The notes beneath the pieces were generated by a model. It worked only from the letters and a program-made list of their open reading frames with translations. It was not told the origin of the DNA and made no database searches. Shown here piece by piece: positions 1 to 64,000 of a DNA stretch of 64,000 nucleotides. Each line of letters opens with the position of its first letter. Within the stretch, counting starts at the first letter, position 1. This stretch comes from Fidelibacterota bacterium (lineage in GTDB: Bacteria > Pseudomonadota > Alphaproteobacteria > Rhodospirillales > Rhodospirillaceae). Location: the NCBI GenBank assembly GCA_947476895.1, contig CANJRX010000001.1:434865-498864 (forward strand), written 5' to 3'. A program made the translations under genes and the position numbers.

Positions 1-89
1 ACACTGTTTCGAAGGCCCACCGCAAGGCTTCCACCTTTCCCGTCGCCCGCTATAAGTGTGTAACGGTTGCGAGATAAAAGGACGGCATC

Positions 90-980
90 ATGTTATCGCC
101 CTTGAGCGCTAATTTGGCACGGCCCCGGCGCAGCATGCTCTATATGCCCGCTTCGAATGCGCGTGTTTTGGATAAAGCCAAGACCCTCGCTGCCGATGCG
201 CTCATTTTCGATTTGGAAGATGCCGTCGCACCGGATGCAAAAGCCGACGCGCGCACCGCCGCGGTTTTCGCCGCCGACTCCCGAGGGTACGGCCAGCGCG
301 AAATCCTCATTCGCGCGAATGGTATCGGGACGGCGTGGTTCAAGGATGATCTCACCGCCATCGCGACGTCTTCTGCCGACGGTGTGGTACTGCCCAAGAT
401 TGATGGACCTGAAGACTTGCGCCGCGCTGATGCCGTGTTAAGCGCGGCGGGTGCCCCAAATCATCTTAAAATATGGGCCATGATGGAAACCCCGCGCGGC
501 ATTCTCGCCGCCGAAGCGCTGGCCGCATCGACGCCGCGTCTCGCGGGGTTTCTGATGGGCACCGCCGACCTTTCCAAAGATCTGCATTGCGCTCACCCCG
601 CCGACCGCGCGCCGATGATCTATGCGTTGCAACACTGCGTGCTGGTGGCACGTGCTTACGGCATTGCAATTGTTGACGGTGTGCATGTGGACCTTGAAGA
701 CGCCGCAGGTTTTGAGGCCGCTTGCCTGCAAGGCCGCGATATGGGCTTCGACGGCAAGTCGCTCATTCATCCCAAGCAGATCGAAGTTGCCAATGCGTCT
801 TTCGCGCCTTCTGCCAACGCAGTCGATTATGCGCGGCGCTTGGTTGCAGCGCATGCTGAGGCTGCAGCGCACGGCCATGCCGTAACGCTGCTCGATGGGC
901 GCTTGGTGGAAGTGTTGCATGTCGTGCAAGCCGAGCGCCTGCTCGCACAAGCCGCACTCATTGCTCAGCTGGAAGCATAG
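90..980 (+). CDS. HpcH/HpaI-type CoA ester lyase (CitE / malyl-CoA lyase-like)
   Basis: This 296-residue protein belongs to the HpcH/HpaI aldolase and citrate lyase beta superfamily, which cleaves or forms C-C bonds in acyl-CoA thioesters such as malyl-CoA or citramalyl-CoA. Visible family marks are RRSMLYMPASN near residue 14, DLEDAV near 41, the METPRGI segment near 131, GTADLSKD near 156 and FDGKSLIHPKQI near 230. Length fits the family. The ATG is preceded by AAAGGAC about 7 bases upstream. It lies upstream of the TCA genes but is separated from sdh by two unrelated genes, so no operon link is implied. The substrate cannot be read from sequence: malyl-CoA lyase, citramalyl-CoA lyase or a malyl-CoA thioesterase are all possible. 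Confidence 0.85.
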   Translation: MLSPLSANLARPRRSMLYMPASNARVLDKAKTLAADALIFDLEDAVAPDAKADARTAAVFAADSRGYGQREILIRANGIGTAWFKDDLTAIATSSADGVVLPKIDGPEDLRRADAVLSAAGAPNHLKIWAMMETPRGILAAEALAASTPRLAGFLMGTADLSKDLHCAHPADRAPMIYALQHCVLVARAYGIAIVDGVHVDLEDAAGFEAACLQGRDMGFDGKSLIHPKQIEVANASFAPSANAVDYARRLVAAHAEAAAHGHAVTLLDGRLVEVLHVVQAERLLAQAALIAQLEA

Positions 981-1009
981 AAAAAGGCGCCGTCGTTGCC
1001 GACGGCGCC
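981..1009 (-). terminator. Intrinsic terminator of the low-complexity secreted protein gene
   Basis: A perfect 10-bp stem (GGCGCCGTCG, loop TTGC, CGACGGCGCC) lies between two convergent genes. Read on the minus strand it is followed directly by five T residues, so it best serves the minus-strand gene. It could also stop plus-strand transcription from the CoA lyase gene, although the tract on that side is only CGTTTCC. Confidence 0.7.
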
Positions 1010-1028
1010 CGTTTCCCTAACGAAGCAA

Positions 1029-1685
1029 TTACTGACGGTTAACGCTGCCCGACGTCGTCGCCGAACCCGAACCACCGGCACCGATGTTGGCACCGTTACG
1101 GTTGACGTTCGCCGAACCGGACGCGTTGCCGCTGCCGGACGTCGAGGACGACACACCAGTCGAGCTGGTGCTGCCGCTCACAGCACTGCCAACGCTGGCG
1201 CTGCCATTCGCGCCGCCGGAGACAGAAGTCGCGCTGGCGCGATCAACCGTGCCGCCGACCGTACCGCTGGCGCGATTGGCTGTGCCGTTGACCGTACCGC
1301 TCGCACGGTTGGCAGCAGCAGCCGCATCGGCTTCAGCTTTAGCTTTGGCTTCCGCAGTCGCGTTAGCGCCGGCAGTCGCAGCGGTGTTCGCAGCACCCTG
1401 AGCGCGGCCGCTTGTGGACGCGGCAGCGTTTTTAGCACCCGACGCCGTACCATTTACTGTGCTGCGCGCGCCGCTTGTGGCACCGCTCGCATTGGCGCCG
1501 ACGTTGCCGCTGGCGTTACCGGCCGCACCGGCTCCGAGCGAACCACCGCCCATTGAACCCGTGGCCGAACCGGCTGCGCCAACAGCGCCGCCAACGGCTC
1601 CGCCGCCGCCTAAAAGCTGGGCCGAGGCCGGCGCTGCAGCGAAAGCAACCATCAGGGTGGTCGTGAGCAATAATGTTTTCATCAT
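1029..1685 (-). CDS. Secreted Ala/Gly/Ser/Thr-rich low-complexity protein
   Basis: The protein is about 218 residues. The start is set at ATGATGAAAACA because AAGGAGAG lies just upstream; an open frame further 5' is probably not translated. Residues 1-23 form a clear signal peptide ending APASAQ. The rest is almost entirely Gly, Ala, Ser, Thr, Asn and Val, with a glycine/valine-rich stretch followed by about three near-repeats of ANRASGTVNGT and a Ser/Gly-rich end. There are no cysteines and no recognisable catalytic domain. Export is supported by the signal peptide, and a cell-surface or matrix role is only an inference. It is divergent from the barrel gene at 2009. Low-complexity ORFs can be artefacts in GC-rich DNA, but signal peptide, ribosome site and terminator together argue that this one is real. 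Confidence 0.7.
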   Translation of the reverse strand: MMKTLLLTTTLMVAFAAAPASAQLLGGGGAVGGAVGAAGSATGSMGGGSLGAGAAGNASGNVGANASGATSGARSTVNGTASGAKNAAASTSGRAQGAANTAATAGANATAEAKAKAEADAAAAANRASGTVNGTANRASGTVGGTVDRASATSVSGGANGSASVGSAVSGSTSSTGVSSSTSGSGNASGSANVNRNGANIGAGGSGSATTSGSVNRQ

Positions 1686-2008
1686 AAGAACTCTCCTTGT
1701 TGTTGTGTTGAGCTGCGTGTTTCCCGTCCGCGAACTCTTCGTCTTAAATTCCTCGTCTCGAATTTCTAGTCGCAAGTCCTCGTATTAAGCGCGTCCTGCC
1801 AGGATGTTTTTCCCGACGTATGTTCAACGTCGCCATTAAGTCAAAAACGGGTGTGAAATTAGGTTTTATGGAGGCACTTCACCAAAGCCACGCTGAGTTC
1901 TTACGAACCACAACTTTTTCCAGCGTTGGCCGTTAGCCCTTCCGCTTCCTCCGCTAATAAAACTCGGGACGTGGAGGATTTGTTCCGCAACTCTGGGAGA
2001 CTTCAAAA
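1686..2008. other. Divergent intergenic region with no gene seen
   Basis: This 323-base gap separates two divergently transcribed secreted-protein genes and must carry both promoters. It contains a ribosome site for each flanking gene (AAGGAGAG on the minus strand near 1690; GGGAG near 1996 on the plus strand) and one inverted repeat, CGACGT-ATGTTCA-ACGTCG, at 1814-1832. I see no convincing sigma-70 promoter pair and no small ORF or RNA gene that I can support. Confidence 0.5.
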
Positions 2009-3169
2009 ATGAAAACACAAATTACGGGCGCGGCGTTTATCGCTGCGCTATCCGTATTAGCGACTCCTGCCTCGGTTCAAGCGCAAGTTGTGACGCTGCC
2101 GAATAACGGCGGGGTAGCGACTTATCAGCCAAATGCGGGCGCAGGCACGCTTACAGGGACGCTGGCGCAAGGCGGCACCAGCACGCCCTTCTCTTGCGGC
2201 TACGATGTGGTCTCAGGGCAGATCAGCGGCTCGCCGTCCTGCGGACAAATTTTCAACGCGCTCACGCTCACAAACGTTGAGCGCGAAATCGTATCCGCGC
2301 GCCGGGTTGTTGCGTCCAATCTCCAATCAATGACGACAACGCAGCTTCTGGACGACACCTTTCAACGCCAGATCGGCAACGGCTTTAGCGTAGGCGCGCG
2401 CGCCACCGGCGCCGAAGCCTCGGCCGGTGCTTCGAATTTGGGACCGTTTGCTTTCGCCGGCGGCAGCTTCGTTGATGACAATCGCTCGGGTTTTGAAAAA
2501 AGCGGCCACACCTATTTGGCCACGGTGGGTCTCGATCACACCATGGGCAATACCTTGATCGGTGGACACGTGGGCTACACCACCACGGAGCTAAATCTCA
2601 CAAGCCTTAACGGCGATCTGTCGTCGGACGGCTGGCTGGTGGGCGGTTATCTCACGCAGCTCTTCGGGCAGCGCTTCTCGGTGACCGCATCGGCCGCATA
2701 TACGGATGCCAACGTTGATTTCAGGCGCACCTTCGCCGGCACAAACGTCACGGCGGATTACGGCCATACCGAATGGACCGGCTCGCTCACGGCCAATGCC
2801 GTGATCATGTCCACCCAAAGCCTGGCCTTTACGGTTATCGGCGGCGTGACCTACGGCGCTTGGAAGGACGACGCCTATACCGACAGCCGCGGCTTCGCGT
2901 ATGCCAAAGCCGACGGCGACAACACCTATGCCAAAGTCGGCGGCGTCCTCACCCTGATGCCGATGGGCATGTTCCGTCCCTATGGCTTTGCCACTTATAA
3001 CCGCCTGCTCTCCGACCCAGCCTTTACCGGCCGTGATGCCGTCAACGTCGGCGGCGGCCTGGCCATTGGCTCCGGCCGTCTCACCGGCGGCCTCGAAGTC
3101 GGAACCCAGCTGTTCCAATCGGGCCAAGACAGCACCTCGATCGGCCTCCATCTCCGTTTGGCCGTCTAA
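2009..3169 (+). CDS. Autotransporter-type outer membrane beta-barrel protein with very short N-terminal region
   Basis: The protein has 386 residues. Residues 1-25 are a signal peptide ending SVQAQ. Residues about 26-95 form a short region with two cysteines, followed by a helical-looking linker with the VEREIVSARRVVASNLQSM segment. From about residue 110 to the end, alternating hydrophobic and polar strands rich in Tyr, Gly and Thr resemble the autotransporter translocator barrel (for example GHVGYTTTELN and RPYGFATYNRLL). It ends LHLRLAV, hydrophobic but without the terminal Phe typical of barrels. There is almost no passenger, so this may be a stand-alone outer membrane barrel rather than a secretor. 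GGGAG lies upstream of the ATG and a terminator follows. Confidence 0.75.
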   Translation: MKTQITGAAFIAALSVLATPASVQAQVVTLPNNGGVATYQPNAGAGTLTGTLAQGGTSTPFSCGYDVVSGQISGSPSCGQIFNALTLTNVEREIVSARRVVASNLQSMTTTQLLDDTFQRQIGNGFSVGARATGAEASAGASNLGPFAFAGGSFVDDNRSGFEKSGHTYLATVGLDHTMGNTLIGGHVGYTTTELNLTSLNGDLSSDGWLVGGYLTQLFGQRFSVTASAAYTDANVDFRRTFAGTNVTADYGHTEWTGSLTANAVIMSTQSLAFTVIGGVTYGAWKDDAYTDSRGFAYAKADGDNTYAKVGGVLTLMPMGMFRPYGFATYNRLLSDPAFTGRDAVNVGGGLAIGSGRLTGGLEVGTQLFQSGQDSTSIGLHLRLAV

Positions 3170-3190
3170 TCTTAAGAAATTCGGGCTTCC

Positions 3191-3221
3191 AACCGCCTCG
3201 GCTTCTAGCCGGGGCGGTTTT
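3191..3221 (+). terminator. Intrinsic terminator after the beta-barrel gene
   Basis: AACCGCC-tc-GGC, loop TTCTA, GCC-gg-GGCGGTT forms a bulged hairpin 20 bases after the stop codon, followed by TTTTGC. It separates the barrel gene from the succinate dehydrogenase operon. Confidence 0.65.
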
Positions 3222-3247
3222 GCATATCTGCCGTCCGGAGGGCTTAA

Positions 3248-3276
3248 TTGACTTCACCCCAGGGGGTGAGTAGTAC
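3248..3276 (+). promoter_or_regulatory. Candidate sdh promoter with palindrome in the spacer
   Basis: TTGACT at 3248-3253 is separated by 17 bases from TAGTAC at 3271-3276, a reasonable -35 and a weak -10. The spacer contains CACCCC-AG-GGGGTG at 3255-3268, an inverted repeat positioned where a repressor could bind. This is a pattern match only; no transcript start is known. Confidence 0.3.
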
Positions 3277-3334
3277 TGGCGAGGGGGCCGCCGGGGAGGC
3301 GACTCCGCACCTAAATATGTTGTAAACACTTGGT

Positions 3335-3371
3335 CTTAGCCAAGAGGGGCCTTAGCCCGCTTTCGGCTAAG
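3335..3371 (+). promoter_or_regulatory. sdhC leader with two competing hairpin arms
   Basis: CTTAGCC occurs twice (3335-3341 and 3351-3357) and its complement GGCTAAG once (3365-3371). Either upstream copy can pair with the single downstream arm, and the first copy also folds on itself as TCTT-AGCC-AAGA. The pairing ends about 20 bases before the sdhC ATG, so alternative folding could affect access to the weak sdhC ribosome site. Function is inferred only. Confidence 0.3.
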
Positions 3372-3390
3372 CTAGCGCATCGGATCCGCC

Positions 3391-3783
3391 ATGACCCAAG
3401 CCGCGAAACCCGCCGCCCGGCCGCTGTCGCCGCATTTGCAAATTTATCGCCTGCCTCTGGCCGCCTGGTTGTCGATCACGCACCGCATCACCGGCGTCGG
3501 CCTGACCCTCGGCACTTTGTTGCTGACCTACTGGATTACCGCTGCGGCTTACGGCCCTGACGCTTACGCCGCCTTCACCGACTATCTGGACTCGCCGCTG
3601 GGCTATCTCGTGTTGTTCGGCTTCTCGGTGGCGCTGTTTTATCACCTGTGTAACGGCATCCGTCACCTGTTCTGGGACGCCGGCAAAAACTTCGAAATCG
3701 CAGCGACCAACCGCGGCAACGTCGTGGTGCTGGTGGGCACGGTCGTTCTGACCGCGCTCGCCTGGTTTTTGGCGCTGGCGTAA
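3391..3783 (+). CDS. sdhC: Succinate dehydrogenase cytochrome b556 subunit
   Basis: SdhC anchors complex II in the inner membrane and contributes to the quinone site and haem b. The protein has 130 residues with three hydrophobic segments (about 27-52, 70-88 and 108-129). The N-terminal SPHLQIYRLP and SITHRITG motifs and the signature HLCNGIRHLFWDAG (His85, Arg91, His92) are the SdhC family marks; His85 is the expected haem ligand. It opens a four-gene operon with sdhD 15 bases downstream. The region before the ATG has only a weak GGAT ribosome site. Confidence 0.96.
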   Translation: MTQAAKPAARPLSPHLQIYRLPLAAWLSITHRITGVGLTLGTLLLTYWITAAAYGPDAYAAFTDYLDSPLGYLVLFGFSVALFYHLCNGIRHLFWDAGKNFEIAATNRGNVVVLVGTVVLTALAWFLALA

Positions 3784-3798
3784 GGGGGGCATAAGCAC

Positions 3799-4191
3799 AT
3801 GTTCGCATCTCACAATCTTCGCACGCCCTTGGGCCGCGCCCGCGGCCTCGGCTCGGCTAAAGACGGTCTTCATCATTGGTGGCTGCAGCGCCTGACGGCG
3901 CTCGCCTTGATCCCGCTCACGGTTTGGTTTGTTGCTTCCGTCGTCGGTCTTGCCGGCAGCGGTTATGAAGAATTCGCAACGTGGCTGTCGGCGCCGTGCA
4001 CGGCCGCCGCCATGATCCTGTTCCTCGGCATCACGTTCCATCATGCACAATCGGGCATGCAGGTGGTGCTGGAAGATTACGTCAGCGACCACGGCTGGCG
4101 CAACGCCAGCATCATCGTCGTCAAATTCATCTGCTACGGCCTCGCGGTCCTTAGCATCGTTTCCACGCTGATCGTTTCGTTCGGGGGCTAA
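3799..4191 (+). CDS. sdhD: Succinate dehydrogenase hydrophobic membrane anchor subunit
   Basis: SdhD is the second membrane anchor of complex II. The 130-residue protein shows the [10 protein letters not shown] segment at 25-34 leading into the first membrane helix, two further helices (about 68-82 and 106-128), and the [15 protein letters not shown] segment at 81-95. In known SdhD proteins this last region supplies a haem-binding His and the Asp-Tyr pair of the quinone pocket (here Asp93-Tyr94). A GGGGG-containing leader lies before the ATG. It sits between sdhC and sdhA, 5 bases before sdhA. Confidence 0.95.
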
Positions 4192-4196
4192 GCGCA

Positions 4197-5981
4197 ATGG
4201 CTGCATACAACATCATTGATCACGAATACGACGTGGTCGTTGTCGGCGCCGGCGGAGCAGGCCTGCGCGCGACGTTCGGCATGGTTCAGCACGGTTTGAA
4301 AACCGCCTGCATCACCAAAGTATTTCCGACCCGCAGCCACACCGTCGCCGCGCAAGGCGGCGTAGGTGCCGCGCTCGGCAACATGGCCGAAGACAACTGG
4401 GTCTGGCACATGTACGACACCGTCAAGGGTGCCGACTGGCTCGGCGACCAAGACGCCATCGAATATATGTGCCGCGAAGCTATTCCCGCTGTGCACGAAC
4501 TTGAACACTACGGCGTACCGTTTTCGCGCACACCCGAAGGCAAAATCTATCAACGGCCTTTCGGCGGACACATGCGCAACTTCGGTGAAGCGCCCGTGCA
4601 ACGCGCTTGCGCTGCCGCCGACCGCACCGGTCATGCGATCTTGCACACGCTCTATCAGCAGAGCCTGAAGCATAAGGCCGAATTTTTCGTCGAATACTTC
4701 GCGCTTGATCTGATGATGGACGAAAGCGGCTGCCGCGGCGTTGTCGCACTCGATATGGCGACCGGCACCATCCACCGTTTCAAAGGCCATCAAACAGTGA
4801 TGGCGACAGGCGGCTACGGCCGTTCGTATTTTTCGTGCACCTCAGCGCACACCTGCACCGGCGACGGCAATGCCATGGTCGCGCGCGCGGGTCTGCCGCT
4901 TCAGGACATGGAGTTCGTGCAGTTCCATCCGACCGGCGTTTACGGCGCGGGCGTATTGATCACCGAAGGTGCGCGCGGCGAAGGTGGCTATCTCACCAAC
5001 AGCCACGGCGAACGTTTCATGGAGCGCTATGCGCCGACGGCCAAAGACTTGGCCTCGCGCGACGTCGTCAGCCGCGCCATGACCATGGAAATTCGCGACG
5101 GCCAAGGCATCGGGCCTGAGAAGGATCATATCCTTTTGCACCTCGAACATCTGGGCGCGGAAGTTCTGCACCAGCGCCTGCCGGGCATCACCGAAACCGC
5201 GAAAGTGTTTGCGGGTGTCGATGCGACCAAGGAACCGATCCCGGTCTTGCCCACCGTGCACTACAACATGGGCGGCATTCCGACGAACTACATGGCCGAA
5301 GCTATTTCGCCGCTGCCGGGCAAGCCCGACAATGTCATTCCGGGCCTCATGGCCATTGGCGAAGCGGCGTCAGTCTCTGTGCACGGCGCGAACCGCCTCG
5401 GCACAAACTCGCTGCTCGATCTCGTTGTCTTCGGCCGCGCCGCTGCGTTGCGTGCGAAGGACCTGATCAAAAAGGGCACGCCGCATCGTCCGTTGTCCAA
5501 GAACGCCGCCGACTTGGCGCTCAGCCGCCTCGATCGTATCCGCAATGCCAGCGGTTCCCTGACCACGGCGGCGATCCGTAAGAACATGCAGCGCACCATG
5601 CAGAACGACGCGGCCGTGTTCCGCACGTCCAAGACGCTCAAAGAAGGCATGGACAAAATGGGCCAGATCGCCGGCTCCTTGCGCGATCTTAAAGTCTCGG
5701 ATCGTTCACTGATCTTCAACACCGACTTGATTGAAGCGCTGGAACTGGAAAACCTGATGGCTTGCGCACTTGCCACGATCGTCGGCGGCGAAGCCCGTCA
5801 CGAAAGCCGCGGTGCTCACGCTCACGAAGATTTCCCGAACCGCGACGACGAAAATTGGATGAAGCACACGCTGGCTTGGATCGCTGACGATTGGAAAGTG
5901 AAGCTGGATTACCGCCCAGTGCACACTTACACGCTGACCAACGACGTGAAGTACATCCCGCCCAAAGCGCGCGTTTACTAG
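4197..5981 (+). CDS. sdhA: Succinate dehydrogenase flavoprotein subunit
   Basis: SdhA oxidises succinate to fumarate and passes electrons to SdhB. The 594-residue length is normal. Visible marks are the FAD dinucleotide motif [12 protein letters not shown] at 14-25, SHTVAAQGG with His48 as the expected covalent FAD attachment site, QFHPTGVYG, the ASRDVVSR segment carrying the expected catalytic arginine, [10 protein letters not shown], and the C-terminal [18 protein letters not shown] block. It is third in sdhCDAB, follows sdhD closely and precedes sdhB by 12 bases. It ends with TAG. Confidence 0.98.
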
Positions 5982-5993
5982 GAGCATTTCCCC

Positions 5994-6776
5994 ATGGTCG
6001 AGTTTTCACTCCCTAAGAATTCCAAGCCCACCAAAGGCAAGACGTATCCTGCGCCAGCAGGTGCGAAGAACGTCAAGCGCTTTGACATCTACCGTTATGA
6101 CCCCGACTCCGGCGCCAATCCGCGTATCGATAGCTACGACGTTGATATGGACACCTGCGGTCCCATGGTCCTCGACGCTCTTCTAAAGATCAAAGACGAA
6201 ACCGATCAAACCCTCACGCTGCGACGCTCGTGCCGCGAAGGCATTTGCGGCTCGTGCTCCATGAACATCGACGGCGGAAATACGCTGGCGTGTTTGAAGC
6301 CCATCGATGAATGCAATGGCACCGTAAAGGTTTATCCGCTGCCGCATATGCCGGTGGTCAAAGACCTGGTGCCGGACCTCACGCATATCTACGCGCAGTA
6401 CGCGTCCATTGAGCCGTGGATGAAAAATGACACGCCGCCGCCGTCATCGGGCGAGCGTCTACAGTCGCCGGAAGAGCGCGAAAAGCTCGACGGGCTGTGG
6501 GAATGCATTTTGTGCTTCTGCTGTACCACCAGCTGCCCAAGCTATTGGTGGAATGGCGACCGCTATCTTGGCCCCGCAGTGCTTTTGCAGGCCGCGCGCT
6601 GGATCAACGATAGCCGCGACGAAGCCACCGGCGAACGCTTGGACGACCTCGAAGATCCGTTCAAGCTCTACCGCTGCCACACCATCATGAACTGCACCAA
6701 CACCTGCCCGAAGGGTTTGAACCCGGCCAAAGCAATTGCCGACATCAAGATGAAGATGGTCGAGCGCGCGGGATAA
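5994..6776 (+). CDS. sdhB: Succinate dehydrogenase iron-sulfur subunit
   Basis: SdhB transfers electrons from the flavin of SdhA through three iron-sulfur clusters to quinone. In 260 residues it carries the 2Fe-2S ligands in [13 protein letters not shown] with a downstream Cys in LAC, the 4Fe-4S motif [12 protein letters not shown] and the 3Fe-4S motif [14 protein letters not shown]. It is the last gene of the operon and is followed by a strong terminator shared with the convergent TPR gene. Confidence 0.98.
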
Positions 6777-6797
6777 GCAGTTCCACACGAACGAAAG

Positions 6798-6827
6798 AAG
6801 GCCGCGTGCTGAGCGCGGCCTTTTTTT
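6798..6827 (+). terminator. Intrinsic terminator of sdhCDAB
   Basis: A 9-bp stem AAGGCCGCG / CGCGGCCTT with a 7-base loop is followed by a continuous T run (6821-6827). It begins 22 bases after the sdhB stop. The stop codon of the convergent TPR gene lies at its 3' edge. Confidence 0.9.
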
Positions 6828-7860
6828 ATGGCGTGACGGCACCGGCAGGCACACGCAACAGTTCAGCCGACGCGACGGCTTTCTCCAGGCTTAGAGGCGG
6901 ACAGACATTTTCAGCCTCGGTAAAAATCTCACGCGCGCCGACGCCCGATTTGCGAATGGTCAGCCATTCACCGAGAAACACCGTAGCTTTGCAGCGCGCA
7001 TCTTGTTCATTTGAACCGGCGTAGCCGGCGCCGGCGCGTACGCCCGAAACAAACTGTGCCGGATCGTCATCGGACATCAACGCCTCGACGACGGCCCAGG
7101 CGCTGCCATTACGATCCAGGTTCGCGAAAAGCTCGGCTTGCAACGGCATGCCGGCGCGCAAGTGCGCCTTGGCCAGCCATATAAGGTACGCGTTGTCGCC
7201 CGGCATGCGGCGGACGGCTTGCTGGAAATCGTCCGCCGCGCCGTTCCACTCGCCTTTGAAGTATTTCGCGAGGCCGCGCCCGAAATACCAATTCACGTCG
7301 GACCGGCGCTGCAAAAGCGCATCGAAATCGGCGATGGCCGCGTCATAGCGCCCGGTTTTTGCCTGCAGGAGTCCGCGGCTGTAAAAGGGATCGGTTTTAC
7401 GGGGATCGAGTTTGATGGCGGCGTCGAGATCGGCGATGGCTTCGGTCGGCCGGTTCAAACGCTGAAGAGTCTCGGCGCGGGTTTTTCTCAATAGAAAGAC
7501 TAAGCCCAGCGTATGCGTATCCCGGGAGCCGGAATCCAACGCACGCACACCGAGCACCTCTAAACTGAGGGGCGTGGGACTCAGCTCTACCGCCCGATTC
7601 AGGTCGGTTAGAGCCAGTTCGTATTGACCTTGAAGCTGATACTGCGTGCCGCGGCGATAATAAGTCATATAGTCATCGGGCCCGGCGGCGATCGCGGCAG
7701 AAGCCGCAGCGAGTGCGGCTACACCGCTACTTAAATACATTTCCCCAGCATCTGGCTTGGACCAGGGACCGGGGATCAATTCCAGCCGTTGCGCACCCAG
7801 AAACGCCCCGACGCCAGCGACAATCGCCACCGCCATGGCTCCCAAGCGCATCTTCTTCAT
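6826..7860 (-). CDS. TPR-repeat protein with N-terminal membrane anchor or signal
   Basis: The protein is 344 residues from the chosen ATG, which has GAGGGA about 6 bases upstream; a TTG two codons earlier is less likely. Residues 4-24 form a hydrophobic signal or anchor. Several tetratricopeptide-like units follow, recognisable as YYRRGTQYQLQGQYELAL, EAIADLDAAIKLDPR and AAIADFDALLQRR, which usually mediate protein-protein contacts. The last 90 residues are not TPR-like and contain two cysteines. It is convergent with sdhB. A periplasmic or membrane scaffold role is inferred, and no specific partner can be named. Confidence 0.75.
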   Translation of the reverse strand: MKKMRLGAMAVAIVAGVGAFLGAQRLELIPGPWSKPDAGEMYLSSGVAALAAASAAIAAGPDDYMTYYRRGTQYQLQGQYELALTDLNRAVELSPTPLSLEVLGVRALDSGSRDTHTLGLVFLLRKTRAETLQRLNRPTEAIADLDAAIKLDPRKTDPFYSRGLLQAKTGRYDAAIADFDALLQRRSDVNWYFGRGLAKYFKGEWNGAADDFQQAVRRMPGDNAYLIWLAKAHLRAGMPLQAELFANLDRNGSAWAVVEALMSDDDPAQFVSGVRAGAGYAGSNEQDARCKATVFLGEWLTIRKSGVGAREIFTEAENVCPPLSLEKAVASAELLRVPAGAVTP

Positions 7861-7924
7861 GGGCAATCCCTCGTGTCCGCTGTTTTCACCTTACACCTGT
7901 AAACATGCGAACGCGCGAGAGGTG

Positions 7925-8266
7925 TTATGGTTTTGCCACGCAACTGTAAAATACGCGCCGTGGTGCTACTGCCGTACAGGTCCACCGCTCCTCACGCTGA
8001 TATTGCGCAACCCGGCCGGTTTTAGCGCATTCCGACTCGGCCAGCTTTAACACCTGAGCCGTTGTTGCCGGGCTCTTGGAATAGCAAATCGCCACCATAT
8101 CGGCGGTAGATGTGCCCACCGGCTCGTTTTGACCGGCTTCACGGCGACTATCCACGTACGCAGCGCTTCCGCAGGCGCCAAGCAGGAGGGTTGTTGTCCC
8201 CAGGATCACGCCAATCACCCATTTGGGTGCCCTTTTGACCCCGAAAAGCCCTGTGCAGCGTACCAT
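7925..8266 (-). CDS. Small uncharacterised lipoprotein
   Basis: The protein has 113 residues with a basic N-terminus, a hydrophobic stretch and a lipobox LLLGAC, so it should be lipid-anchored after cleavage before that Cys. The mature part has further cysteines (AICYS, ESEC, WTC and YSC), an even-looking set that could form disulfides in the periplasm. I do not recognise the family. It precedes the TPR gene on the same strand by 64 bases and is divergent from the DHH phosphoesterase gene. Confidence 0.65.
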   Translation of the reverse strand: MVRCTGLFGVKRAPKWVIGVILGTTTLLLGACGSAAYVDSRREAGQNEPVGTSTADMVAICYSKSPATTAQVLKLAESECAKTGRVAQYQREERWTCTAVAPRRVFYSCVAKP

Positions 8267-8284
8267 TGACCATGTCCTTTGATG

Positions 8285-8293
8285 TTATCCACA
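8285..8293 (+). promoter_or_regulatory. Perfect DnaA-box sequence
   Basis: TTATCCACA matches the strict DnaA-binding consensus in the 137-base gap between divergent lipoprotein and DHH phosphoesterase genes. It is a single box, with no cluster or AT-rich element nearby, so it does not mark a replication origin. It could be a DnaA regulatory site or chance. Confidence 0.35.
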
Positions 8294-8403
8294 GGGTTGA
8301 ATCCCAGCCGGTGAATTCACTTTCCACCGATGGGGCGTTGTCTTAACCCCAAGTCCTGTTTATCTTTTTGCCCGAACGCACTTTTGTCGAGGGGAGTTTT
8401 TCG

Positions 8404-9333
8404 ATGTCCTCAGGGAAATACCGGCTCGTTACGCGCAGCGATTTTGATGGCCTTGTTTGCGCGGCTATCCTTAAGGAACTGAACATGATCGATGAGATCA
8501 AGTTCGTCCACCCGAAGGACATGCAAGACGGAGTGATTGAAATCACCAACCGCGATATCACGACCAACCTTCCTTTCGTGGAAGGCGTGCATCTTGCGTT
8601 CGACCACCATGAAAGCGAAACCATTCGTGTTGGCAAAAAAGACAATCACGTCATCGACAAGCACGCGCCCTCGGCGGCCCGTGTGGTCTATGACTATTAC
8701 GGCGGCAAAAAGAAGATCCCGCGCATTTCCGATGCGTTGATGGAAGCCGTCGACAAGGGCGACGCCGCCCAGTTTAACAAAGACGAAGTACTCAACCCGC
8801 AAGGGTGGGACCTTATGAACTTCATCATGGACGCGCGTACCGGCCTTGGCCGTTTCCGCGAATTCACGATCTCCAACTACCAACTCATGATGGAACTCAT
8901 CGACAAGTGCGTGCAGATGTCGGTGGAAGACATTCTGATGCTGCCCGATGTGGTCGAGCGTGTGGACCTTTACGTCGAGCACGAAACCAAAGCCAAAGAC
9001 CAGATCAAGCGTTGCACCACCGTGCACAAGAATCTCGTGATTCTCGATTTGCGCGATGAAGAAACCATCTGGGCTTGTAACCGCTTCCTGATTTACGCGC
9101 TGTATCCTGCCTCCAATATCTCGATCCACGTCATGTGGGGCCTGAAGAAGCAGAACACTGTGTTTGCCATCGGCAAGTCGATCTTCGACCGCTCCTCCAA
9201 GACCAATGTCGGCGAGCTGTGCTTGAAGTACGGCGGCGGCGGTCACCAGGCGGCGGGCACCTGTCAGGTTCCCAACGACATCGCCGAAAAGACGCTGAAA
9301 GACATCACCGAAAAGATCAACAAGGACGGCTAA
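8404..9333 (+). CDS. DHH-family phosphoesterase
   Basis: The start is the ATG with GAGGGGAG seven bases upstream, giving 309 residues; an in-frame TTG 36 bases earlier has no ribosome site. The N-terminal DHH domain shows the metal-binding pattern Asp13-x-Asp15 in SDFDGLVCA and DHHES at 67-71. The C-terminus has the DHHA1-type glycine motif GGGGHQAAGTC. Such enzymes hydrolyse phosphodiester bonds, for example in oligoribonucleotides or cyclic dinucleotides. Substrate cannot be decided here: it lacks the PAS and GGDEF domains of GdpP and resembles NrnA-like exopolyphosphatase/nanoRNase proteins only in general layout. It stands alone and is followed by a terminator. Confidence 0.85.
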   Translation: MSSGKYRLVTRSDFDGLVCAAILKELNMIDEIKFVHPKDMQDGVIEITNRDITTNLPFVEGVHLAFDHHESETIRVGKKDNHVIDKHAPSAARVVYDYYGGKKKIPRISDALMEAVDKGDAAQFNKDEVLNPQGWDLMNFIMDARTGLGRFREFTISNYQLMMELIDKCVQMSVEDILMLPDVVERVDLYVEHETKAKDQIKRCTTVHKNLVILDLRDEETIWACNRFLIYALYPASNISIHVMWGLKKQNTVFAIGKSIFDRSSKTNVGELCLKYGGGGHQAAGTCQVPNDIAEKTLKDITEKINKDG

Positions 9334-9357
9334 GCCGATACCTTGTCGGGCAATGAT

Positions 9358-9392
9358 GTGCCGCCTCTGGTTTTGGAGGCGGCACTTTTGTT
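9358..9392 (+). terminator. Intrinsic terminator after the DHH phosphoesterase
   Basis: A 10-bp perfect stem GTGCCGCCTC / GAGGCGGCAC with an 8-base loop is followed by TTTTGTTT. It starts 25 bases after the stop codon. Confidence 0.85.
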
Positions 9393-9419
9393 TGTGAAGC
9401 CCATTTTCTATAAAACGTC

Positions 9420-10547
9420 ATGACTGATACGCCGCTACAACGTTATCGCGCGCTGGTCGCCGCCGGAGAGCTGAAAAGCGATCCGGCTCAAGAGTTGGCG
9501 GCGGAAAAGCTTTCAAGCTTGGCCAATGCCCTGAAGGGCTATTCTCCCAAAAGCGGCAAGCGCGGCTGGATGGATCGCTTCGGCTTAAAGGCGCGCGACG
9601 AAGCGCCCCCACCGCAAGGCCTGTACCTTTACGGCGGCGTCGGGCGCGGCAAGTCCATGCTCATGAATATGTTCTTCGATACCGCGCCGATTACGGCCAA
9701 AGAGCGCGTGCACTTCCACGCTTTCATGCGTGACATTCATCTGGAAATTCATCGCCGCCGCCAGATGCCGATGTATGCGGACGAGGGCGATCCCATTCCC
9801 GGCATGGCGGACGGCATCGCCGACAATACGACGTTGCTCTGCCTCGATGAGTTGGAAGTGCGCGACATCGCCGACGCCATGGTGGTCGGGCGCCTGTTTC
9901 AAAAACTCTTCGACCGCGGCGTGGTGGTTGTGACGACCTCTAATCGTCACCCCGATGATTTATATAAACACGGCCTGCAACGTGACCGCTTTGTGCCGTT
10001 CATCGGCATCATCAAAGAAAAGCTCGACGTGCTGGCGCTGGAAGCTGCGCAGGATTATCGCTTGGGCCGCTTGGCGGGGCAGGCGGTTTATTACACACCA
10101 TTGGGCCTTGCGGCAGACACCGCGCTCGATGCGGCTTGGGCGCGCCTGACCGATGATGCGCCGTTGAAACCGGACTATGTGCAAATGCCCGGACGGCGCA
10201 TTGCTGTGCCGGCGGCAGCCCACCAAGTGGCGCGCTTTACCTTCAGCGATTTGTGCGAGCAGCCTTTAGGGCCCAGCGATTATCTTGCCATCGCCGCGCA
10301 GTTCTCGACGGTGATCCTCAAGGATATTCCGCAGATGAACGAAGACAAAAAAGATTCCGCGCGGCGTTTTGTGACTTTGATTGATGCGCTTTACGAACAC
10401 CGCACGGCGCTGGTGTGTTCAGCGGCGGCTCTGCCCGACCAGCTTTACGTCGGGCGCGAAGGCAGCTTCGAATTTAACCGCACGGCGTCACGCCTGATTG
10501 AAATGCAGGCTGCTGATTACATCAAGCAGCGACACGTAGAAGCTTAG
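9420..10547 (+). CDS. zapE: Cell division ATPase ZapE (AFG1-like)
   Basis: The 375-residue protein is an AAA-type ATPase of the AFG1/ZapE family; in E. coli ZapE associates with the constriction ring. The Walker A motif is GGVGRGKS at about 72-79 within GLYLYGG, followed by the family segment HFHAFMRDIH, the Walker B LCLDELEV and the sensor-like VVTTSNRHPDDLY. Length fits bacterial ZapE. Its TAG stop overlaps the stop of the convergent ChaN-like gene by four bases. Confidence 0.9.
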   Translation: MTDTPLQRYRALVAAGELKSDPAQELAAEKLSSLANALKGYSPKSGKRGWMDRFGLKARDEAPPPQGLYLYGGVGRGKSMLMNMFFDTAPITAKERVHFHAFMRDIHLEIHRRRQMPMYADEGDPIPGMADGIADNTTLLCLDELEVRDIADAMVVGRLFQKLFDRGVVVVTTSNRHPDDLYKHGLQRDRFVPFIGIIKEKLDVLALEAAQDYRLGRLAGQAVYYTPLGLAADTALDAAWARLTDDAPLKPDYVQMPGRRIAVPAAAHQVARFTFSDLCEQPLGPSDYLAIAAQFSTVILKDIPQMNEDKKDSARRFVTLIDALYEHRTALVCSAAALPDQLYVGREGSFEFNRTASRLIEMQAADYIKQRHVEA

Positions 10548-11584
10548 AGCGTGCACTGATTCCGATCGCGGGTTTCCATCTGCTTCTTGATCGCGGCGCT
10601 CATTTCCTCGTCGCTGGCGTAGAAGTCCGGCAATGGGCGCAGCATCAAAATAAACGTGCCGGTCTTAGCGAGCTTTGGTGAGACATCCAGACGGTTGAGA
10701 TCATCTGGAAACTCGGGGTTTACCACCGCGATTTTCAAGTTCGGCATGCGCAGTTTCAGGCGCTCAACGGTTCCCAAAAATGACTCGGCATGGAACGAAC
10801 CGGTAAGGTGAACGACTTTGCGCCCGGGGTTCTTCTGTAAATGCAGCGCGATGGATTCCGCCATAGTGTCGTCGCGCGTCACTTGTGCAGCAAAGCTGCG
10901 CAAAGCCGTGTCGCTGGGTGGCTTCCGCTCAACAGGTTTTTCTTTGGACTCATCACCGCCGTGGCCGGCATCCCCGCCGGCGAAACCTAGGAACTTATCT
11001 TTATAAGCGCCATCGTTCGTATTGATCTCGGCTGCGGCCCAGGCGCGTTGTTCGGGCTTCAGGCGCGCGAGCATGCCCGCACCTTCTCGGCCTACACAGC
11101 GCACGACGTCTTCGGGCGCATTGGCGGCAATCACCGGCAGCTTGTGATCTTTGGCGTATTCCACCAAGGGCCGATAGCTCGTGGTGTAGTTGGCCCAAGC
11201 GCGGGCTTTGCTCGCGAACGGCGTTTCACCGATTTTTCCGGCAAGATAATCATCAAGCGTCGGCTGCACATCGCGCTCGAACTGCTCGAGAGATAAACTC
11301 AAGGCCGGCGCGCGTTCGTGGATGTCGCGGAACAACGCCATCTCTGCCAGATGATTGCCGGGATGCTGATGCGCTTCGCCGATAAAGATCACGTCATAAC
11401 CGGCGAGAATCTGTGCGGCGTTCCCGACAGACACACGCTGAGGCGTGTGGGCGCCAGCATCAGTACGAATCAAAACAAAGGATGTGAGATCAGGCAGCGA
11501 CGCGCCGCTCCCATTGCCGGACGGCATCGTGGCGCAAGACGTCAGCAGAGCCGCAACAACCAAACCAGCCAACCGGCGCTTCAT
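10544..11584 (-). CDS. ChaN-family lipoprotein
   Basis: The protein is 346 residues from the chosen ATG; GTG two codons upstream is an alternative, and AAGGGA lies 9 bases before the ATG. The N-terminus is a lipoprotein signal with lipobox LLTSC. The ChaN (haem-binding, erythromycin-esterase-like fold) family marks are VIFIGEAHQHPGNH near 90, SLEQFERDVQ, VIAANAPEDVVR and VVHLTGSFHAES near 260. ChaN proteins bind haem or are linked to iron uptake in some bacteria, but no iron gene is nearby. It lies 15 bases downstream of the six-cysteine/LytM gene on the same strand, so co-transcription is likely. Confidence 0.85.
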   Translation of the reverse strand: MKRRLAGLVVAALLTSCATMPSGNGSGASLPDLTSFVLIRTDAGAHTPQRVSVGNAAQILAGYDVIFIGEAHQHPGNHLAEMALFRDIHERAPALSLSLEQFERDVQPTLDDYLAGKIGETPFASKARAWANYTTSYRPLVEYAKDHKLPVIAANAPEDVVRCVGREGAGMLARLKPEQRAWAAAEINTNDGAYKDKFLGFAGGDAGHGGDESKEKPVERKPPSDTALRSFAAQVTRDDTMAESIALHLQKNPGRKVVHLTGSFHAESFLGTVERLKLRMPNLKIAVVNPEFPDDLNRLDVSPKLAKTGTFILMLRPLPDFYASDEEMSAAIKKQMETRDRNQCTL

Positions 11585-11599
11585 GCTCACGTGTCCCTT

Positions 11600-12694
11600 C
11601 TACTGCGCCCGGCGTTCGCGCATGACGGTGCGCGGATCGATCTGATTGCCGTCCCGCAGCAACTCAAGATGTATAAAGCGCCCAGCGCCCGGATGCTCGC
11701 TTTCAACCCACTGCGGTTTACCGAGCGTCACCGCGGCCTCCACGCGTTGGCCGGCCACTGCGCCGGTGCGATCGACGAGTGCGAACTTCGCCATCATGTT
11801 GGACTGGCGATCTTCGCCCTGTAACACCACCCAATCATAAAGCGGCACGTCGGGATATTTCAGGCTGCGTCTGATGATCATGCCGGCAAACGGTGCGGCC
11901 ACAGGCTGATTGGGCAAGCCCATCATGATCTCGAGACCCGGGTGAGGGTAGTCGTCGCGCCCCGGCTCGCGCGGCGAGGCCCAAACCTGTTTGACGTCCT
12001 TGGCGAAGACATCGCGTTCGCGCAGATTTTTCACGAATAGGCGACAGGGTCCCCAGGCCGCCGTACGGAATTTGCGCTCGCAAGCCGCCGCACGCGACGA
12101 CGACCAGGCGATGATGTGCCAGCCACCCGATTTTTCTTGGCCCGCCGTTTCGCGAAAGAACGCCGACATCCGGTACACCAAGCCGCTGACGTAAGGCTCG
12201 GGGATATCGACAATCAATTCGTAAGCGCCGCTGGTGTAGGCGGGAATCTGGTCATAAGCCGGCGCGCCGCTGGTTTGCGGACGCACGGTCTGAAACCGCG
12301 CGGCTGGAATCATCCCGCCATCATATATGTGTAGCGCGAAGGCCTCGGGCATCAGGCGCTCGAAGGGAAGCGTCCACGGTTCTTTTAAAACGTCGGTATC
12401 TAAAGTATCCGGACCGGGGTAGCGCTCAGGGATGTGCTCGAAACCCACCTGTGTGCAAAGCTGGGGCGCATCGTAAAGCACGCAGGCCAAATAGGTTTTG
12501 AGCGCGCAAAGGGGCGTTGTACCTGGCCCGCCGCACGGCTGGGCCAGGTCGGACGCAGAACTTTCGGCCGCATCGCCAGCCGGACGAGTCCACAAACTGG
12601 AGTCGGAAACGCCGGCCGCGGCCGCGTTGCCAGCGGCAAAAAGCCCAAGAAAGAGGGCGGTAATGGCGGCTTTCAGCCCGCTAGCCACACGCAT
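11600..12694 (-). CDS. Secreted six-cysteine domain protein with degenerate LytM/M23-like C-terminus
   Basis: The protein has 364 residues and a signal peptide ending GNAAAA near residue 27. Residues about 50-222 carry six cysteines (54, 63, 71, 80, 205, 217), a PWTL motif at 106-109 and a GAYELIV segment. The same order of cysteines and motifs is seen in the gene at 24712-25317, so this is a shared domain. Residues about 250-355 resemble an M23/LytM peptidase core (HPGLEI at 251, PVAAPFAGMI, QRVEAAVTLG, FIHLELLRDG at 340), but the usual zinc ligands are incomplete: Glu255 stands where Asp is expected and Phe340 where the first His of HxH is expected. A non-catalytic, peptidoglycan-associated role is inferred. 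It is upstream of the ChaN-like gene. Confidence 0.7.
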   Translation of the reverse strand: MRVASGLKAAITALFLGLFAAGNAAAAGVSDSSLWTRPAGDAAESSASDLAQPCGGPGTTPLCALKTYLACVLYDAPQLCTQVGFEHIPERYPGPDTLDTDVLKEPWTLPFERLMPEAFALHIYDGGMIPAARFQTVRPQTSGAPAYDQIPAYTSGAYELIVDIPEPYVSGLVYRMSAFFRETAGQEKSGGWHIIAWSSSRAAACERKFRTAAWGPCRLFVKNLRERDVFAKDVKQVWASPREPGRDDYPHPGLEIMMGLPNQPVAAPFAGMIIRRSLKYPDVPLYDWVVLQGEDRQSNMMAKFALVDRTGAVAGQRVEAAVTLGKPQWVESEHPGAGRFIHLELLRDGNQIDPRTVMRERRAQ

Positions 12695-12745
12695 GACAAC
12701 CCGTCCCTATCGTCCCTAAACGCCGCCCGCCCGCAAAAAGCTTAG

Positions 12746-13909
<1,164 letters not shown>

Positions 13910-13935
13910 ATTCATAAGTAGAGAACGGAACGTCA

Positions 13936-15135
13936 ATGAACATTCATGAGTACCAAGCAAAGCAGCTGCTGAAAAAGTACGGCGTCCCCGTGCTCGACGG
14001 CGGCGTGGCTTACACTGCCGAAGAAGCTGAGAAAGTCGCGCAAGGCCTGAAATCCAGCGTCTTCGTCGTGAAATCGCAAATTCACGCGGGCGGACGCGGC
14101 AAGGGCACCTTCAAGGAAGCTGCTGCCGGGGGTAAGGGCGGCGTACGCGTCGTCAAATCCGTCGCCGACGTCAAAGAAAACGCGAAGCAGATGCTCGGCA
14201 ACACGCTGGTCACAATTCAGTCGGGCGCCGAAGGCAAAAAGGTCAAGCGCGTCTATATCGAATCCGGCTGCAACATCGCACGCGAACTTTATCTCGCGCT
14301 GCTGGTGGACCGTGCCAATAGCCGCGTCACCGTCATGGCCTCCACTGAAGGTGGCGTGAACATCGAAGACGTTGCGCACAACACCCCGGAAAAGATCTTT
14401 TTCCAAAGCTTCGATCCGGCCACCGGCATCCAAGGTTTCCACTGCCGCAAGATCGCCTTCGCGCTGGGCTTGAAGGACACGCAAGTAAAGTCCTTCACCA
14501 AGCTTTTGATCTCGCTCTACAACGCGTTCATCGGAACCGATGCGTCCATGCTGGAAATCAATCCGCTGGTCGTGACCACCGACGGCGATGTTCTGCCGCT
14601 CGACGCCAAGATGAACTTCGACACCAACGCGCTCTATCGTCATCCCGAAATCGTCGAGCTACGTGACGAAGACGAAGAAGACCCGATGGAATTGGAAGCT
14701 TCGAAGCACGACCTCAACTACATCAAACTCGATGGCTCGATCGGTTGCATGGTCAACGGCGCCGGTTTGGCCATGGCGACCATGGACATCATCCAGCTGT
14801 ACGGCGCGGCTCCGGCCAACTTCCTCGATGTCGGCGGTGGCGCTACCAAAGAACGCGTCACCACCGCGTTCAAGATCATTCTTTCGGATCCGAACGTTGA
14901 AGGCATCCTGGTGAATATCTTCGGCGGCATCATGCGCTGCGACGTTATTGCCGAAGGTGTGGTCTCTGCCGCGCGCGAAATCAGCCTGAACGTTCCGCTG
15001 GTTGTGCGCCTGGAAGGCACCAACGTCGAATTGGGCAAGAAAATCATGGCCGATTCAGGCCTGCCCATCATCTCTGCTGACAATCTTGCCGACGCCGCCC
15101 AGAAGGTGGTCAAGGCCGTGAAGGAAGCTGCCTAA
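13936..15135 (+). CDS. sucC: Succinyl-CoA synthetase beta subunit (ADP-forming)
   Basis: SucC forms the nucleotide-binding part of succinyl-CoA synthetase, which makes ATP or GTP from succinyl-CoA. The 399-residue length is typical. The start [19 protein letters not shown], the ATP-grasp segment [13 protein letters not shown] near residue 54, EINPLVVT near 211 and [16 protein letters not shown] near 330 are classic family marks. Its stop TAA overlaps the sucD ATG by one base, giving tight translational coupling. Confidence 0.97.
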
Positions 15136-16010
15136 TGGCCGTTCTTATTAATAAAAACACCAAAGTCATCTGCCAGGGCTTCACCGGCAGCCAAGGGACT
15201 TTCCACTCCGAGCAAGCGATAGCTTACGGCACGCAAATGGTCGGCGGTGTTACGCCGGGCAAAGGCGGCACCAAGCATCTCGACCTGCCGGTGTTCGATA
15301 CCGTTGCCGAAGCCAAGAAGGCGACGGGCTGCGATGCGACCGTGATCTATGTTCCGCCGCCGTTCGCGGCAGATGCGATCCTCGAAGCCATTGACGCTGA
15401 AATCCCGCTCGCGGTTTGCATCACCGAAGGTATTCCGGTGCTCGACATGGTGAAAGTCAAACGCGCCCTTCAGGGCTCCAAGACTCGCCTCATCGGTCCG
15501 AACTGCCCGGGCGTCATCACGCCGGGCGAATGCAAAATCGGCATCATGCCGGGCCACATCCATCGCCGCGGCAAGATCGGCATCGTGTCGCGTTCCGGCA
15601 CGCTGACCTATGAAGCCGTCGCGCAGACCACCGCGGCTGGCCTTGGTCAGACAACCTGTATTGGTATCGGCGGCGATCCCGTCAACGGCACCAACTTCAT
15701 CGACTGCCTTGAGCTGTTCCTGAACGACGATGAGACGCAAGGCATCATCATGATCGGTGAAATCGGCGGCACGGCCGAAGAAGATGCGACCGAGTTCTAC
15801 AAAGCTGCGAAAAAGAAAAAGCCCATCGTCGGTTTCGTCGCGGGTGCCACGGCACCTCCGGGACGCCGCATGGGCCACGCCGGCGCCATCATCTCGGGTG
15901 GTAAAGGCACGGCAGCCGCGAAGTTCGAAGCCATGAAGAGCGCCGGATTCCTGATTGCGGATTCGCCGGCCTCGCTCGGCTCCACGATGGTCAAGGCGAT
16001 GAAGGGCTAA
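15135..16010 (+). CDS. sucD: Succinyl-CoA synthetase alpha subunit
   Basis: SucD binds CoA and carries the phosphohistidine intermediate. The 291-residue protein shows the CoA-binding [11 protein letters not shown] at 14-24, the [20 protein letters not shown] block at 121-140, SRSGTLTYE, and [14 protein letters not shown] with the active-site His248. Its start overlaps the sucC stop. The stop codon lies in the loop of a perfect hairpin. Confidence 0.97.
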
Positions 16011-16021
16011 CAGCCCTTCAT
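15999..16021 (+). promoter_or_regulatory. Hairpin enclosing the sucD stop codon
   Basis: ATGAAGGGCT and AGCCCTTCAT pair perfectly over 10 bp, with a three-base loop that contains part of the TAA stop. No T run follows, so it is not a clear intrinsic terminator. It may protect the 3' end of the mdh-sucCD transcript or reduce read-through into the next genes. Confidence 0.45.
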
Positions 16022-16048
16022 CCTTCCTACTTCAATCTGGTGATTATA

Positions 16049-16582
16049 ATGTTTCAACGACTCCTTGTTGCGGCCCTCTTGTTTGTGGCTGCGGCGGTTT
16101 GCGCCGTCCCCGCTTCGGCACAAGATACTTCACGCCTGATGATCGGCGCCGGCGTGTTCGGCTTCGGTGTAGCGAGCGAACCAAAGAATGCTGAAGGCCG
16201 CATTCAATACCGTTTCGCGAAAGGCCTCTTCGCGACCAACGGCGTGTTCCGCGGTTTCAAGCCGATCATCGGCTTCGCTGCGCAAACCAACGGCTCGCAG
16301 TTCGGTTATGCCGCGCTGGCAGCGCCCCTTGTGTTCGGCCACGAAGATCGTTGGGAAGTCGTGCTGGAAGGTGGTCCGGGTTACTATCGCCCGGGCAGCA
16401 GCAAGCTCAACTTGGGCGGCGACTTTGAATTCCACGTCGCCATTGCAACCAGCTATGCAATCAATGACAGCGGCCGTATCGGCATCGGCATCTATCACAT
16501 CTCCAACGCCAACTTTCACAAGAAGAACCCGGGCGTGAATTCGATCCTGGCCAGCTACACGTTCGCCTTCGACGGACCTTGA
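16049..16582 (+). CDS. PagL-like lipid A 3-O-deacylase / acyloxyacyl hydrolase family protein
   Basis: The 177-residue protein has a signal peptide ending VPASAQ near 25 and the alternating pattern of a small outer membrane beta-barrel. The C-terminal motif YHISNANFHKKNPG at 149-162 matches the PagL signature with His150 and Ser152 of the catalytic set. In Pseudomonas PagL the third residue is a Glu 14 residues after the His; here that place is Asn164, so activity is uncertain. PagL removes the 3-linked acyl chain of lipid A. An in-frame GTG nine bases upstream is an alternative start, and no strong ribosome site is visible. The stop overlaps the TTG start of the sulfotransferase-like gene. 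Confidence 0.75.
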   Translation: MFQRLLVAALLFVAAAVCAVPASAQDTSRLMIGAGVFGFGVASEPKNAEGRIQYRFAKGLFATNGVFRGFKPIIGFAAQTNGSQFGYAALAAPLVFGHEDRWEVVLEGGPGYYRPGSSKLNLGGDFEFHVAIATSYAINDSGRIGIGIYHISNANFHKKNPGVNSILASYTFAFDGP

Positions 16583-17253
16583 TCCTCGCTAAAGACAAGC
16601 GGTTCATCTTCGTGCATGTGCCCAAGGCGGCGGGCACGTCCATCAACAGCGCGCTTTCGATGCACGATGTATTTTTCCCGGTGCGCAGCGGCAACGCTGC
16701 CGCCCGGGTGAAACACGCTGAGTCTGCTGGCCTTTCGCCGGCGACGGCGCAGTTGGGCGAACACGCGACAGCCAAGCAATTCGCCGCCGCGTTGGGTGCG
16801 GACGATTACAAAAATTATTATTCCTTCGGCTTTGTGCGAAATCCGTGGGACGTGGCGGTGTCGTGGTTTCACTACCGCTTGATCAATGCGCAGGTCGCCG
16901 GTCACAAAGAAGCCGAGGCCGCGGGAAATTTTCAGGCCTACGTGCGCAAACATCTCACCGGACCGGAAGCCCGGCGCTGGGTCGGTTTGCAGTATCCATT
17001 TCTGGTGGATGAGACCGACGCCGTCGCCGTGAGCTTTGTCGGGCGTTATGAAACCCTCACGCAGGATTTCGGGACGGTCGCGGCGCGGCTCAATATTGCG
17101 ACTCTCGAGCTCGATCATTTCAATCAGAGTTACCACCCTACTTGGACCCAGCTTTACACGCGCGAGACCTTCGAAATCGTGCACGCCCTGGTGGCCACCG
17201 ACGCCAAACTGTTCGGATACCCTTCGGATCCGGCCTTTTACGGCATCAATTAA
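16579..17253 (+). CDS. Sulfotransferase family protein
   Basis: The 224-residue protein shows the two nucleotide-binding segments of PAPS-dependent sulfotransferases: the 5'-phosphosulfate loop FVHVPKAAGTS at 11-21, with Lys16 as expected catalytic residue, and the 3'-phosphate motif GFVRNPWDVAVSW at 84-96 with Arg87 and Ser95. It has no signal peptide or membrane helix, so it should act in the cytoplasm on a glycan or lipid carrier. The likely start is TTG overlapping the TGA of the PagL-like gene (TTGA), implying coupled translation. A shared role in envelope modification is inferred. The acceptor cannot be predicted. Confidence 0.75.
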   Translation: MILAKDKRFIFVHVPKAAGTSINSALSMHDVFFPVRSGNAAARVKHAESAGLSPATAQLGEHATAKQFAAALGADDYKNYYSFGFVRNPWDVAVSWFHYRLINAQVAGHKEAEAAGNFQAYVRKHLTGPEARRWVGLQYPFLVDETDAVAVSFVGRYETLTQDFGTVAARLNIATLELDHFNQSYHPTWTQLYTRETFEIVHALVATDAKLFGYPSDPAFYGIN

Positions 17254-17390
17254 TTCTCATAACTACCAGATTTTAATATATAAACTGCCGAAATTGGTAG
17301 GGACGCCCCGGTGTTGCGGCCAATTGTCCGTACATCATGACCCTGTCAGGGTTCTGTCATTTTGGCATGTCGGCTCTGCCCTCTAAGTCG

Positions 17391-17419
17391 TTGTCGGCAA
17401 CAGACTATTCGTCTATTAC
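17391..17419 (+). promoter_or_regulatory. Candidate sucA promoter
   Basis: TTGTCG (17391-17396) and TATTAC (17414-17419) are spaced by 17 bases, each matching four of six sigma-70 consensus bases, about 100 bases upstream of the sucA start. The 263-base gap also contains CTACCA/TGGTAG arms but no other clear signal. Confidence 0.3.
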
Positions 17420-17516
17420 TAAGCCGTATTGGCCGCCTGTGCTGCAAGGCCCGCTCCCAGGGTCCGCCGGGCGCCCGTTTTGGGACCTCATTTCGGTACC
17501 TTTAAGGACTTCGCCC

Positions 17517-20465
17517 GTGGACGCCTCTTTCCTGACCGGCGCAAACGCCACCTTCATCGCAGAGCTTTACGCCAATTATCTCAAGAATCCTGCAGCGGTA
17601 GACCCAAGCTGGCAGGCCTTCTTCCGCGACTTGGCCGACGATGAAGCTTCGCTTCTCAAAGACATTGAAGGTGCGAGCTGGGCACCCTCGGACGCCGGTG
17701 TCATCGGTGTCGCCGATCCCGACGCAGCGCCTAAAGGCAAGCCGGGTAAGGGCGACGGCAAAGCTGCCGGCAAAGGCGACGGCGCAAGCTTCGATAAAGC
17801 AGCGCTTCTAAAGCAAACCGAAGACTCCATTCACGCTCTGCAACTTATCCGCGCGTACCGCGCGCGCGGTCACCAAATCGCCAACCTTGATCCGCTCGCC
17901 AACACCAAGAAAGACGCGCATCCCGAACTGGATTACCGCAGCCACGGATTCACCGACGCCGACTTGAGCCGCGAAGTTCACCTCGGTGGCGTCATGGGCA
18001 TGGAACGCGCGACGCTGCAGCAAATTCTCGATGCCTGTCGTCAAACCTATTGCGGCACCATCGGTGTCGAGTTCAATCACATCCAGTCGCCGAAGCAACG
18101 CGACTGGCTCGTGCGCCGCTTCGAGAAAGACCGTTTGGAACCGTCGTTCTCCGACTACGGCAAGAAGGCGATCTTAGAGCGCCTGACCGAAGCCGAAGGT
18201 TTCGAAAAATTCCTCGGCATCAAATACACCGGTACGAAGCGCTTCGGTCTCGACGGCGGTGAAGCTGCGATCCCGGCGCTGGAACAGATCATCAAACGCG
18301 GCGGCCAGATGGGCCTGCAGCAGATCGTCGTCGGCATGGCGCACCGTGGCCGCCTCAATGTACTTGTGAACGTCATGCACAAGCCGTTCAGCGCGCTGTT
18401 CTCGGAATTCCAAGGCAACTCGCCGAACCCGGAATCTGTCGAAGGTTCCGGCGACGTGAAGTATCACTTGGGCACGTCAGCGGACCGCGAGTTCGACGGC
18501 AACGTCGTGCACCTTTCGCTCACCGCCAACCCATCGCACCTTGAAGTCGTCGATCCCGTGGTGCTGGGCAAAGTGCGCGCGAAGCAGGAACAGCTGGGCG
18601 ATGCCGGCCGCAAGCAGGTCATGGGCTTGTTGATTCACGGCGACGCTGCGTTCGCGGGCCAGGGCATCATTGCCGAATGTTTCGGCTTCTCGCAGATCAA
18701 AGACTATACGACCGGCGGCACGCTGCACTTCGTGATCAATAACCAGATCGGCTTCACCACCACGCCGCAGTACAGCCGTTCGGGCCTTTATTGCACCGAC
18801 ATCGCGAAGATGGTCGAAGCGCCAATCTTCCACGTCAACGCTGATGATCCGGAAGCCGTGGTCTATTGCGCGCGTCTCGCCATGGAGTTCCGCCAGGAAT
18901 TCGGCGGCGACGTGGTGCTGGACATGGTTTGCTATCGCCGCTTCGGCCACAACGAAGGCGACGAACCAAAATTCACCCAGCCCCTGATGTACAAAGCCAT
19001 CGAAGGTCATCCCTCGGTGCGCACGCTGTACGCCCAAAAGCTGGTCAAGGAAGGCCTCTATTCTCAAGAAGAAGCCGACCTGATGATGGCGAAGTTCATG
19101 CACATGATGGAGGCCGATTTCGAATCTGCCTCCAGCTTCAAGCCCAACAAAGCCGATTGGCTGGAAGGGGCCTGGAAGGGCCTCGCGCAGATGGGCGAGG
19201 AAGAAGAGTACCGCGACGATGAAAGCGGCGCGCCGCTCGATATCCTGAAAGAAGTCGGCGCGGCCATTTGCAGGACGCCCGAAGGCTGGGCGATCAATCC
19301 TAAAATCACGCGCCAGCTCAAAGCCAAACGCGAATCCATCGACACCGGCAAAGACATTGATTGGGCTACGGCGGAAGCTTTGGCTTATGGCTCGCTCGCC
19401 GTCGAAGGCAATGCTGTGCGCCTCTCGGGTCAGGATTGCGGACGCGGCACATTTTCGCAGCGCCATTCGGTGCTGGTCGATCAAAACACCGAAGAACGTC
19501 ATGTGTTCCTCAACAATATTCGTCCCGGCAAGCAGGCGCCCTTTGTGGTCATCGACAGCCCGCTGTCGGAACTTTCCATTTTGGGCTTCGAATACGGCTA
19601 CAGCCTGGCCGAACCCAATACGCTCGTGCTCTGGGAAGCGCAGTTCGGCGACTTCTCTAACGGCGCGCAGATGATCATCGATCAGTTCATCAACTCGGGC
19701 GAAAGCAAGTGGCTGCGCCTCTGCGGTCTGGTGATGTTGCTGCCCCACGGCTTCGAAGGCCAAGGGCCGGAGCACTCATCGGCGCGCATGGAGCGTTATC
19801 TACAATTGTCTGCGCAAGACAACTGGCAAGTCTGCAATCTCACCACGCCCGCCAATTACTTCCACGCGCTGCGCCGTCAGATGCGCCGCAACTTCCGCAA
19901 GCCGCTTGTGATCATGACGCCGAAGTCTTTGCTGCGTCATAAGCGCTGCATTTCGACGCTGGCCGAAATGGGCCCGCAGACTCACTTCCAACGTATCTAC
20001 GGCGAAACGCAAAAATTGACCTCGCCCGATAAAGTGCGCCGTATCGTATGTTGTTCCGGCAAGGTCTATTACGATCTGCTGCAAGCGCGCGAAGATAAAG
20101 GCGTCGATGACGTCGCCATCGTGCGCGTCGAGCAAATCTATCCCTGGCCCAAGGAAACTTTGGCGCGCGAATTCGCCAAATACAAAAACGCCGAACTGGT
20201 GTGGTGCCAGGAAGAGCCGGCCAACATGGGGTCGTGGACCTTTGTCGACCGCCGCCTGGAATACGCCCTCGACGGCGTCGATATCAAAGCCAAGCGCCCC
20301 GTTTATGCGGGCCGTCCGCCGGCAGCCTCGCCTGCGACGGGCCTTATGAAGATCCATGTGCGCGAGCAAAACCAGCTTTGCGAATGGGCTTTGAACACGC
20401 CGCTCGATCAAATTCCGCAGCCGTTCCGCCGTCTTTCCAAGATTGGAAAAATGGCCGCTGAGTAA
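17517..20465 (+). CDS. sucA: 2-oxoglutarate dehydrogenase E1 component
   Basis: E1 decarboxylates 2-oxoglutarate with thiamine diphosphate and transfers the succinyl group to the lipoyl domain of SucB. The start is GTG at DASFLTGANATFIAELYANY because AAGGA lies 8 bases upstream and the N-terminus then matches the E2-binding segment of the family; the frame is open to 17337 but that part looks untranslated. Length 982 residues is slightly above E. coli SucA owing to an Ala/Lys/Gly-rich insert near residue 65-85. Marks include MAHRGRLNVLVN, GDAAFAGQG, NNQIGFTT with the ThDP fold, and RRFGHNEGDEP. It starts a sucAB-lpd cluster interrupted by one gene. Confidence 0.96.
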   Translation: MDASFLTGANATFIAELYANYLKNPAAVDPSWQAFFRDLADDEASLLKDIEGASWAPSDAGVIGVADPDAAPKGKPGKGDGKAAGKGDGASFDKAALLKQTEDSIHALQLIRAYRARGHQIANLDPLANTKKDAHPELDYRSHGFTDADLSREVHLGGVMGMERATLQQILDACRQTYCGTIGVEFNHIQSPKQRDWLVRRFEKDRLEPSFSDYGKKAILERLTEAEGFEKFLGIKYTGTKRFGLDGGEAAIPALEQIIKRGGQMGLQQIVVGMAHRGRLNVLVNVMHKPFSALFSEFQGNSPNPESVEGSGDVKYHLGTSADREFDGNVVHLSLTANPSHLEVVDPVVLGKVRAKQEQLGDAGRKQVMGLLIHGDAAFAGQGIIAECFGFSQIKDYTTGGTLHFVINNQIGFTTTPQYSRSGLYCTDIAKMVEAPIFHVNADDPEAVVYCARLAMEFRQEFGGDVVLDMVCYRRFGHNEGDEPKFTQPLMYKAIEGHPSVRTLYAQKLVKEGLYSQEEADLMMAKFMHMMEADFESASSFKPNKADWLEGAWKGLAQMGEEEEYRDDESGAPLDILKEVGAAICRTPEGWAINPKITRQLKAKRESIDTGKDIDWATAEALAYGSLAVEGNAVRLSGQDCGRGTFSQRHSVLVDQNTEERHVFLNNIRPGKQAPFVVIDSPLSELSILGFEYGYSLAEPNTLVLWEAQFGDFSNGAQMIIDQFINSGESKWLRLCGLVMLLPHGFEGQGPEHSSARMERYLQLSAQDNWQVCNLTTPANYFHALRRQMRRNFRKPLVIMTPKSLLRHKRCISTLAEMGPQTHFQRIYGETQKLTSPDKVRRIVCCSGKVYYDLLQAREDKGVDDVAIVRVEQIYPWPKETLAREFAKYKNAELVWCQEEPANMGSWTFVDRRLEYALDGVDIKAKRPVYAGRPPAASPATGLMKIHVREQNQLCEWALNTPLDQIPQPFRRLSKIGKMAAE

Positions 20466-20498
20466 TACGGCTGTCCTGGGGGACCGCCAGATAACAAT

Positions 20499-20521
20499 GT
20501 CCGGTAAACGGACGCTTTTTT
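20499..20521 (+). terminator. Short intrinsic terminator / attenuator between sucA and sucB
   Basis: GTCCG-GTAAA-CGGAC followed by GC and six T residues sits 33 bases after the sucA stop and 14 bases before the sucB ATG. The 5-bp stem is short, so partial termination seems more likely than full. A second small hairpin, GTCC/GGAC, precedes it at 20473-20484. Confidence 0.45.
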
Positions 20522-20535
20522 GAATTGAGGACGCC

Positions 20536-21804
20536 ATGGCCGAAATCAAAGTGCCCGCGCTTGGGGAATCCGTCAGCGAAGCGACGGTCGCGAAGTGGTT
20601 CAAGAAAGTCGGCGATGCCGTCGCGATGGACGAGCCGCTGGTGGAATTGGAAACCGATAAGGTCACCGTCGAAGTGCGCGCCGAATCGGCCGGCACTTTG
20701 GGCGAGATCATCGCCGATGCCGGCGCTGAAGTGAAAGTTGGCGCGGTGCTGGGCATGCTGGGCGCCGGTGGCGCTGCTGCCCCCGCCAAAAAAGCCGAAG
20801 CTCCGAAAGCTGCGGCTGCGCCCGCTCCGAAAGCTGAGGCACCCAAAGTTGAAGCTCCGAAAGCAGCGTCGGCTCCCGCCGCAGCGCCGCCGAAAGCCGC
20901 CGCACCTGCGGCTCCCGCCGTGTCGCTGGCCTCCGATTATCCGCTGGCACCCTCCGTGCGCCACCTGGTGGACGAACACGGTCTCGACCCGAAGAAGATT
21001 CCGGCCACCGGCAAGAACGGCCGCCTCGTGAAGTCGGATGTACTGATCTATATCGCCGGCGGCGGCGAACGCGCGACCAAAGCGACCGTGCCTGATCGTG
21101 GTCCCCGCGAAGAACGCGTCAAAATGACGCGCCTGCGCAAAAAGATCGCGGAGCGTCTGAAGGAAGCCCAGAACACCGCGGCGATGCTTACGACCTTCAA
21201 CGAATGCGACATGTCTGCCGTCATGGCATTGCGCGCAAAGTTCAAAGAATCTTTCGAAAAGAAACACGGCGTGAAGATGGGCTTTATGTCCTTCTTCGTA
21301 AAAGCGGCCGTCAATGCGCTCAAAGAACTGCCTGCCATCAACGCCGAAATTCAGGGCGATGACTTGGTTTACAAGAACTACTACGACGTCGGCGTCGCTG
21401 TGGGCACGCCCAATGGCCTGGTGGTTCCGGTCGTGCGCAACGCCGATGAAAAATCCTACGCCGAGATCGAAGCCGAAATTTCCGGCCTGGGCCGCAAAGC
21501 CAAAGACGGCAAGTTGACCATCGAAGACATGAGCGGCGGCAGCTTCACCATCACCAACGGCGGCATCTACGGCTCCATGCTCTCAACGCCCATATTGAAC
21601 ACGCCGCAGTCGGGCATTCTGGGCATGCACAATATTAAGCAGCGCGCTGTGGTGCTGGACGACGGCAGCATCGTATCTCGCCCCATCATGTACTTAGCTT
21701 TGTCCTACGATCACCGCATCGTCGACGGCCGCGAAGCCGTCACGTTCCTGGTGCGTGTGAAGGAAGCGATTGAAGATCCGAGCCGCCTTCTCATCGAGGC
21801 CTAA
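20536..21804 (+). CDS. sucB: Dihydrolipoyllysine succinyltransferase (E2 of 2-oxoglutarate dehydrogenase)
   Basis: SucB moves the succinyl group from lipoate to CoA and forms the core of the complex. The 422-residue protein has an N-terminal lipoyl domain with the attachment Lys42 in ETDKVTVEV, an Ala/Pro/Lys-rich hinge (about 80-132), an E3-binding domain ([20 protein letters not shown], about 139-158), and a C-terminal acyltransferase domain with the catalytic [10 protein letters not shown] near 394. AATTGAGGACG precedes the ATG. E1 and E3 genes flank it, with a methyltransferase gene inserted before E3. Confidence 0.97.
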
Positions 21805-21816
21805 CGGCAGCCGGCG

Positions 21817-22371
21817 ATGCCCCAGCTCATCTCACCTGAATACGCGGCGCTGAACAGACAGCTGCACGAAGAGCGGGATGACTACGGGGCTAAGGCCTAC
21901 AAGGACGCGACGGACGTCGCCAAACTCGCGACCAAGAATGGTCTTAAGGTGATTCTCGACTACGGCTGCGGCAAAGGTACGTTGAAGCCTGCGATTGCGT
22001 CGATAGATCCCACCCTAGAAGTGCTTGAGTACGACCCCGCGATCTCTGGCAAAGACGTGTTGCCCACGAGGCAAGTTGATGTCATCGCTGCGCTAGATGT
22101 CATGGAGCACATTGAGCCGGATTATCTGGAAGGTGTGCTGCAGAGCATGGTTAGCCTTTCGCCGCGCTGCGTGTACCTTCTGATTGCGACCAGGCCTGCC
22201 CTCAAGACGCTGGCCGACGGGCGCAACGCGCATTTGATTCTCGAATCGACCGAGTGGTGGGTCAATCGCCTGGCCCCCTACTTCAACAAAGTGTTTTTGC
22301 AGGAGCGGCCCCCGGGCAGCTTCATCTACGTCGGCCAAACGCGCAGCGATGCGCCCCAGGCCCAGAATTAA
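21817..22371 (+). CDS. Class I SAM-dependent methyltransferase-like protein
   Basis: The 184-residue protein has a glycine motif [11 protein letters not shown] near 46-56 and [17 protein letters not shown] near 87-103, motif I and post-II of class I methyltransferases. The C-terminal part ([19 protein letters not shown]) keeps the late beta strands, but the N-terminus is short, so it is a compact form. It begins only 12 bases after the sucB stop and is on the same transcript as lpd, which starts 35 bases later. Nothing in the sequence names a substrate. Small proteins of this type often act on surface sugars or small molecules, but that is inference. Confidence 0.75.
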
Positions 22372-22406
22372 TCGGCCTAATTAACGCCGCCACGCGGGGA
22401 ATTGAT

Positions 22407-23825
22407 ATGTCAGATGCATTCGACGTTATTGTCATCGGTGGTGGTCCTGGCGGCTATGTCTGCGCGATCCGCGCGGCGCAGCTGGGCCTGAAAGCCGCCG
22501 TCATCGAAAGCCGCGGCGCGCTCGGCGGCACCTGCACCAACGTCGGCTGCATCCCGTCGAAGGCGTTGCTGCAGTCCTCGCATTTGTTCGATGAAGCCAA
22601 TCATGCTTTCGCCGCCCACGGCATCAAGGTGGGTAAGGTTGAGATTGATCTCCCAACCATGATGGCGCGCAAAGACGACGTGGTGAAGCAGAACACCTCG
22701 GGCATCGAATTTCTGCTGAAGAAGAACAAAGTGGCGTATCTCAAGGGTTACGGCCGTATCGCCAAGGCCGAACGCAATGCGCATCAAGTCGCCGTCAAAG
22801 ACGATGCGGGTAAGGAAACTACTTACACCACTAAGTACGTCGTGATCGCCACCGGCTCCGATGTCACCCCGCTACCGGGCGTGACGATTGATGAAAAGCA
22901 GGTCGTGTCCTCCACCGGCGCGCTTGTGTTGAGCAAAATCCCAAAGAGCATGATCGTGATTGGCGCAGGCGTCATCGGCCTCGAAATGGGTTCGGTCTGG
23001 CGCCGCTTAGGCACGGACGTCACGGTGGTGGAATTCCTCGACTTCATCTTGCCGCCCATGGATGCCGAAATCCGCAAGCAGATGCAGCGCATCCTTGAAA
23101 AGCAGGGCATGAAATTCAAGCTGGGCCATAAAGTCACAGCAGCGAAGCCCGGCAAAGACGGCGTTGACGTCACCATTGAACCCGCCAAAGGCGGCGCAGG
23201 CGAGATGTTGAAAGCCGATGTCGTTCTGGTGGCCATCGGCCGCCGACCGTTCATCGCCGGCGCGGGCCTGGATGCCGTGGGCGTGAAGGTTTCCAACCGC
23301 GGCTTTGTCGAAATTGATCAGCATTACCAAACCAACGTCGAAGGCATCTTTGCCATCGGCGACGTCGTCGGCGGTCAGATGCTTGCGCATAAAGCCGAGG
23401 ACGAAGGCGTCGCCTGCGCCGAAATTCTCGCGGGCCAGCCGGGCCACATCAATTACGACGCTATCGCCGGTGTGGTTTACACTTGGCCGGAAGTGGCGGG
23501 CATCGGCAAGACTGAAGAGCAGCTCAAAGATGCGGGCATCGCTTACAAAGTCGGCAAGTTCCCCTTCACCGCCAACGGCCGCGCGCGCGCCAACGGCGAC
23601 ACGGATGGCTTTGCGAAAATTCTCGCCGACGAAAAGACCGACCGCGTGCTGGGCTGCCACATCATCGGACCCTCCGCCGGCGATCTGATCATGGAAGTGG
23701 CCGTGGCCATGGAGTTCGGCGCGTCATCGGAAGACATCGCACGCACCTGCCATGCGCACCCGCAGCTGGGCGAAACCGTGAAGGAAGCGGCGTTGGCTGC
23801 CGACAAACGCGCGTTGCACATCTAA
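22407..23825 (+). CDS. lpdA: Dihydrolipoyl dehydrogenase (E3)
   Basis: E3 re-oxidises the dihydrolipoyl groups of SucB and passes electrons to NAD. The ATG giving [20 protein letters not shown] is chosen because the FAD motif must be N-terminal; GGGGA lies upstream. The 472-residue product has the redox disulfide [13 protein letters not shown] (Cys43, Cys48), the NAD-binding [11 protein letters not shown], the second FAD site [12 protein letters not shown] and the C-terminal active-site [13 protein letters not shown]. It closes the sucAB cluster. Confidence 0.96.
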
Positions 23826-23830
23826 TTTTT

Positions 23831-23926
23831 TCTGTCGTGCCCCGGCTTGACCGGGGCATCCATTCTTCAACTCTCGCCGGCGCCCATTGCGCAATGGATC
23901 GCCCGGCTAAACCGGGCGATGACAGA
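23831..23926. repeat. REPIN-like pair of inverted palindromic elements
   Basis: Two 34-base elements, 23831-23864 and 23893-23926, face each other across a 28-base spacer. Each has its own hairpin (GCCCCGG-CTTGA-CCGGGGC and GCCCGG-CTAAA-CCGGGC) and the outer bases TCTGTC and TCCATT are conserved, so the pair is inverted-repeat-related to about 26 of 34 bases. This arrangement, together with its position just after lpd, fits a REP doublet (REPIN) of the kind dispersed in many proteobacterial genomes. It may also help end the lpd transcript. No other copy was seen in this window. Confidence 0.75.
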
Positions 23927-23936
23927 GAATTTGTGA

Positions 23937-24710
23937 ATGCGTTCTCGTTCCATCTCAACCGCCATCATCATCCCGGCCTATAACGCCGCCAAAACCATCG
24001 ACCGGACGCTGGAGAGCGCAATCGCCTCCGTGCGTCATTGTGTTACAGCCGAAGGCTTTGCGGTGGATGTGGAAATTATTGTGGTGGACGATGTCTCGAC
24101 CGATGAAACGCCGGCCCTGGTAGAGGCTTGGGTTCCAAAAGGTCCGGTAAGGCTGATTCGTAACGCGCAAAACCGCGGGCCGGGATTCTCACGCAACGAA
24201 GGTGTACGCCAATCGCGCGGCACCTTTTTATTCTTCCTCGATGCCGACGATGTTTTCTATCCGAACCACCTGCACGTATGCCTCAAGGCGCTGACCGAGG
24301 ATGACTCGCTGGGCTATGTCTTCACGCGCATGAAGGTCGATATGCCGATGCATGCAGATTGGCCGCCATCCTTGGACGAAAGCTGCCCCATCAATTTCTG
24401 TGTGCGCCGGGTTTGGCACGACATGATTCAAGGCTTCGTCGAAGAGGAAGATTTCCGGGCCTATCGCACCGAAGACACTTTGTATCGCAAGTGTCTGCGC
24501 GATCTGGTGCGCCACACGAAAATCAACATTGAAACTTGCGAGCAATTCGTATCGGACGGAAATGCCTTAGATCGCCAGCGTGCGAAATTCGCACACGCCA
24601 AAGCCGAGTGGCAAAGTAAGGGCATAGACGATGGTTTCAGAATTACGCCGCAGATGGAAAAGGTTGTCTTAGCGCGCCTCGCGCATGTCGAAAAATTGCG
24701 CGGCGGCTGA
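23937..24710 (+). CDS. Glycosyltransferase family 2 protein
   Basis: The 257-residue protein is a GT-A fold GT2 enzyme: AIIIPAYNAAKTIDRTLES at 9-27, EIIVVDDVSTDET at 46-58, NRGPGFSRNEG near 80 and the DxD-type metal site FFLDADDVFY near 99. Such enzymes transfer a sugar from a nucleotide-sugar donor. There is no membrane segment, so it acts at the cytoplasmic face. It begins within 11 bases of the REPIN-like repeat and may rely on its own promoter. Acceptor and donor cannot be read. It is convergent with the next gene. Confidence 0.85.
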   Translation: MRSRSISTAIIIPAYNAAKTIDRTLESAIASVRHCVTAEGFAVDVEIIVVDDVSTDETPALVEAWVPKGPVRLIRNAQNRGPGFSRNEGVRQSRGTFLFFLDADDVFYPNHLHVCLKALTEDDSLGYVFTRMKVDMPMHADWPPSLDESCPINFCVRRVWHDMIQGFVEEEDFRAYRTEDTLYRKCLRDLVRHTKINIETCEQFVSDGNALDRQRAKFAHAKAEWQSKGIDDGFRITPQMEKVVLARLAHVEKLRGG

Positions 24711-24711
24711 T

Positions 24712-25317
24712 TTACCAGGCGGCTACACCCGGCACGGCATAGCGACAGGCCAACGAACCGAGCTTGCGTTTGCCGCAGATGCTGATGAGCTTGCCGTCGT
24801 CGCTCCAGCGCGCGAAGCCTGTCGCGGTCCACACATCTTTTTTCTCGGCAAGAAACACGCTCTGGCGTTCTTCTTTACCGGCGGCATTGACCATTTTGAT
24901 CATCAGCTCAAAGGTGCCGGTCAGGCCGCGGCGGCTTCCCGGCACGCCTTTCAGGCGCGCGGGCGTCACTTCGCGCAAACCCTCGATCTGCCAAACGCTG
25001 TAGGTCGGGTGGGTGACATGCAGAAGCTGATTCCAGCTCAGCGTCCACGGCTTGGTCCAGACTTCGCCCTCAGCCGTGCCGTCGCTCTTATGCTGGGTGC
25101 CGTCGGCCTGCACATTGAGGCCCACGATTTTGCAGACGGCGATGGATTTCTCTGAACACACCATGAAAGTCTTGGCCGCGCACTCCGGGCTTTCGCCGGA
25201 CGAGTCGCAAGCCTTCTCGGTGTCGGGATCGGGATAGGCCGGGAGTTCAGCCGCCTTCAAAGGCATAGCGACCAGCGCCAGAAGGCCTAACCCAACAATC
25301 ACGCGCAACCGGCTCAT
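24712..25317 (-). CDS. Secreted six-cysteine domain protein
   Basis: The protein has 201 residues with a signal peptide ending PLKAAE near 23. The mature part carries six cysteines (37, 46, 54, 62, 181, 191), a KPWTL motif at 89-93 and a GTFELMI segment. The order and spacing match the N-terminal domain of the 11600-12694 product: C-x8-C-x7-C-x7/8-C-x2-VG, then PWTL, then G-[TA]-[FY]-EL, then C-x-[RK]-[KR]-...-CR. I do not recognise a named family. Disulfide-rich periplasmic folding is inferred. It converges with the GT2 gene and diverges from the rhomboid gene. Confidence 0.7.
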   Translation of the reverse strand: MSRLRVIVGLGLLALVAMPLKAAELPAYPDPDTEKACDSSGESPECAAKTFMVCSEKSIAVCKIVGLNVQADGTQHKSDGTAEGEVWTKPWTLSWNQLLHVTHPTYSVWQIEGLREVTPARLKGVPGSRRGLTGTFELMIKMVNAAGKEERQSVFLAEKKDVWTATGFARWSDDGKLISICGKRKLGSLACRYAVPGVAAW

Positions 25318-25432
25318 GTATCCACTTTCTTTATGGGGCGCCCTCTTTTAGACGTCGCCCAAGGGTGTTTCTGCTAAAATCTCTCCAGCGGAAGATCAAG
25401 GTCGAAAATCACGCGCCCAAAAAAGAGTTTCT

Positions 25433-26209
25433 ATGTTCCTGCCCATCCGCGACGACAATCCGCATACCCTCACACCTTACGTGAATTATGGGCTGATTAT
25501 CGCCTGTGCCGCGGCGTTTTTGTGGCAATTGTCGCTGGGTGAGGGCGGCGATGCAGCTGTGGCCACGTTCGGCCTTACGCCCGGCCAGCTTTTCGGCACT
25601 GTTACACCGGAGATGGGGTCGCCGACGGTACCGGCCATCCTCACGGTTTTCACCTCCATGTTCCTCCATGGCGGTTGGATGCATTTCCTGGGGAATATGC
25701 TCTACCTCTGGATTTTCGGCGACAATATCGAAGCGTCGCTGGGCCACAAACGCTATCTGGTGTTCTACCTTGTGTGCGGTATCGCCGCGGCCCTGGCCCA
25801 ATGTTTGTCCGCGCCCACGTCTGATGTGCCGATGATCGGAGCGTCCGGGGCCATCGCAGGCGTTCTTGGTGCGTATCTGGTTTTGCACCCGCGCTCGAAT
25901 ATCAAAGTCTTCGTTTTCATGATCATCATTACGACGATCAATGTGCCGGCTTTCATCGTGCTGGGACTGTGGTTTGGCGGGCAGTTACTAAGCTCAGCCG
26001 CCGCTGATCCATCCGCGCCCGGCGTGGCGTTCATGGCCCATATCGGCGGATTTGTTGCCGGCGCGGTGCTGGTGTTTTTGTTCAAGCAACGCGGCGTGCG
26101 CGTTTTGTCTCCGCCGCAAAGCAAAGCCTTCGCGGTGGAGCGCAGGCCTTACCGGCGCGGCTCTGTGCCCGACGCTGGCGGACGCACTACACGCGGGCCT
26201 TGGAGCTAA
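25433..26209 (+). CDS. Rhomboid family intramembrane serine protease
   Basis: The 258-residue protein has six or so hydrophobic segments and the rhomboid catalytic dyad: Ser138 in GASGAIAG and His203 in AHIGGFVAG. The HGGWMHFLGNMLYLWIFGDN segment (79-98) carries the conserved His/Asn of the family. Rhomboids cut transmembrane helices. The C-terminal 45 residues are basic and cytoplasmic. The stop overlaps the stop of convergent xerC. The start has only a weak ribosome site (GAG) upstream. Confidence 0.92.
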   Translation: MFLPIRDDNPHTLTPYVNYGLIIACAAAFLWQLSLGEGGDAAVATFGLTPGQLFGTVTPEMGSPTVPAILTVFTSMFLHGGWMHFLGNMLYLWIFGDNIEASLGHKRYLVFYLVCGIAAALAQCLSAPTSDVPMIGASGAIAGVLGAYLVLHPRSNIKVFVFMIIITTINVPAFIVLGLWFGGQLLSSAAADPSAPGVAFMAHIGGFVAGAVLVFLFKQRGVRVLSPPQSKAFAVERRPYRRGSVPDAGGRTTRGPWS

Positions 26210-27168
26210 GTCACCCGAGCGCGGGGGTGAGCGGCGTTGTAAACTTTGGTCAAGCGCGCAGCATCAACCATCGTATAGCGCTGTGTGGTCGAGAGCGACG
26301 CGTGGCCCAGCAGTTCCTGAATGGTGCGAAGATCACCACCTTGCGCCAGCAGATGCGTGGCGAAGCTGTGACGCAATGCGTGTGGCGTTGCGGTTTCAGC
26401 CAAACCCAATAGCGCACGTAAGCGCCGCACTTGGCGTTGCATGACGCCCGGGTTCAATGCCTTGCCGCGCTTGCCGATAAACAGCGCTGCTTCCGGCAGG
26501 GGCGCGAAGGGACAAAGCTTGCGATAGGCTGCGATAGCTTCACGCACCACTGGCAACACTGGAACAATGCGTTCTTTGCGGCCTTTACCAATCACGCGCA
26601 GCGTATCGCTTTCAGGAATGTCGGCGCAGGTAAGCGATAGCGCTTCACCAAGACGCAGACCGCACCCATAAAGCAGAATCAACAAAGCCGTATCGCGTGC
26701 GGCCAACCACGGCTCGTCATGCAATTCGCCGGCAGTTGTAATCGCCGCCATCGCATCGCTTTCATCCAGCGCTTTCGGCACGGTCTTAGGCACACGCGGC
26801 GTCCTGATGGCTTTGACGGCCGGGTTGTGAACCCGGTCGGTGCGATCCAGAAAGCGAAAAAAATTGCGCAGGGTCGAAAGCCCGCGCGCGATAGAACTGC
26901 GGCCAATGCCAACGTTTGCGCGGTGCGCGAGATAGCTGCGGAAGTCGGCGGGCTTTAAATTCGCGAGATCGCTGGTATCGGCTTCACCGCCCAAGTGATC
27001 CGTGAGGAACGCGAGAAAGGCCGCAAGGTCGCGGCCATAAGCATCGGCGGTGTGGGGCGAAACCCGGCGTTCGGCTTTAAGCCATGTGCGCCAGTCATTA
27101 ATGGCGGCGACAAGCGCGCCGCGCGCCGCGAAGTGGATCGGAGCGGGGCCTACAGTTCCAGTGTCCAC
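26206..27168 (-). CDS. xerC: Tyrosine recombinase XerC
   Basis: XerC resolves chromosome dimers at dif with XerD. The 320-residue protein has an N-terminal SAM-like DNA-binding domain (WLKAERRVSPHTADAYGRD) and a C-terminal catalytic domain with the full set: Arg in YGCGLRLGE, Lys in GKGRKER, HALRHSF, LGHASL and the nucleophile Tyr in TTQRYT. It starts with GTG overlapping the end of the DUF484 gene by 19 bases. That neighbour favours XerC over XerD, since DUF484-xerC is a recurring pair in proteobacteria. Confidence 0.9.
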   Translation of the reverse strand: MDTGTVGPAPIHFAARGALVAAINDWRTWLKAERRVSPHTADAYGRDLAAFLAFLTDHLGGEADTSDLANLKPADFRSYLAHRANVGIGRSSIARGLSTLRNFFRFLDRTDRVHNPAVKAIRTPRVPKTVPKALDESDAMAAITTAGELHDEPWLAARDTALLILLYGCGLRLGEALSLTCADIPESDTLRVIGKGRKERIVPVLPVVREAIAAYRKLCPFAPLPEAALFIGKRGKALNPGVMQRQVRRLRALLGLAETATPHALRHSFATHLLAQGGDLRTIQELLGHASLSTTQRYTMVDAARLTKVYNAAHPRARVT

Positions 27169-27878
27169 CAGCGTCCTACGGCGTAACGTGCAATGTGCCC
27201 CAGGAAAGCGATCAGTTCCGTGCCCTGGCCTTCTTCGAAGTGTCCGGGGTTGCGGCAGCCCACTGCAAAAATACCAGCTGGCAAACCTTCGCCGTCAGGC
27301 AACGCGACCAGCGCGTCGGAGCGCACGAGGCCGGCAGCGCTACCGTAAAGCGCGGTTTCGCCTTCGGTCTCGGTGCGAATACGTGTCGTCACACCCATGC
27401 CGATGAGCGCATCGACGCTGCCGAAGGGCAAAGCGCGCACGATGTGACCGGCTTCTGCCGGAACGGCGTAGGTTTCAAAAGCAATCGCGACCGCATCAAC
27501 GCCAAGGTGCACCGGCAGATCGTCGTGCAGCACTTGCGCGAGTTCGGTGAAGTCGCGGGCATAAAGCAGAGCGAGCGCGCATTCGAGTGTGCGCTCGACC
27601 AAAGACATGTTCGAGCGTGTGGTAGTGACGAGACTGGCGCTAGAGGCTTTCAAGTCATCGACCTGGCGGCGCAAGCGATCAACCACAAAGCGCTGCATAT
27701 CGACAACAACGGTGTCGGTCTCAAACCGGGTGTCCGGCGCAAGCGACGTCAGTAAGTCGGGATTGTTGAGAAGCACACGCGGGTTGCGGCGCAAATAAGC
27801 GATGACATCAGACTCACGCAAATCCTGCTTGGGTCCCGTACCGGCGCTCGGCGCGCCGGCCTTCATGTTGTCAGCCAT
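27150..27878 (-). CDS. DUF484 family protein
   Basis: The 242-residue protein begins with the DUF484 N-terminal pattern DVIAYLRRNPRVLLNNPDLL near 24-43, then a helical coiled segment (VDMQRFVVDRLRRQVDDLK) and a GAF-like C-terminal domain (residues about 110-240). Function is unknown; in many proteobacteria it lies directly upstream of xerC, as here with overlap. GGGGTAG precedes the start codon. Confidence 0.85.
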   Translation of the reverse strand: MADNMKAGAPSAGTGPKQDLRESDVIAYLRRNPRVLLNNPDLLTSLAPDTRFETDTVVVDMQRFVVDRLRRQVDDLKASSASLVTTTRSNMSLVERTLECALALLYARDFTELAQVLHDDLPVHLGVDAVAIAFETYAVPAEAGHIVRALPFGSVDALIGMGVTTRIRTETEGETALYGSAAGLVRSDALVALPDGEGLPAGIFAVGCRNPGHFEEGQGTELIAFLGHIARYAVGRWWTLEL

Positions 27879-27937
27879 CTACCCCTATCCCGCATCTTCG
27901 AACCCACCCGAGCCAAAGATGTCCACCTGAGCTTTTT

Positions 27938-28591
27938 TTACAGGATCGATTGGCCGGTCTTCGCCCAATCGTCCATGAAGGCTTTTAACCCCTTATCAGT
28001 TAACGGATGGTTGAACAGCTGGCGCAAGGTGGAGGGGGGCATGGTGCAGACATGGGCGCCGATCTTGGCGGCTTCCACTACATGCATGGGGTGGCGGATC
28101 GAAGCCACCAATACCTCGGTTTCGAACCCGTAATTATTGTAGATCGTACAAATATCGTCGATCAGTTCCATGCCGTCGAAGCCGATGTCGTCCAGGCGGC
28201 CCACGAAGGGCGAAATGAAGCTGGCGCCGGCTTTGGCAGCCAGCAGGGCCTGGGCGGGTGAGAAACACAGGGTGACGTTCACCATGGTGCCGGCGTCAGA
28301 CAGCGCTTTGCAGGTTTTGAGGCCGTCCGGGGTCAGCGGCACTTTAATAGTCACGTTCTTGGCGATTTTGGTCAGGACCGCCGCTTCCTTCATCATGGTG
28401 GCGTGATCAAGGGCCGTGACTTCGGCGCTGACGGGGCCGGGCACCACCGCGCAAATCTCGGAGATCAGATCGACGAATTTCTTGCCGGACTTCGCTGCCA
28501 GCGTCGGGTTGGTGGTCACGCCGTCCACCATGCCGGTGGCGGCCAGGTCTTTGATCTCGTTGATGTCGGCGGTGTCGATAAAGAATTTCAT
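27938..28591 (-). CDS. Fructose-6-phosphate aldolase / TalC-type transaldolase
   Basis: The chosen ATG gives a 217-residue protein starting [16 protein letters not shown], the exact family N-terminus; the open frame upstream is not coding. The class I aldolase Schiff-base lysine is expected at Lys83 in NVTIKVPLT. Other marks are [14 protein letters not shown] and [15 protein letters not shown]. The short form covers both fructose-6-phosphate aldolases and true transaldolases. Sequence alone here does not separate them, so fsa or tal are both possible. It is divergent from priA. Confidence 0.88.
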
Positions 28592-28651
28592 GGAACGGTC
28601 AGTCCTGTTTTGAATTGCGCGAGCTGTGTGCTTCAGGAAAGAGTGTAGACC

Positions 28652-30865
28652 ATGACTTCGTCTCAATCCACTTTCCCAGCTGGCGCACGTGTGGCGGTTC
28701 TCCTGCCATTGCCGGTTGCAAGCGCTTACGATTACCTCGTGCCGGAAGGCCTTGAGCTTGCGCCAGGCGATATTGTGGAAGTGCCGCTGGCAAGGCGTTT
28801 CGAGATTGGCGTGGTCTGGGGTCCGGGCGTGGGTGACATCGCGCCAACCAAACTGCGCGAAGTTGTCCACAGGCTGGATTTGCCGGCGCTGCCCGAAGTT
28901 TTGCGGAAATTCATCGATTGGGTGGCGGGCTATACGTTGCAGCCCACCGGCGCGGTATTGCGCATGACTCTGAATCCGGCGCGGCGCTGGCCGCAGCAGA
29001 AAGTACCGACGGCGATTGTTTCCGCGGGCAAATCGTTGGCGCTATTAGGCGTGAAGTCCACGCCAGCGCGCGAGAAGCTACTGGCCTTTGCCGCCAAGGG
29101 CGGCGCGTTTGAGTCGGCAGCGCATCTCTCGCGTGAGTCGGGTGTGGGTGCCAGTATTGTGCGCGATCTCATCACAGCGGGTGCACTGGCAGTGATGCAG
29201 GCCGATCCCACATCGCCCTTCACGCAATCCAAGCCGGATTTCTCAAAGCCTGTGCTGGAACCAGCGCAAAGCGAAGCCGCCGCCACGTTGCGCGAGAAAA
29301 TCGGCGCAGGATTTTCGGTCACATTGCTCGATGGCGTCACGGGTTCAGGAAAGACCGAAGTCTATTTAGAGGCCGTGGCAACGGCGTTAGCAGCGGGGCA
29401 ACAGGTACTCGTGCTCGTCCCGGAAATTGCCCTCACGGCGCAAAGTCTTTCGCGTTTTCAAAAACGCTTCGGCGCCGAGCCGGCGGAATGGCACTCGGAT
29501 CTCACCTATAAATCACGCCGCGAAACCTGGCTGGGTGCGGCCACAGGTGCGGCGCAAGTGGTTGTGGGCGCGCGTTCGGCGCTGTTTCTGCCTTTCAGCA
29601 ATCTGGGCCTGATTGTTGTCGACGAAGAGCACGAGTCCGCCTTCAAGCAGGAAGACGGCGTGATTTATCATGCGCGCGATATGGCCGTGGTGCGCGCGCG
29701 CCAAGGCAACATTCCCATCGTTCTTGCTTCGGCGACGCCGTCGCTCGAGACCATCATCAATGTGCGCAACAAGCGTTACGGCGAGGTGCGCTTGCCCGAG
29801 CGTTATGGTGCAGCGTCTATGCCGCGCATCGGTGTGGTCGATATGAAAACCAATCCGCCCGAGAAAGGCCGCTGGGGTCGCGCGTGGTTGTCGCCGCCGT
29901 TGGTGAAAGCTGTCGATCAAACGCTGGCTTCGGGTGAGCAAGCGCTGTTGTTTTTGAATCGCCGTGGTTACGCGCCGCTGACGCTGTGCCGTACTTGCGG
30001 CCATCGTTTGAACTGTCCGCGCTGCACAGCCTGGCTGGTGGAACATCGCCTGACAAAGCGCCTGCAATGTCACCACTGTGGTTTCAATGCGCCGCTGCCG
30101 AAGACCTGTTCATCGTGCAGCGCTGCGGAATCTTTTGTGCCGTGCGGTCCCGGCATCGAGCGTGTCGCGGAAGAAGCTGTGGCGCGCTGGCCCGACGCGC
30201 GCGTGCGCGTGGTATCCAGCGATGTGCTTGAACGTCCTTCCGCCGTCGCCGAATTAATCGACGACATTCTGAAACGCCGCATCGACATTCTTGTGGGCAC
30301 GCAAGTGCTCGCCAAAGGCCACCACTTCCCCGGCCTGACCTTCGTCGGCGTGGTGGACGCGGACTTGGGACTTTCGGGCTGGGACCTGCGTGCCGCTGAA
30401 CGCACCCACCAGCTTTTGCATCAGGTGGCGGGCCGCGCCGGCCGTGCCGACAAACCGGGCCGGGTGTTCCTGCAAACCCACGATCCCGCTCACCCTGTGA
30501 TCCAGGCCCTGGTCTCCGGCGACGAGGACGGTTTCATCGATTCCGAGATCGAAGCACGGGAAAGCCTGGATATGCCGCCTTTTGGCCGTTTGACCGCGCT
30601 CATTCTCTCAAGTCACGACGAAGGGGCCGTGATTGCCGCCGGGCGGGGCCTCGCCGCCGCTGCCCCGCAAGGCGAGGGGATCGAGGTTCTGGGCCCCGCC
30701 CCGGCCTTTATGGCCCTGCTCCGGGGAAACCACCGCCACCGGCTGCTGCTTAAAACCAGCCGGAATACCCCGCCGCAAGCCCTGGTCCAGGCCTGGCTGG
30801 ACCGGGTTAAGACCCCCTCATCGGTCAGAATCCAGGTCGACGTAGACCCCTATAGTTTCTACTGA
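28652..30865 (+). CDS. priA: Primosomal replication restart helicase PriA
   Basis: PriA recognises stalled forks and reloads the replisome. The 737-residue protein has an N-terminal DNA-binding domain, the Walker A motif [11 protein letters not shown] near 229, the DEEH box [10 protein letters not shown] near 322, [10 protein letters not shown], a zinc-binding region with paired cysteines ([23 protein letters not shown]) around 445-490, and helicase motifs [11 protein letters not shown] and [10 protein letters not shown]. It stands alone before the atp operon. Confidence 0.95.
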
Positions 30866-31065
30866 AACGCCTGTGCTGATCTGAGTCTGTTGCAACGCCT
30901 ACACCGGTATGGTACCAACCCGCCGGCGACGCGTTCTGAGAGTATTCAGCGCAAAAATATATAGTTAAATCAACCGGTTAGGTTGACCGCTCCCGGCAGA
31001 CCCAGGGTTACAAAACAAGGGTTCGGGACGGAAGTTAGGTTGGGTTCAAAAGGGGCGTTCTTCAG
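30866..31065 (+). promoter_or_regulatory. Leader region of the atp operon
   Basis: These 200 bases must hold the promoter of atpHAGDC. The AT-rich AAAAATATATAGTTAAAT near 30954-30969 is the only good -10 candidate (TATATA at 30958, with TTCTGA 18 bases upstream as weak -35). Directly after it lies an inverted repeat TCAACC-GGTTA-GGTTGA at 30970-30986, placed where an operator or a 5' end hairpin would be. No ORF or RNA gene is supported here. Confidence 0.35.
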
Positions 31066-31629
31066 GTGTCAGCGGACAATCTAAACGTCAGTGGCGTGGC
31101 GGCCCGGTATGCCTCGGCGCTGTACGATCTGGCCGACGAAAAAGGTGCGCTGGACGCGGTCGCCGGCGATCTCGCGAGCCTCCAAAAAATGGTCGATGAC
31201 AGCGACGATTTCCGGCGCTTCCTCAAAAGCCCGGTCATCAGCCGCACCGATCAAAGCAAAGCCATCGCCGCCGTCGCCGACAAGGCCCAGCTTTCGCCGC
31301 TCGCACATAAATTCCTAGGTCTTCTGGCCTCTAACCGCCGTCTGTTTGTCCTGCCGGGCGTCATCGCCGGCTTTCGCGCCATTCTGGCGGATCGCCGCGG
31401 TGAAGCGACGGCGCAAGTCACATCGGCTGCGCCGCTGACCGAAAGCCAAACCACGTCGCTGATCGAAGCGCTTAAGAAGTCTGTCGGCCGCAGCAAGGTC
31501 GCCATCGTCTCCAAAGTTGATCCGTCCATTCTCGGCGGCCTGATCGTTAAGGTCGGTTCGCGCATGGTGGACAGTTCCCTGAAATCAAAACTTCAACGTT
31601 TGAAGCTCGCCATGAAAGGGGTCGGATAA
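31066..31629 (+). CDS. atpH: F1Fo ATP synthase subunit delta
   Basis: Delta is part of the peripheral stalk linking F1 to Fo. The 187-residue protein starts with GTG after GGCGTTCTTCAG; the N-terminal six-helix domain has the family pattern GVAARYASALYDLADEKG at 10-27, and the C-terminus LGGLIVKVGSRMVDSSLKSKL at about 161-181 is the standard ending. atpA begins immediately after the stop codon. The operon has no Fo genes, as usual in alphaproteobacteria. Confidence 0.95.
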   Translation: MSADNLNVSGVAARYASALYDLADEKGALDAVAGDLASLQKMVDDSDDFRRFLKSPVISRTDQSKAIAAVADKAQLSPLAHKFLGLLASNRRLFVLPGVIAGFRAILADRRGEATAQVTSAAPLTESQTTSLIEALKKSVGRSKVAIVSKVDPSILGGLIVKVGSRMVDSSLKSKLQRLKLAMKGVG

Positions 31630-33162
31630 ATGGAAATCCGCGCCGCAGAAATCTCCGCAATCCTCAAGCAGCAGATCGCCAATTTCGGAACGGAAGCTGA
31701 GTCCGCCGAAGTCGGTCAAGTGCTGGCCGTCGGTGACGGCATCGCCCGCGTCTATGGCCTCGACAACGTCCAATCGGGCGAGATGGTCGAGTTCCCGGGT
31801 GGCATCAAAGGCATGGCCCTCAATCTTGAAACCGACAACGTCGGTATCGTGATCTTCGGCGATGACTCGACGATTAAGGAAGGCGACACCGTTAAGCGCA
31901 CCGGCACCATCGTTGACGTTCCCGTCGGCAAGGCGCTGCTGGGCCGCGTCATGGACGGGCTTGGCAATGCCATCGACGGCAAAGGCGATCTCGGCACCAC
32001 CGAACGTCGCCTCGCTGAGTTGAAGGCCCCCGGCATCATTCCGCGCCGCTCGGTGCATGAGCCTGTGCAGACGGGTTTGAAAGCTGTCGACAGCTTGATC
32101 CCGATCGGCCGCGGCCAGCGCGAGTTGATCATCGGTGACCGTCAGACCGGCAAGACCGCCGTCATCCTCGACACCATCATCAATCAAAAGAAAATCAACG
32201 ACGCCGCCACCAGCGACAAAGACAAGCTGTTCTGCATCTATGTCGCCATCGGCCAGAAGCGCTCCACCGTTGCCCAGGTTGTGAAGACCTTGGCCGACTA
32301 CGGCGCGCTCGAATACACCATCATCGTTGCCGCCACCGCCTCCGATCCGGCGCCCATGCAGTTCATGGCGCCCTACACCGGTTGCGCCATGGGCGAATAC
32401 TTCCGCGACAACGGCATGCACGCCGTCATTTTCTATGACGATTTGTCCAAGCAGGCCGTCGCGTACCGCCAGATGTCGCTGCTCCTGCGCCGTCCGCCGG
32501 GCCGCGAAGCTTATCCTGGTGACGTGTTCTATCTGCACTCTCGTTTGCTGGAACGCGCTGCGAAGTTGAACGAAGCCAATGGCTCCGGTTCGCTCACCGC
32601 GTTGCCCGTCGTCGAAACGCAGGCCAACGACGTGTCGGCCTACATTCCGACCAACGTGATCTCGATCACCGATGGCCAGATCTTCTTGGAAACCAGCCTT
32701 TTCTATCAGGGCATTCGCCCCGCGCTGAACGTCGGCATCTCGGTCAGCCGCGTCGGCTCGGCCGCGCAGATCAAAGCCATGAAGCAAGTCGCCGGCTCAA
32801 TTAAGCTGGAACTCGCCCAGTACCGCGAAATGAAAGCCTTCGCGCAGTTCGCCTCCGACCTCGATCCCGCAACTCAGCGTCTGTTGGCGCGCGGCGAGCG
32901 GTTGACCGAACTGTTGAAGCAGCCGCAGTACAAGCCGGTTCCCGTCGAAGAGCAGGTGGTTGTGATCTTCGCCGGCACCAAGGGTTACCTCGATAAGGTC
33001 GCCGTACGTGACGTCGGTCGTTTCGAAAGCTCGATGCTCGGCGCCATGCGTGAACGTGCGCCGGATATCCTCGCGGCTATCCGTACCGAGAAGGCTTTGT
33101 CCGACGCCCTCACGGCAAAACTGAAAAGCTTCCTCGACGATTTTGCTGCTGCTTTCGCCTAA
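31630..33162 (+). CDS. atpA: F1Fo ATP synthase subunit alpha
   Basis: Alpha carries the non-catalytic nucleotide sites of the F1 head. The 510-residue length is standard. P-loop GDRQTGKT is near 169-176, with the family N-terminus [34 protein letters not shown]-like segment near 238 and the signature [18 protein letters not shown] near 362-379. It directly follows atpH with no spacer. Confidence 0.98.
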
Positions 33163-33194
33163 AGGGTAGCGGTTAGAAATCAGGAATTGGTGTT

Positions 33195-34070
33195 ATGCCA
33201 AGTTTAAAAGAGTTCCGCGTTCGCATCGCTTCGGTGCAATCGACGAAAAAGATCACCTCCGCCATGAAAATGGTGGCGGCGTCGAAATTGCGCCGTGCGC
33301 AGGAAGCCGCTGAAGCCGCGCGTCCCTATGCCGAACGCATGGAGCGCATGTTGGGTAATTTGGCAGCCGCTGCTGCGGGCCGCGCTGGCTCGCTGCCGAT
33401 GCTGGCCGGTACCGGCAAAGATGATGTGCACTTGGTTGTCGTCATGACCGCAAACCGCGGTCTGTGCGGCGGGTTCAACTCCAACATCATCCGTTCAGCG
33501 CGCAACCTGGTGAAGGAACTGCTCGATAAGGGCAAGACCGTCAAGATTCTGGCCGTGGGCCGTAAGGGCCGCGACAACCTGCGCCGTGATTTCCGCGAAT
33601 TGGTCGGCGACTCTTTCACCGAATTCGGCCGCAAGACCGTTGTGTTCGCCGAAGCCAGCGAAGTCGCCGAACGCATCACCACGATGTTCAATGCCGGCGA
33701 ATTCGATGTCGCGACCATGATCTACGCGCGCTTCAAATCGGCGGTCACGCAGATCGTGACGCGCCAGCAGATCATTCCGTTCCCCGTGCCGGCGAATGAA
33801 AATTCCGAAAGCGCCATGGTCTATGACTATGAGCCGTCGGATCAGGAAATTCTCGCTGAACTTCTGCCGCGCAATCTCGCCATTCAGGTGTTCCGCGCCA
33901 TGCTCGAAAACGGCGCGTCGTTCTACGGCTCGCAGATGGCGGCCATGGATAGTGCGACCAGAAATGCCGGTGAAATGATCAATAAGCTGACGCTGCGCTA
34001 CAACCGCCAGCGCCAGGCCATGATTACCAAAGAACTCATTGAAATCATCTCGGGCGCCGAAGCCGTTTAA
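33195..34070 (+). CDS. atpG: F1Fo ATP synthase subunit gamma
   Basis: Gamma is the central rotating shaft. The 291-residue protein has the N-terminal helix [20 protein letters not shown] with [18 protein letters not shown], the Rossmann middle ([14 protein letters not shown] near 82-95) and the C-terminal helix signature [21 protein letters not shown]. It lies 32 bases after atpA and 41 bases before atpD. Confidence 0.96.
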
Positions 34071-34102
34071 CAACGACACGCCCAGACTTGTAACGAAGAT
34101 AG

Positions 34103-35533
<1,431 letters not shown>

Positions 35534-35545
35534 TAGGACTTAAAG

Positions 35546-35956
35546 ATGGCCGACACGCTCAAGCTGGAATTGGTTTCACCGGAACGTCTCTTGCTCTCTG
35601 AGCAGGTGGAGATGGTGCTCGTGCCCGGAACCGAAGGCGTGTTCGGCGTGCTGCCGCAGCATGCCCCGACGCTGTCGACCCTGAAGCCCGGCTTCGTTGA
35701 GGTCTATCAGGCCGGCGCGGTGAAAGAGCGTTTCTTTGTCACCGGCGGATTCGCGGAAGTCACACCCACCACGTGCACCGTGCTGGTGGATGAAGCGATT
35801 CCGCAGTCGAACCTGACGACGGCTTACACAGCCGAGCGTCTGGCCAAAGCCAAAGCGCGCCTCGATCAGGCCACAACCGACGATGAACGCGCCAAGGCCC
35901 AAGCTGGCTTCGCCGCAGCCGAGCTTTTGAGCCAGGCGTCGACCACCGTTCACTAG
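35546..35956 (+). CDS. atpC: F1Fo ATP synthase subunit epsilon
   Basis: Epsilon binds gamma and inhibits ATP hydrolysis. The 136-residue protein has the N-terminal beta sandwich (LVSPERLLLSEQVEMVLVPG, GVLPQHAPTLSTLKPG) and a C-terminal helical hairpin (AERLAKAKARLDQATTDDER). It ends the operon with TAG and is followed by a small hairpin. Confidence 0.94.
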   Translation: MADTLKLELVSPERLLLSEQVEMVLVPGTEGVFGVLPQHAPTLSTLKPGFVEVYQAGAVKERFFVTGGFAEVTPTTCTVLVDEAIPQSNLTTAYTAERLAKAKARLDQATTDDERAKAQAGFAAAELLSQASTTVH

Positions 35957-35960
35957 TGAT

Positions 35961-35977
35961 TGGGCCTTTTAGGCCCT
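35961..35977 (+). terminator. Weak hairpin after atpC
   Basis: GGGCCT-TTT-AGGCCC with only TAAATCC downstream. It is compact and lies five bases after the atpC stop, but lacks a real T tract, so read-through into the ferritin-like gene is likely. Confidence 0.35.
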
Positions 35978-35991
35978 AAATCCTTACGCAC

Positions 35992-36861
35992 ATGACAGTT
36001 TTGTTGCTGGGCGGATTCGGCTATAGCAGACCCATGCAACACGCCTGGACCCTTAACGACATTGATTGGGCGCGCTTCGATGCGTCGAAAGTGTCGCCGG
36101 ATGTCTTGAAGGTTATCAAGACGGCGGCAATGGTCGAGCGCAACGGCGCCGATTACGGGCGCTATCTCGGCAATGTCTTTCACGATGACGCTGAATTTCG
36201 GGCGCTGGCCGATAGCTGGGCCACGGAAGAAGAACAGCACGGCATGGCGCTCGGCCGTTGGGCGGCCCTGGCCGACCCCAATTTCGATTTCGACAAAAGC
36301 TTTGCTGCGTTCACCAGCATGTACCGCATCCCGGTGGATGCGACGGCTTCGGTGCGTGGATCACGCCTCGGCGAATTGTGCGCGCGGTGTGTGGTGGAGA
36401 CCGGCACCAGCTCGTTCTACTCCGCCATTCGCGACGCTGTCGATGAGCCGGTCTTGAAGCAAATCTGCAAGAACATCGCCGCCGATGAGTTTCGGCATTT
36501 CAAGTTGTTCTACACCCATATGGAACGCTACGCCGCGCAAGACACCAAGGCTTCCAAGTGGGATCGTTTGCGCGTGGCCTTCACGCGCTTCAAAGAAGCC
36601 GATGACGATGAAATCGCCTCGGCCTATCACGCCGGCAATGCCGTGACCGGTCCTTACAGCCGCAGCGCGGCCAACGCCGGTTACGGCGAGCGCGCTTTTG
36701 GATTTTATCACCAGCGCCATGTGCGCCGTGCGGGCTACATGTTTGCGCAAGCTGCCGGGCTTAATCCCGACGGATTTGCCGCGAAGCTGCTGACAAAAGT
36801 GCTGTGGGCGGTGATCTGGTTCCGCGGACGAAAATTCCGCCCGCAGCTCGCGCGCGCGTAA
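35992..36861 (+). CDS. Ferritin-like diiron-carboxylate protein
   Basis: The protein is 289 residues from the first ATG, or 275 from the ATG at 36034; neither has a strong ribosome site. Four helices carry a full diiron set: Glu49 in MVERNGADYG, Glu80-x-x-His83 in TEEEQHGMALGRW, Glu136 in VVETGTSS and Glu166-x-x-His169 in ADEFRHFKLF. This is the two-ExxH pattern of ferritin-like oxidases such as acyl-ACP desaturases and rubrerythrins. A substrate cannot be named. It follows atpC by 35 bases and may be read from the atp transcript. Confidence 0.75.
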   Translation: MTVLLLGGFGYSRPMQHAWTLNDIDWARFDASKVSPDVLKVIKTAAMVERNGADYGRYLGNVFHDDAEFRALADSWATEEEQHGMALGRWAALADPNFDFDKSFAAFTSMYRIPVDATASVRGSRLGELCARCVVETGTSSFYSAIRDAVDEPVLKQICKNIAADEFRHFKLFYTHMERYAAQDTKASKWDRLRVAFTRFKEADDDEIASAYHAGNAVTGPYSRSAANAGYGERAFGFYHQRHVRRAGYMFAQAAGLNPDGFAAKLLTKVLWAVIWFRGRKFRPQLARA

Positions 36862-36865
36862 GCCG

Positions 36866-37444
36866 CTAATCTTTCTGATAGGGCCCGAGGCCCAATTCTT
36901 TCTGGAAAGCTTCGCCAACATCGCAATAGGTCTGCTTGGCCGGCGCGGTCTTTGCGAGCTTGAAGAAATAGGGCGGCTCGTTAGAGTCGCTGGCGGTCGG
37001 CACCTGTAGATCGAAGTATTTGAAGGTCACCTTCGCATCTTCGTCGGCAGATTTTCCCAAATCACGATCAGCGAGGATGATCTGAACGTCTTCGTTCTCG
37101 GTCCGCACAAGCCTGAAGTCATGCAGCATGCAGTCGGCAGTTCCGCTGCTCACAATCTCTGACACTTCTTTGTCTTTGCCCTTGTCCTTATCGAACAACG
37201 GCACGACCAGAAATCCATGAGAATCAGCCTCGGACGTGGTGCGTTCCGCGTAGAGCGTCAGCACGCTGAAGCCGTGGGCGGCAGTGTTCTCACGCCATCC
37301 TAGGGCGAGGACTCCCATGAGGCCGTTGCGCATGAGCGGCGTGCGGGTGATGCCAAAGGGAACGGGGACGACATTATCGGCGGCGTGGGTTGTGCCCGCC
37401 CACATCAGACCGAACATCGCAGCTATTGTGCGGCGTGTTTTCAT
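36866..37444 (-). CDS. Uncharacterised secreted protein
   Basis: The 192-residue protein has a signal peptide ending GTTHAA near 22 and a GGGGGGAC ribosome site before the ATG. The mature part begins VVPVPFGITRTPLMRNG and is beta-rich with charged loops (KDKGKDKEV), two cysteines, CMLHDF and YCDVGEAF. I do not recognise a domain. It is the most downstream gene of the minus-strand envelope block after rppH and is convergent with the diiron gene. Confidence 0.6.
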   Translation of the reverse strand: MKTRRTIAAMFGLMWAGTTHAADNVVPVPFGITRTPLMRNGLMGVLALGWRENTAAHGFSVLTLYAERTTSEADSHGFLVVPLFDKDKGKDKEVSEIVSSGTADCMLHDFRLVRTENEDVQIILADRDLGKSADEDAKVTFKYFDLQVPTASDSNEPPYFFKLAKTAPAKQTYCDVGEAFQKELGLGPYQKD

Positions 37445-37463
37445 GAGTCCCCCCGGACGAATG

Positions 37464-37970
37464 TTATGCGCGCTTTTTCTTGCGTGAGCTTTTTGGCGGC
37501 GTATTCAGTGTGGCGACCTTATCTTTGAAAGCCGCCACCACTTGTTTGTAAATCTCGCGTTTAAAGCCAACGATGGCGCGCGGTAACTGACTAAAGGCCA
37601 TCCACTTCCAGGTCGAAAACTCCGGGTGCTCAGTTTCCAGATTGATGTCGGCGTCTTCACCGGTGAAGCGCATCAGGAACCACTTCTGTTCCTGGCCGCG
37701 ATATTTCCCCTTCCAGACTTTGCTTTGTAAATCGGCGGGCAGGTCATAGCGCAGCCAGCTGCGGGTCACGCCAATAATGCGTGCTTTGTCCGTGCCGATT
37801 TCTTCCTGAAGTTCGCGGATGGCCGCTTCGCGCGGGGTTTCGCCTTTATCGATACCGCCTTGCGGCATTTGCCACGCTGGCTCTTTGGTATCGATACGCT
37901 GAGCGACGAACACGCGTCCGCGCGCATTGACGAGGACGATGCCCACGCCCTGGCGATAAGGCTTCGACAT
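37464..37970 (-). CDS. rppH: RNA pyrophosphohydrolase
   Basis: RppH removes pyrophosphate from 5' triphosphate ends of mRNA and starts RNase E dependent decay. The 168-residue protein shows the N-terminal YRQGVGIVLVNARGRVFVAQ segment and the Nudix box GGIDKGETP through RELQEEIG at about 38-59, then WLRYDLPADLQSKVWKGKY and QKWFLMRF. The length and basic C-terminus (SSRKKKRA) match alphaproteobacterial RppH. It lies 10 bases downstream of the divergent polysaccharide deacetylase gene. Confidence 0.92.
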   Translation of the reverse strand: MSKPYRQGVGIVLVNARGRVFVAQRIDTKEPAWQMPQGGIDKGETPREAAIRELQEEIGTDKARIIGVTRSWLRYDLPADLQSKVWKGKYRGQEQKWFLMRFTGEDADINLETEHPEFSTWKWMAFSQLPRAIVGFKREIYKQVVAAFKDKVATLNTPPKSSRKKKRA

Positions 37971-37980
37971 AAGGGACGGT

Positions 37981-39669
37981 CTACTTAATCAGGACTTGAG
38001 AGACGGGCGTCAGAACGATGCCCTTCTTTTGCGCCTGGGCGAGCCACAACACCAAACGCTCATAGCTGACAGGCTTCGCACTCAAAGCAGCGATGGCGCT
38101 GCCTTGGTACTTAGCCAGGCGCTCGGTGTAATCGAGACGCGCGTCGATAGCGGCGCGGAACGGACGCTCATCGACAACAACATCGGCGGTGGCCGTCGGA
38201 ACGCCAGGTTCACCGGTGCGCATGCCTTGCGTGCCTTGCACGTAGAACAGATTCGCAGTCTTCAACTTGGCGAAGACGGTGTTGATGTGTTCGCTGGACT
38301 CACGGAACTTGCTGCCCATGTCGTCGTAAATGCCGACGGCGCCGGTCGCGTCTTTCAAGATTGAGTCCAGGCGTTCCTGATTGTCTTTGGCTTCCAAGCT
38401 CGTGAGCAAACCCAACGGGCCTGGATCTTCAGCCGGGAACTGTTTGCTTTCCATCGGCACTTCGATCAGCACTTCGTGACCTTTGGCTTTGGCCTTATCG
38501 ACCCACATCTTCAGGCCGCGGGTATAAGGACTGAAGGCCAGCGTCACGGCAGCCGGAAGTTTATTGATGGCGGCGTCGGTGGCGGTCGCACTTAAACCAA
38601 GACCATCAACGATGAAAGCAACCTTCGTCGCGTTGGCGCCGGGCGCAGCAGCAACAGCGTCGGCTTTGATGTCGGTGAGATTGGCATAGCGCGGCGGCGG
38701 CGCGGCTACGGCGATTTTATCCGTCGGCGGCAGCGGCGGTTCCACAAGGCGCGGGCGTCCACCGGCGACGGCGGGGCCAGCATCACCTGCTGGCGCATCG
38801 AAACGGCGCGGCGCACCGGGCGCTTCTTCGGCAGCACGCAATGCCGGAATGCCGGCGATGTCGCGCGCAGGGTCCAGCGGCGCTTCAGCCGGTTCGGGCA
38901 TAATTGATTTCGGGCCTGCGCCGGGTGTCGCGGCGGCGGGCGGAATTGAAACCAGCTTGGGTTCTAAGTTGGCCGGACCATGACCTGCAGCAGGCGCCGC
39001 AGCGGCGGGCATGGTTGCAGCAGGCGGTGTAACGGCCGCGACAGCTGCGGGCTTCGCAGCAGGTGCAGCTGCCGGAGCATGAGCGGCTTCGGCAGGTTTT
39101 GCTTCCGCGTGAGCGGCAGGCGCCGGCGGCGGTGTGACCGCAGCCACAGCGGCGGGCTTCGCGTCAGCAGGTTTTACTTCTGCCGGCTTTGCTTCCGCAT
39201 GTGCCGCCGGAGCAGGCGGCGGTGTGACGGCGGCAACGGCGGGTTTGGCAGCCGGAGCCGGCGGCGTTACGGCAGCAGGTTTCGCGGCGGGCGCGGCCGG
39301 GGCTTGCGGTGTGGTGGCGAGCCACGGGCGGCGTTCGATAGAACGGTCGGTGGCAGCGGTTGAATCGGCAACAACGGCAGGTCCGTGCGCTTCAGGTGCT
39401 GCGGCAGTGGGAGCCGATTCCGTATCTTCAACAACTTCCAGATCGCTCAAGCTGCCAAGAACCGGCGGTGCGGTTTCTTCCTGGGTCATCACAACGGCAA
39501 CGACGCCGCCGATGAGCGCGACGAACAAGAGGCCGCTGGCGGCCAATGCGATCTTGGGACCTTTGCCGGCGAAACGTGACTCGCCGTCATACATATCGTC
39601 GCCGCCGAACGGGTCTTGCACCGTGTCGCGGCGGAACAGGTTACGTAGAGCGGCTGGCGAGAACGCCAT
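37981..39669 (-). CDS. Divergent polysaccharide deacetylase family protein with Ala/Pro-rich linker
   Basis: The ATG with a perfect AGGAGG upstream gives 562 residues; a longer frame is unlikely. Residues about 37-62 form a membrane anchor (IALAASGLLFVALIGGVVAVVM). Residues about 80-285 are a periplasmic Ala/Pro/Lys linker with internal repeats. The C-terminal third (about 320-560) is the YibQ-type divergent polysaccharide deacetylase domain: KVAFIVDGLGLSATATDAAI, TLAFSPYTRGLKMWVDKA, EVLIEVPME and GIYDDMGSKF. The family lies with ctpA and envC in alphaproteobacteria, pointing to envelope or peptidoglycan work. A CtrA-like site lies about 95 bases upstream. Confidence 0.85.
   Translation of the reverse strand: MAFSPAALRNLFRRDTVQDPFGGDDMYDGESRFAGKGPKIALAASGLLFVALIGGVVAVVMTQEETAPPVLGSLSDLEVVEDTESAPTAAAPEAHGPAVVADSTAATDRSIERRPWLATTPQAPAAPAAKPAAVTPPAPAAKPAVAAVTPPPAPAAHAEAKPAEVKPADAKPAAVAAVTPPPAPAAHAEAKPAEAAHAPAAAPAAKPAAVAAVTPPAATMPAAAAPAAGHGPANLEPKLVSIPPAAATPGAGPKSIMPEPAEAPLDPARDIAGIPALRAAEEAPGAPRRFDAPAGDAGPAVAGGRPRLVEPPLPPTDKIAVAAPPPRYANLTDIKADAVAAAPGANATKVAFIVDGLGLSATATDAAINKLPAAVTLAFSPYTRGLKMWVDKAKAKGHEVLIEVPMESKQFPAEDPGPLGLLTSLEAKDNQERLDSILKDATGAVGIYDDMGSKFRESSEHINTVFAKLKTANLFYVQGTQGMRTGEPGVPTATADVVVDERPFRAAIDARLDYTERLAKYQGSAIAALSAKPVSYERLVLWLAQAQKKGIVLTPVSQVLIK
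39010..39260 (-). repeat. Imperfect tandem repeat coding the Ala/Pro linker
   Basis: Within the deacetylase gene, a unit coding AVAAVTPPPAPAAHAEAKPA is present twice in full and once or more in shortened form (AAVAAVTPPAAT, AAKPAVTPPAPAAKP). Such repeats change copy number easily. Limits are approximate. Confidence 0.5.
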
Positions 39670-39764
39670 GCAATCCTCCTGATTTTCCGCAAAGGCCGAG
39701 CGCTGAGTATAGCGCATGGAAGCGGGTCGCAGTATTCCCCGACTGTGTTGTAGGGGCGGACCCG

Positions 39765-39779
39765 TTAATACCCCCTTAA
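39765..39779 (-). promoter_or_regulatory. CtrA-binding-site-like sequence
   Basis: On the minus strand the sequence reads TTAA-GGGGGTA-TTAAC, the full CtrA consensus TTAA-N7-TTAAC. It is about 96 bases upstream of the deacetylase start, in a noncoding gap. In alphaproteobacteria CtrA controls cell-cycle and envelope genes. It is a single match and needs experimental support. Confidence 0.4.
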
Positions 39780-39815
39780 AAGGGCGGAAAACCTAGCCCG
39801 GCAACCCCTAGATGC

Positions 39816-39846
39816 CAAAAAGGCCGCCGTGGTGTGCGGCGGCCTT
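39816..39846 (-). terminator. Intrinsic terminator of ctpA
   Basis: AAGGCCGCCG / CGGCGGCCTT forms a 10-bp stem with a 7-base loop. Read on the minus strand it ends with TTTTT, 24 bases after the ctpA stop. It separates ctpA from the deacetylase gene. Confidence 0.85.
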
Positions 39847-39869
39847 CATTGGATAGTCGCGGGGTGCCG

Positions 39870-41276
39870 TTAGTTAACGGCAGCGCGCTGATACAAGGCA
39901 ATGCCCTGCAGAAGGTCGAGGGCGCGGCGCAGCTGATAATCCTGCTCCAGCGCGGCGGCCTTTTCGTCAGGCTTCTTGCTCGGATCGGCGTTGGCGCCCG
40001 GCGTCGGCGGCGTGGCCGGAACCGCACCCGGCTTGGCGGCCGGATCGGGTTTTGCGTCTTTTGCATCCGGGTTCGACAACGCACCCGGCAGGTCGCCTTC
40101 AAAGCCGCGGAAGTTGCGCGTCATGATCTGCTCGACCTTGGCCGGTTGCACTTCGATATCCGGCACGATGCCTTTGGCCTGGATCGAACGGCCGCTCGGC
40201 GTGAAGTAACGCGCCGTGGTCAGGCGCATAGCGCTTTCACCACGCGCGAGCGGGATGATGGTCTGCACCGAACCCTTACCGAAGCTCTTGGTGCCCAACA
40301 TGATCGCGCGGCCGTGATCTTGCAGCGCGCCCGCGACGATTTCAGACGCCGAGGCCGAACCTTCATTGATCAGAACCACGATCGGCTTGCCATCGGTGGC
40401 ATCGCCGGCTTTGGCGTTATAGCGCTGGGTTTCTTCGGCGTGGCGCGAACGGGTGGAAACAATTTCGCCGCGATCAAGGAAAGTGTCAGAGACCGACACG
40501 GCCTGATCGAGCAAGCCGCCCGGATTATTGCGCAGGTCAACGACATAACCTTTGATCTTGTCGGCGCCGATTTTGCCTTTCAGATCGGTGATGGCTTTGT
40601 CGAGGCCGACTTGGGTCTGTTCGGTGAAGCCGGAAATGCGAATGTAGCCGATGTCGCCTTCAGCGCGGCTGACGACCGAGCGCACTTTGATCACGGCGCG
40701 GGTCAACGTCACGTCGATGGGATCAACGCCGACACGGCGCAGCGTCACGGTGATCGAGCTGCCGATAGGGCCGCGCATCTTGTCGACGGCGTCATTGAGC
40801 GAAAGGCCGACCGCGGGCTTGCCGTCGATGGCGATGATGAAGTCGCCCGGCTGCACGCCGGCTTTCGAGGCGGGTGTATCGTCGATGGGCGAGACAACCT
40901 TTACAAGGCCGCCTTCCATGGTGACTTCGATGCCCAGCCCGCCAAACTCACCGCGGGTTTGCTCCTGCATATCCTGGAAGCCCTTGGCGGGCATGTAGCC
41001 AGAGTGCGGATCGAGGGCGGTAAGCATGCCGTTGATGGCGTTTTCTAGAAGCTCTTGGTCCGAGACTTCTTCGACGTAGTCTTTGCGCACGCGTTCGAAC
41101 ACATCGCCGAACAGTTCGAGATACTTATAAGTATCGTCGCCGAACTTACCGGTGGTTTTGGGAATGGCTTTGGCATCGGCTGCCGCGGCGGGAGATATCC
41201 CACCTGTGAAGCTGAGACTAAAAGCGATGGCCGCAACGCCGGCGAGGAGTTTCAGCTTTGTGTTCGTAAGGCGCAT
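39870..41276 (-). CDS. ctpA: Carboxy-terminal processing protease, S41 family
   Basis: CtpA-type proteases cut exported proteins at the C-terminus and act on peptidoglycan hydrolases in several bacteria. The start MRLTNTKLKLL gives a signal peptide ending AAAADA; a TTG 39 bases upstream is a weaker option. The 468-residue protein has a PDZ domain (GGLGIEVTMEGGLVKVVSPI, about 88-170) and the S41 core with the catalytic Ser in NEGSASASEIVAGAL and Lys in GTKSFGKGSVQ. The C-terminus is a Pro/Ala/Asp-rich tail. EnvC lies upstream on the same strand, 43 bases away. Confidence 0.92.
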   Translation of the reverse strand: MRLTNTKLKLLAGVAAIAFSLSFTGGISPAAAADAKAIPKTTGKFGDDTYKYLELFGDVFERVRKDYVEEVSDQELLENAINGMLTALDPHSGYMPAKGFQDMQEQTRGEFGGLGIEVTMEGGLVKVVSPIDDTPASKAGVQPGDFIIAIDGKPAVGLSLNDAVDKMRGPIGSSITVTLRRVGVDPIDVTLTRAVIKVRSVVSRAEGDIGYIRISGFTEQTQVGLDKAITDLKGKIGADKIKGYVVDLRNNPGGLLDQAVSVSDTFLDRGEIVSTRSRHAEETQRYNAKAGDATDGKPIVVLINEGSASASEIVAGALQDHGRAIMLGTKSFGKGSVQTIIPLARGESAMRLTTARYFTPSGRSIQAKGIVPDIEVQPAKVEQIMTRNFRGFEGDLPGALSNPDAKDAKPDPAAKPGAVPATPPTPGANADPSKKPDEKAAALEQDYQLRRALDLLQGIALYQRAAVN

Positions 41277-41319
41277 AGGGATGACACCGTTTCCAAAAGG
41301 ATGTGCGACACGCAAAATC

Positions 41320-42708
41320 TTATCCGCTTTTCTTTCCTGCGCGGTCCGCGAGCCAGGGAAGTGGATTTATGGGTTGGCCGTCTCGACGCAACTCAACGTA
41401 CAGCGCGGGTGCGCCTTCGTTCTCCATTACGCCGACCGGTTCACCAGCGAGAACACGTTGTCCAACAACAGCGTCGATATGTCCCATGCCGGCCAGAAGG
41501 GTATGATATCCCTCGCTATGTTCGATGATCAAGAGTTGGCCGTAACCGCGGAATGGGCCTGAGAAGGCCACAATCCCATCAAAAGGGGCCACCACCTGAG
41601 CGCCCGCCCGGGCGGTGATGGTGATGCCTTTTGCCAATAAACCAGCATCTCCCGCTGTTTGTGCGGTAGCGCCGTAGCGGCCCGAAAGGCTGCCGGCGAC
41701 GGGGTAGGGCATGGTGCCCCGCGCCTTGGCAAAGGACCGCGTTACAGCTTCTTCATCGCTGCTGGGGGTTCGGGCTACAGGAGGCAAGGCGGCGAGCTGT
41801 TTTTCAGGCTCCACACCCGGCGGGGCTTTCAGGGTGACTCGGGGCGCGGAGTCGTTTTGGGCAGGTTTTGCTTCCGCTGCGGCTTTTTCTGACGCCACCT
41901 TTTCGGCAGCGAGCTTCTTTTCTTTGTCGCGTGTGGCTTGGCTTACGGCAGCAGCTTCCTGTTCGGCCTTATCGCGAATGGCTTTTTCTTCTGCCAACTT
42001 CGTGAATAGCGCGCGCAAGTCATCAGCTTCGCGCGCCATTTTCGCCACACGCTGGCTGGCATCTTCACCGCGTGCGAGTAGGACTTCGTGCTTGTCGGCT
42101 TTCTCGCGCACCAGCGCATCGAGACGTTTGTGCTTTTCCACAAGCTGCGCCGCGCCGCCGGCGGCTTGTTCGCGGCGTTCAACGATTTCACTGCGCACGC
42201 TGTAGAGTTGTTTGAGCTCGCCCTGCAAAGCCGCCGAGCTTTGTTTGATGCTGGGCAAAGCTGCCCGCAACAAGATGGCGCTCCGCACCGCATCCGATGG
42301 CGACAGCGGGTTCAACGTCAAGGCATCGGTGGGCCGCAAAGCCAGCCGCTCGATGGCGAGTAGCGCTTCCACCATCTGCACATCACGGCGGCCCAACGTT
42401 TTGGTCATGCGCTGGCCGTCGGCCTCAAGATCGGAAATGCGCGCTTCAAGCAGCGTGAGGGAATGCTCCTGATCTTGAATCTCTTTTGCCGTCGCGATCA
42501 TGTCGCTGCGCACAGTTTCAATCGCGCGCGCCGACGTTGCGGCCTGGGTTTGCAAGCGGTCGCGCTCGGCCTGCGTCTGCTCAAGCGCGCGTTCCAACTC
42601 TTTTAGCTTGGCTTGATCGGGCGCGTCTGCCGCGAACACCGCAGCTGGCGCCATCATCAGCGCCGCGAAGAAATATGTGCTTGGTTTAAGCCGTGGCACG
42701 ATGTGCAA
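41320..42708 (-). CDS. EnvC-like murein hydrolase activator with degenerate LytM domain
   Basis: The 462-residue protein has a signal peptide ending AVFAADA, a long coiled coil (about 30-260: KELERALEQTQAERDRLQTQ and following), an Ala/Lys linker and a C-terminal LytM domain (about 335-455). The LytM metal sites are absent: KGITITA stands in place of HxGID and ALYVEL in place of HLHFE. Loss of zinc ligands is normal for EnvC, which activates amidases instead of cutting peptidoglycan. The first 23 bases overlap the end of gpmI, and ctpA follows, so all three are probably co-transcribed. Confidence 0.88.
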   Translation of the reverse strand: MHIVPRLKPSTYFFAALMMAPAAVFAADAPDQAKLKELERALEQTQAERDRLQTQAATSARAIETVRSDMIATAKEIQDQEHSLTLLEARISDLEADGQRMTKTLGRRDVQMVEALLAIERLALRPTDALTLNPLSPSDAVRSAILLRAALPSIKQSSAALQGELKQLYSVRSEIVERREQAAGGAAQLVEKHKRLDALVREKADKHEVLLARGEDASQRVAKMAREADDLRALFTKLAEEKAIRDKAEQEAAAVSQATRDKEKKLAAEKVASEKAAAEAKPAQNDSAPRVTLKAPPGVEPEKQLAALPPVARTPSSDEEAVTRSFAKARGTMPYPVAGSLSGRYGATAQTAGDAGLLAKGITITARAGAQVVAPFDGIVAFSGPFRGYGQLLIIEHSEGYHTLLAGMGHIDAVVGQRVLAGEPVGVMENEGAPALYVELRRDGQPINPLPWLADRAGKKSG

Positions 42709-44278
42709 TCGTATCGCGGTTGAGCAACGACTGACCCGTCATCTGTGCCGGCTGCGGCAAGCCCAAAAGTTCGAGCACCGTGGGGGCCAGATCGGCGAGG
42801 CGACCATTGCGCAAGTGCACGACGTCTTTCGGGCCGTTGACCAACACCACCGGCACTTCGCCAATGGTGTGCTGGGTGTGCGGCTCGTTGGATGAAGCGT
42901 CGCGCATCATTTCCAAATTGCCGTGGTCGGCGGAAACGATCATCGCGCCGCCAGCCTTTTTAACCGCTGTTTCCAGGCGATTCAGGCAGGTATCGAGGGT
43001 TTCGGCAGCCTTGATGGCAGCGGCTAAAATGCCGGTATGGCCCACCATATCGCCATTGGCGTAGTTGACGACGATGAGATCGAAGCGGTCGTTCTCGATA
43101 GCATCGATAATATTGTCGGTGACGATAGAGGCCGACATTTCCGGCTGAAGGTCATAGGTCGCGACCTTGGGGCTCGGCACCATGATGCGACTTTCGCCGG
43201 GGAATTCTTTTTCCAAACCGCCGTTGAAGAAGAACGTCACGTGCGCGTACTTTTCCGTCTCGGCGATGCGCAGCTGCGTCATGCCGGCTTTGCTGACAAT
43301 TTCGCCCAGCATGTTGTCGGCCTGCGCGGATTCAAACATCACCGACATGAAGGCGTTGTGCGCAGAGGAATATTCCGTAAGGCCCGTAGCAGCGGCGAAG
43401 GCAATCGCGCGCGGACGCACGAAGCCGTCGAAGGATGGGTCCAGCAACGCGCTCAGAATTTCGCGTGCGCGGTCAGCGCGAAAATTTCCCATGAGCACGC
43501 CGTCGCCGTTTTTCATGCCGGTGTAGCCGCCTATAACGGCGGGGATCATGAACTCGTCGGTGACTTTCGCTTCGTACGAGGTTTTGACGGCAGTCAAAGC
43601 ATCGGATGCTGTCGCACCTTTGGCATCGGTGATGACGGTGTAGGCTTTGTCCACACGCTCCCAACGCTTGTCGCGGTCCATGCCGTAGTAGCGCCCGCCG
43701 ACAGTCGCAACAGATGTGTTCTTGAGACCTGCAATATCGGCCAGCAATTTTTCTATGAAACCAAGCCCAGAACTGGGCGGTGTATCGCGGCCGTCGAGGA
43801 ACGCATGAATGCGCACGGGCACGCCAGCGCCGTCGATGATGCGCGCTAATGCCGCAATGTGATCCTGATGCGAGTGCACGCCACCGGTCGAGATCAGACC
43901 CAACAGGTGTGCAGTGCCGCCGCTGGCTTTCAGCTTGGCGATGAATTGGATGAGGGCTGGAGTCTTTCCGATGCTGCCGTCAGCCACGGCGATATCGATG
44001 CGCGGCAAATCCTGGCTCATGACCCGGCCGCCGCCGATGTTCATGTGGCCCACCTCGGAATTTCCCATCTGGCCATCCGGCAGGCCCACATCGAGTCCGC
44101 TGGTTTCCAAAAGGGCGTGGGGCGCCGTGGCCAAAAACCGGTCCCAGGTCGGCAGGTGGGCCAGGGCGATGGCATTATCCTCGCGCTCGGCGCGGTGACC
44201 CCAACCGTCGAGGATGCACAGCACCACAGGCCGGGGGCGGTTTTGGGCGGGGGAGGCGGGATTGGTCATGTCATTCAT
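42686..44278 (-). CDS. gpmI: 2,3-bisphosphoglycerate-independent phosphoglycerate mutase
   Basis: GpmI interconverts 3- and 2-phosphoglycerate using two Mn ions. The 530-residue protein has the metal site VVLCILDGWGHRAEREDNAI near 18-37, the catalytic Ser74 in QMGNSEVGHMNIGGGRV, and the C-terminal metal ligands in VNYANGDMVGHTG and MIVSADHGNLEMM. It is divergent from ffs/dnaX and starts the envC-ctpA block on the minus strand. Confidence 0.95.
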   Translation of the reverse strand: MNDMTNPASPAQNRPRPVVLCILDGWGHRAEREDNAIALAHLPTWDRFLATAPHALLETSGLDVGLPDGQMGNSEVGHMNIGGGRVMSQDLPRIDIAVADGSIGKTPALIQFIAKLKASGGTAHLLGLISTGGVHSHQDHIAALARIIDGAGVPVRIHAFLDGRDTPPSSGLGFIEKLLADIAGLKNTSVATVGGRYYGMDRDKRWERVDKAYTVITDAKGATASDALTAVKTSYEAKVTDEFMIPAVIGGYTGMKNGDGVLMGNFRADRAREILSALLDPSFDGFVRPRAIAFAAATGLTEYSSAHNAFMSVMFESAQADNMLGEIVSKAGMTQLRIAETEKYAHVTFFFNGGLEKEFPGESRIMVPSPKVATYDLQPEMSASIVTDNIIDAIENDRFDLIVVNYANGDMVGHTGILAAAIKAAETLDTCLNRLETAVKKAGGAMIVSADHGNLEMMRDASSNEPHTQHTIGEVPVVLVNGPKDVVHLRNGRLADLAPTVLELLGLPQPAQMTGQSLLNRDTIAHRATA

Positions 44279-44376
44279 ATAGTGTCGGGATGGCAGGGAA
44301 TCGCAAGGGTGTAGGGCTTCGCAAATCTGCTCGCTTTTTGACCGCTTCGCCCGTCGCTGGCAACCTTAAAAAGATC

Positions 44377-44393
44377 AACACCTTTAAGGTGTT
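44377..44393. promoter_or_regulatory. Perfect 17-base palindrome between gpmI and ffs
   Basis: AACACCTTTAAGGTGTT is an 8-bp perfect inverted repeat around one T, in the divergent gap between gpmI and the SRP RNA gene. Such short-spacer symmetry is typical of a dimeric repressor operator. It is centred about 38 bases upstream of the proposed ffs -35 box and about 100 bases upstream of gpmI. Confidence 0.4.
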
Positions 44394-44422
44394 AGGGACA
44401 GGACCTACCAGCCATTCAGGCC

Positions 44423-44453
44423 TTGCACCAGCGTCCCGAACATCTGATATAGT
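44423..44453 (+). promoter_or_regulatory. Promoter of the SRP RNA gene
   Basis: TTGCAC (44423-44428) and TATAGT (44448-44453), with a 19-base spacer, lie just before the predicted RNA 5' end at about 44461. The spacing is 2 bases longer than ideal, but the -10 box is good and its position is right. Confidence 0.5.
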
Positions 44454-44460
44454 GCTCCTC

Positions 44461-44556
44461 GAGAGGCTGGCGGTGGACGTACCCCTCGCTAACCCGGTCA
44501 GGTCCGGAAGGAAGCAGCCGTAACGAGTTTCGGTGCGGGTCGCTGTCCAGTCTCTC
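44461..44556 (+). ncRNA. ffs: Signal recognition particle RNA (small bacterial SRP RNA, 4.5S type)
   Basis: This RNA pairs with Ffh to target membrane proteins. The conserved apical part GGTCAGGTCCGGAAGGAAGC (44496-44515) is the standard Ffh-binding helix 8 tetraloop region. The ends pair: GAGAG-G-CTGG at the 5' end with CCAG-T-CTCTC at the 3' end, giving an RNA of about 96 nt. It lies 50 bases upstream of dnaX, the usual alphaproteobacterial place. No T-rich terminator follows, so 3' processing is likely. Confidence 0.95.
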
Positions 44557-44605
44557 ACCCTTCCCGACCCCTGTCAGACCCTTAGCGCATGGAAGTGCCC
44601 CTACT

Positions 44606-46294
44606 GTGACCGACCGTCCTTCCGCTGATCGGTCCGAGACAGAAGGCGCTGAAGCCTACCGGGTTCTTGCCCGCAAATATCGCCCCACCACCTTCGGCCA
44701 GCTCATCGGCCAAGACGCGTTGGTGCGCACCCTCACGAACTCGATCAATTCCGGCCGCATCGCGCAAGGCTACATGCTGACCGGCGTGCGCGGTGTCGGC
44801 AAAACCACCACCGCCCGCCTCATCGCCCGCGCGCTTAATTGCATTGGCGTCGATGGCAAAGGCGGCCCGACGCCGGAACCCTGCGGTGTCTGCATTCACT
44901 GCAAAGCCATTGCTGAAGATCGGCATGTCGATGTTTTGGAAATGGATGCCGCCAGCCGCACCGGCATCGACGACATCCGCGAGTTGCTGGACGGCGTGCG
45001 CTATCGCCCCACCTCGGCGCGCTACAAGATCTACATCGTCGACGAAGTGCACATGCTGTCGGAGAAAGCCTTCAACGCGCTGTTGAAGACGCTGGAAGAG
45101 CCGCCGGAACATGTGAAGTTCATTTTCGCCACCACCGAAATCCGCAAAGTGCCGGTGACGGTTCTCTCCCGCTGCCAGCGTTTCGATCTGCGCCGCATTG
45201 AAAGCGCGGACTTGCAAAAACTATTCGCTGCGATCGCCCCGCGTGAAGGCGCAACCGTTGAAGAGGGCGCGCTGGCCTTGATCGCCCGCGCCGCCGACGG
45301 TTCCGCGCGCGACGGCTTATCGATTTTAGATCAGGCAATTTCCCAGGCTGCCGGTAAACAAGTCACCGAAGGCGCTGTGCGCGACATGCTGGGTCTGGCC
45401 GACCGCGCGCTGGTGTTCGACCTGTTCGAATCCGTCATGAGCGGCGACGTCAAAAAAGCCCTCGACCTTTTGGCCGATCAATATGCCGCCGGCGCAAGTC
45501 CTGTCGTAATCCTGCAAGACTTGCTCGAACTCGTGCATTGGCTGACGCGCATGAAAGTCGCGCCCGATGGTGCGACCGATCCGGCGCTCGCTGAAACCGA
45601 ACGCACGCGCGGTGTCGCCATGGCGGGCAAGCTCGGCATGCCGGTGTTGTCGCGCTCATGGCAGATGTTGCTCAAGGGCTTAAGCGAAGCGCGTGCTGCG
45701 CCCATGCCGTTGCAAGCGGTGGAAATGGTGCTCGTACGCATGGCTTATGCGGCCGAATTGCCCACACCCGCCGATGCCATCAAGACGCTAGAAAGTGGCG
45801 GCGGCGTTGCTGTTTCGCGTCCTCAACCGAGCGCGCCCCCTTCGGGTGGCGGCGGTGCGCGTGCCGTCGCGCGCGGTGGCGCCATGGCTGAACAGGCACC
45901 GCAGCCTACCGCCATGCTCGCCCAGCCCGCCGTGGTCGCGATACCGCAGCCGCAAACCTTTGCGGAAGTGGTCGAGTTGTTCACCCAAAAGCGCGAAGCC
46001 ATTCTCGCCACGCACCTCAAGCGCAATGTGCGCCTGGTGCGTTTTGAGAACGGCGTGATCGAATTTAATCCCGATCAGAAAGTGCCGAAGGATGTCGCGG
46101 GTCAGGTGGGCAAGCTTCTGACCCAATGGACCGGACAGCGTTGGGTCGTCGGTGTGGTCAACGCGGCGGGGCAGCCGTCGCTCCATGAGCAGGAGCTGGA
46201 TCACGCCAAAGCCGATCCGCTGATTAAATCCATCCTTGAGGCCTTCCCCGGTGCGACCATCGAAGCCGTGCGCCGCGCCGAAGACGACAAGTAA
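44606..46294 (+). CDS. dnaX: DNA polymerase III subunits gamma and tau
   Basis: DnaX is the clamp-loader ATPase. The 562-residue protein starts with GTG and has YRVLARKYRPTTFGQLIGQD, the Walker A motif GVRGVGKTTTA near 63-73, a zinc module (CGVCIHC), DEVHMLS in Walker B and the SRC sensor VTVLSRCQRFDLR. A Gly/Pro/Ala-rich linker and a C-terminal domain follow (EVVELFTQKREAIL). The shorter gamma form is not clearly programmed here. ebfC and recR follow closely. Confidence 0.94.
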   Translation: MTDRPSADRSETEGAEAYRVLARKYRPTTFGQLIGQDALVRTLTNSINSGRIAQGYMLTGVRGVGKTTTARLIARALNCIGVDGKGGPTPEPCGVCIHCKAIAEDRHVDVLEMDAASRTGIDDIRELLDGVRYRPTSARYKIYIVDEVHMLSEKAFNALLKTLEEPPEHVKFIFATTEIRKVPVTVLSRCQRFDLRRIESADLQKLFAAIAPREGATVEEGALALIARAADGSARDGLSILDQAISQAAGKQVTEGAVRDMLGLADRALVFDLFESVMSGDVKKALDLLADQYAAGASPVVILQDLLELVHWLTRMKVAPDGATDPALAETERTRGVAMAGKLGMPVLSRSWQMLLKGLSEARAAPMPLQAVEMVLVRMAYAAELPTPADAIKTLESGGGVAVSRPQPSAPPSGGGGARAVARGGAMAEQAPQPTAMLAQPAVVAIPQPQTFAEVVELFTQKREAILATHLKRNVRLVRFENGVIEFNPDQKVPKDVAGQVGKLLTQWTGQRWVVGVVNAAGQPSLHEQELDHAKADPLIKSILEAFPGATIEAVRRAEDDK

Positions 46295-46319
46295 TTTTGA
46301 TTAGATAGGACGCCCGTCG

Positions 46320-46643
46320 ATGAAAAATCTTGGCCAGATGATGAAGCAAGTTCAGGACATGCAGGCCCGTATGGCCGACATGCAGGACAAACTCGCGGAT
46401 TTGGAAGTCGTGGGCACGGCCGGTGGTGGCATGGTGAAAGCGACGTTGAGTGGTAAAGGCGAGGTCAAGGCGCTCAAGATTGACCCCTCTCTCATCAATC
46501 CTGCTGAAGGCGATGTTCTGGAAGATCTGATCATTGCCGCCATCAATGACGCCAAATCCAAAGCCGATCAGAATAAAGAATCCGAGATGAGCAAGCTCAC
46601 CGGTGGCTTGCCGCTGCCGCCGGGCTTCAAGCTCCCCTTCTAG
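46320..46643 (+). CDS. ebfC: YbaB/EbfC family nucleoid-associated protein
   Basis: The 107-residue protein matches YbaB/Ebf[26 protein letters not shown] at the N-terminus, [20 protein letters not shown] in the middle, and the C-terminal [17 protein letters not shown]. The family binds DNA as a dimer. It sits between dnaX and recR, its standard place, with recR starting 5 bases after its TAG. Confidence 0.94.
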
Positions 46644-46648
46644 ATTTT

Positions 46649-47242
46649 ATGGCCGGTATCGAAATCGAGGCGCTGATTCGCCAGCTCTCCAAGCTTCCGG
46701 GCCTGGGACCACGTTCGGCGCGCCGCATTGCTTTGGCGCTTATCAAACGCCGTGAAACTTTACTCGATCCGTTGGTGCAAACCTTGGGCGCGGCAGCTCA
46801 GGCTGTGAAGATCTGCACCACCTGCGGCAACTACGACAGCCAAGACCCCTGTTCCATTTGCGCCGATCAACGCCGCGATGCCGCGCTCATTTGCGTAGTG
46901 GAGGATGTGGCCGACCTTTGGGCCTTGGAACGCACAGCGGTTTTTCGCGGGCGCTATCATGTCACCGGTGGCCTGTTGTCGCCGCTCGACGGCATTGGGC
47001 CTACAGACCTGAAGTTGGAACGCTTGATCGCCCGGGCCAAAGCCCCCGAGACTCGGGAGGTCATCATGGCCTTGAGCGCCACCGTGGATGGTCAGACCAC
47101 AGCGCATTATATCGCCGAACGTCTGCAAGGCACCGACACCGTGGTCTCGGGTTTGGCCCATGGCATGCCCATTGGCGGTGAACTTGATTACCTAGATGAC
47201 GGCACGATTTCGGCGGCCTTACGCGCCCGCCGGCCCGTGTAG
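46649..47242 (+). CDS. recR: Recombination mediator RecR
   Basis: RecR helps load RecA at gaps with RecF/RecO. The 197-residue protein has the N-terminal helix-hairpin-helix ([17 protein letters not shown]), a zinc module ([16 protein letters not shown] near 54-69) and a Toprim domain ([20 protein letters not shown]). The start is ATG only 5 bases after ebfC, implying co-translation. It ends with TAG. Confidence 0.95.
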
Positions 47243-47250
47243 ATTCTCAG

Positions 47251-47274
47251 ATTGTGACATTGCGATGCCACAAT
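47251..47274 (+). terminator. Probable terminator after recR
   Basis: ATTGTG-a-CAT-TGCG-ATG-c-CACAAT is an imperfect hairpin 9 bases after the recR stop, followed by TTCTC. The stem is moderate and the T run short, so termination may be partial. It could also be an operator-like palindrome before the DUF4136 gene. Confidence 0.4.
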
Positions 47275-47376
47275 TTCTCATTAGCTTAGCGACCTAACAC
47301 GTCCTCGGACGTTATAACTTGGAACGGCGAAACTCCCGCCATGCGGGTGCGCCTCACGATCCCTACGGAGGATAAA

Positions 47377-48072
47377 ATGTTTAAACGTATTATGGCTGCG
47401 GCCGCCGTGCTGATGGCGCTTTCGGCCTGCGCCAGTCCGAAGTACGTCACGTCCGACGTGACACGCTTCCACATGATGAGCGGCCCGGCTTCCGGCCAGA
47501 CCTTTGCCATCGTCGCTGTGAGCCCTGAACAAGAGCAAAGTATCGCCTTCAAGCAGTACGGCGATTTGATCAACGCACGGCTCAGCACGCTTGGCTTGAA
47601 GCAGTTCTCGGGCAACGCGCCCACGGGTGCCGACTATGTCGTGACCCTGGACTATGACGTCCTCGGACCGACGCCCGATGTGCGCACGCAAGGCAGCGGC
47701 GGAAATTTCTCGTTCGGCTTTGGCTATAGCCATTGGAGCCGTCCGTTCGGTTACGGTATCGGCTACGACCCATTCTTCGACAACTTCAACTACACCGAAA
47801 CGCGTCAGCTGTTCACGCGCCGCATTCAGCTGAACATGTATCGTGGTTCGACCTATGTGTCGGGTCCGAAGAGCCGTGTGTTCGAAGGTCGCGCCGTCAG
47901 CCTGGGTCTTAACAGCCAGATCGAAGTTGTGATGCCCTATATGCTGGACGCCGTGTTCCAGGACTTCCCGGGCCAGTCGGGTCGCACGCGCACCGTTTCA
48001 GTGGAAGTGCCGGCCGACGTGGAAAAAAATGATCCGCAGGTTACGCGTCCCAGCGCGCGTTCCAGCTACTAA
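47377..48072 (+). CDS. DUF4136 domain-containing lipoprotein
   Basis: The ATG with ACGGAGGAT just upstream gives 231 residues. A lipobox LSAC at residues about 15-18 marks a lipoprotein. The mature part fits DUF4136: beta-rich, with TFAIVAVSPEQEQSI, YVVTLDYDV and a Gly/Tyr/Phe-rich stretch (FGFGYSHWSRPFGYGIGYDP). The family is of unknown function. It is separated from recR by a 134-base gap with two small hairpins, and converges with rmuC. Confidence 0.82.
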   Translation: MFKRIMAAAAVLMALSACASPKYVTSDVTRFHMMSGPASGQTFAIVAVSPEQEQSIAFKQYGDLINARLSTLGLKQFSGNAPTGADYVVTLDYDVLGPTPDVRTQGSGGNFSFGFGYSHWSRPFGYGIGYDPFFDNFNYTETRQLFTRRIQLNMYRGSTYVSGPKSRVFEGRAVSLGLNSQIEVVMPYMLDAVFQDFPGQSGRTRTVSVEVPADVEKNDPQVTRPSARSSY

Positions 48073-48085
48073 GTAAGTTTTGAGC

Positions 48086-48125
48086 TAAAAAAACCGCCGC
48101 GGCTTTTATTGAAGTCGCGGCGGTT
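48086..48125 (-). terminator. Intrinsic terminator of rmuC, overlapping its 3' coding end
   Basis: AACCGCCGCG / CGCGGCGGTT is a perfect 10-bp stem with a 14-base loop; on the minus strand it is followed by seven T residues. The rmuC stop codon lies in the loop, so the last codons of rmuC (Pro-Pro-Arg-Leu-Gln) are part of the terminator. Confidence 0.85.
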
Positions 48126-49254
48126 GCGTTTCGTCCTCAGGGATCAGGCCCTTGAGAACGGGCTGCTCGACGGCGGGCGTCTCCAGCTGAATGTTCTCGA
48201 TAGTCACGCCGCGCTTAATGATTTTGCCGGTGGATGTGCGGATTTCCTCGACATCTTTTGCGGTTTGATTGAAGTGCGTGCCGAGTTGCTCGACACGCTT
48301 ATCCAGCCGCTTCACATCTTCCATCATCTTGCCGATTTCCGTCTGGATAACGTGCGCTTGCTCGCGCATGCGGGCGTCTTTCAGGATCGCGCGCACTGTA
48401 TTCAGCGTGGCCATCAGCGTGGTGGGCGAGACGATATAAACCCGGCGGCGGAAGCCTTCCTCGACAATCATAGGGAAGCGGTCGTGCAGTTCCGCAAAAA
48501 CTGATTCTGCCGGCACGAACATAATGGCCGAATCCGCGGTCTCGCCGGGGATGATGTATTTATCGGCGATATCCTTGATGTGCTTGATCACGTCACTACG
48601 GAATGACGTTTCGGCCAAGGCCAGCTCGCGTTCGTCGGCAGCGCTGATCATGCGCATGAAGGCTTCGTGCGGGTATTTTGAGTCCACGGCGATAACGCCT
48701 GGCGGATTGGGCAGGCGAATCACGCAGTCGGCGCGCTTGCCGTTGGAGAGCGTGACCTGGAAGTCAAAAGCCCCCGGCGGCAACATATTGCGCACCAGGT
48801 CTTCCATCTGGGTCTGACCGATGGCGCCGCGCACCTGTTTGTTGGAGAGAATATCCTGAAGGCTGACAACTTCGGCCGACAGCTCGGTGATATTCTTTTG
48901 AGCCGCGTCGATAACGGCCAGGCGTTGTTGCAGCTCGCCCATGCTTTCGGCATTTTTGTCGCTGGTCTTTTGCAGGTTTTCGCCGATGCGGCGCGTGACG
49001 TCCGCCAGGCGCTCTTCGAGCATCTTGGAGACATTGCGTTCCTGGTTTTGTAACTGCTCGGCCATGCGCGCCTGTGCAGCCACCTGACCATCGGCCATCT
49101 GGCTCAAACGTCCCGTAAGCAGGTTTTGCGTTTCGGCGATCTGGGTCAGGCCGTCGCTGCCGGCATTTTGCCGGGAAGATTTAAGGGCCAAAATAATGAC
49201 GGCAATCGCCAATACGACGACCGCGCCGATCAAAATCCATTCCCCGACGTTCAT
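48106..49254 (-). CDS. rmuC: DNA recombination protein RmuC
   Basis: The ATG at MNVGEWILIG gives 382 residues; a frame open 42 bases upstream has no support. Residues 5-27 form an N-terminal membrane anchor, residues about 40-150 a coiled coil (QNQERNVSKMLEERLADVTR), and residues about 155-330 the RmuC nuclease-like domain (VRGAIGQTQMEDLVRNML, VIAVDSKYPHEAFMRM, AIMFVPAESVFAEL). RmuC limits inversions at short repeats. It converges with the DUF4136 gene. Confidence 0.92.
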   Translation of the reverse strand: MNVGEWILIGAVVVLAIAVIILALKSSRQNAGSDGLTQIAETQNLLTGRLSQMADGQVAAQARMAEQLQNQERNVSKMLEERLADVTRRIGENLQKTSDKNAESMGELQQRLAVIDAAQKNITELSAEVVSLQDILSNKQVRGAIGQTQMEDLVRNMLPPGAFDFQVTLSNGKRADCVIRLPNPPGVIAVDSKYPHEAFMRMISAADERELALAETSFRSDVIKHIKDIADKYIIPGETADSAIMFVPAESVFAELHDRFPMIVEEGFRRRVYIVSPTTLMATLNTVRAILKDARMREQAHVIQTEIGKMMEDVKRLDKRVEQLGTHFNQTAKDVEEIRTSTGKIIKRGVTIENIQLETPAVEQPVLKGLIPEDETQPPRLQ

Positions 49255-49389
49255 ATTAACAACCCAGCCAAAGCCCCAAAGTTGGCAGGGTTGCAACTTG
49301 AACGCTGCCTAAACCCTGCCATGATCTGCAGCCTAAATGAAAAGACTAACGAGCGCCAATGTTGGCGCTGAATTCTTGGATGAGCCCCT

Positions 49390-50805
49390 ATGCAAAAGAC
49401 CCTTCAGTTTCTCTTCGCCGCCGGACTTCTGACAAGTGCGGCCGCTAACGCCGCTGAGGTTGATGTTCCCGGCAGCACCGGCGGGGCCGATGTCACGGTC
49501 TATAACAGCGATCTCGCATTGGTGCGTGAACACCGCAGCTTTCATTTGCCCGCAGCCTCGGCGCAGTTGGCCTTTACCGGCGTCAGCGGGCAGATGCAGC
49601 CCGAAACGGCGTTGTTGGATGTAATCAAGGGTGATCCAATCAAGATCACCGAACAGAATTTCAAGTTCAACGTCATCAATCAGCAAGCCTTGCTTGAGCG
49701 CGCTGTGGGCAAAGAAGTGCTGGTCATTCTGCCCAATGCGGTTGGCGTGGGTTCGCCCATCAAAGCGCGCGTGCTGTCGGCCGACGGCCCGGTGTTTGAG
49801 ATCGATGGCAAAATCCATACAGGTCTCGCGGGCCGCATTATTTTCGATGGTCTACCCGAAGGCATGCGCACCACGCCCACGCTGGTCCTGAATGTGACCG
49901 GCGCGGCCGGTAAAGATTCAGAAGCCGAGTTCAGCTATCTCACCAGCGGCCTGACCTGGCACGCAGACTACGTCGTCAATTACGATTCCGACGCAGCCCG
50001 CATGGATTTGACCGGCTGGGCGACCATCGTCAACACCACCGGCACCGATTTCAAAGACGCTAAACTCAAATTGGTGGCGGGCGACATTTCCCGCGTTTAT
50101 GCGCCGCGCCCCATGGCCAAAGAAATGCGCGCGATGAATATGGCGGCGTCCGCAGCGCCCATGGCCGACGGCGTCAGCGAAGGCGAGCTTGAGGGCAGCC
50201 ATATTTATAATATCGCCCACCAGGTCACGCTTTCCGATAAAGAATCCAAACAGCTTTCATTGCTGACCGGCCAGGCTGTGCCCGTGACCCGCGAACTGAT
50301 TTTCCGCAACGGTCAGCCTTATATCTACTCCAACCTTCTGCGTGGGCCGCAGCAAGACGGCAAAGCCACCATTGAGCTGGCTTTCAGGAATGATGCCAAA
50401 TCCAAACTCAATGTCGCACTGCCCGCGGGCACGTTTCGCATTTACGGCATGGACGATAAGGGCGCGCCGCAGTTCATCGGCGAGTCCAACATCGGCCATA
50501 AGGCGGCCGGTAGCGATGTGCGCCTGAGTCTCGGCCAGGATTTCGATGTCACGTCCTCGCGCGAACAGCTCACCTTCGTGCGTGCGTCCGACACCATCAC
50601 GGTCAGCGCCTGGCGCATTACGGTGAAGAACGCCAAAGCGCGTCCTATTAAAGTGCGCCTGATCGAACCGATGCCGGCGTCATGGGAGATCACCAAAGAA
50701 TCCCTCGCCCATAAAGAGACCACGGCCAGCAGCACGGAATGGGTGCTGGAAGTGCCGGCCAAAGGCCAAACCGTGTTGGAATACAACGTGAAGTCGACGT
50801 TCTAA
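49390..50805 (+). CDS. DUF4139 domain-containing secreted protein
   Basis: The 471-residue protein has a signal peptide ending AANAAE near 22. The rest matches the DUF4139 / mucoidy-inhibitor MuiA-like family: VTVYNSDLALVREHRSF near 38, an EAEFSYLTSGLTWHADYVV segment near 178-196, and a C-terminal beta-rich domain ending EVPAKGQTVLEYNVKS. Function is unknown; family members are exported. It is transcribed away from rmuC and lies 81 bases before def, but does not clearly belong to the def operon. Confidence 0.82.
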   Translation: MQKTLQFLFAAGLLTSAAANAAEVDVPGSTGGADVTVYNSDLALVREHRSFHLPAASAQLAFTGVSGQMQPETALLDVIKGDPIKITEQNFKFNVINQQALLERAVGKEVLVILPNAVGVGSPIKARVLSADGPVFEIDGKIHTGLAGRIIFDGLPEGMRTTPTLVLNVTGAAGKDSEAEFSYLTSGLTWHADYVVNYDSDAARMDLTGWATIVNTTGTDFKDAKLKLVAGDISRVYAPRPMAKEMRAMNMAASAAPMADGVSEGELEGSHIYNIAHQVTLSDKESKQLSLLTGQAVPVTRELIFRNGQPYIYSNLLRGPQQDGKATIELAFRNDAKSKLNVALPAGTFRIYGMDDKGAPQFIGESNIGHKAAGSDVRLSLGQDFDVTSSREQLTFVRASDTITVSAWRITVKNAKARPIKVRLIEPMPASWEITKESLAHKETTASSTEWVLEVPAKGQTVLEYNVKSTF

Positions 50806-50886
50806 GGCCTTTCTTAGACTTCGACGTTGACCGGTTGGCTTTAGGGCCTTATTCCACGCCTATAAAAGTCAAACCTGGGTCACGTT

Positions 50887-51429
50887 ATGGCGCTTCTTGA
50901 AATCATCGTTGCTCCCGATCCGCGTCTGAAGCGTAAGGCCGAGGCGGTCGAGCGCGTCGACAGCGCAACGGCCAAGCTAATGGCCGATATGCTGGCGACC
51001 ATGTACGACGCACCGGGCGTAGGCTTGGCCGCGCCGCAGGTGGGCGTGTTGAAGCGCATTATCGTCGTCGACCCGGCCCGCGAAGATGCGCCGCCCGCTC
51101 CGATGCTGATGGCCAACCCGGAAATCATCTGGGCGTCGGAAGAAACCAAACCGCACGAAGAGGGTTGCCTGTCGCTGCCCGAAGAATACGAAGAGGTTGT
51201 GCGCCCCGACAAAATCAAAGTGCGCTATGTCGATGAGCACAACGAAATCCGCACCATCGAGGCCGATGGTCTGCTGTCGGTTATCATCCAGCACGAAATG
51301 GATCATCTGAACGGCACGCTGTTCGTCGATCATGTCTCAGGCCTGAAGCGCAACATGATCATGCGCCGCCTGACCAAGCAGAAGAAAATCAGCCAAGCCA
51401 ATAAACGCCACGCGCTCGAAACGGCCTGA
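50887..51429 (+). CDS. def: Peptide deformylase
   Basis: Def removes the formyl group from new proteins. In 180 residues the three metal and active-site motifs are complete: GVGLAAPQ at 44-51, EEGCLSLPE with Cys94, and QHEMDHLNG with His136, Glu137 and His140. fmt starts one base after the stop, giving the classic def-fmt pair. Confidence 0.96.
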
Positions 51430-51430
51430 T

Positions 51431-52342
51431 ATGCGTGTGGTGTTCATGGGCACGCCGGATTTTGCCGTCAGTGCCCTTGAACGCTTGCGCCCGCATCACG
51501 ACATCGTCGCGGTTTATACCCAGCCGCCCCGGCCCGCGGGACGTGGCCAGCAAGACCGTCCCAGCCCCGTGCAACTCTTTTCGGAAAAGCACGGCTTGCC
51601 TGTTCGCTCACCCAAAAGCTTGAAGTCGGCAGACGTGCAAGCCGCATTCACCGCACTTAATGCTGATGTTGCGGTGGTGGCAGCTTATGGCCTCATCCTG
51701 CCGCAGGCGGTGCTCGATATGCCGCGATTCGGCTGCATCAATATTCATGCCTCGCTGTTGCCGCGCTGGCGCGGGGCCGCGCCCATTCAACGCGCCATCA
51801 TGGCCGGCGATAGCGCCACCGGCGTCACCATCATGCAAATGGATGCAGGCCTCGATACTGGCGCCATGCTGCTCAAAGGTGAAACGCCGATTACAGATGC
51901 GACCACCGCCGGCGAACTGCACGACACTCTGGCCAAAATCGGCGGCGATCTCATTGTTGAGGCGCTGGACTTATTGGCTAAGGGCACGCTCAAAGCCACC
52001 CCGCAGCCGTCCGCCGGTGTGCTCATGGCCGCCAAGATCGATAAGGCCGAAGCCCGTATCGATTTCAACCGTCCGGCCCAGGATGTTTTGCGTCATATCC
52101 ATGGGTTATCGCCCTTTCCGGGAGCTTGGTTCGCGCATGGGCCTGAGCGCATTAAGGTACTTAAAGCCGAGCTCGGCGATGGCAACGGTGCGGCGGGCAA
52201 TACACTCGACGACCGCCTCACGGTCGCCTGCGCCTCCGGGGCCGTGACGTTGTCGACTGTTCAGCGCGCGGGCAAAGGCCCCATGACCGCAGATGTCTTT
52301 TTGCGCGGCTATGCGTTGCCCAAGGGAACGCTGCTCGCCTAA
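51431..52342 (+). CDS. fmt: Methionyl-tRNA formyltransferase
   Basis: Fmt formylates initiator Met-tRNA using 10-formyltetrahydrofolate. The 303-residue protein has the N-terminal [17 protein letters not shown], the folate-site signature [14 protein letters not shown] near 108-121 and [10 protein letters not shown] near 143-152. It follows def immediately and is followed by a GNAT gene 33 bases later. Confidence 0.96.
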
Positions 52343-52375
52343 ACTGTCAAAGAAGGCTTGGTATCGAGGAGCGGC

Positions 52376-52987
52376 ATGTTCGGACGGCGGCGAAAAGCCA
52401 TTGCACGCGGCGAGACGGTCTATCTGTTTTCGCCAAATAAAGATGCGGCCGAGGACTTTCTCGCGCTCACGACCGGCAGCTTGAACTTTCACCGCCCCTG
52501 GGTTTATCCGCCGACAGATGCCAAACATTTCCGCGCCTATCTGGATCGTCTTGAGAATGGCTTCGCGCACGGTTTTTTCATCGCGCGCTGTGAAGACGAC
52601 ACCATGGTAGGCGTGATTAACATCAACGATCCGATCATGGGCGGCTTTCGCTCGGCCTCGCTCGGTTATTATGCCGCCGCACCCTATTGCGGGCGCGGTC
52701 ACATGACGGAAGGGCTTGCGCTGGTTTTTGATCAAGCTTTCACAACGCTCGATCTTCACCGTTTGGAAGCCAACGTTCAGCCCGACAACGCTTCGTCGCT
52801 CGCGCTCGTACAGCGTTTGGGATTCCACCGAGAAGGATTTTCACCGGCGTTCTTAAAAGTCAGTGGCGTCTGGCGCGATCACGAACGCTGGGCCATGCGT
52901 GCGGAAGAATGGCTGGGTGCTCATGCGCAAGGCGACGCCGAAGAAGCGCCCGCACCGACAGGCCAGCACATCAGCCAGGTGGTCTGA
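52376..52987 (+). CDS. GNAT-family N-acetyltransferase (RimJ/RimL type)
   Basis: The ATG with GAGGAG just upstream gives 203 residues; a TTG 18 bases before is weaker. The GNAT acetyl-CoA motif is seen as YYAAAPYCGRGHMTEGLALV near 99-118, followed by LHRLEANVQPDNASSLALVQRLGFHREG, the RimJ/RimL C-terminal pattern. Likely role is N-terminal acetylation of a ribosomal or other protein. It lies between fmt and truA and probably in the same operon. Confidence 0.88.
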   Translation: MFGRRRKAIARGETVYLFSPNKDAAEDFLALTTGSLNFHRPWVYPPTDAKHFRAYLDRLENGFAHGFFIARCEDDTMVGVININDPIMGGFRSASLGYYAAAPYCGRGHMTEGLALVFDQAFTTLDLHRLEANVQPDNASSLALVQRLGFHREGFSPAFLKVSGVWRDHERWAMRAEEWLGAHAQGDAEEAPAPTGQHISQVV

Positions 52988-52995
52988 AACCACCA

Positions 52996-53736
52996 ATGCC
53001 CCGGTTCAAGCTTACAATCGAATACGACGGCTCGCCTTTTGTCGGCTGGCAGCGTCAGGACAACGGCCTTTCCGTGCAAGCGGTGCTGGAAGCTGCCGTG
53101 CGCGGCTATTGCCAGGTTGATGCCGTGGTGCATGGCGCCGGGCGCACCGATGCCGGTGTGCACGCCCTGGGTCAGGTGGCGCATGTGGATTTGCCCCGCG
53201 ATGACCGTCCGGACGTTGTCGCCAAAGCTTTCAACGCGCACTTGAAGCCGCATCCCATCGCGGTGCTGAAGGCCGAGAAAGTCGGCGACGATTTTCACGC
53301 GCGCTTTTCCGCTGTTGAGCGCGGCTATCGCTACCGCATCGTCAATCGCCGCGCGCCGGCCGTGCTTGAGATCAATCACGCCTGGTGGGTGAAAGCGCCT
53401 TTGGATGCTGTGGCCATGCACGATGCTGCGCAGGTGTTGGTGGGCCGGCACGATTTCTCCAGTTTTCGCGCCGCGGAATGTCAGGCGGAGTCACCGGTCA
53501 AAACAGTCGATGAGATTTCGGTCGTGCGCGAGGGCGATATGGTTTTCCTAAAAGTTCGCGCCCGCTCGTTCTTGCATCATCAGGTACGCAATTTTGTCGG
53601 CACGTTGAGATTTGTCGGCGACGGCAAGTGGACGGCGGCGGATGTTAAACGCGTGTTGGACGCGCGTGATCGCGCTGTCGCTGGGCCCACATCACCGCCG
53701 GATGGGCTTTATCTCACGCACGTGAGATATCCTTAA
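52996..53736 (+). CDS. truA: tRNA pseudouridine(38-40) synthase
   Basis: TruA makes pseudouridine at positions 38-40 of tRNA anticodon arms. The ATG giving MPRFKLTIEYDGSPFVGWQR is chosen by the family start; the open frame upstream overlaps the GNAT gene. The 246-residue protein has the catalytic Asp in GAGRTDAGVHALGQV near 49-63 and FLHHQVRNFVGTL in the C-terminus. It starts 9 bases after the GNAT stop. The stop overlaps the next, convergent gene by 4 bases. Confidence 0.96.
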   Translation: MPRFKLTIEYDGSPFVGWQRQDNGLSVQAVLEAAVRGYCQVDAVVHGAGRTDAGVHALGQVAHVDLPRDDRPDVVAKAFNAHLKPHPIAVLKAEKVGDDFHARFSAVERGYRYRIVNRRAPAVLEINHAWWVKAPLDAVAMHDAAQVLVGRHDFSSFRAAECQAESPVKTVDEISVVREGDMVFLKVRARSFLHHQVRNFVGTLRFVGDGKWTAADVKRVLDARDRAVAGPTSPPDGLYLTHVRYP

Positions 53737-54296
53737 ATCTGCGAGATGATCTGAAACGCCAGCATGCCGAGCACGTAGTCGAGTACGACGAGTGCCAGCG
53801 CGGTGCCGGTCGCGATCTGCAGTCCCATACCTGCGACAAAAGTGCCGTAAATGGCATAGGCCGCGATCATGCCGAGATTCAAAGGGTCCATCATTTCGGC
53901 CGGCAAGAATCCGAAGTCGACCAGGATTTGCGCACCGAACAGCACCAGCCCCATGGGCAGCTGCATCCAAAGATAAGGCACCATATAAAAGAAAAAGCGC
54001 GGCAGGCGCCCTAAGAGACGGCCGATGTAGAGCATGACAAAAGGGAACAGCGTCCAGGTGACGATGTAAGACAGCACTTCGACAATCGCATAGGGCACAA
54101 ATCCCAGCGTGTCTTTTTCAGGATCGAAAATCAGCAGCCGGTGGCCGAGTTGCAAGGGCGCCAGAATAACGGCGACGATATAGGCGTTCCAGAAGCCGCG
54201 GGCGCTGAAGTCAAAGTAGGCCCAGGCGCGCTCATCAAACCTATAGATAAGACCGGTGCCGTGCAGTGCGCCGGCAACCCGCCGCGTCCACGTCAT
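53733..54296 (-). CDS. Uncharacterised multi-pass membrane protein
   Basis: The 187-residue protein has about five hydrophobic segments (about 36-52, 70-90, 101-122, 143-160 and 165-185). There are no obvious catalytic motifs. It starts inside the end of dapE (4-base overlap), so it should be translated with dapE and dapD. This placement next to dapE is seen in related genomes to my knowledge, but no function is established. A Yip1-like or small transport protein is possible but not shown. Confidence 0.7.
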
Positions 54297-55441
54297 GAAG
54301 CCGCCGCGCCGAAGTATCCGCTGAGAATTTTGTGATAGATCGTGGTCAGGTTTTCGAGATCCGCGACCGCGCAGTGTTCGTCGGCTTTGTGCATGCTGAT
54401 GCCGATCATGCCGAACTCACACACCGGGCAGGCGTCTTTAATGAAACGCGCGTCGGACGTGCCGCCCGTGGTGGACAGCTCGGGCGTAAGGCCCGTGACG
54501 GCCTTCACTGCGTCCGAGACCAGCGTGCTCAAAGCGCCCGGAGGTGTGATGAAAGATTCGCCCGAGATGCGCGCCGCCAAATCGTATTGACCCGGCGCAA
54601 GGGCATCGAACGTTTTTGTCAGCCACGCTTTCAGCGACGCGCCCGAATGCAGGTCATTGAAGCGGATATTGAATGCAGCCTTCGCCATCGCCGGCGTGAC
54701 GTTAGACGCAGCATTGCCGACATCGACCGTGGTGATGGCGATGGTCGAGGCCTGAAAATGCGCCGAGCCTTCGTCCAAAGGTTTGTCGGTAATGGCTGCC
54801 AACATCTTCATCAGGCGCGGAATCGGATTGTCCGAGAGATGTGGGTACGCTGAATGTCCTTGCGTGCCGTGCACGGTCAGCTTCGCGGTCAAACTGCCGC
54901 GCCGGCCGATCTTGATCATCTGGCCCAGCTTTTGCGGGTTGGTGGGTTCACCCACCACACAGACGTCGAGCTTTTCGCCGCGGGCTTTTAGCTTTTGCAG
55001 CATCTTTACGGTGCCGTTAATGGCATCGCCTTCTTCATCACCGGTGATAAGCAGGCTGATGGAGCCTTTAGGCTGACCTTGGTCTTTCACAAAACGCGCG
55101 GCGGCGGCGACGAAGGCCGCGATGGCGCCTTTCATGTCGGCAGCACCGCGTCCGTAAAGTTGCCCCTCGATCACTTGACCGGCGAAAGGTTCCGTCGTCC
55201 AGCCGTCGCCGACCGGGACAACGTCCGTATGACCGGCAAAGCAAAAGTTCGGCGCAGCGGTGCCGAGGCGGGCGTAAAGATTATCGGTCGGGTCGCCACC
55301 GTCGCCTTCGAACTTCATGCGTTCGCAGACAAAGCCGAGGTTGCTCAACGCCGCCTGCAGTACATCTAACGCGCCTTCATCACGGGGCGTGATGCTAGGT
55401 TTGCGAATCAGATCGCGAGCAAGGGTAAGAACGTCGGTCAA
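54293..55441 (-). CDS. dapE: Succinyl-diaminopimelate desuccinylase
   Basis: DapE removes the succinyl group in the lysine/diaminopimelate pathway. The start is TTG overlapping the dapD TGA (TTGA), giving [16 protein letters not shown] and a 382-residue product; a longer frame is open but would overlap dapD. Metal-site marks are [14 protein letters not shown] (His71), [14 protein letters not shown] and [11 protein letters not shown], and [11 protein letters not shown] is near the C-terminus. It follows dapD in the same operon. Confidence 0.94.
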
Positions 55442-56277
55442 TCGCGTAACAGATCGTTGATGCTGGTTTTGGAGCGCGTCTGTGCATCGACGCGTTTCAC
55501 GATGACAGCGCAAGAGAGGCTGGGACCAGGGCTGCCGTCGGGCAAATTCTTGCCGGGCAGCGAACCGGGCACGACGACGCTATAGGCCGGCACGCGGCCG
55601 ACGAACACTTCGCCGGTGCTGCGGTCGATGACCTTGGTGGTAGCGCTGATGAACACGCCCATGGACAGGACAGCGCCTTCCTCAACGATGACCCCTTCGA
55701 CAACTTCCGAACGCGCGCCGATGAAACAGTTGTCTTCGATGATGACGGGACCTGCCTGCAGCGGTTCCAGCACGCCGCCGATGCCCACGCCGCCCGACAG
55801 ATGCACGTTCTTGCCGATCTGGGCGCAACTGCCCACCGTCGCCCACGTGTCGACCATGGTGCCGGAGTCGACGTAGGCCCCGAGGTTGACGAAGCTCGGC
55901 ATCAAGATGACGCCGCGCGCGATAAAGGCAGATTGGCGGACGACGCTGCCGGGAACGGCGCGAAAGCCAGCTTCACGGAAGCGGTTTTCGCCCCAGCCTT
56001 GAAACTTCAGCGGCACTTTGTCGAACCAATTGGCGCCATTTGGGCCGGGGATCACGGCGTTGTCGTTCAGGCGGAAGGACAGCAGCACGGCCTGCTTGGC
56101 CCAGGCATTGACGGTCCACGTGCCGTCCTTCTTTTCGGCCACGCGCAGGATGCCCTTGTCGAGCAGATCCAGCGTCTGGCTCACCGCGTCCCTTACGGCG
56201 CCGGTGGTGCCCGTGTTCACGCCATCGCGCGCCTCCCAGGCGCTTTCGATGGCGGACTTCAACTCATTGATTTGCAT
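55438..56277 (-). CDS. dapD: 2,3,4,5-tetrahydropyridine-2,6-dicarboxylate N-succinyltransferase
   Basis: DapD starts the succinylase branch of diaminopimelate synthesis. The 279-residue protein has a helical N-terminus ([20 protein letters not shown]) and a left-handed beta helix of hexapeptide repeats ([59 protein letters not shown]). GGAAAAT lies before the ATG. dapE and the membrane protein gene follow with overlaps. Confidence 0.96.
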
Positions 56278-56558
56278 AACATTTTCCAGAAATTCAACTG
56301 GGATTGCGCCGTCCCCGGCCCGAACATAGCCGCTGCCGGGAGCGAGTCAACGATCTGTCGGGCCGTGGTCCGGCGAGGCGCATTTTTTTCAACCGGGTCG
56401 CGGTGTTATGCAGGCAACGCATGGCAAAAAAAGCCTCCAGGGAGTAACATTCGTTTTACTCGAAACTTCTTCACGGCGCCCAGGTTGGGAAAAGCATGTG
56501 GGTGGCGCCCTGTTTTCCAGAAGGGAAAGACAGTGACTAATCGCGGGGGACTATAATT

Positions 56559-56750
56559 ATGGCGCTGGATCGCGCCGATTCATCGCCGGGCTCGCATGCG
56601 CCGGCATCCGGGTCGTCTCAGGCGACCCAGCCGCTCGGCGTGTCCGCCGCGGCCTTGCAGCGTTATGAAGAAGCGGTGTTTTGCGTCACGCTTGATGGCC
56701 GCATGGATCCGGCCAATCCTGTCGCGCAGGAATTCGCTGCACGGTTGTAG
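56559..56750 (+). CDS. N-terminal piece of PAS-PAS-GAF-GGDEF protein, cut by an in-frame TAG
   Basis: This 63-residue ORF has a good ribosome site (GGGGGA, 9 bases upstream of ATG) and ends with TAG at 56748-56750. The text before the stop (EAVFCVTLDGRMDPANPVAQ) is the first half of a PAS domain, and the reading frame continues open after the TAG into the GGDEF gene, where the second half of that PAS domain is found (LVPLDAGRGTLMFVRDLTLD). It is therefore the start of a single gene of 580 codons. Whether the codon is a nonsense mutation, a sequencing error or a read-through site is unknown. Confidence 0.65.
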   Translation: MALDRADSSPGSHAPASGSSQATQPLGVSAAALQRYEEAVFCVTLDGRMDPANPVAQEFAARL

Positions 56751-56810
56751 GTCGAAGATAGCGCGCGCCTGTCTGCCGCCGCCGACAAATCTAAAACCGC
56801 CAACCGCGCC

Positions 56811-58301
56811 ATGGTCGACATGGTCGACGTGGGCAATGGCGACAAATTGCAGAACCTTCAAGTGACACTGGTGCCGCTCGATGCGGGCCGCGGAACGTTG
56901 ATGTTCGTGCGCGACTTGACCCTCGACACCAGTTTGCGCCTGGCGCTGGTTGATAGCCGCCGCCGCTATAAAGACTTCATCGACATCTCGACGGACTTCG
57001 CCTGGGAAACCGGCGCGGATCAGCGGTTTAATTTTGTGCCGCCGCGTGGCGCGCTCGGTTACGCCGCCGACGCGCTCATGGGTCTGGAGCCTGAGGCATT
57101 AATGGTGAGCGAGTCCTCCGGCACGGGCGAAGTGCCGTTCCTCACGCGTCGCCGTATCGAGAATGAAGAAGCTTGGCTGCGTCGCAGCGACGGTCGCTCG
57201 GCCTGCGTCGTGGTGTCGGCCATGCCGCTCATCGCCAAAGACGGTACCTGGGTCGGCGCGCGCGGTGTTTGCCGTGACGTCACAGAAACCCGCGACCGCG
57301 AGGCTACTTTAAGCCGCGTGCGCAACCGCGAACGCGTGTTGACGCGCATTGTGCGTGCGTTCCGCGATGAAGTGAATCCTGAAGCGATGCTCAGTGTCGC
57401 TGCTGAGGCGCTCGCAAAGGGTCTCGGCGCTGAACATTGCCACATCTTCCGCTCGATGCCCGTCGAAGCCAACGCACCCACCGCAGGCGCGACGCCCGGT
57501 TTCCAATTGGCCGCCCGCTACGGCGACCTCAATGCCGCACAAGCCGCGCCGGTTCTTGCCACTATCGCCGGCGGTGCTGGGGCTGTGGAGCTGTTGCTGG
57601 GTGATCGTCAGGTTCTGGCCGCGCCCGCGCGCTATCAAAGCGATTCAAATGGCGCGGTGGTGTTGTGGCGTCCTGTAGACCGCGGCGCCTGGAGCGACGA
57701 CGACCGCTTGCTGATCGGCGATATCGCGAACCAGGTCGGCATCACTATCGAGCAGTTCACGCACCACGAACATGTTTTAAAAGTCTCGCGCACCGATGCG
57801 CTCACGGGCCTTCTCAATCGCGGCGCATTCATGGATGCGCTGCGCCGTTATCTCGTGCGCCTGAAGCGCGAAGGCGGCAATGCTGTGTTGATGTATGTCG
57901 ATCTCGACAACTTCAAGGCCGTCAACGATATCCGCGGCCACCAGGCCGGCGACGATATGCTGATGAAAATCCGCGACATCCTCGTGCAGCAAACCCGCCC
58001 GACCGATGTCATCGCGCGCCTCGGTGGTGACGAATTCGCCGTGTGGCTGAACGGGGCCGACCTCACGATTGCCAAGACCCGCGCCTCGCAATTCCTAGAC
58101 CGCATTAAGGCGCTGGTGCATTTGTCCGGCAGTCCCGACCGCCCGGTGGGCATGTCCATCGGCATCGCCGCCTGGGACCCGCATGGTCACGAGGAACTCG
58201 ACGGCCTGCTCGCACGCGCCGATGCCGCCATGTATCAGGCCAAGCGCGGCGGCAAAGGATCTTTCACCATCGCCGACCCGCCGTCGGCGCCGAAAGCATG
58301 A
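56811..58301 (+). CDS. Diguanylate cyclase with PAS, GAF and GGDEF domains (downstream part of a gene with an internal TAG)
   Basis: The part after the TAG codes 496 residues from the next ATG. Order: end of the first PAS domain (to about 42), a second PAS domain (about 47-160, KDFIDISTDFAWETGADQRF and GARGVCRDVTETRDRE), a GAF domain (about 175-315) and a GGDEF domain (about 325-490). The catalytic motif is intact, RLGGDEFAVW at 403-412, and an inhibitory I-site RPTD lies five residues upstream (396-399), so the enzyme should make and sense c-di-GMP. No good ribosome site precedes 56811. The TGA stop overlaps the start of the DUF2336 gene. Confidence 0.85.
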   Translation: MVDMVDVGNGDKLQNLQVTLVPLDAGRGTLMFVRDLTLDTSLRLALVDSRRRYKDFIDISTDFAWETGADQRFNFVPPRGALGYAADALMGLEPEALMVSESSGTGEVPFLTRRRIENEEAWLRRSDGRSACVVVSAMPLIAKDGTWVGARGVCRDVTETRDREATLSRVRNRERVLTRIVRAFRDEVNPEAMLSVAAEALAKGLGAEHCHIFRSMPVEANAPTAGATPGFQLAARYGDLNAAQAAPVLATIAGGAGAVELLLGDRQVLAAPARYQSDSNGAVVLWRPVDRGAWSDDDRLLIGDIANQVGITIEQFTHHEHVLKVSRTDALTGLLNRGAFMDALRRYLVRLKREGGNAVLMYVDLDNFKAVNDIRGHQAGDDMLMKIRDILVQQTRPTDVIARLGGDEFAVWLNGADLTIAKTRASQFLDRIKALVHLSGSPDRPVGMSIGIAAWDPHGHEELDGLLARADAAMYQAKRGGKGSFTIADPPSAPKA

Positions 58302-59272
58302 CAGGTCTGGACTCCATGACGCCAGCCAAAGACCGCCTTGTTCATATGCTGGGCCTTTCAGGCCAGAAGGTGACCTATGAGCAGGCGCGGGCGTTGTTGG
58401 ACCATCCTGATTCTGCTGTGCGCTTGACCCTGGCGTCGCGCGACGACCTGGAGCCGGAAATTCTTTATTTCCTCGCCCGCAATCCTGACATCGCTGTCCG
58501 CCGCGCCATCGCTGTCAATACCGCCGCGCCCGTTAAAGCCTCCATGGTGCTGGCAAACGACGAAAACGAAGACGTGCGCACCGATCTTGCGGATCGTGTG
58601 GGCCGCTTGGTGCCAGGCCTCACGCAAGATCAACAGGCCAAGGCGTGGCGCACCGTTCATCAGGTTCTCAATTTGCTCGCGCGCGATCAGCTGCCACGCG
58701 TACGCCGTGCGTTGGCTGAAGCTCTAAAGTCTCTACCCGATGCGCCGCACGACATTGTCTTTACGCTGGCCATGGATACCGAAGCCACGGTCGCTACACC
58801 GGTTCTGCAATTCTCGCCGGTGTTGACGGATGAAGACCTGCACGCGGTAATTCAAGCCAGTCCCATGACCGCGCAGCTCGCGGCCATCTCGCGGCGTATC
58901 AATGTGGGCGAGGAAGTTTCCAACGCCATCGTCGGTACCGGCAACGTCGATGCCATCACCGATCTTTTGAAAAACCCCAGCGCCCAGATCCGCGAAGAAA
59001 CGTTGGATGCAATCATTGAGGCCGCGCCGCGTCAAAGCACCTGGCATGAGCCGTTGGTCCATCGCCCCAACCTCAATTCACACGCGGCCTTGCGCATTGC
59101 GGAGTTCGTCGCCGAGTCGCTGATTCAAAAGCTTGCGGCCCGTACCGATATCGACGGCGAAACCTTGACGGCCCTCGGCAAAATGGTGCGCGATAAACTC
59201 CGCCGCGACGACGGCAAGGCCGGCCTTGCCCCCGACGACCGCGACGCCATTTTGCATCCTGAGTCTTTGTAG
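58298..59272 (+). CDS. DUF2336 protein, N-terminal part, cut by an in-frame TAG
   Basis: The ATG overlaps the GGDEF stop as ATGA. The 324-residue product shows HEAT-like repeats (DHPDSAVRLTLASRDDLEPE, NPDIAVRRAIAVN) and the DUF2336 signature (TPVLQFSPVLTDEDLHAVIQ and AISRRINVGEEVSNAIVGTG). It ends TTG-TAG at 59267-59272, but the same frame stays open for 123 codons and codes the expected C-terminus of the family. DUF2336 is an alphaproteobacterial family of unknown function. Coupling to GGDEF suggests a c-di-GMP related role. Confidence 0.8.
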   Translation: MTGLDSMTPAKDRLVHMLGLSGQKVTYEQARALLDHPDSAVRLTLASRDDLEPEILYFLARNPDIAVRRAIAVNTAAPVKASMVLANDENEDVRTDLADRVGRLVPGLTQDQQAKAWRTVHQVLNLLARDQLPRVRRALAEALKSLPDAPHDIVFTLAMDTEATVATPVLQFSPVLTDEDLHAVIQASPMTAQLAAISRRINVGEEVSNAIVGTGNVDAITDLLKNPSAQIREETLDAIIEAAPRQSTWHEPLVHRPNLNSHAALRIAEFVAESLIQKLAARTDIDGETLTALGKMVRDKLRRDDGKAGLAPDDRDAILHPESL

Positions 59273-59296
59273 CTCGCGGAACGGCAAGTCGAGGCT

Positions 59297-59644
59297 TTGG
59301 CCGCAAGTAAAAAACTCACCCCGCAATACATCATGAATGCGTCGGCTGAAGGCGTGACGCCTTTGATTATTGCAGCCCTCGCGCGTCTGGCTGATTTACC
59401 GGTGGCCGCTGTTGCCGAAGTCGTGCGCACCGCAAGCTCCAAAGGCATGTTGGCCGTAGCCTGGGCCGGGGACTTCAGCGCTGAAGATGCCGTACAGCTG
59501 CAATTGAAGGTCGCGCGCGTCACACCCGATACGGTGATCAAGCCCCGCGCCGGCGGCGGCTTTGACTCGACCGAAGCCGAATTGGAATGGCAGCTCGACA
59601 TGTTCAAAGACATGGCGAACGGCAAGCCCACGCATCTGATTTAG
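59297..59644 (+). CDS. C-terminal part of the DUF2336 gene after an in-frame TAG
   Basis: In frame with the gene before it, the open frame from 59273 to the TAG at 59642-59644 codes KLTPQYIMNASAEGVTPLII and ALARLADLPVAAVAEVVRTA, which resembles the C-terminal region of DUF2336 proteins (the LTPSLILRAL / ALAxLAGVP pattern). No ribosome site precedes the possible starts at TTG 59297 or ATG 59333. I read it as the rest of one 448-codon gene; the separate start is only a fallback. The stop overlaps that of the convergent HAD gene. Confidence 0.55.
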   Translation: MAASKKLTPQYIMNASAEGVTPLIIAALARLADLPVAAVAEVVRTASSKGMLAVAWAGDFSAEDAVQLQLKVARVTPDTVIKPRAGGGFDSTEAELEWQLDMFKDMANGKPTHLI

Positions 59645-60303
59645 GTCGCGGCCTTTTCCAGCCAATCAATCATATCGTCTGTGATGAAATGACAGTGGCT
59701 CAAGTCCTCATCGGGCTTGGCCGGATTTTCCGCGTGTTTCACCCATACCGTCGTCATGCCTAAATCCGACGCTGGCTTTAAATTGCGGTGAATGTCTTCG
59801 AACATGATGGCGCGTTTGGGATCGATTCCATGGCGCGCGATGAGGTCGGCGTAGGCCGCCGGGTCGGGTTTCGGGATATAGCTGCTCGCGCGAATATCAA
59901 AGATGTCGCCGAAGTGCCGGGTGACGCCTAAGCGATCCATGACATTGATCGCATGGCGTTCCGAACCGTTGGTGTAGATGAGCTTCCGTCCCGGAAGTCT
60001 CGCAAGCACAGTATCCAAGCGCGGATCGGCGGCGACCACGGAATGATCGATATCGTGCACGTAGTCTATAAACGCGTCAGGCGCGATGTTGTGATTGAGC
60101 ATCAGGCCCCGGAGCGTAGTGCCATAGGTCCAGTAATATTGCTTTTGCAGTTTGAAGGCATCGTCGAGCGACATCTTCAAGGCGTTTGAGATGAACGCCT
60201 TCATGCGCTTGTCGATCTGCGGGAACAGGTGGGTCGAGGCCGGATAAAGCGTGTTATCGAGGTCGAAGACCCAGGTGTCGATATGTTGAAGCTTATCGGG
60301 CAC
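59641..60303 (-). CDS. HAD-family hydrolase, pyrimidine 5'-nucleotidase type
   Basis: The 220-residue protein has HAD motif [15 protein letters not shown] at 10-23 (nucleophile Asp14), motif [11 protein letters not shown] near 111, motif [14 protein letters not shown] and motif [10 protein letters not shown]. The SDT1-like pyrimidine 5'-nucleotidase pattern ([18 protein letters not shown]) is clear. It lies downstream of argB with an 11-base overlap, and this order is common in alphaproteobacteria. A house-cleaning role on nucleotide monophosphates is inferred from the family. Confidence 0.88.
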
Positions 60304-61201
60304 GGATCAGCGTGCCGGCGCCGCCCGGCGTGAACAGCTCAAGCAACACGGCATGGGGCACGCGGCCGTCGATGATGACGGCGCCTTCGACGCCAAGCTC
60401 GACTGCTTCCAGGCAGGTCTCGACCTTCGGGATCATGCCGCCGGAAATTGTGCCCGACTGAATCAAAGTCTTCGCACGCTCGACGGTCATTTCCTTGATC
60501 AGGCGGCCGGTATCATCCAGCACGCCCGCGACGTCCGTCAACATAAGCAAGCGCGCTGCACCGGCAGCACCCGCGATAGCGCCCGCGACAGTGTCGGCGT
60601 TGATGTTGAACGTCTCGCCGTTCGGACCGATGCCGATGGGCGCGATCACGGGAATGATGTCGGACTCTTCAAAGGTGTCCAAGATGTGCGGATTGATCTC
60701 CGCCGGCTCACCGACGAATCCAAGGTCGAGGATTTTTTCGATGTTCGAGCCTGGATCTTTCTTCGAGCGGCGCAACTTGCGCGCTTTGATCAAGTTGCCG
60801 TCTTTGCCCGACATGCCGACCGCAAAACCGCCGGCCTTGTTGATGGCCGAGACGATCTGCTTGTTGATGGAGCCGGACAGCACCATCTCGACGATTTCCA
60901 CGGTGGCCGCGTCGGTGACGCGCAAGCCGTCGATGAATTCGCTTTTCATCTTGAGGCGGTCGAGCATGGCGCCGATCTGCGGGCCGCCGCCGTGTACGAC
61001 GATGGGATTGATGCCGACTTGCTTGAGCAGCACGATGTCGCGGGCGAAGCTGTCGGCGACCTTGTCGTCGCCCATGGCGTGGCCGCCGTATTTAATGCAA
61101 ATGGTTTCGCCCGAGTGCGCCCGCATGAACGGCAGCGCATCGGCCAGAATACCGGCTTTCTCAAGCCAAATGTCTTGGTCGTTGCTGTTATCTGCGGTCA
61201 T
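60293..61201 (-). CDS. argB: Acetylglutamate kinase
   Basis: ArgB phosphorylates N-acetylglutamate in arginine synthesis. The 302-residue protein has [15 protein letters not shown] near 33-47, the [16 protein letters not shown] segment near 67-82 and [18 protein letters not shown] near 254-271. An AGGAG lies about 12 bases before the ATG. It follows engB on the same strand by 53 bases. Confidence 0.95.
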
Positions 61202-61254
61202 GGACTAAGGCGCTCCTAAGGGACGAGCCGGGTATGACGATCCGGCCGGACTTC

Positions 61255-61911
61255 CTACTCTGGCAGGGCCAGTTCTGACAAGGCGGCACGCACATCGGCA
61301 ATGCCAAAACCGTCATCCGAGCTGGTGACCAGGACGTGAGGGTAGGCGGCGACGTATTCGGTCAGCTCTTTGGTGATGGCAGCGTGGCTGGCGGCCAGGG
61401 CTTCCGGCTTTACTTTGTCGGCCTTGGTCATGATGACCTGGTAGTTCACGGCCGAGTCGTCCATCAGCTTCATGATGTCGCGGTCGACCTCTTTCAGGCC
61501 GTGGCGGCTGTCGATCAGCACCATGGCGCGGCGGAGCGTGGTGCGGCCCCGAAGGTATTTTTTGATGAAATCCGTCCATTCGGCGACCTTGTCTTTGGGA
61601 GCCTGGGCGAAACCGTAGCCCGGCAGGTCAGACAAAATCAGCCGGTGGCCCAGATCGAAGAAGTTGATCTCTTGTGTCCGCCCGGGCGTCACGGATGTTC
61701 GCGCCAAGGTTTTGCGGCCCGTGAGCGCGTTGATCAGGCTCGACTTGCCGACATTGGAACGCCCGGCAAAGGTGATCTCGGGGATGTCAGTGTCGGGCAT
61801 CTGCTCGAGCTTAAGCACGCCGCGCATGAACTCGCAGTTCTGGGTGAACAGCTTGCGGCCTTGCTCCAGAACTTCAGGTTTGAAAACGGTATTGAGCTGG
61901 ATCTCGGCCAT
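61255..61911 (-). CDS. engB: Ribosome biogenesis GTP-binding protein YihA/EngB
   Basis: EngB helps 50S assembly. The 218-residue protein shows G1 AGRSNVGKSSLINAL near 50-64, G3 DLPGYGFAQ near 94-102, G4 TKADKV near 155 and a G5-like TSSDD. Its ATG overlaps the yidC stop by one base, and argB follows. Confidence 0.95.
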   Translation of the reverse strand: MAEIQLNTVFKPEVLEQGRKLFTQNCEFMRGVLKLEQMPDTDIPEITFAGRSNVGKSSLINALTGRKTLARTSVTPGRTQEINFFDLGHRLILSDLPGYGFAQAPKDKVAEWTDFIKKYLRGRTTLRRAMVLIDSRHGLKEVDRDIMKLMDDSAVNYQVIMTKADKVKPEALAASHAAITKELTEYVAAYPHVLVTSSDDGFGIADVRAALSELALPE

Positions 61912-63677
61912 TACGTGATGGACTTGGACTGATCAATCTTGGCGGCGTCCGCAGCTTCCGTCTTTTTGAGCAAGACCCACTGCTGCAAAATGCCGAAGGT
62001 ATTGCTCCAGGCCCAATAGATCACCAGACCCGCGGCGTAAGGTGCGAGAACGAATGTGATGATGATGGGCATCAGCATCATGATGCGCGCCTGCATGGGG
62101 TCGGCCGGTTGCGGGCTCAGCTTCTGCTGCAGGAACATCGTGACGCCCATGATCAAGGGCCACGCGCCGATGCTGGCGAAGGCCAGGAACGTTGGGATGT
62201 GATAGGGCAAGAGGCCAAACAGGTTCAACACACTCGTCGGGTCCGGTGCTGACAGATCGTGAATCCAGCCGTAGAACGGCGCGTGACGCATTTCGATGGT
62301 CACCGACAGCACTTTATAAAGCGCATAGAACACCGGGATCTGAATCAAGATCGGCAAACAACCGGCCAACGGATTGGCTTTCTCGCGCTTATAAAGCTCC
62401 ATCAGTTCCTGATTAAGCTTGGTTCGGTCGTTGGCGTGTTTTTCCTGCAAGCGCTTCATTTCGGGCTGAAGGCGCTTCATGTTGTTCATGGTCTTGAACT
62501 GCTTGTTGGCGATAGGGAACATCAACAAGCGCACGATGGTCGAGAAGGCGATAATCGCGAGGCCGAAGTTGCCCAAGAGGCCGTGCAGCCAACGCAGGGT
62601 TAGGAAGAACGGCTTGGTGAGGAAGTAGTACCAGCCGAAATCGATGGCGAGATCGAAGCGCTGCAGGCCCGGGTCTTTGGAATAATCATCCAGAAGTTCC
62701 AGTTCCTTCGCGCCGGCGAAGACATAGCCCTTGATGCTTTTGGTTTCGCCCGGGGCAACGGCAATGGGATCAGCGCGCAAGTCGGTTTGAAAACGGTCGC
62801 GGCCGCCGGCATCGGCGTAACGGTAGGAGCCTGCAATTTTAATCGAGGGATCGAAGGCCACAGCCGACAACCAATATTTGTCCGAGAAACCGATCCAACC
62901 GCCGACAGATTCAGCAGCGTCGCTGAGTTTCTTTTTCAGATCGGCGTATTTCACTTCTTTCGACTGATTGTTGAAAGCGCCGATGGGGCCTTCAAAACCG
63001 AAACCCGCCCCTTTGCTTTCATGCGCATCCAGGCGCGCGACCAGGCTGTAAGGATACAGCGTCACGGCGCGCTCGCCGGTGTTGGCGACGGTCTGATCAA
63101 TGGTGAACAGATATTTTTTGTCGGCGCGGATCGTGCGCGTGAACAGCAAGCCTTGGCCGTTGTCCCAGGTCAGCACTAAAGGCGTGCTGTCGGTCAACTG
63201 AGCGTCGGGACTAGCGGCGGTCCATTCTGTCGTCGGCGTCGGCAAAGCCACGCCCGTGTCAGATGTGATCCAACCCCACTCGATATAATAAGGATGCGCA
63301 GCGCTGGCGGGGGCCAGCAGCGTGATCGGCGGACTGGTGGGATCGATAGTCTCGCGGTAGCCGACGAGTGTGATGTCATCGAAACGCGCACCGGTCAGCG
63401 AGATCGAACCCAGCAGGAACGGCGTGACGATCTTCACGCGTGCGGCGGTGGCGACAGGGGCCGCTTCAGCGTTCGGCGTCGTGCCCGGCGCAGTAACGCC
63501 CGGCGGTGTCATCGGCAATGTGGCATCGGCACTGCTGCCCGGTGTGACGGGTGTGGCGACTGCGGTCGCGGCCGGCTGATCGCTCGGCGGCGGATCCTTC
63601 GGCGCGAAGAAGAATTCCCATCCAATCAAAATGGCGATTGAGAGAGCGATAGCGAAAACGGTGTTGCGATTGTCCAT
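61911..63677 (-). CDS. yidC: Membrane protein insertase YidC
   Basis: YidC inserts proteins into the inner membrane. The 588-residue protein has an N-terminal signal-anchor (TVFAIALSIAILIGWEFFFA), a Pro/Thr/Ala-rich stretch, the periplasmic P1 domain (about 80-350) and the conserved C-terminal membrane core (GWYYFLTKPFFLTLRWLHGL, LLMFPIANKQFKTMNNM with a cytoplasmic loop, FYALYKVLSVTIEMRHAPFY, and MLMPIIITFVLAPYAAGLVIYW). yidD lies upstream by 21 bases and engB follows with overlap. Confidence 0.97.
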   Translation of the reverse strand: MDNRNTVFAIALSIAILIGWEFFFAPKDPPPSDQPAATAVATPVTPGSSADATLPMTPPGVTAPGTTPNAEAAPVATAARVKIVTPFLLGSISLTGARFDDITLVGYRETIDPTSPPITLLAPASAAHPYYIEWGWITSDTGVALPTPTTEWTAASPDAQLTDSTPLVLTWDNGQGLLFTRTIRADKKYLFTIDQTVANTGERAVTLYPYSLVARLDAHESKGAGFGFEGPIGAFNNQSKEVKYADLKKKLSDAAESVGGWIGFSDKYWLSAVAFDPSIKIAGSYRYADAGGRDRFQTDLRADPIAVAPGETKSIKGYVFAGAKELELLDDYSKDPGLQRFDLAIDFGWYYFLTKPFFLTLRWLHGLLGNFGLAIIAFSTIVRLLMFPIANKQFKTMNNMKRLQPEMKRLQEKHANDRTKLNQELMELYKREKANPLAGCLPILIQIPVFYALYKVLSVTIEMRHAPFYGWIHDLSAPDPTSVLNLFGLLPYHIPTFLAFASIGAWPLIMGVTMFLQQKLSPQPADPMQARIMMLMPIIITFVLAPYAAGLVIYWAWSNTFGILQQWVLLKKTEAADAAKIDQSKSIT

Positions 63678-63698
63678 AAACGGTTCGGAACTTACTGT

Positions 63699-63965
63699 TT
63701 AAAGGTGAGGGGTGTGTATTTCGCAGCAAGACCTATGGGGCTTGCTCGCGTCCGTCAAGTTTAGGGGCATTAAAGTATCTGGAACCGGATCAAAACCGCC
63801 GTCGCACCAGGGGTGGCAGCGCGCGAGGCGCTTGGCCGCAAGCCAGGACCCGCCGACCGCGCCGTGGCGGGTGATGGCTTCGGCGGCATAGGCCGAGCAG
63901 CTGGGCAGAAAGCGGCAGCGCGGACCCAACAGGGGCGCGATCGCCAGCTGATACACGCGAATCAT
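63699..63965 (-). CDS. yidD: Membrane protein insertion efficiency factor YidD (5' end possibly outside the window)
   Basis: The 88-residue product shows the YidD motif [19 protein letters not shown] (about 13-31), [20 protein letters not shown] and GGFDPVPD. The frame stays open upstream from the ATG to the window edge (coding [11 protein letters not shown]), and no ribosome site precedes this ATG, so the true start may lie beyond 64000. YidD aids YidC, which is next on the same strand. Confidence 0.85.
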
Positions 63966-64000
63966 CAGCCGTAACGTCAGCGCCGGTAAGGCCAGGATGA

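What the first reader, a model, noticed from the sequence alone, without database searches (positions are those of the whole stretch)
11600..12694. New six-cysteine secreted domain shared by two genes 12 kb apart
The products at 11600-12694 and 24712-25317 share C-x8-C-x7-C-x7/8-C-x2-VG, a PWTL motif, a G-x-[FY]-EL motif and a final C-x-[RK]-[KR]...CR, with cysteines 54/63/71/80/205/217 versus 37/46/54/62/181/191. Both have signal peptides. The six matched cysteines suggest three conserved disulfides. I know no named domain with this pattern. One copy stands alone and the other is fused to a LytM-like domain, implying an envelope function.
Basis: partly seen in the sequence, partly recalled or inferred. 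Interest (0 to 1): 0.6.

Follow-up and report, generated by a model that had tools for sequence, protein, structure and literature searches.

The report
Orphan cell-wall-toxin immunity-like domain pair
Two secreted proteins in this bacterium share an undescribed cysteine-stapled domain whose relatives elsewhere sit next to swappable cell-wall-degrading toxins, so the domain is most likely a shield against such enzymes, and in one of the two it is fused to a dead copy of such a toxin.

Summary
The products at 11600-12694 (A) and 24712-25317 (B) are homologous over a secreted domain (BLASTP E 2e-7). All six cysteines are invariant in 32 members from one family of Alphaproteobacteria. No Pfam, NCBIfam, PHROG, PADLOC or PDB sequence model matches it. 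The wider family keeps only the four-Cys hairpin C-x8-C-x7-C-x7/8-C.

Relatives outside the core loci explain the domain. In 15 of about 21 independent loci the adjacent gene (in one case next but one) encodes a signal-less peptidoglycan hydrolase: M23, muramidase-like, T4-type lysozyme or BPSL0067. Two loci of G021 share an 85%-identical hydrolase N-terminus but carry different toxin domains. In G494 the hydrolases are 98% identical N-terminally and strongly divergent C-terminally, and the Cys proteins diverge in parallel. This is the signature of polymorphic toxin-immunity pairs. T6SS VipA is absent from 15 of 16 and VirB4 from 16 of 16 of these genomes.

A's C-terminal M23 domain falls with the toxin-linked M23 clade, not housekeeping M23 (100/99). 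It lost catalytic histidines, yet is more conserved (73%) than the Cys domain (62%).

Best reading: A and B are orphan immunity-like inhibitors of cell-wall hydrolases; A is fused to a dead toxin domain. Inhibition is inferred; no confident fold was obtained.

The parts
11600..12694 (-). Gene A, 364 aa: signal peptide, six-Cys domain, degenerate M23 domain
   Evidence: orthologues in 11 genomes of the genus including this one
12617..12694 (-). Predicted signal peptide of A (residues 1-26, ...GNAAA|A)
   Evidence: by eye; not run through a predictor
12023..12550 (-). Six-Cys domain of A (residues 49-224)
11612..11953 (-). Degenerate M23/LytM domain of A (residues 248-361): H251, E255, A305, F340, H342 at the positions of the M23 motif
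24712..25317 (-). Gene B, 201 aa: signal peptide and stand-alone six-Cys domain
   Evidence: 14 B-type sequences including this one
25252..25317 (-). Predicted signal peptide of B (residues 1-22)
   Evidence: by eye
24715..25224 (-). Six-Cys domain of B (residues 32-201)
10544..11590 (-). ChaN-type haem-binding gene, 9 bases downstream of A on the same strand, probable operon partner; order A-(A2)-ChaN kept in the genus
   Evidence: Pfam Cofac_haem_bdg 190 bits; synteny
25433..26209 (+). Rhomboid-family gene, divergent neighbour of B in all 14 B-type loci (context only)
   Evidence: Pfam Rhomboid 126 bits; synteny

Best explanation
The domain is a periplasmic immunity-type inhibitor of peptidoglycan hydrolases. 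Relatives in other genera are the secreted partners of polymorphic toxins: a signal-less protein with a conserved N-terminus carries one of several cell-wall-cutting C-terminal domains (M23 endopeptidase, GH108-like muramidase, T4-type lysozyme, BPSL0067), and the adjacent Cys-domain gene is exported and would bind and block the hydrolase where it acts. Specificity would lie in the part after the four-Cys hairpin, which varies together with the toxin domain. In this genus A and B are fixed chromosomal copies without a toxin beside them (orphans). A additionally carries a catalytically dead toxin-type M23 domain, probably a binding module or decoy. Shown: homology, export-type N-termini (by eye), pairing, co-diversification, loss of the M23 site under strong conservation. 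Inferred: inhibition, the decoy role, and that A and B still act on hydrolases.
For: Profile of A/B-type domains vs remote members: hhalign probability 97.6, E 2.7e-12. Remote members were found by domain profile alone; 15 of about 21 independent loci are paired with a hydrolase gene. Of these, 7 are M23, against about 6 M23 genes per genome; P(>=7 of 16) about 5e-14 with an assumed ~3,500 genes. Polymorphism: G021 partners share 157 aa at 85% identity with M23 vs BPSL0067 C-termini; G494 partners 98% identical for 150 columns then 20-45%, Cys proteins 98/94% for 100 columns then 20-35%. Overlapping toxin/partner reading frames (G047, G408, G232) and a tandem array of Cys proteins behind one M23 gene (G408 C10). 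The partner hydrolases show no signal peptide by eye, the Cys proteins do. A's M23 groups with toxin-linked M23, split from housekeeping M23 100/99. A second Cys-domain plus dead-M23 fusion lies directly behind an M23 toxin gene in G408. Precedent: XAC2609/XAC2610, a signal-less lysozyme toxin with a periplasmic inhibitor (PMC10933484).
Against: No binding or protection was tested. A and B have no toxin gene beside them, and stable synteny with high conservation could mean a housekeeping role. Some relatives are unpaired (G115; the ABC-transporter locus of G275/G367/G444; G186/G454 C8). In G021 the Cys protein beside a BPSL0067 toxin is closer to that of an M23 locus in G024, so partner specificity is loose, or that copy is a leftover. 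The toxin-type M23 also occurs without a Cys partner (g122 locus, G354 phage module). No secretion system for the toxins was identified, and no confident structure exists.
Confidence: 0.62

Rival explanations
1. A is a regulator of the cell's own envelope enzymes: like EnvC or NlpD, its degenerate LytM domain binds and activates or tethers amidases, the six-Cys domain being an accessory; B is a related envelope factor. The pairing in other genera would reflect a general hydrolase-cofactor role rather than immunity.
For: The dead M23 domain of A is more conserved than the rest (73% vs 62%), A and B are core genes in fixed synteny, and catalytically dead LytM domains are known activators (general knowledge).
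Against: A's M23 domain belongs to the toxin-linked clade, not with housekeeping M23 (100/99). Polymorphic N-termini and co-diversifying partners fit toxin-immunity, not a housekeeping cofactor. A has no other Pfam domain such as LysM.
Confidence: 0.2
2. The Cys proteins are prophage lysis or superinfection-exclusion factors that restrain virion or lysis hydrolases; A and B are domesticated phage genes.
For: Phage-like structural genes (by eye) lie around the pair in G008, G232, G019 and one G494 locus; the M23 clade also occurs in a phage module (G354) and matches phage internal proteins in the PDB.
Against: No match in 50,697 phage records, in PHROGs or in viral contigs. Many pairs lie as two-gene cassettes between housekeeping genes, e.g. 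between leuD and leuB in G024. Polymorphic toxin N-termini are not expected for a lysis gene.
Confidence: 0.13
3. The six-Cys domain is an ordinary structural or ligand-binding envelope domain, and its closeness to hydrolase genes is incidental.
For: Unpaired copies exist, including A, B and a third core paralogue beside ygfZ-like genes.
Against: Pairing far exceeds background, recurs with four hydrolase types in two bacterial classes, and co-diversifies.
Confidence: 0.05

Closest known systems
X-Tfe XAC2609 / X-Tfi XAC2610 (Xanthomonas citri lysozyme toxin and periplasmic inhibitor, PMC10933484)
   Same: Signal-less peptidoglycan hydrolase encoded with a signal-peptide (lipo)protein that blocks it in the periplasm; the G047 partner also looks like a lipoprotein.
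   Different: XAC2610 is a beta-propeller whose toxin is delivered by an X-T4SS; the domain here has a four-Cys hairpin and matches no PDB chain by profile, and no VirB4 was found in 16 genomes.
T6SS effector-immunity pairs such as Tse1/Tsi1
   Same: Cell-wall-cutting toxin with a periplasmic inhibitor.
   Different: VipA absent from 15 of 16 genomes carrying the pair or its orphans; no similarity of the Cys domain to any family model searched.
MuF polymorphic toxins of temperate phages (PMC5576092)
   Same: Toxins with variable C-termini encoded among phage structural genes, as at G008, G232 and one G494 locus.
   Different: No MuF domain was reported for the partners by Pfam; MuF toxins are reported from Firmicutes.
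Degenerate LytM factors (EnvC, NlpD)
   Same: Secreted M23 domain lacking catalytic residues.
   Different: A's M23 domain lies in a different M23 clade from the housekeeping M23 sampled and is fused to the Cys domain.

Membership tests
Polymorphic toxin-immunity system (family as a whole) | Toxins share an N-terminal region and carry interchangeable C-terminal toxin domains | tested here: met
   G021 pair 85% over 157 aa with M23 vs BPSL0067 C-termini; G494 98% then 20-45%
Polymorphic toxin-immunity system (family as a whole) | Immunity gene next to the toxin gene and diversifying with it | tested here: met
   15 of ~21 independent loci; parallel divergence in G494
Polymorphic toxin-immunity system (A and B of the window) | Toxin gene adjacent | tested here: not met
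   neighbours are ChaN, mdh, a glycosyltransferase and a rhomboid gene; hence called orphans
Polymorphic toxin-immunity system | Immunity protein neutralises the toxin | not testable with these tools
   needs co-expression or a binding assay
Peptidase family M23 (A, C-terminal domain) | Profile match over the curated cut-off | tested here: inconclusive
   A 17.6 bits, orthologues up to 26.6, tandem paralogue 42.9; cut-off 28.7
Peptidase family M23 (A, C-terminal domain) | Zinc ligands and catalytic histidines HxxxD ... H ... HxH | tested here: not met
   D is E in 10 of 12, central H is A in 12 of 12, first H of HxH lost in 12 of 12, second H kept in 12 of 12
T6SS effector-immunity | T6SS in the genome | tested here: not met
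   VipA in 1 of 16 genomes
X-T4SS Tfe/Tfi | VirB4-type T4SS in the genome | tested here: not met
   PF03135 in 0 of 16
EnvC/NlpD-type LytM activator (A) | Activates a cell-wall amidase | not testable with these tools
   sequence only shows a dead M23 domain outside the housekeeping clade
NTF2-like superfamily (considered for the fold) | Helical hairpin packed on a curved beta-sheet | tested here: inconclusive

The most novel reading that the evidence does not exclude
A new superfamily of disulfide-stapled periplasmic immunity proteins protects Alphaproteobacteria and relatives from a polymorphic, phage-linked set of cell-wall toxins that use neither T6SS nor VirB4-type T4SS. Some members, such as A, arose by capture of a dead toxin domain and serve as genome-fixed, broad 'vaccines' in lineages that no longer make the toxin.
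Probability: 0.3. Interest if true: 0.78.

Novelty: new variant of a known kind. Interest (0 to 1): 0.62.

Why it matters
If true, it defines an immunity family invisible to Pfam, NCBIfam, PHROGs and PADLOC, and names a set of polymorphic cell-wall toxins without a known delivery machine. It also offers a test case for how immunity genes become fixed core genes and how a dead toxin domain is kept as part of a protective protein. The pairs are small and could be tested in a laboratory strain at once.

Tried and rejected
Genome contigs pattern scan: 33 hits where about 30 were expected by my own estimate of chance, scattered over unrelated phyla by title; taken as noise, so organism names were not obtained. 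Profile A1 had no stretch conserved enough for the search for related loci. Viral-contig scans with A- and B-type alignments found no relative. T6SS and VirB4 delivery were tested and not supported. The AU test of A plus housekeeping M23 against the toxin-linked rows was uninformative, because it allows A between the two groups. The reverse search with the toxin-type M23 profile showed that the M23 clade is not always paired, so pairing is a property of the Cys domain more than of the M23 clade. Weak hits in G200 and G007 were not counted. The neighbour of the G454 C86 genes is masked in the data and was left alone.

Full report
Observation. The two ORFs exist as described on the minus strand. 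A (11600-12694, 364 aa) and B (24712-25317, 201 aa) align by BLASTP with E 2e-7 over the first four cysteines, PWTL and the G-x-[FY]-EL motif. In the window's own genome these are the only two copies found. Searching 73 genomes of the taxonomic family gave A-type and B-type orthologues through much of the genus plus further paralogues. So the similarity is real and far beyond chance. The claimed C-x-[RK]-[KR] motif is not conserved in A orthologues.

Domain identity. Neither the Cys domain nor B matches Pfam, NCBIfam, PHROGs or PADLOC, and profiles of it match no PDB chain even at E 10. A's C-terminal third is M23/LytM-like: 17.6 bits for A, 14-27 for three of four orthologues scanned (one had no match), 42.9 (over the cut-off of 28.7) for the tandem paralogue in G049.

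Synteny. A lies beside a ChaN-type gene (same strand, 9 bases downstream in the window; Pfam 190 bits) in every A locus, with mdh on the other side wherever the contig allows, and B lies opposite a rhomboid gene in all 14 B-type loci. The TCA-cycle cluster fills the 12 kb between them; the spacing recurs in the genus. G049 has A and a second A-type copy in one operon with ChaN. Both are therefore stable core genes.

The wider family. The A/B profile also hit, at E 1e-3 to 1e-6, secreted proteins in other genera and orders of Alphaproteobacteria. A second profile made from 14 such domains (A7) hits the A-type in return, at best E 6e-9, and the two profiles match with probability 97.6 and E 2.7e-12 over 125 columns, not just the hairpin. 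In the wider family the signature is C-x8-C-x2-[KE]-T-x3-C-x7/8-C and a late tryptophan; the last two cysteines vary. The family is found in about 3% of 385 sampled genomes of the class, and in one genome of another class (G494) among 398 of the phylum.

Genomic partners. The remote loci were read for their neighbours. Paired with a cell-wall hydrolase: G008, G021 C26, G024, G116, G232, G408 C8, G408 C10 (M23; Pfam over cut-off in G008, G021, G024, G408 C8, G232; G116 and G408 C10 recognised by motif and rows of profile A8); G047 C47 (Phage_lysozyme, 108.6 bits); G275, G444 C22, G378 (mutually homologous muramidase-like proteins; holin-associated muramidase model E 1e-4 and GH108 sub-threshold in G275); three loci of G494 (homologous to that muramidase-like group by profile, probability 98, E 1.6e-13); G021 C7 (BPSL0067, 94 bits over a cut-off of 27, with an STY0301-family gene between it and the Cys gene). 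Unpaired: G115, the orthologous ABC-transporter locus of G275/G367/G444, the three-domain protein of G186/G454, two contig-end prophage-like loci of G019, and G454 C86 (neighbour masked). That is 15 of about 21 independent loci. M23 genes number about 6 per genome; with an assumed ~3,500 genes, seven or more M23 neighbours in 16 loci has a probability of about 5e-14. Members were collected by domain profile without regard to neighbours.

Polymorphism and co-diversification. The two partner hydrolases of G021 are 85% identical over 157 N-terminal residues but end in M23 and in BPSL0067. The partners of G408 and G232 are related along their length. In G494, partner toxins are 98% identical over the first 150 alignment columns and 20-45% after; the convergent Cys proteins of the same two loci are 98/94% identical over the signal peptide and Cys hairpin and 20-40% after. 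This is the recombination pattern of polymorphic toxin and immunity genes (PMC3482391; MuF toxins, PMC5576092, give a phage-linked precedent). Gene overlap in G047, G408 and G232, convergent gene order elsewhere, and a tandem array of Cys proteins with an M23 remnant behind one M23 gene (G408 C10) fit the same reading. Convergent order with a separate promoter is also how pore-forming colicin immunity genes lie (general knowledge).

A's M23 domain. In a tree of 41 M23 domains the 20 housekeeping domains are separated from the 12 A-type and 9 Cys-linked domains by a branch with support 100/99. Caveats: long branches, and housekeeping rows are a sample. By BLASTP A's M23 domain is closest among the partners to G008's (E 1e-8). 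A-type domains lost the central histidine (A in 12 of 12) and the first histidine of HxH (12 of 12), and carry E for D in 10 of 12, yet keep the last histidine in 12 of 12. The partner M23 domains keep H, D and HxH, and most of them also lack the central histidine, so that loss alone does not mark A as dead; the loss of the first His of HxH does. The A domain is more conserved (mean pairwise identity 0.73) than the Cys domain (0.62) in 11 orthologues. It is therefore a maintained non-enzyme, as far as sequence can tell. G408 C8 also shows a Cys-domain protein fused to a dead M23 domain directly behind an M23 toxin gene, and G232 has a secreted M23 protein and a Cys protein as separate genes behind an M23 toxin gene. 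M23-like domain plus Cys domain thus recurs as a unit next to live toxins.

Mechanism. Shown: homology, pairing, polymorphism, co-diversification, loss of catalytic residues in A, export-type N-termini of the Cys proteins (by eye). Inferred: the Cys protein blocks the hydrolase in the periplasm, as X-Tfi XAC2610 blocks XAC2609 (PMC10933484). For A and B there is no toxin beside them, so the most likely role is orphan immunity against hydrolases of competitors or phages, with A's dead M23 domain as a binding or decoy module. I put about 0.75 on immunity for the family and about 0.5 for A and B themselves; 0.62 is for the combined statement. The main rival is an EnvC-like regulatory role.

Delivery. 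T6SS VipA was found in 1 of 16 relevant genomes and VirB4 in none. Phage-like structural genes flank several pairs, but the Cys domain is absent from phage and viral collections. Delivery is open.

Limits. An NTF2-like fold is my guess from the pattern of a helical hairpin followed by strands ending in W-x-[IV]-x2-W; it carries no weight in the argument. Genome names were not available for the relatives. Gene calls in relatives came from a simple ORF script, and phage-like genes there were recognised by eye. Literature was searched only in the open PubMed Central library; no description of this family was found there.

Noticed in passing
L134:7787-8308 (G021 C7): An STY0301-family gene lies between a BPSL0067-type toxin and a Cys-domain gene; BPSL0067/STY0301 may be a toxin-immunity pair in its own right, leaving the Cys gene as a leftover of an earlier M23 toxin.
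   Followed up: partly
L185:4656-10030 (G408 C10): Tandem array of at least four Cys-domain genes behind one M23 gene, with an M23 fragment (6195-6512) embedded in the array.
   Followed up: partly
L230-L233 (genus g122): A toxin-type M23 gene of about 190 aa sits between dusA-like and MmgE/PrpD-like genes in four genomes without a Cys partner.
   Followed up: no
alignment A8: The best PDB matches of the toxin-type M23 clade are animal LECT2 (E 5e-14) and a phage internal protein (9k2v), ahead of bacterial M23 enzymes.
   Followed up: no
L247:82-2098 and 8061-9975 (G494 C267): Next to the muramidase pairs are two paralogous 177-aa proteins and an alpha/beta hydrolase followed by small membrane proteins; these look like further toxin-immunity units.
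   Followed up: no
L146-L149: A third core paralogue of the six-Cys domain in the genus lies between ygfZ-like and aldo/keto reductase or ppdK-like genes.
   Followed up: partly
L186:4228-4935 (G454 C86): The gene beside two Cys-domain genes is masked with N in the held data; its visible N-terminus resembles that of other partner toxins. Left alone.
   Followed up: no
L040: The B orthologue of G060 carries a long proline/alanine-rich C-terminal extension.
   Followed up: no
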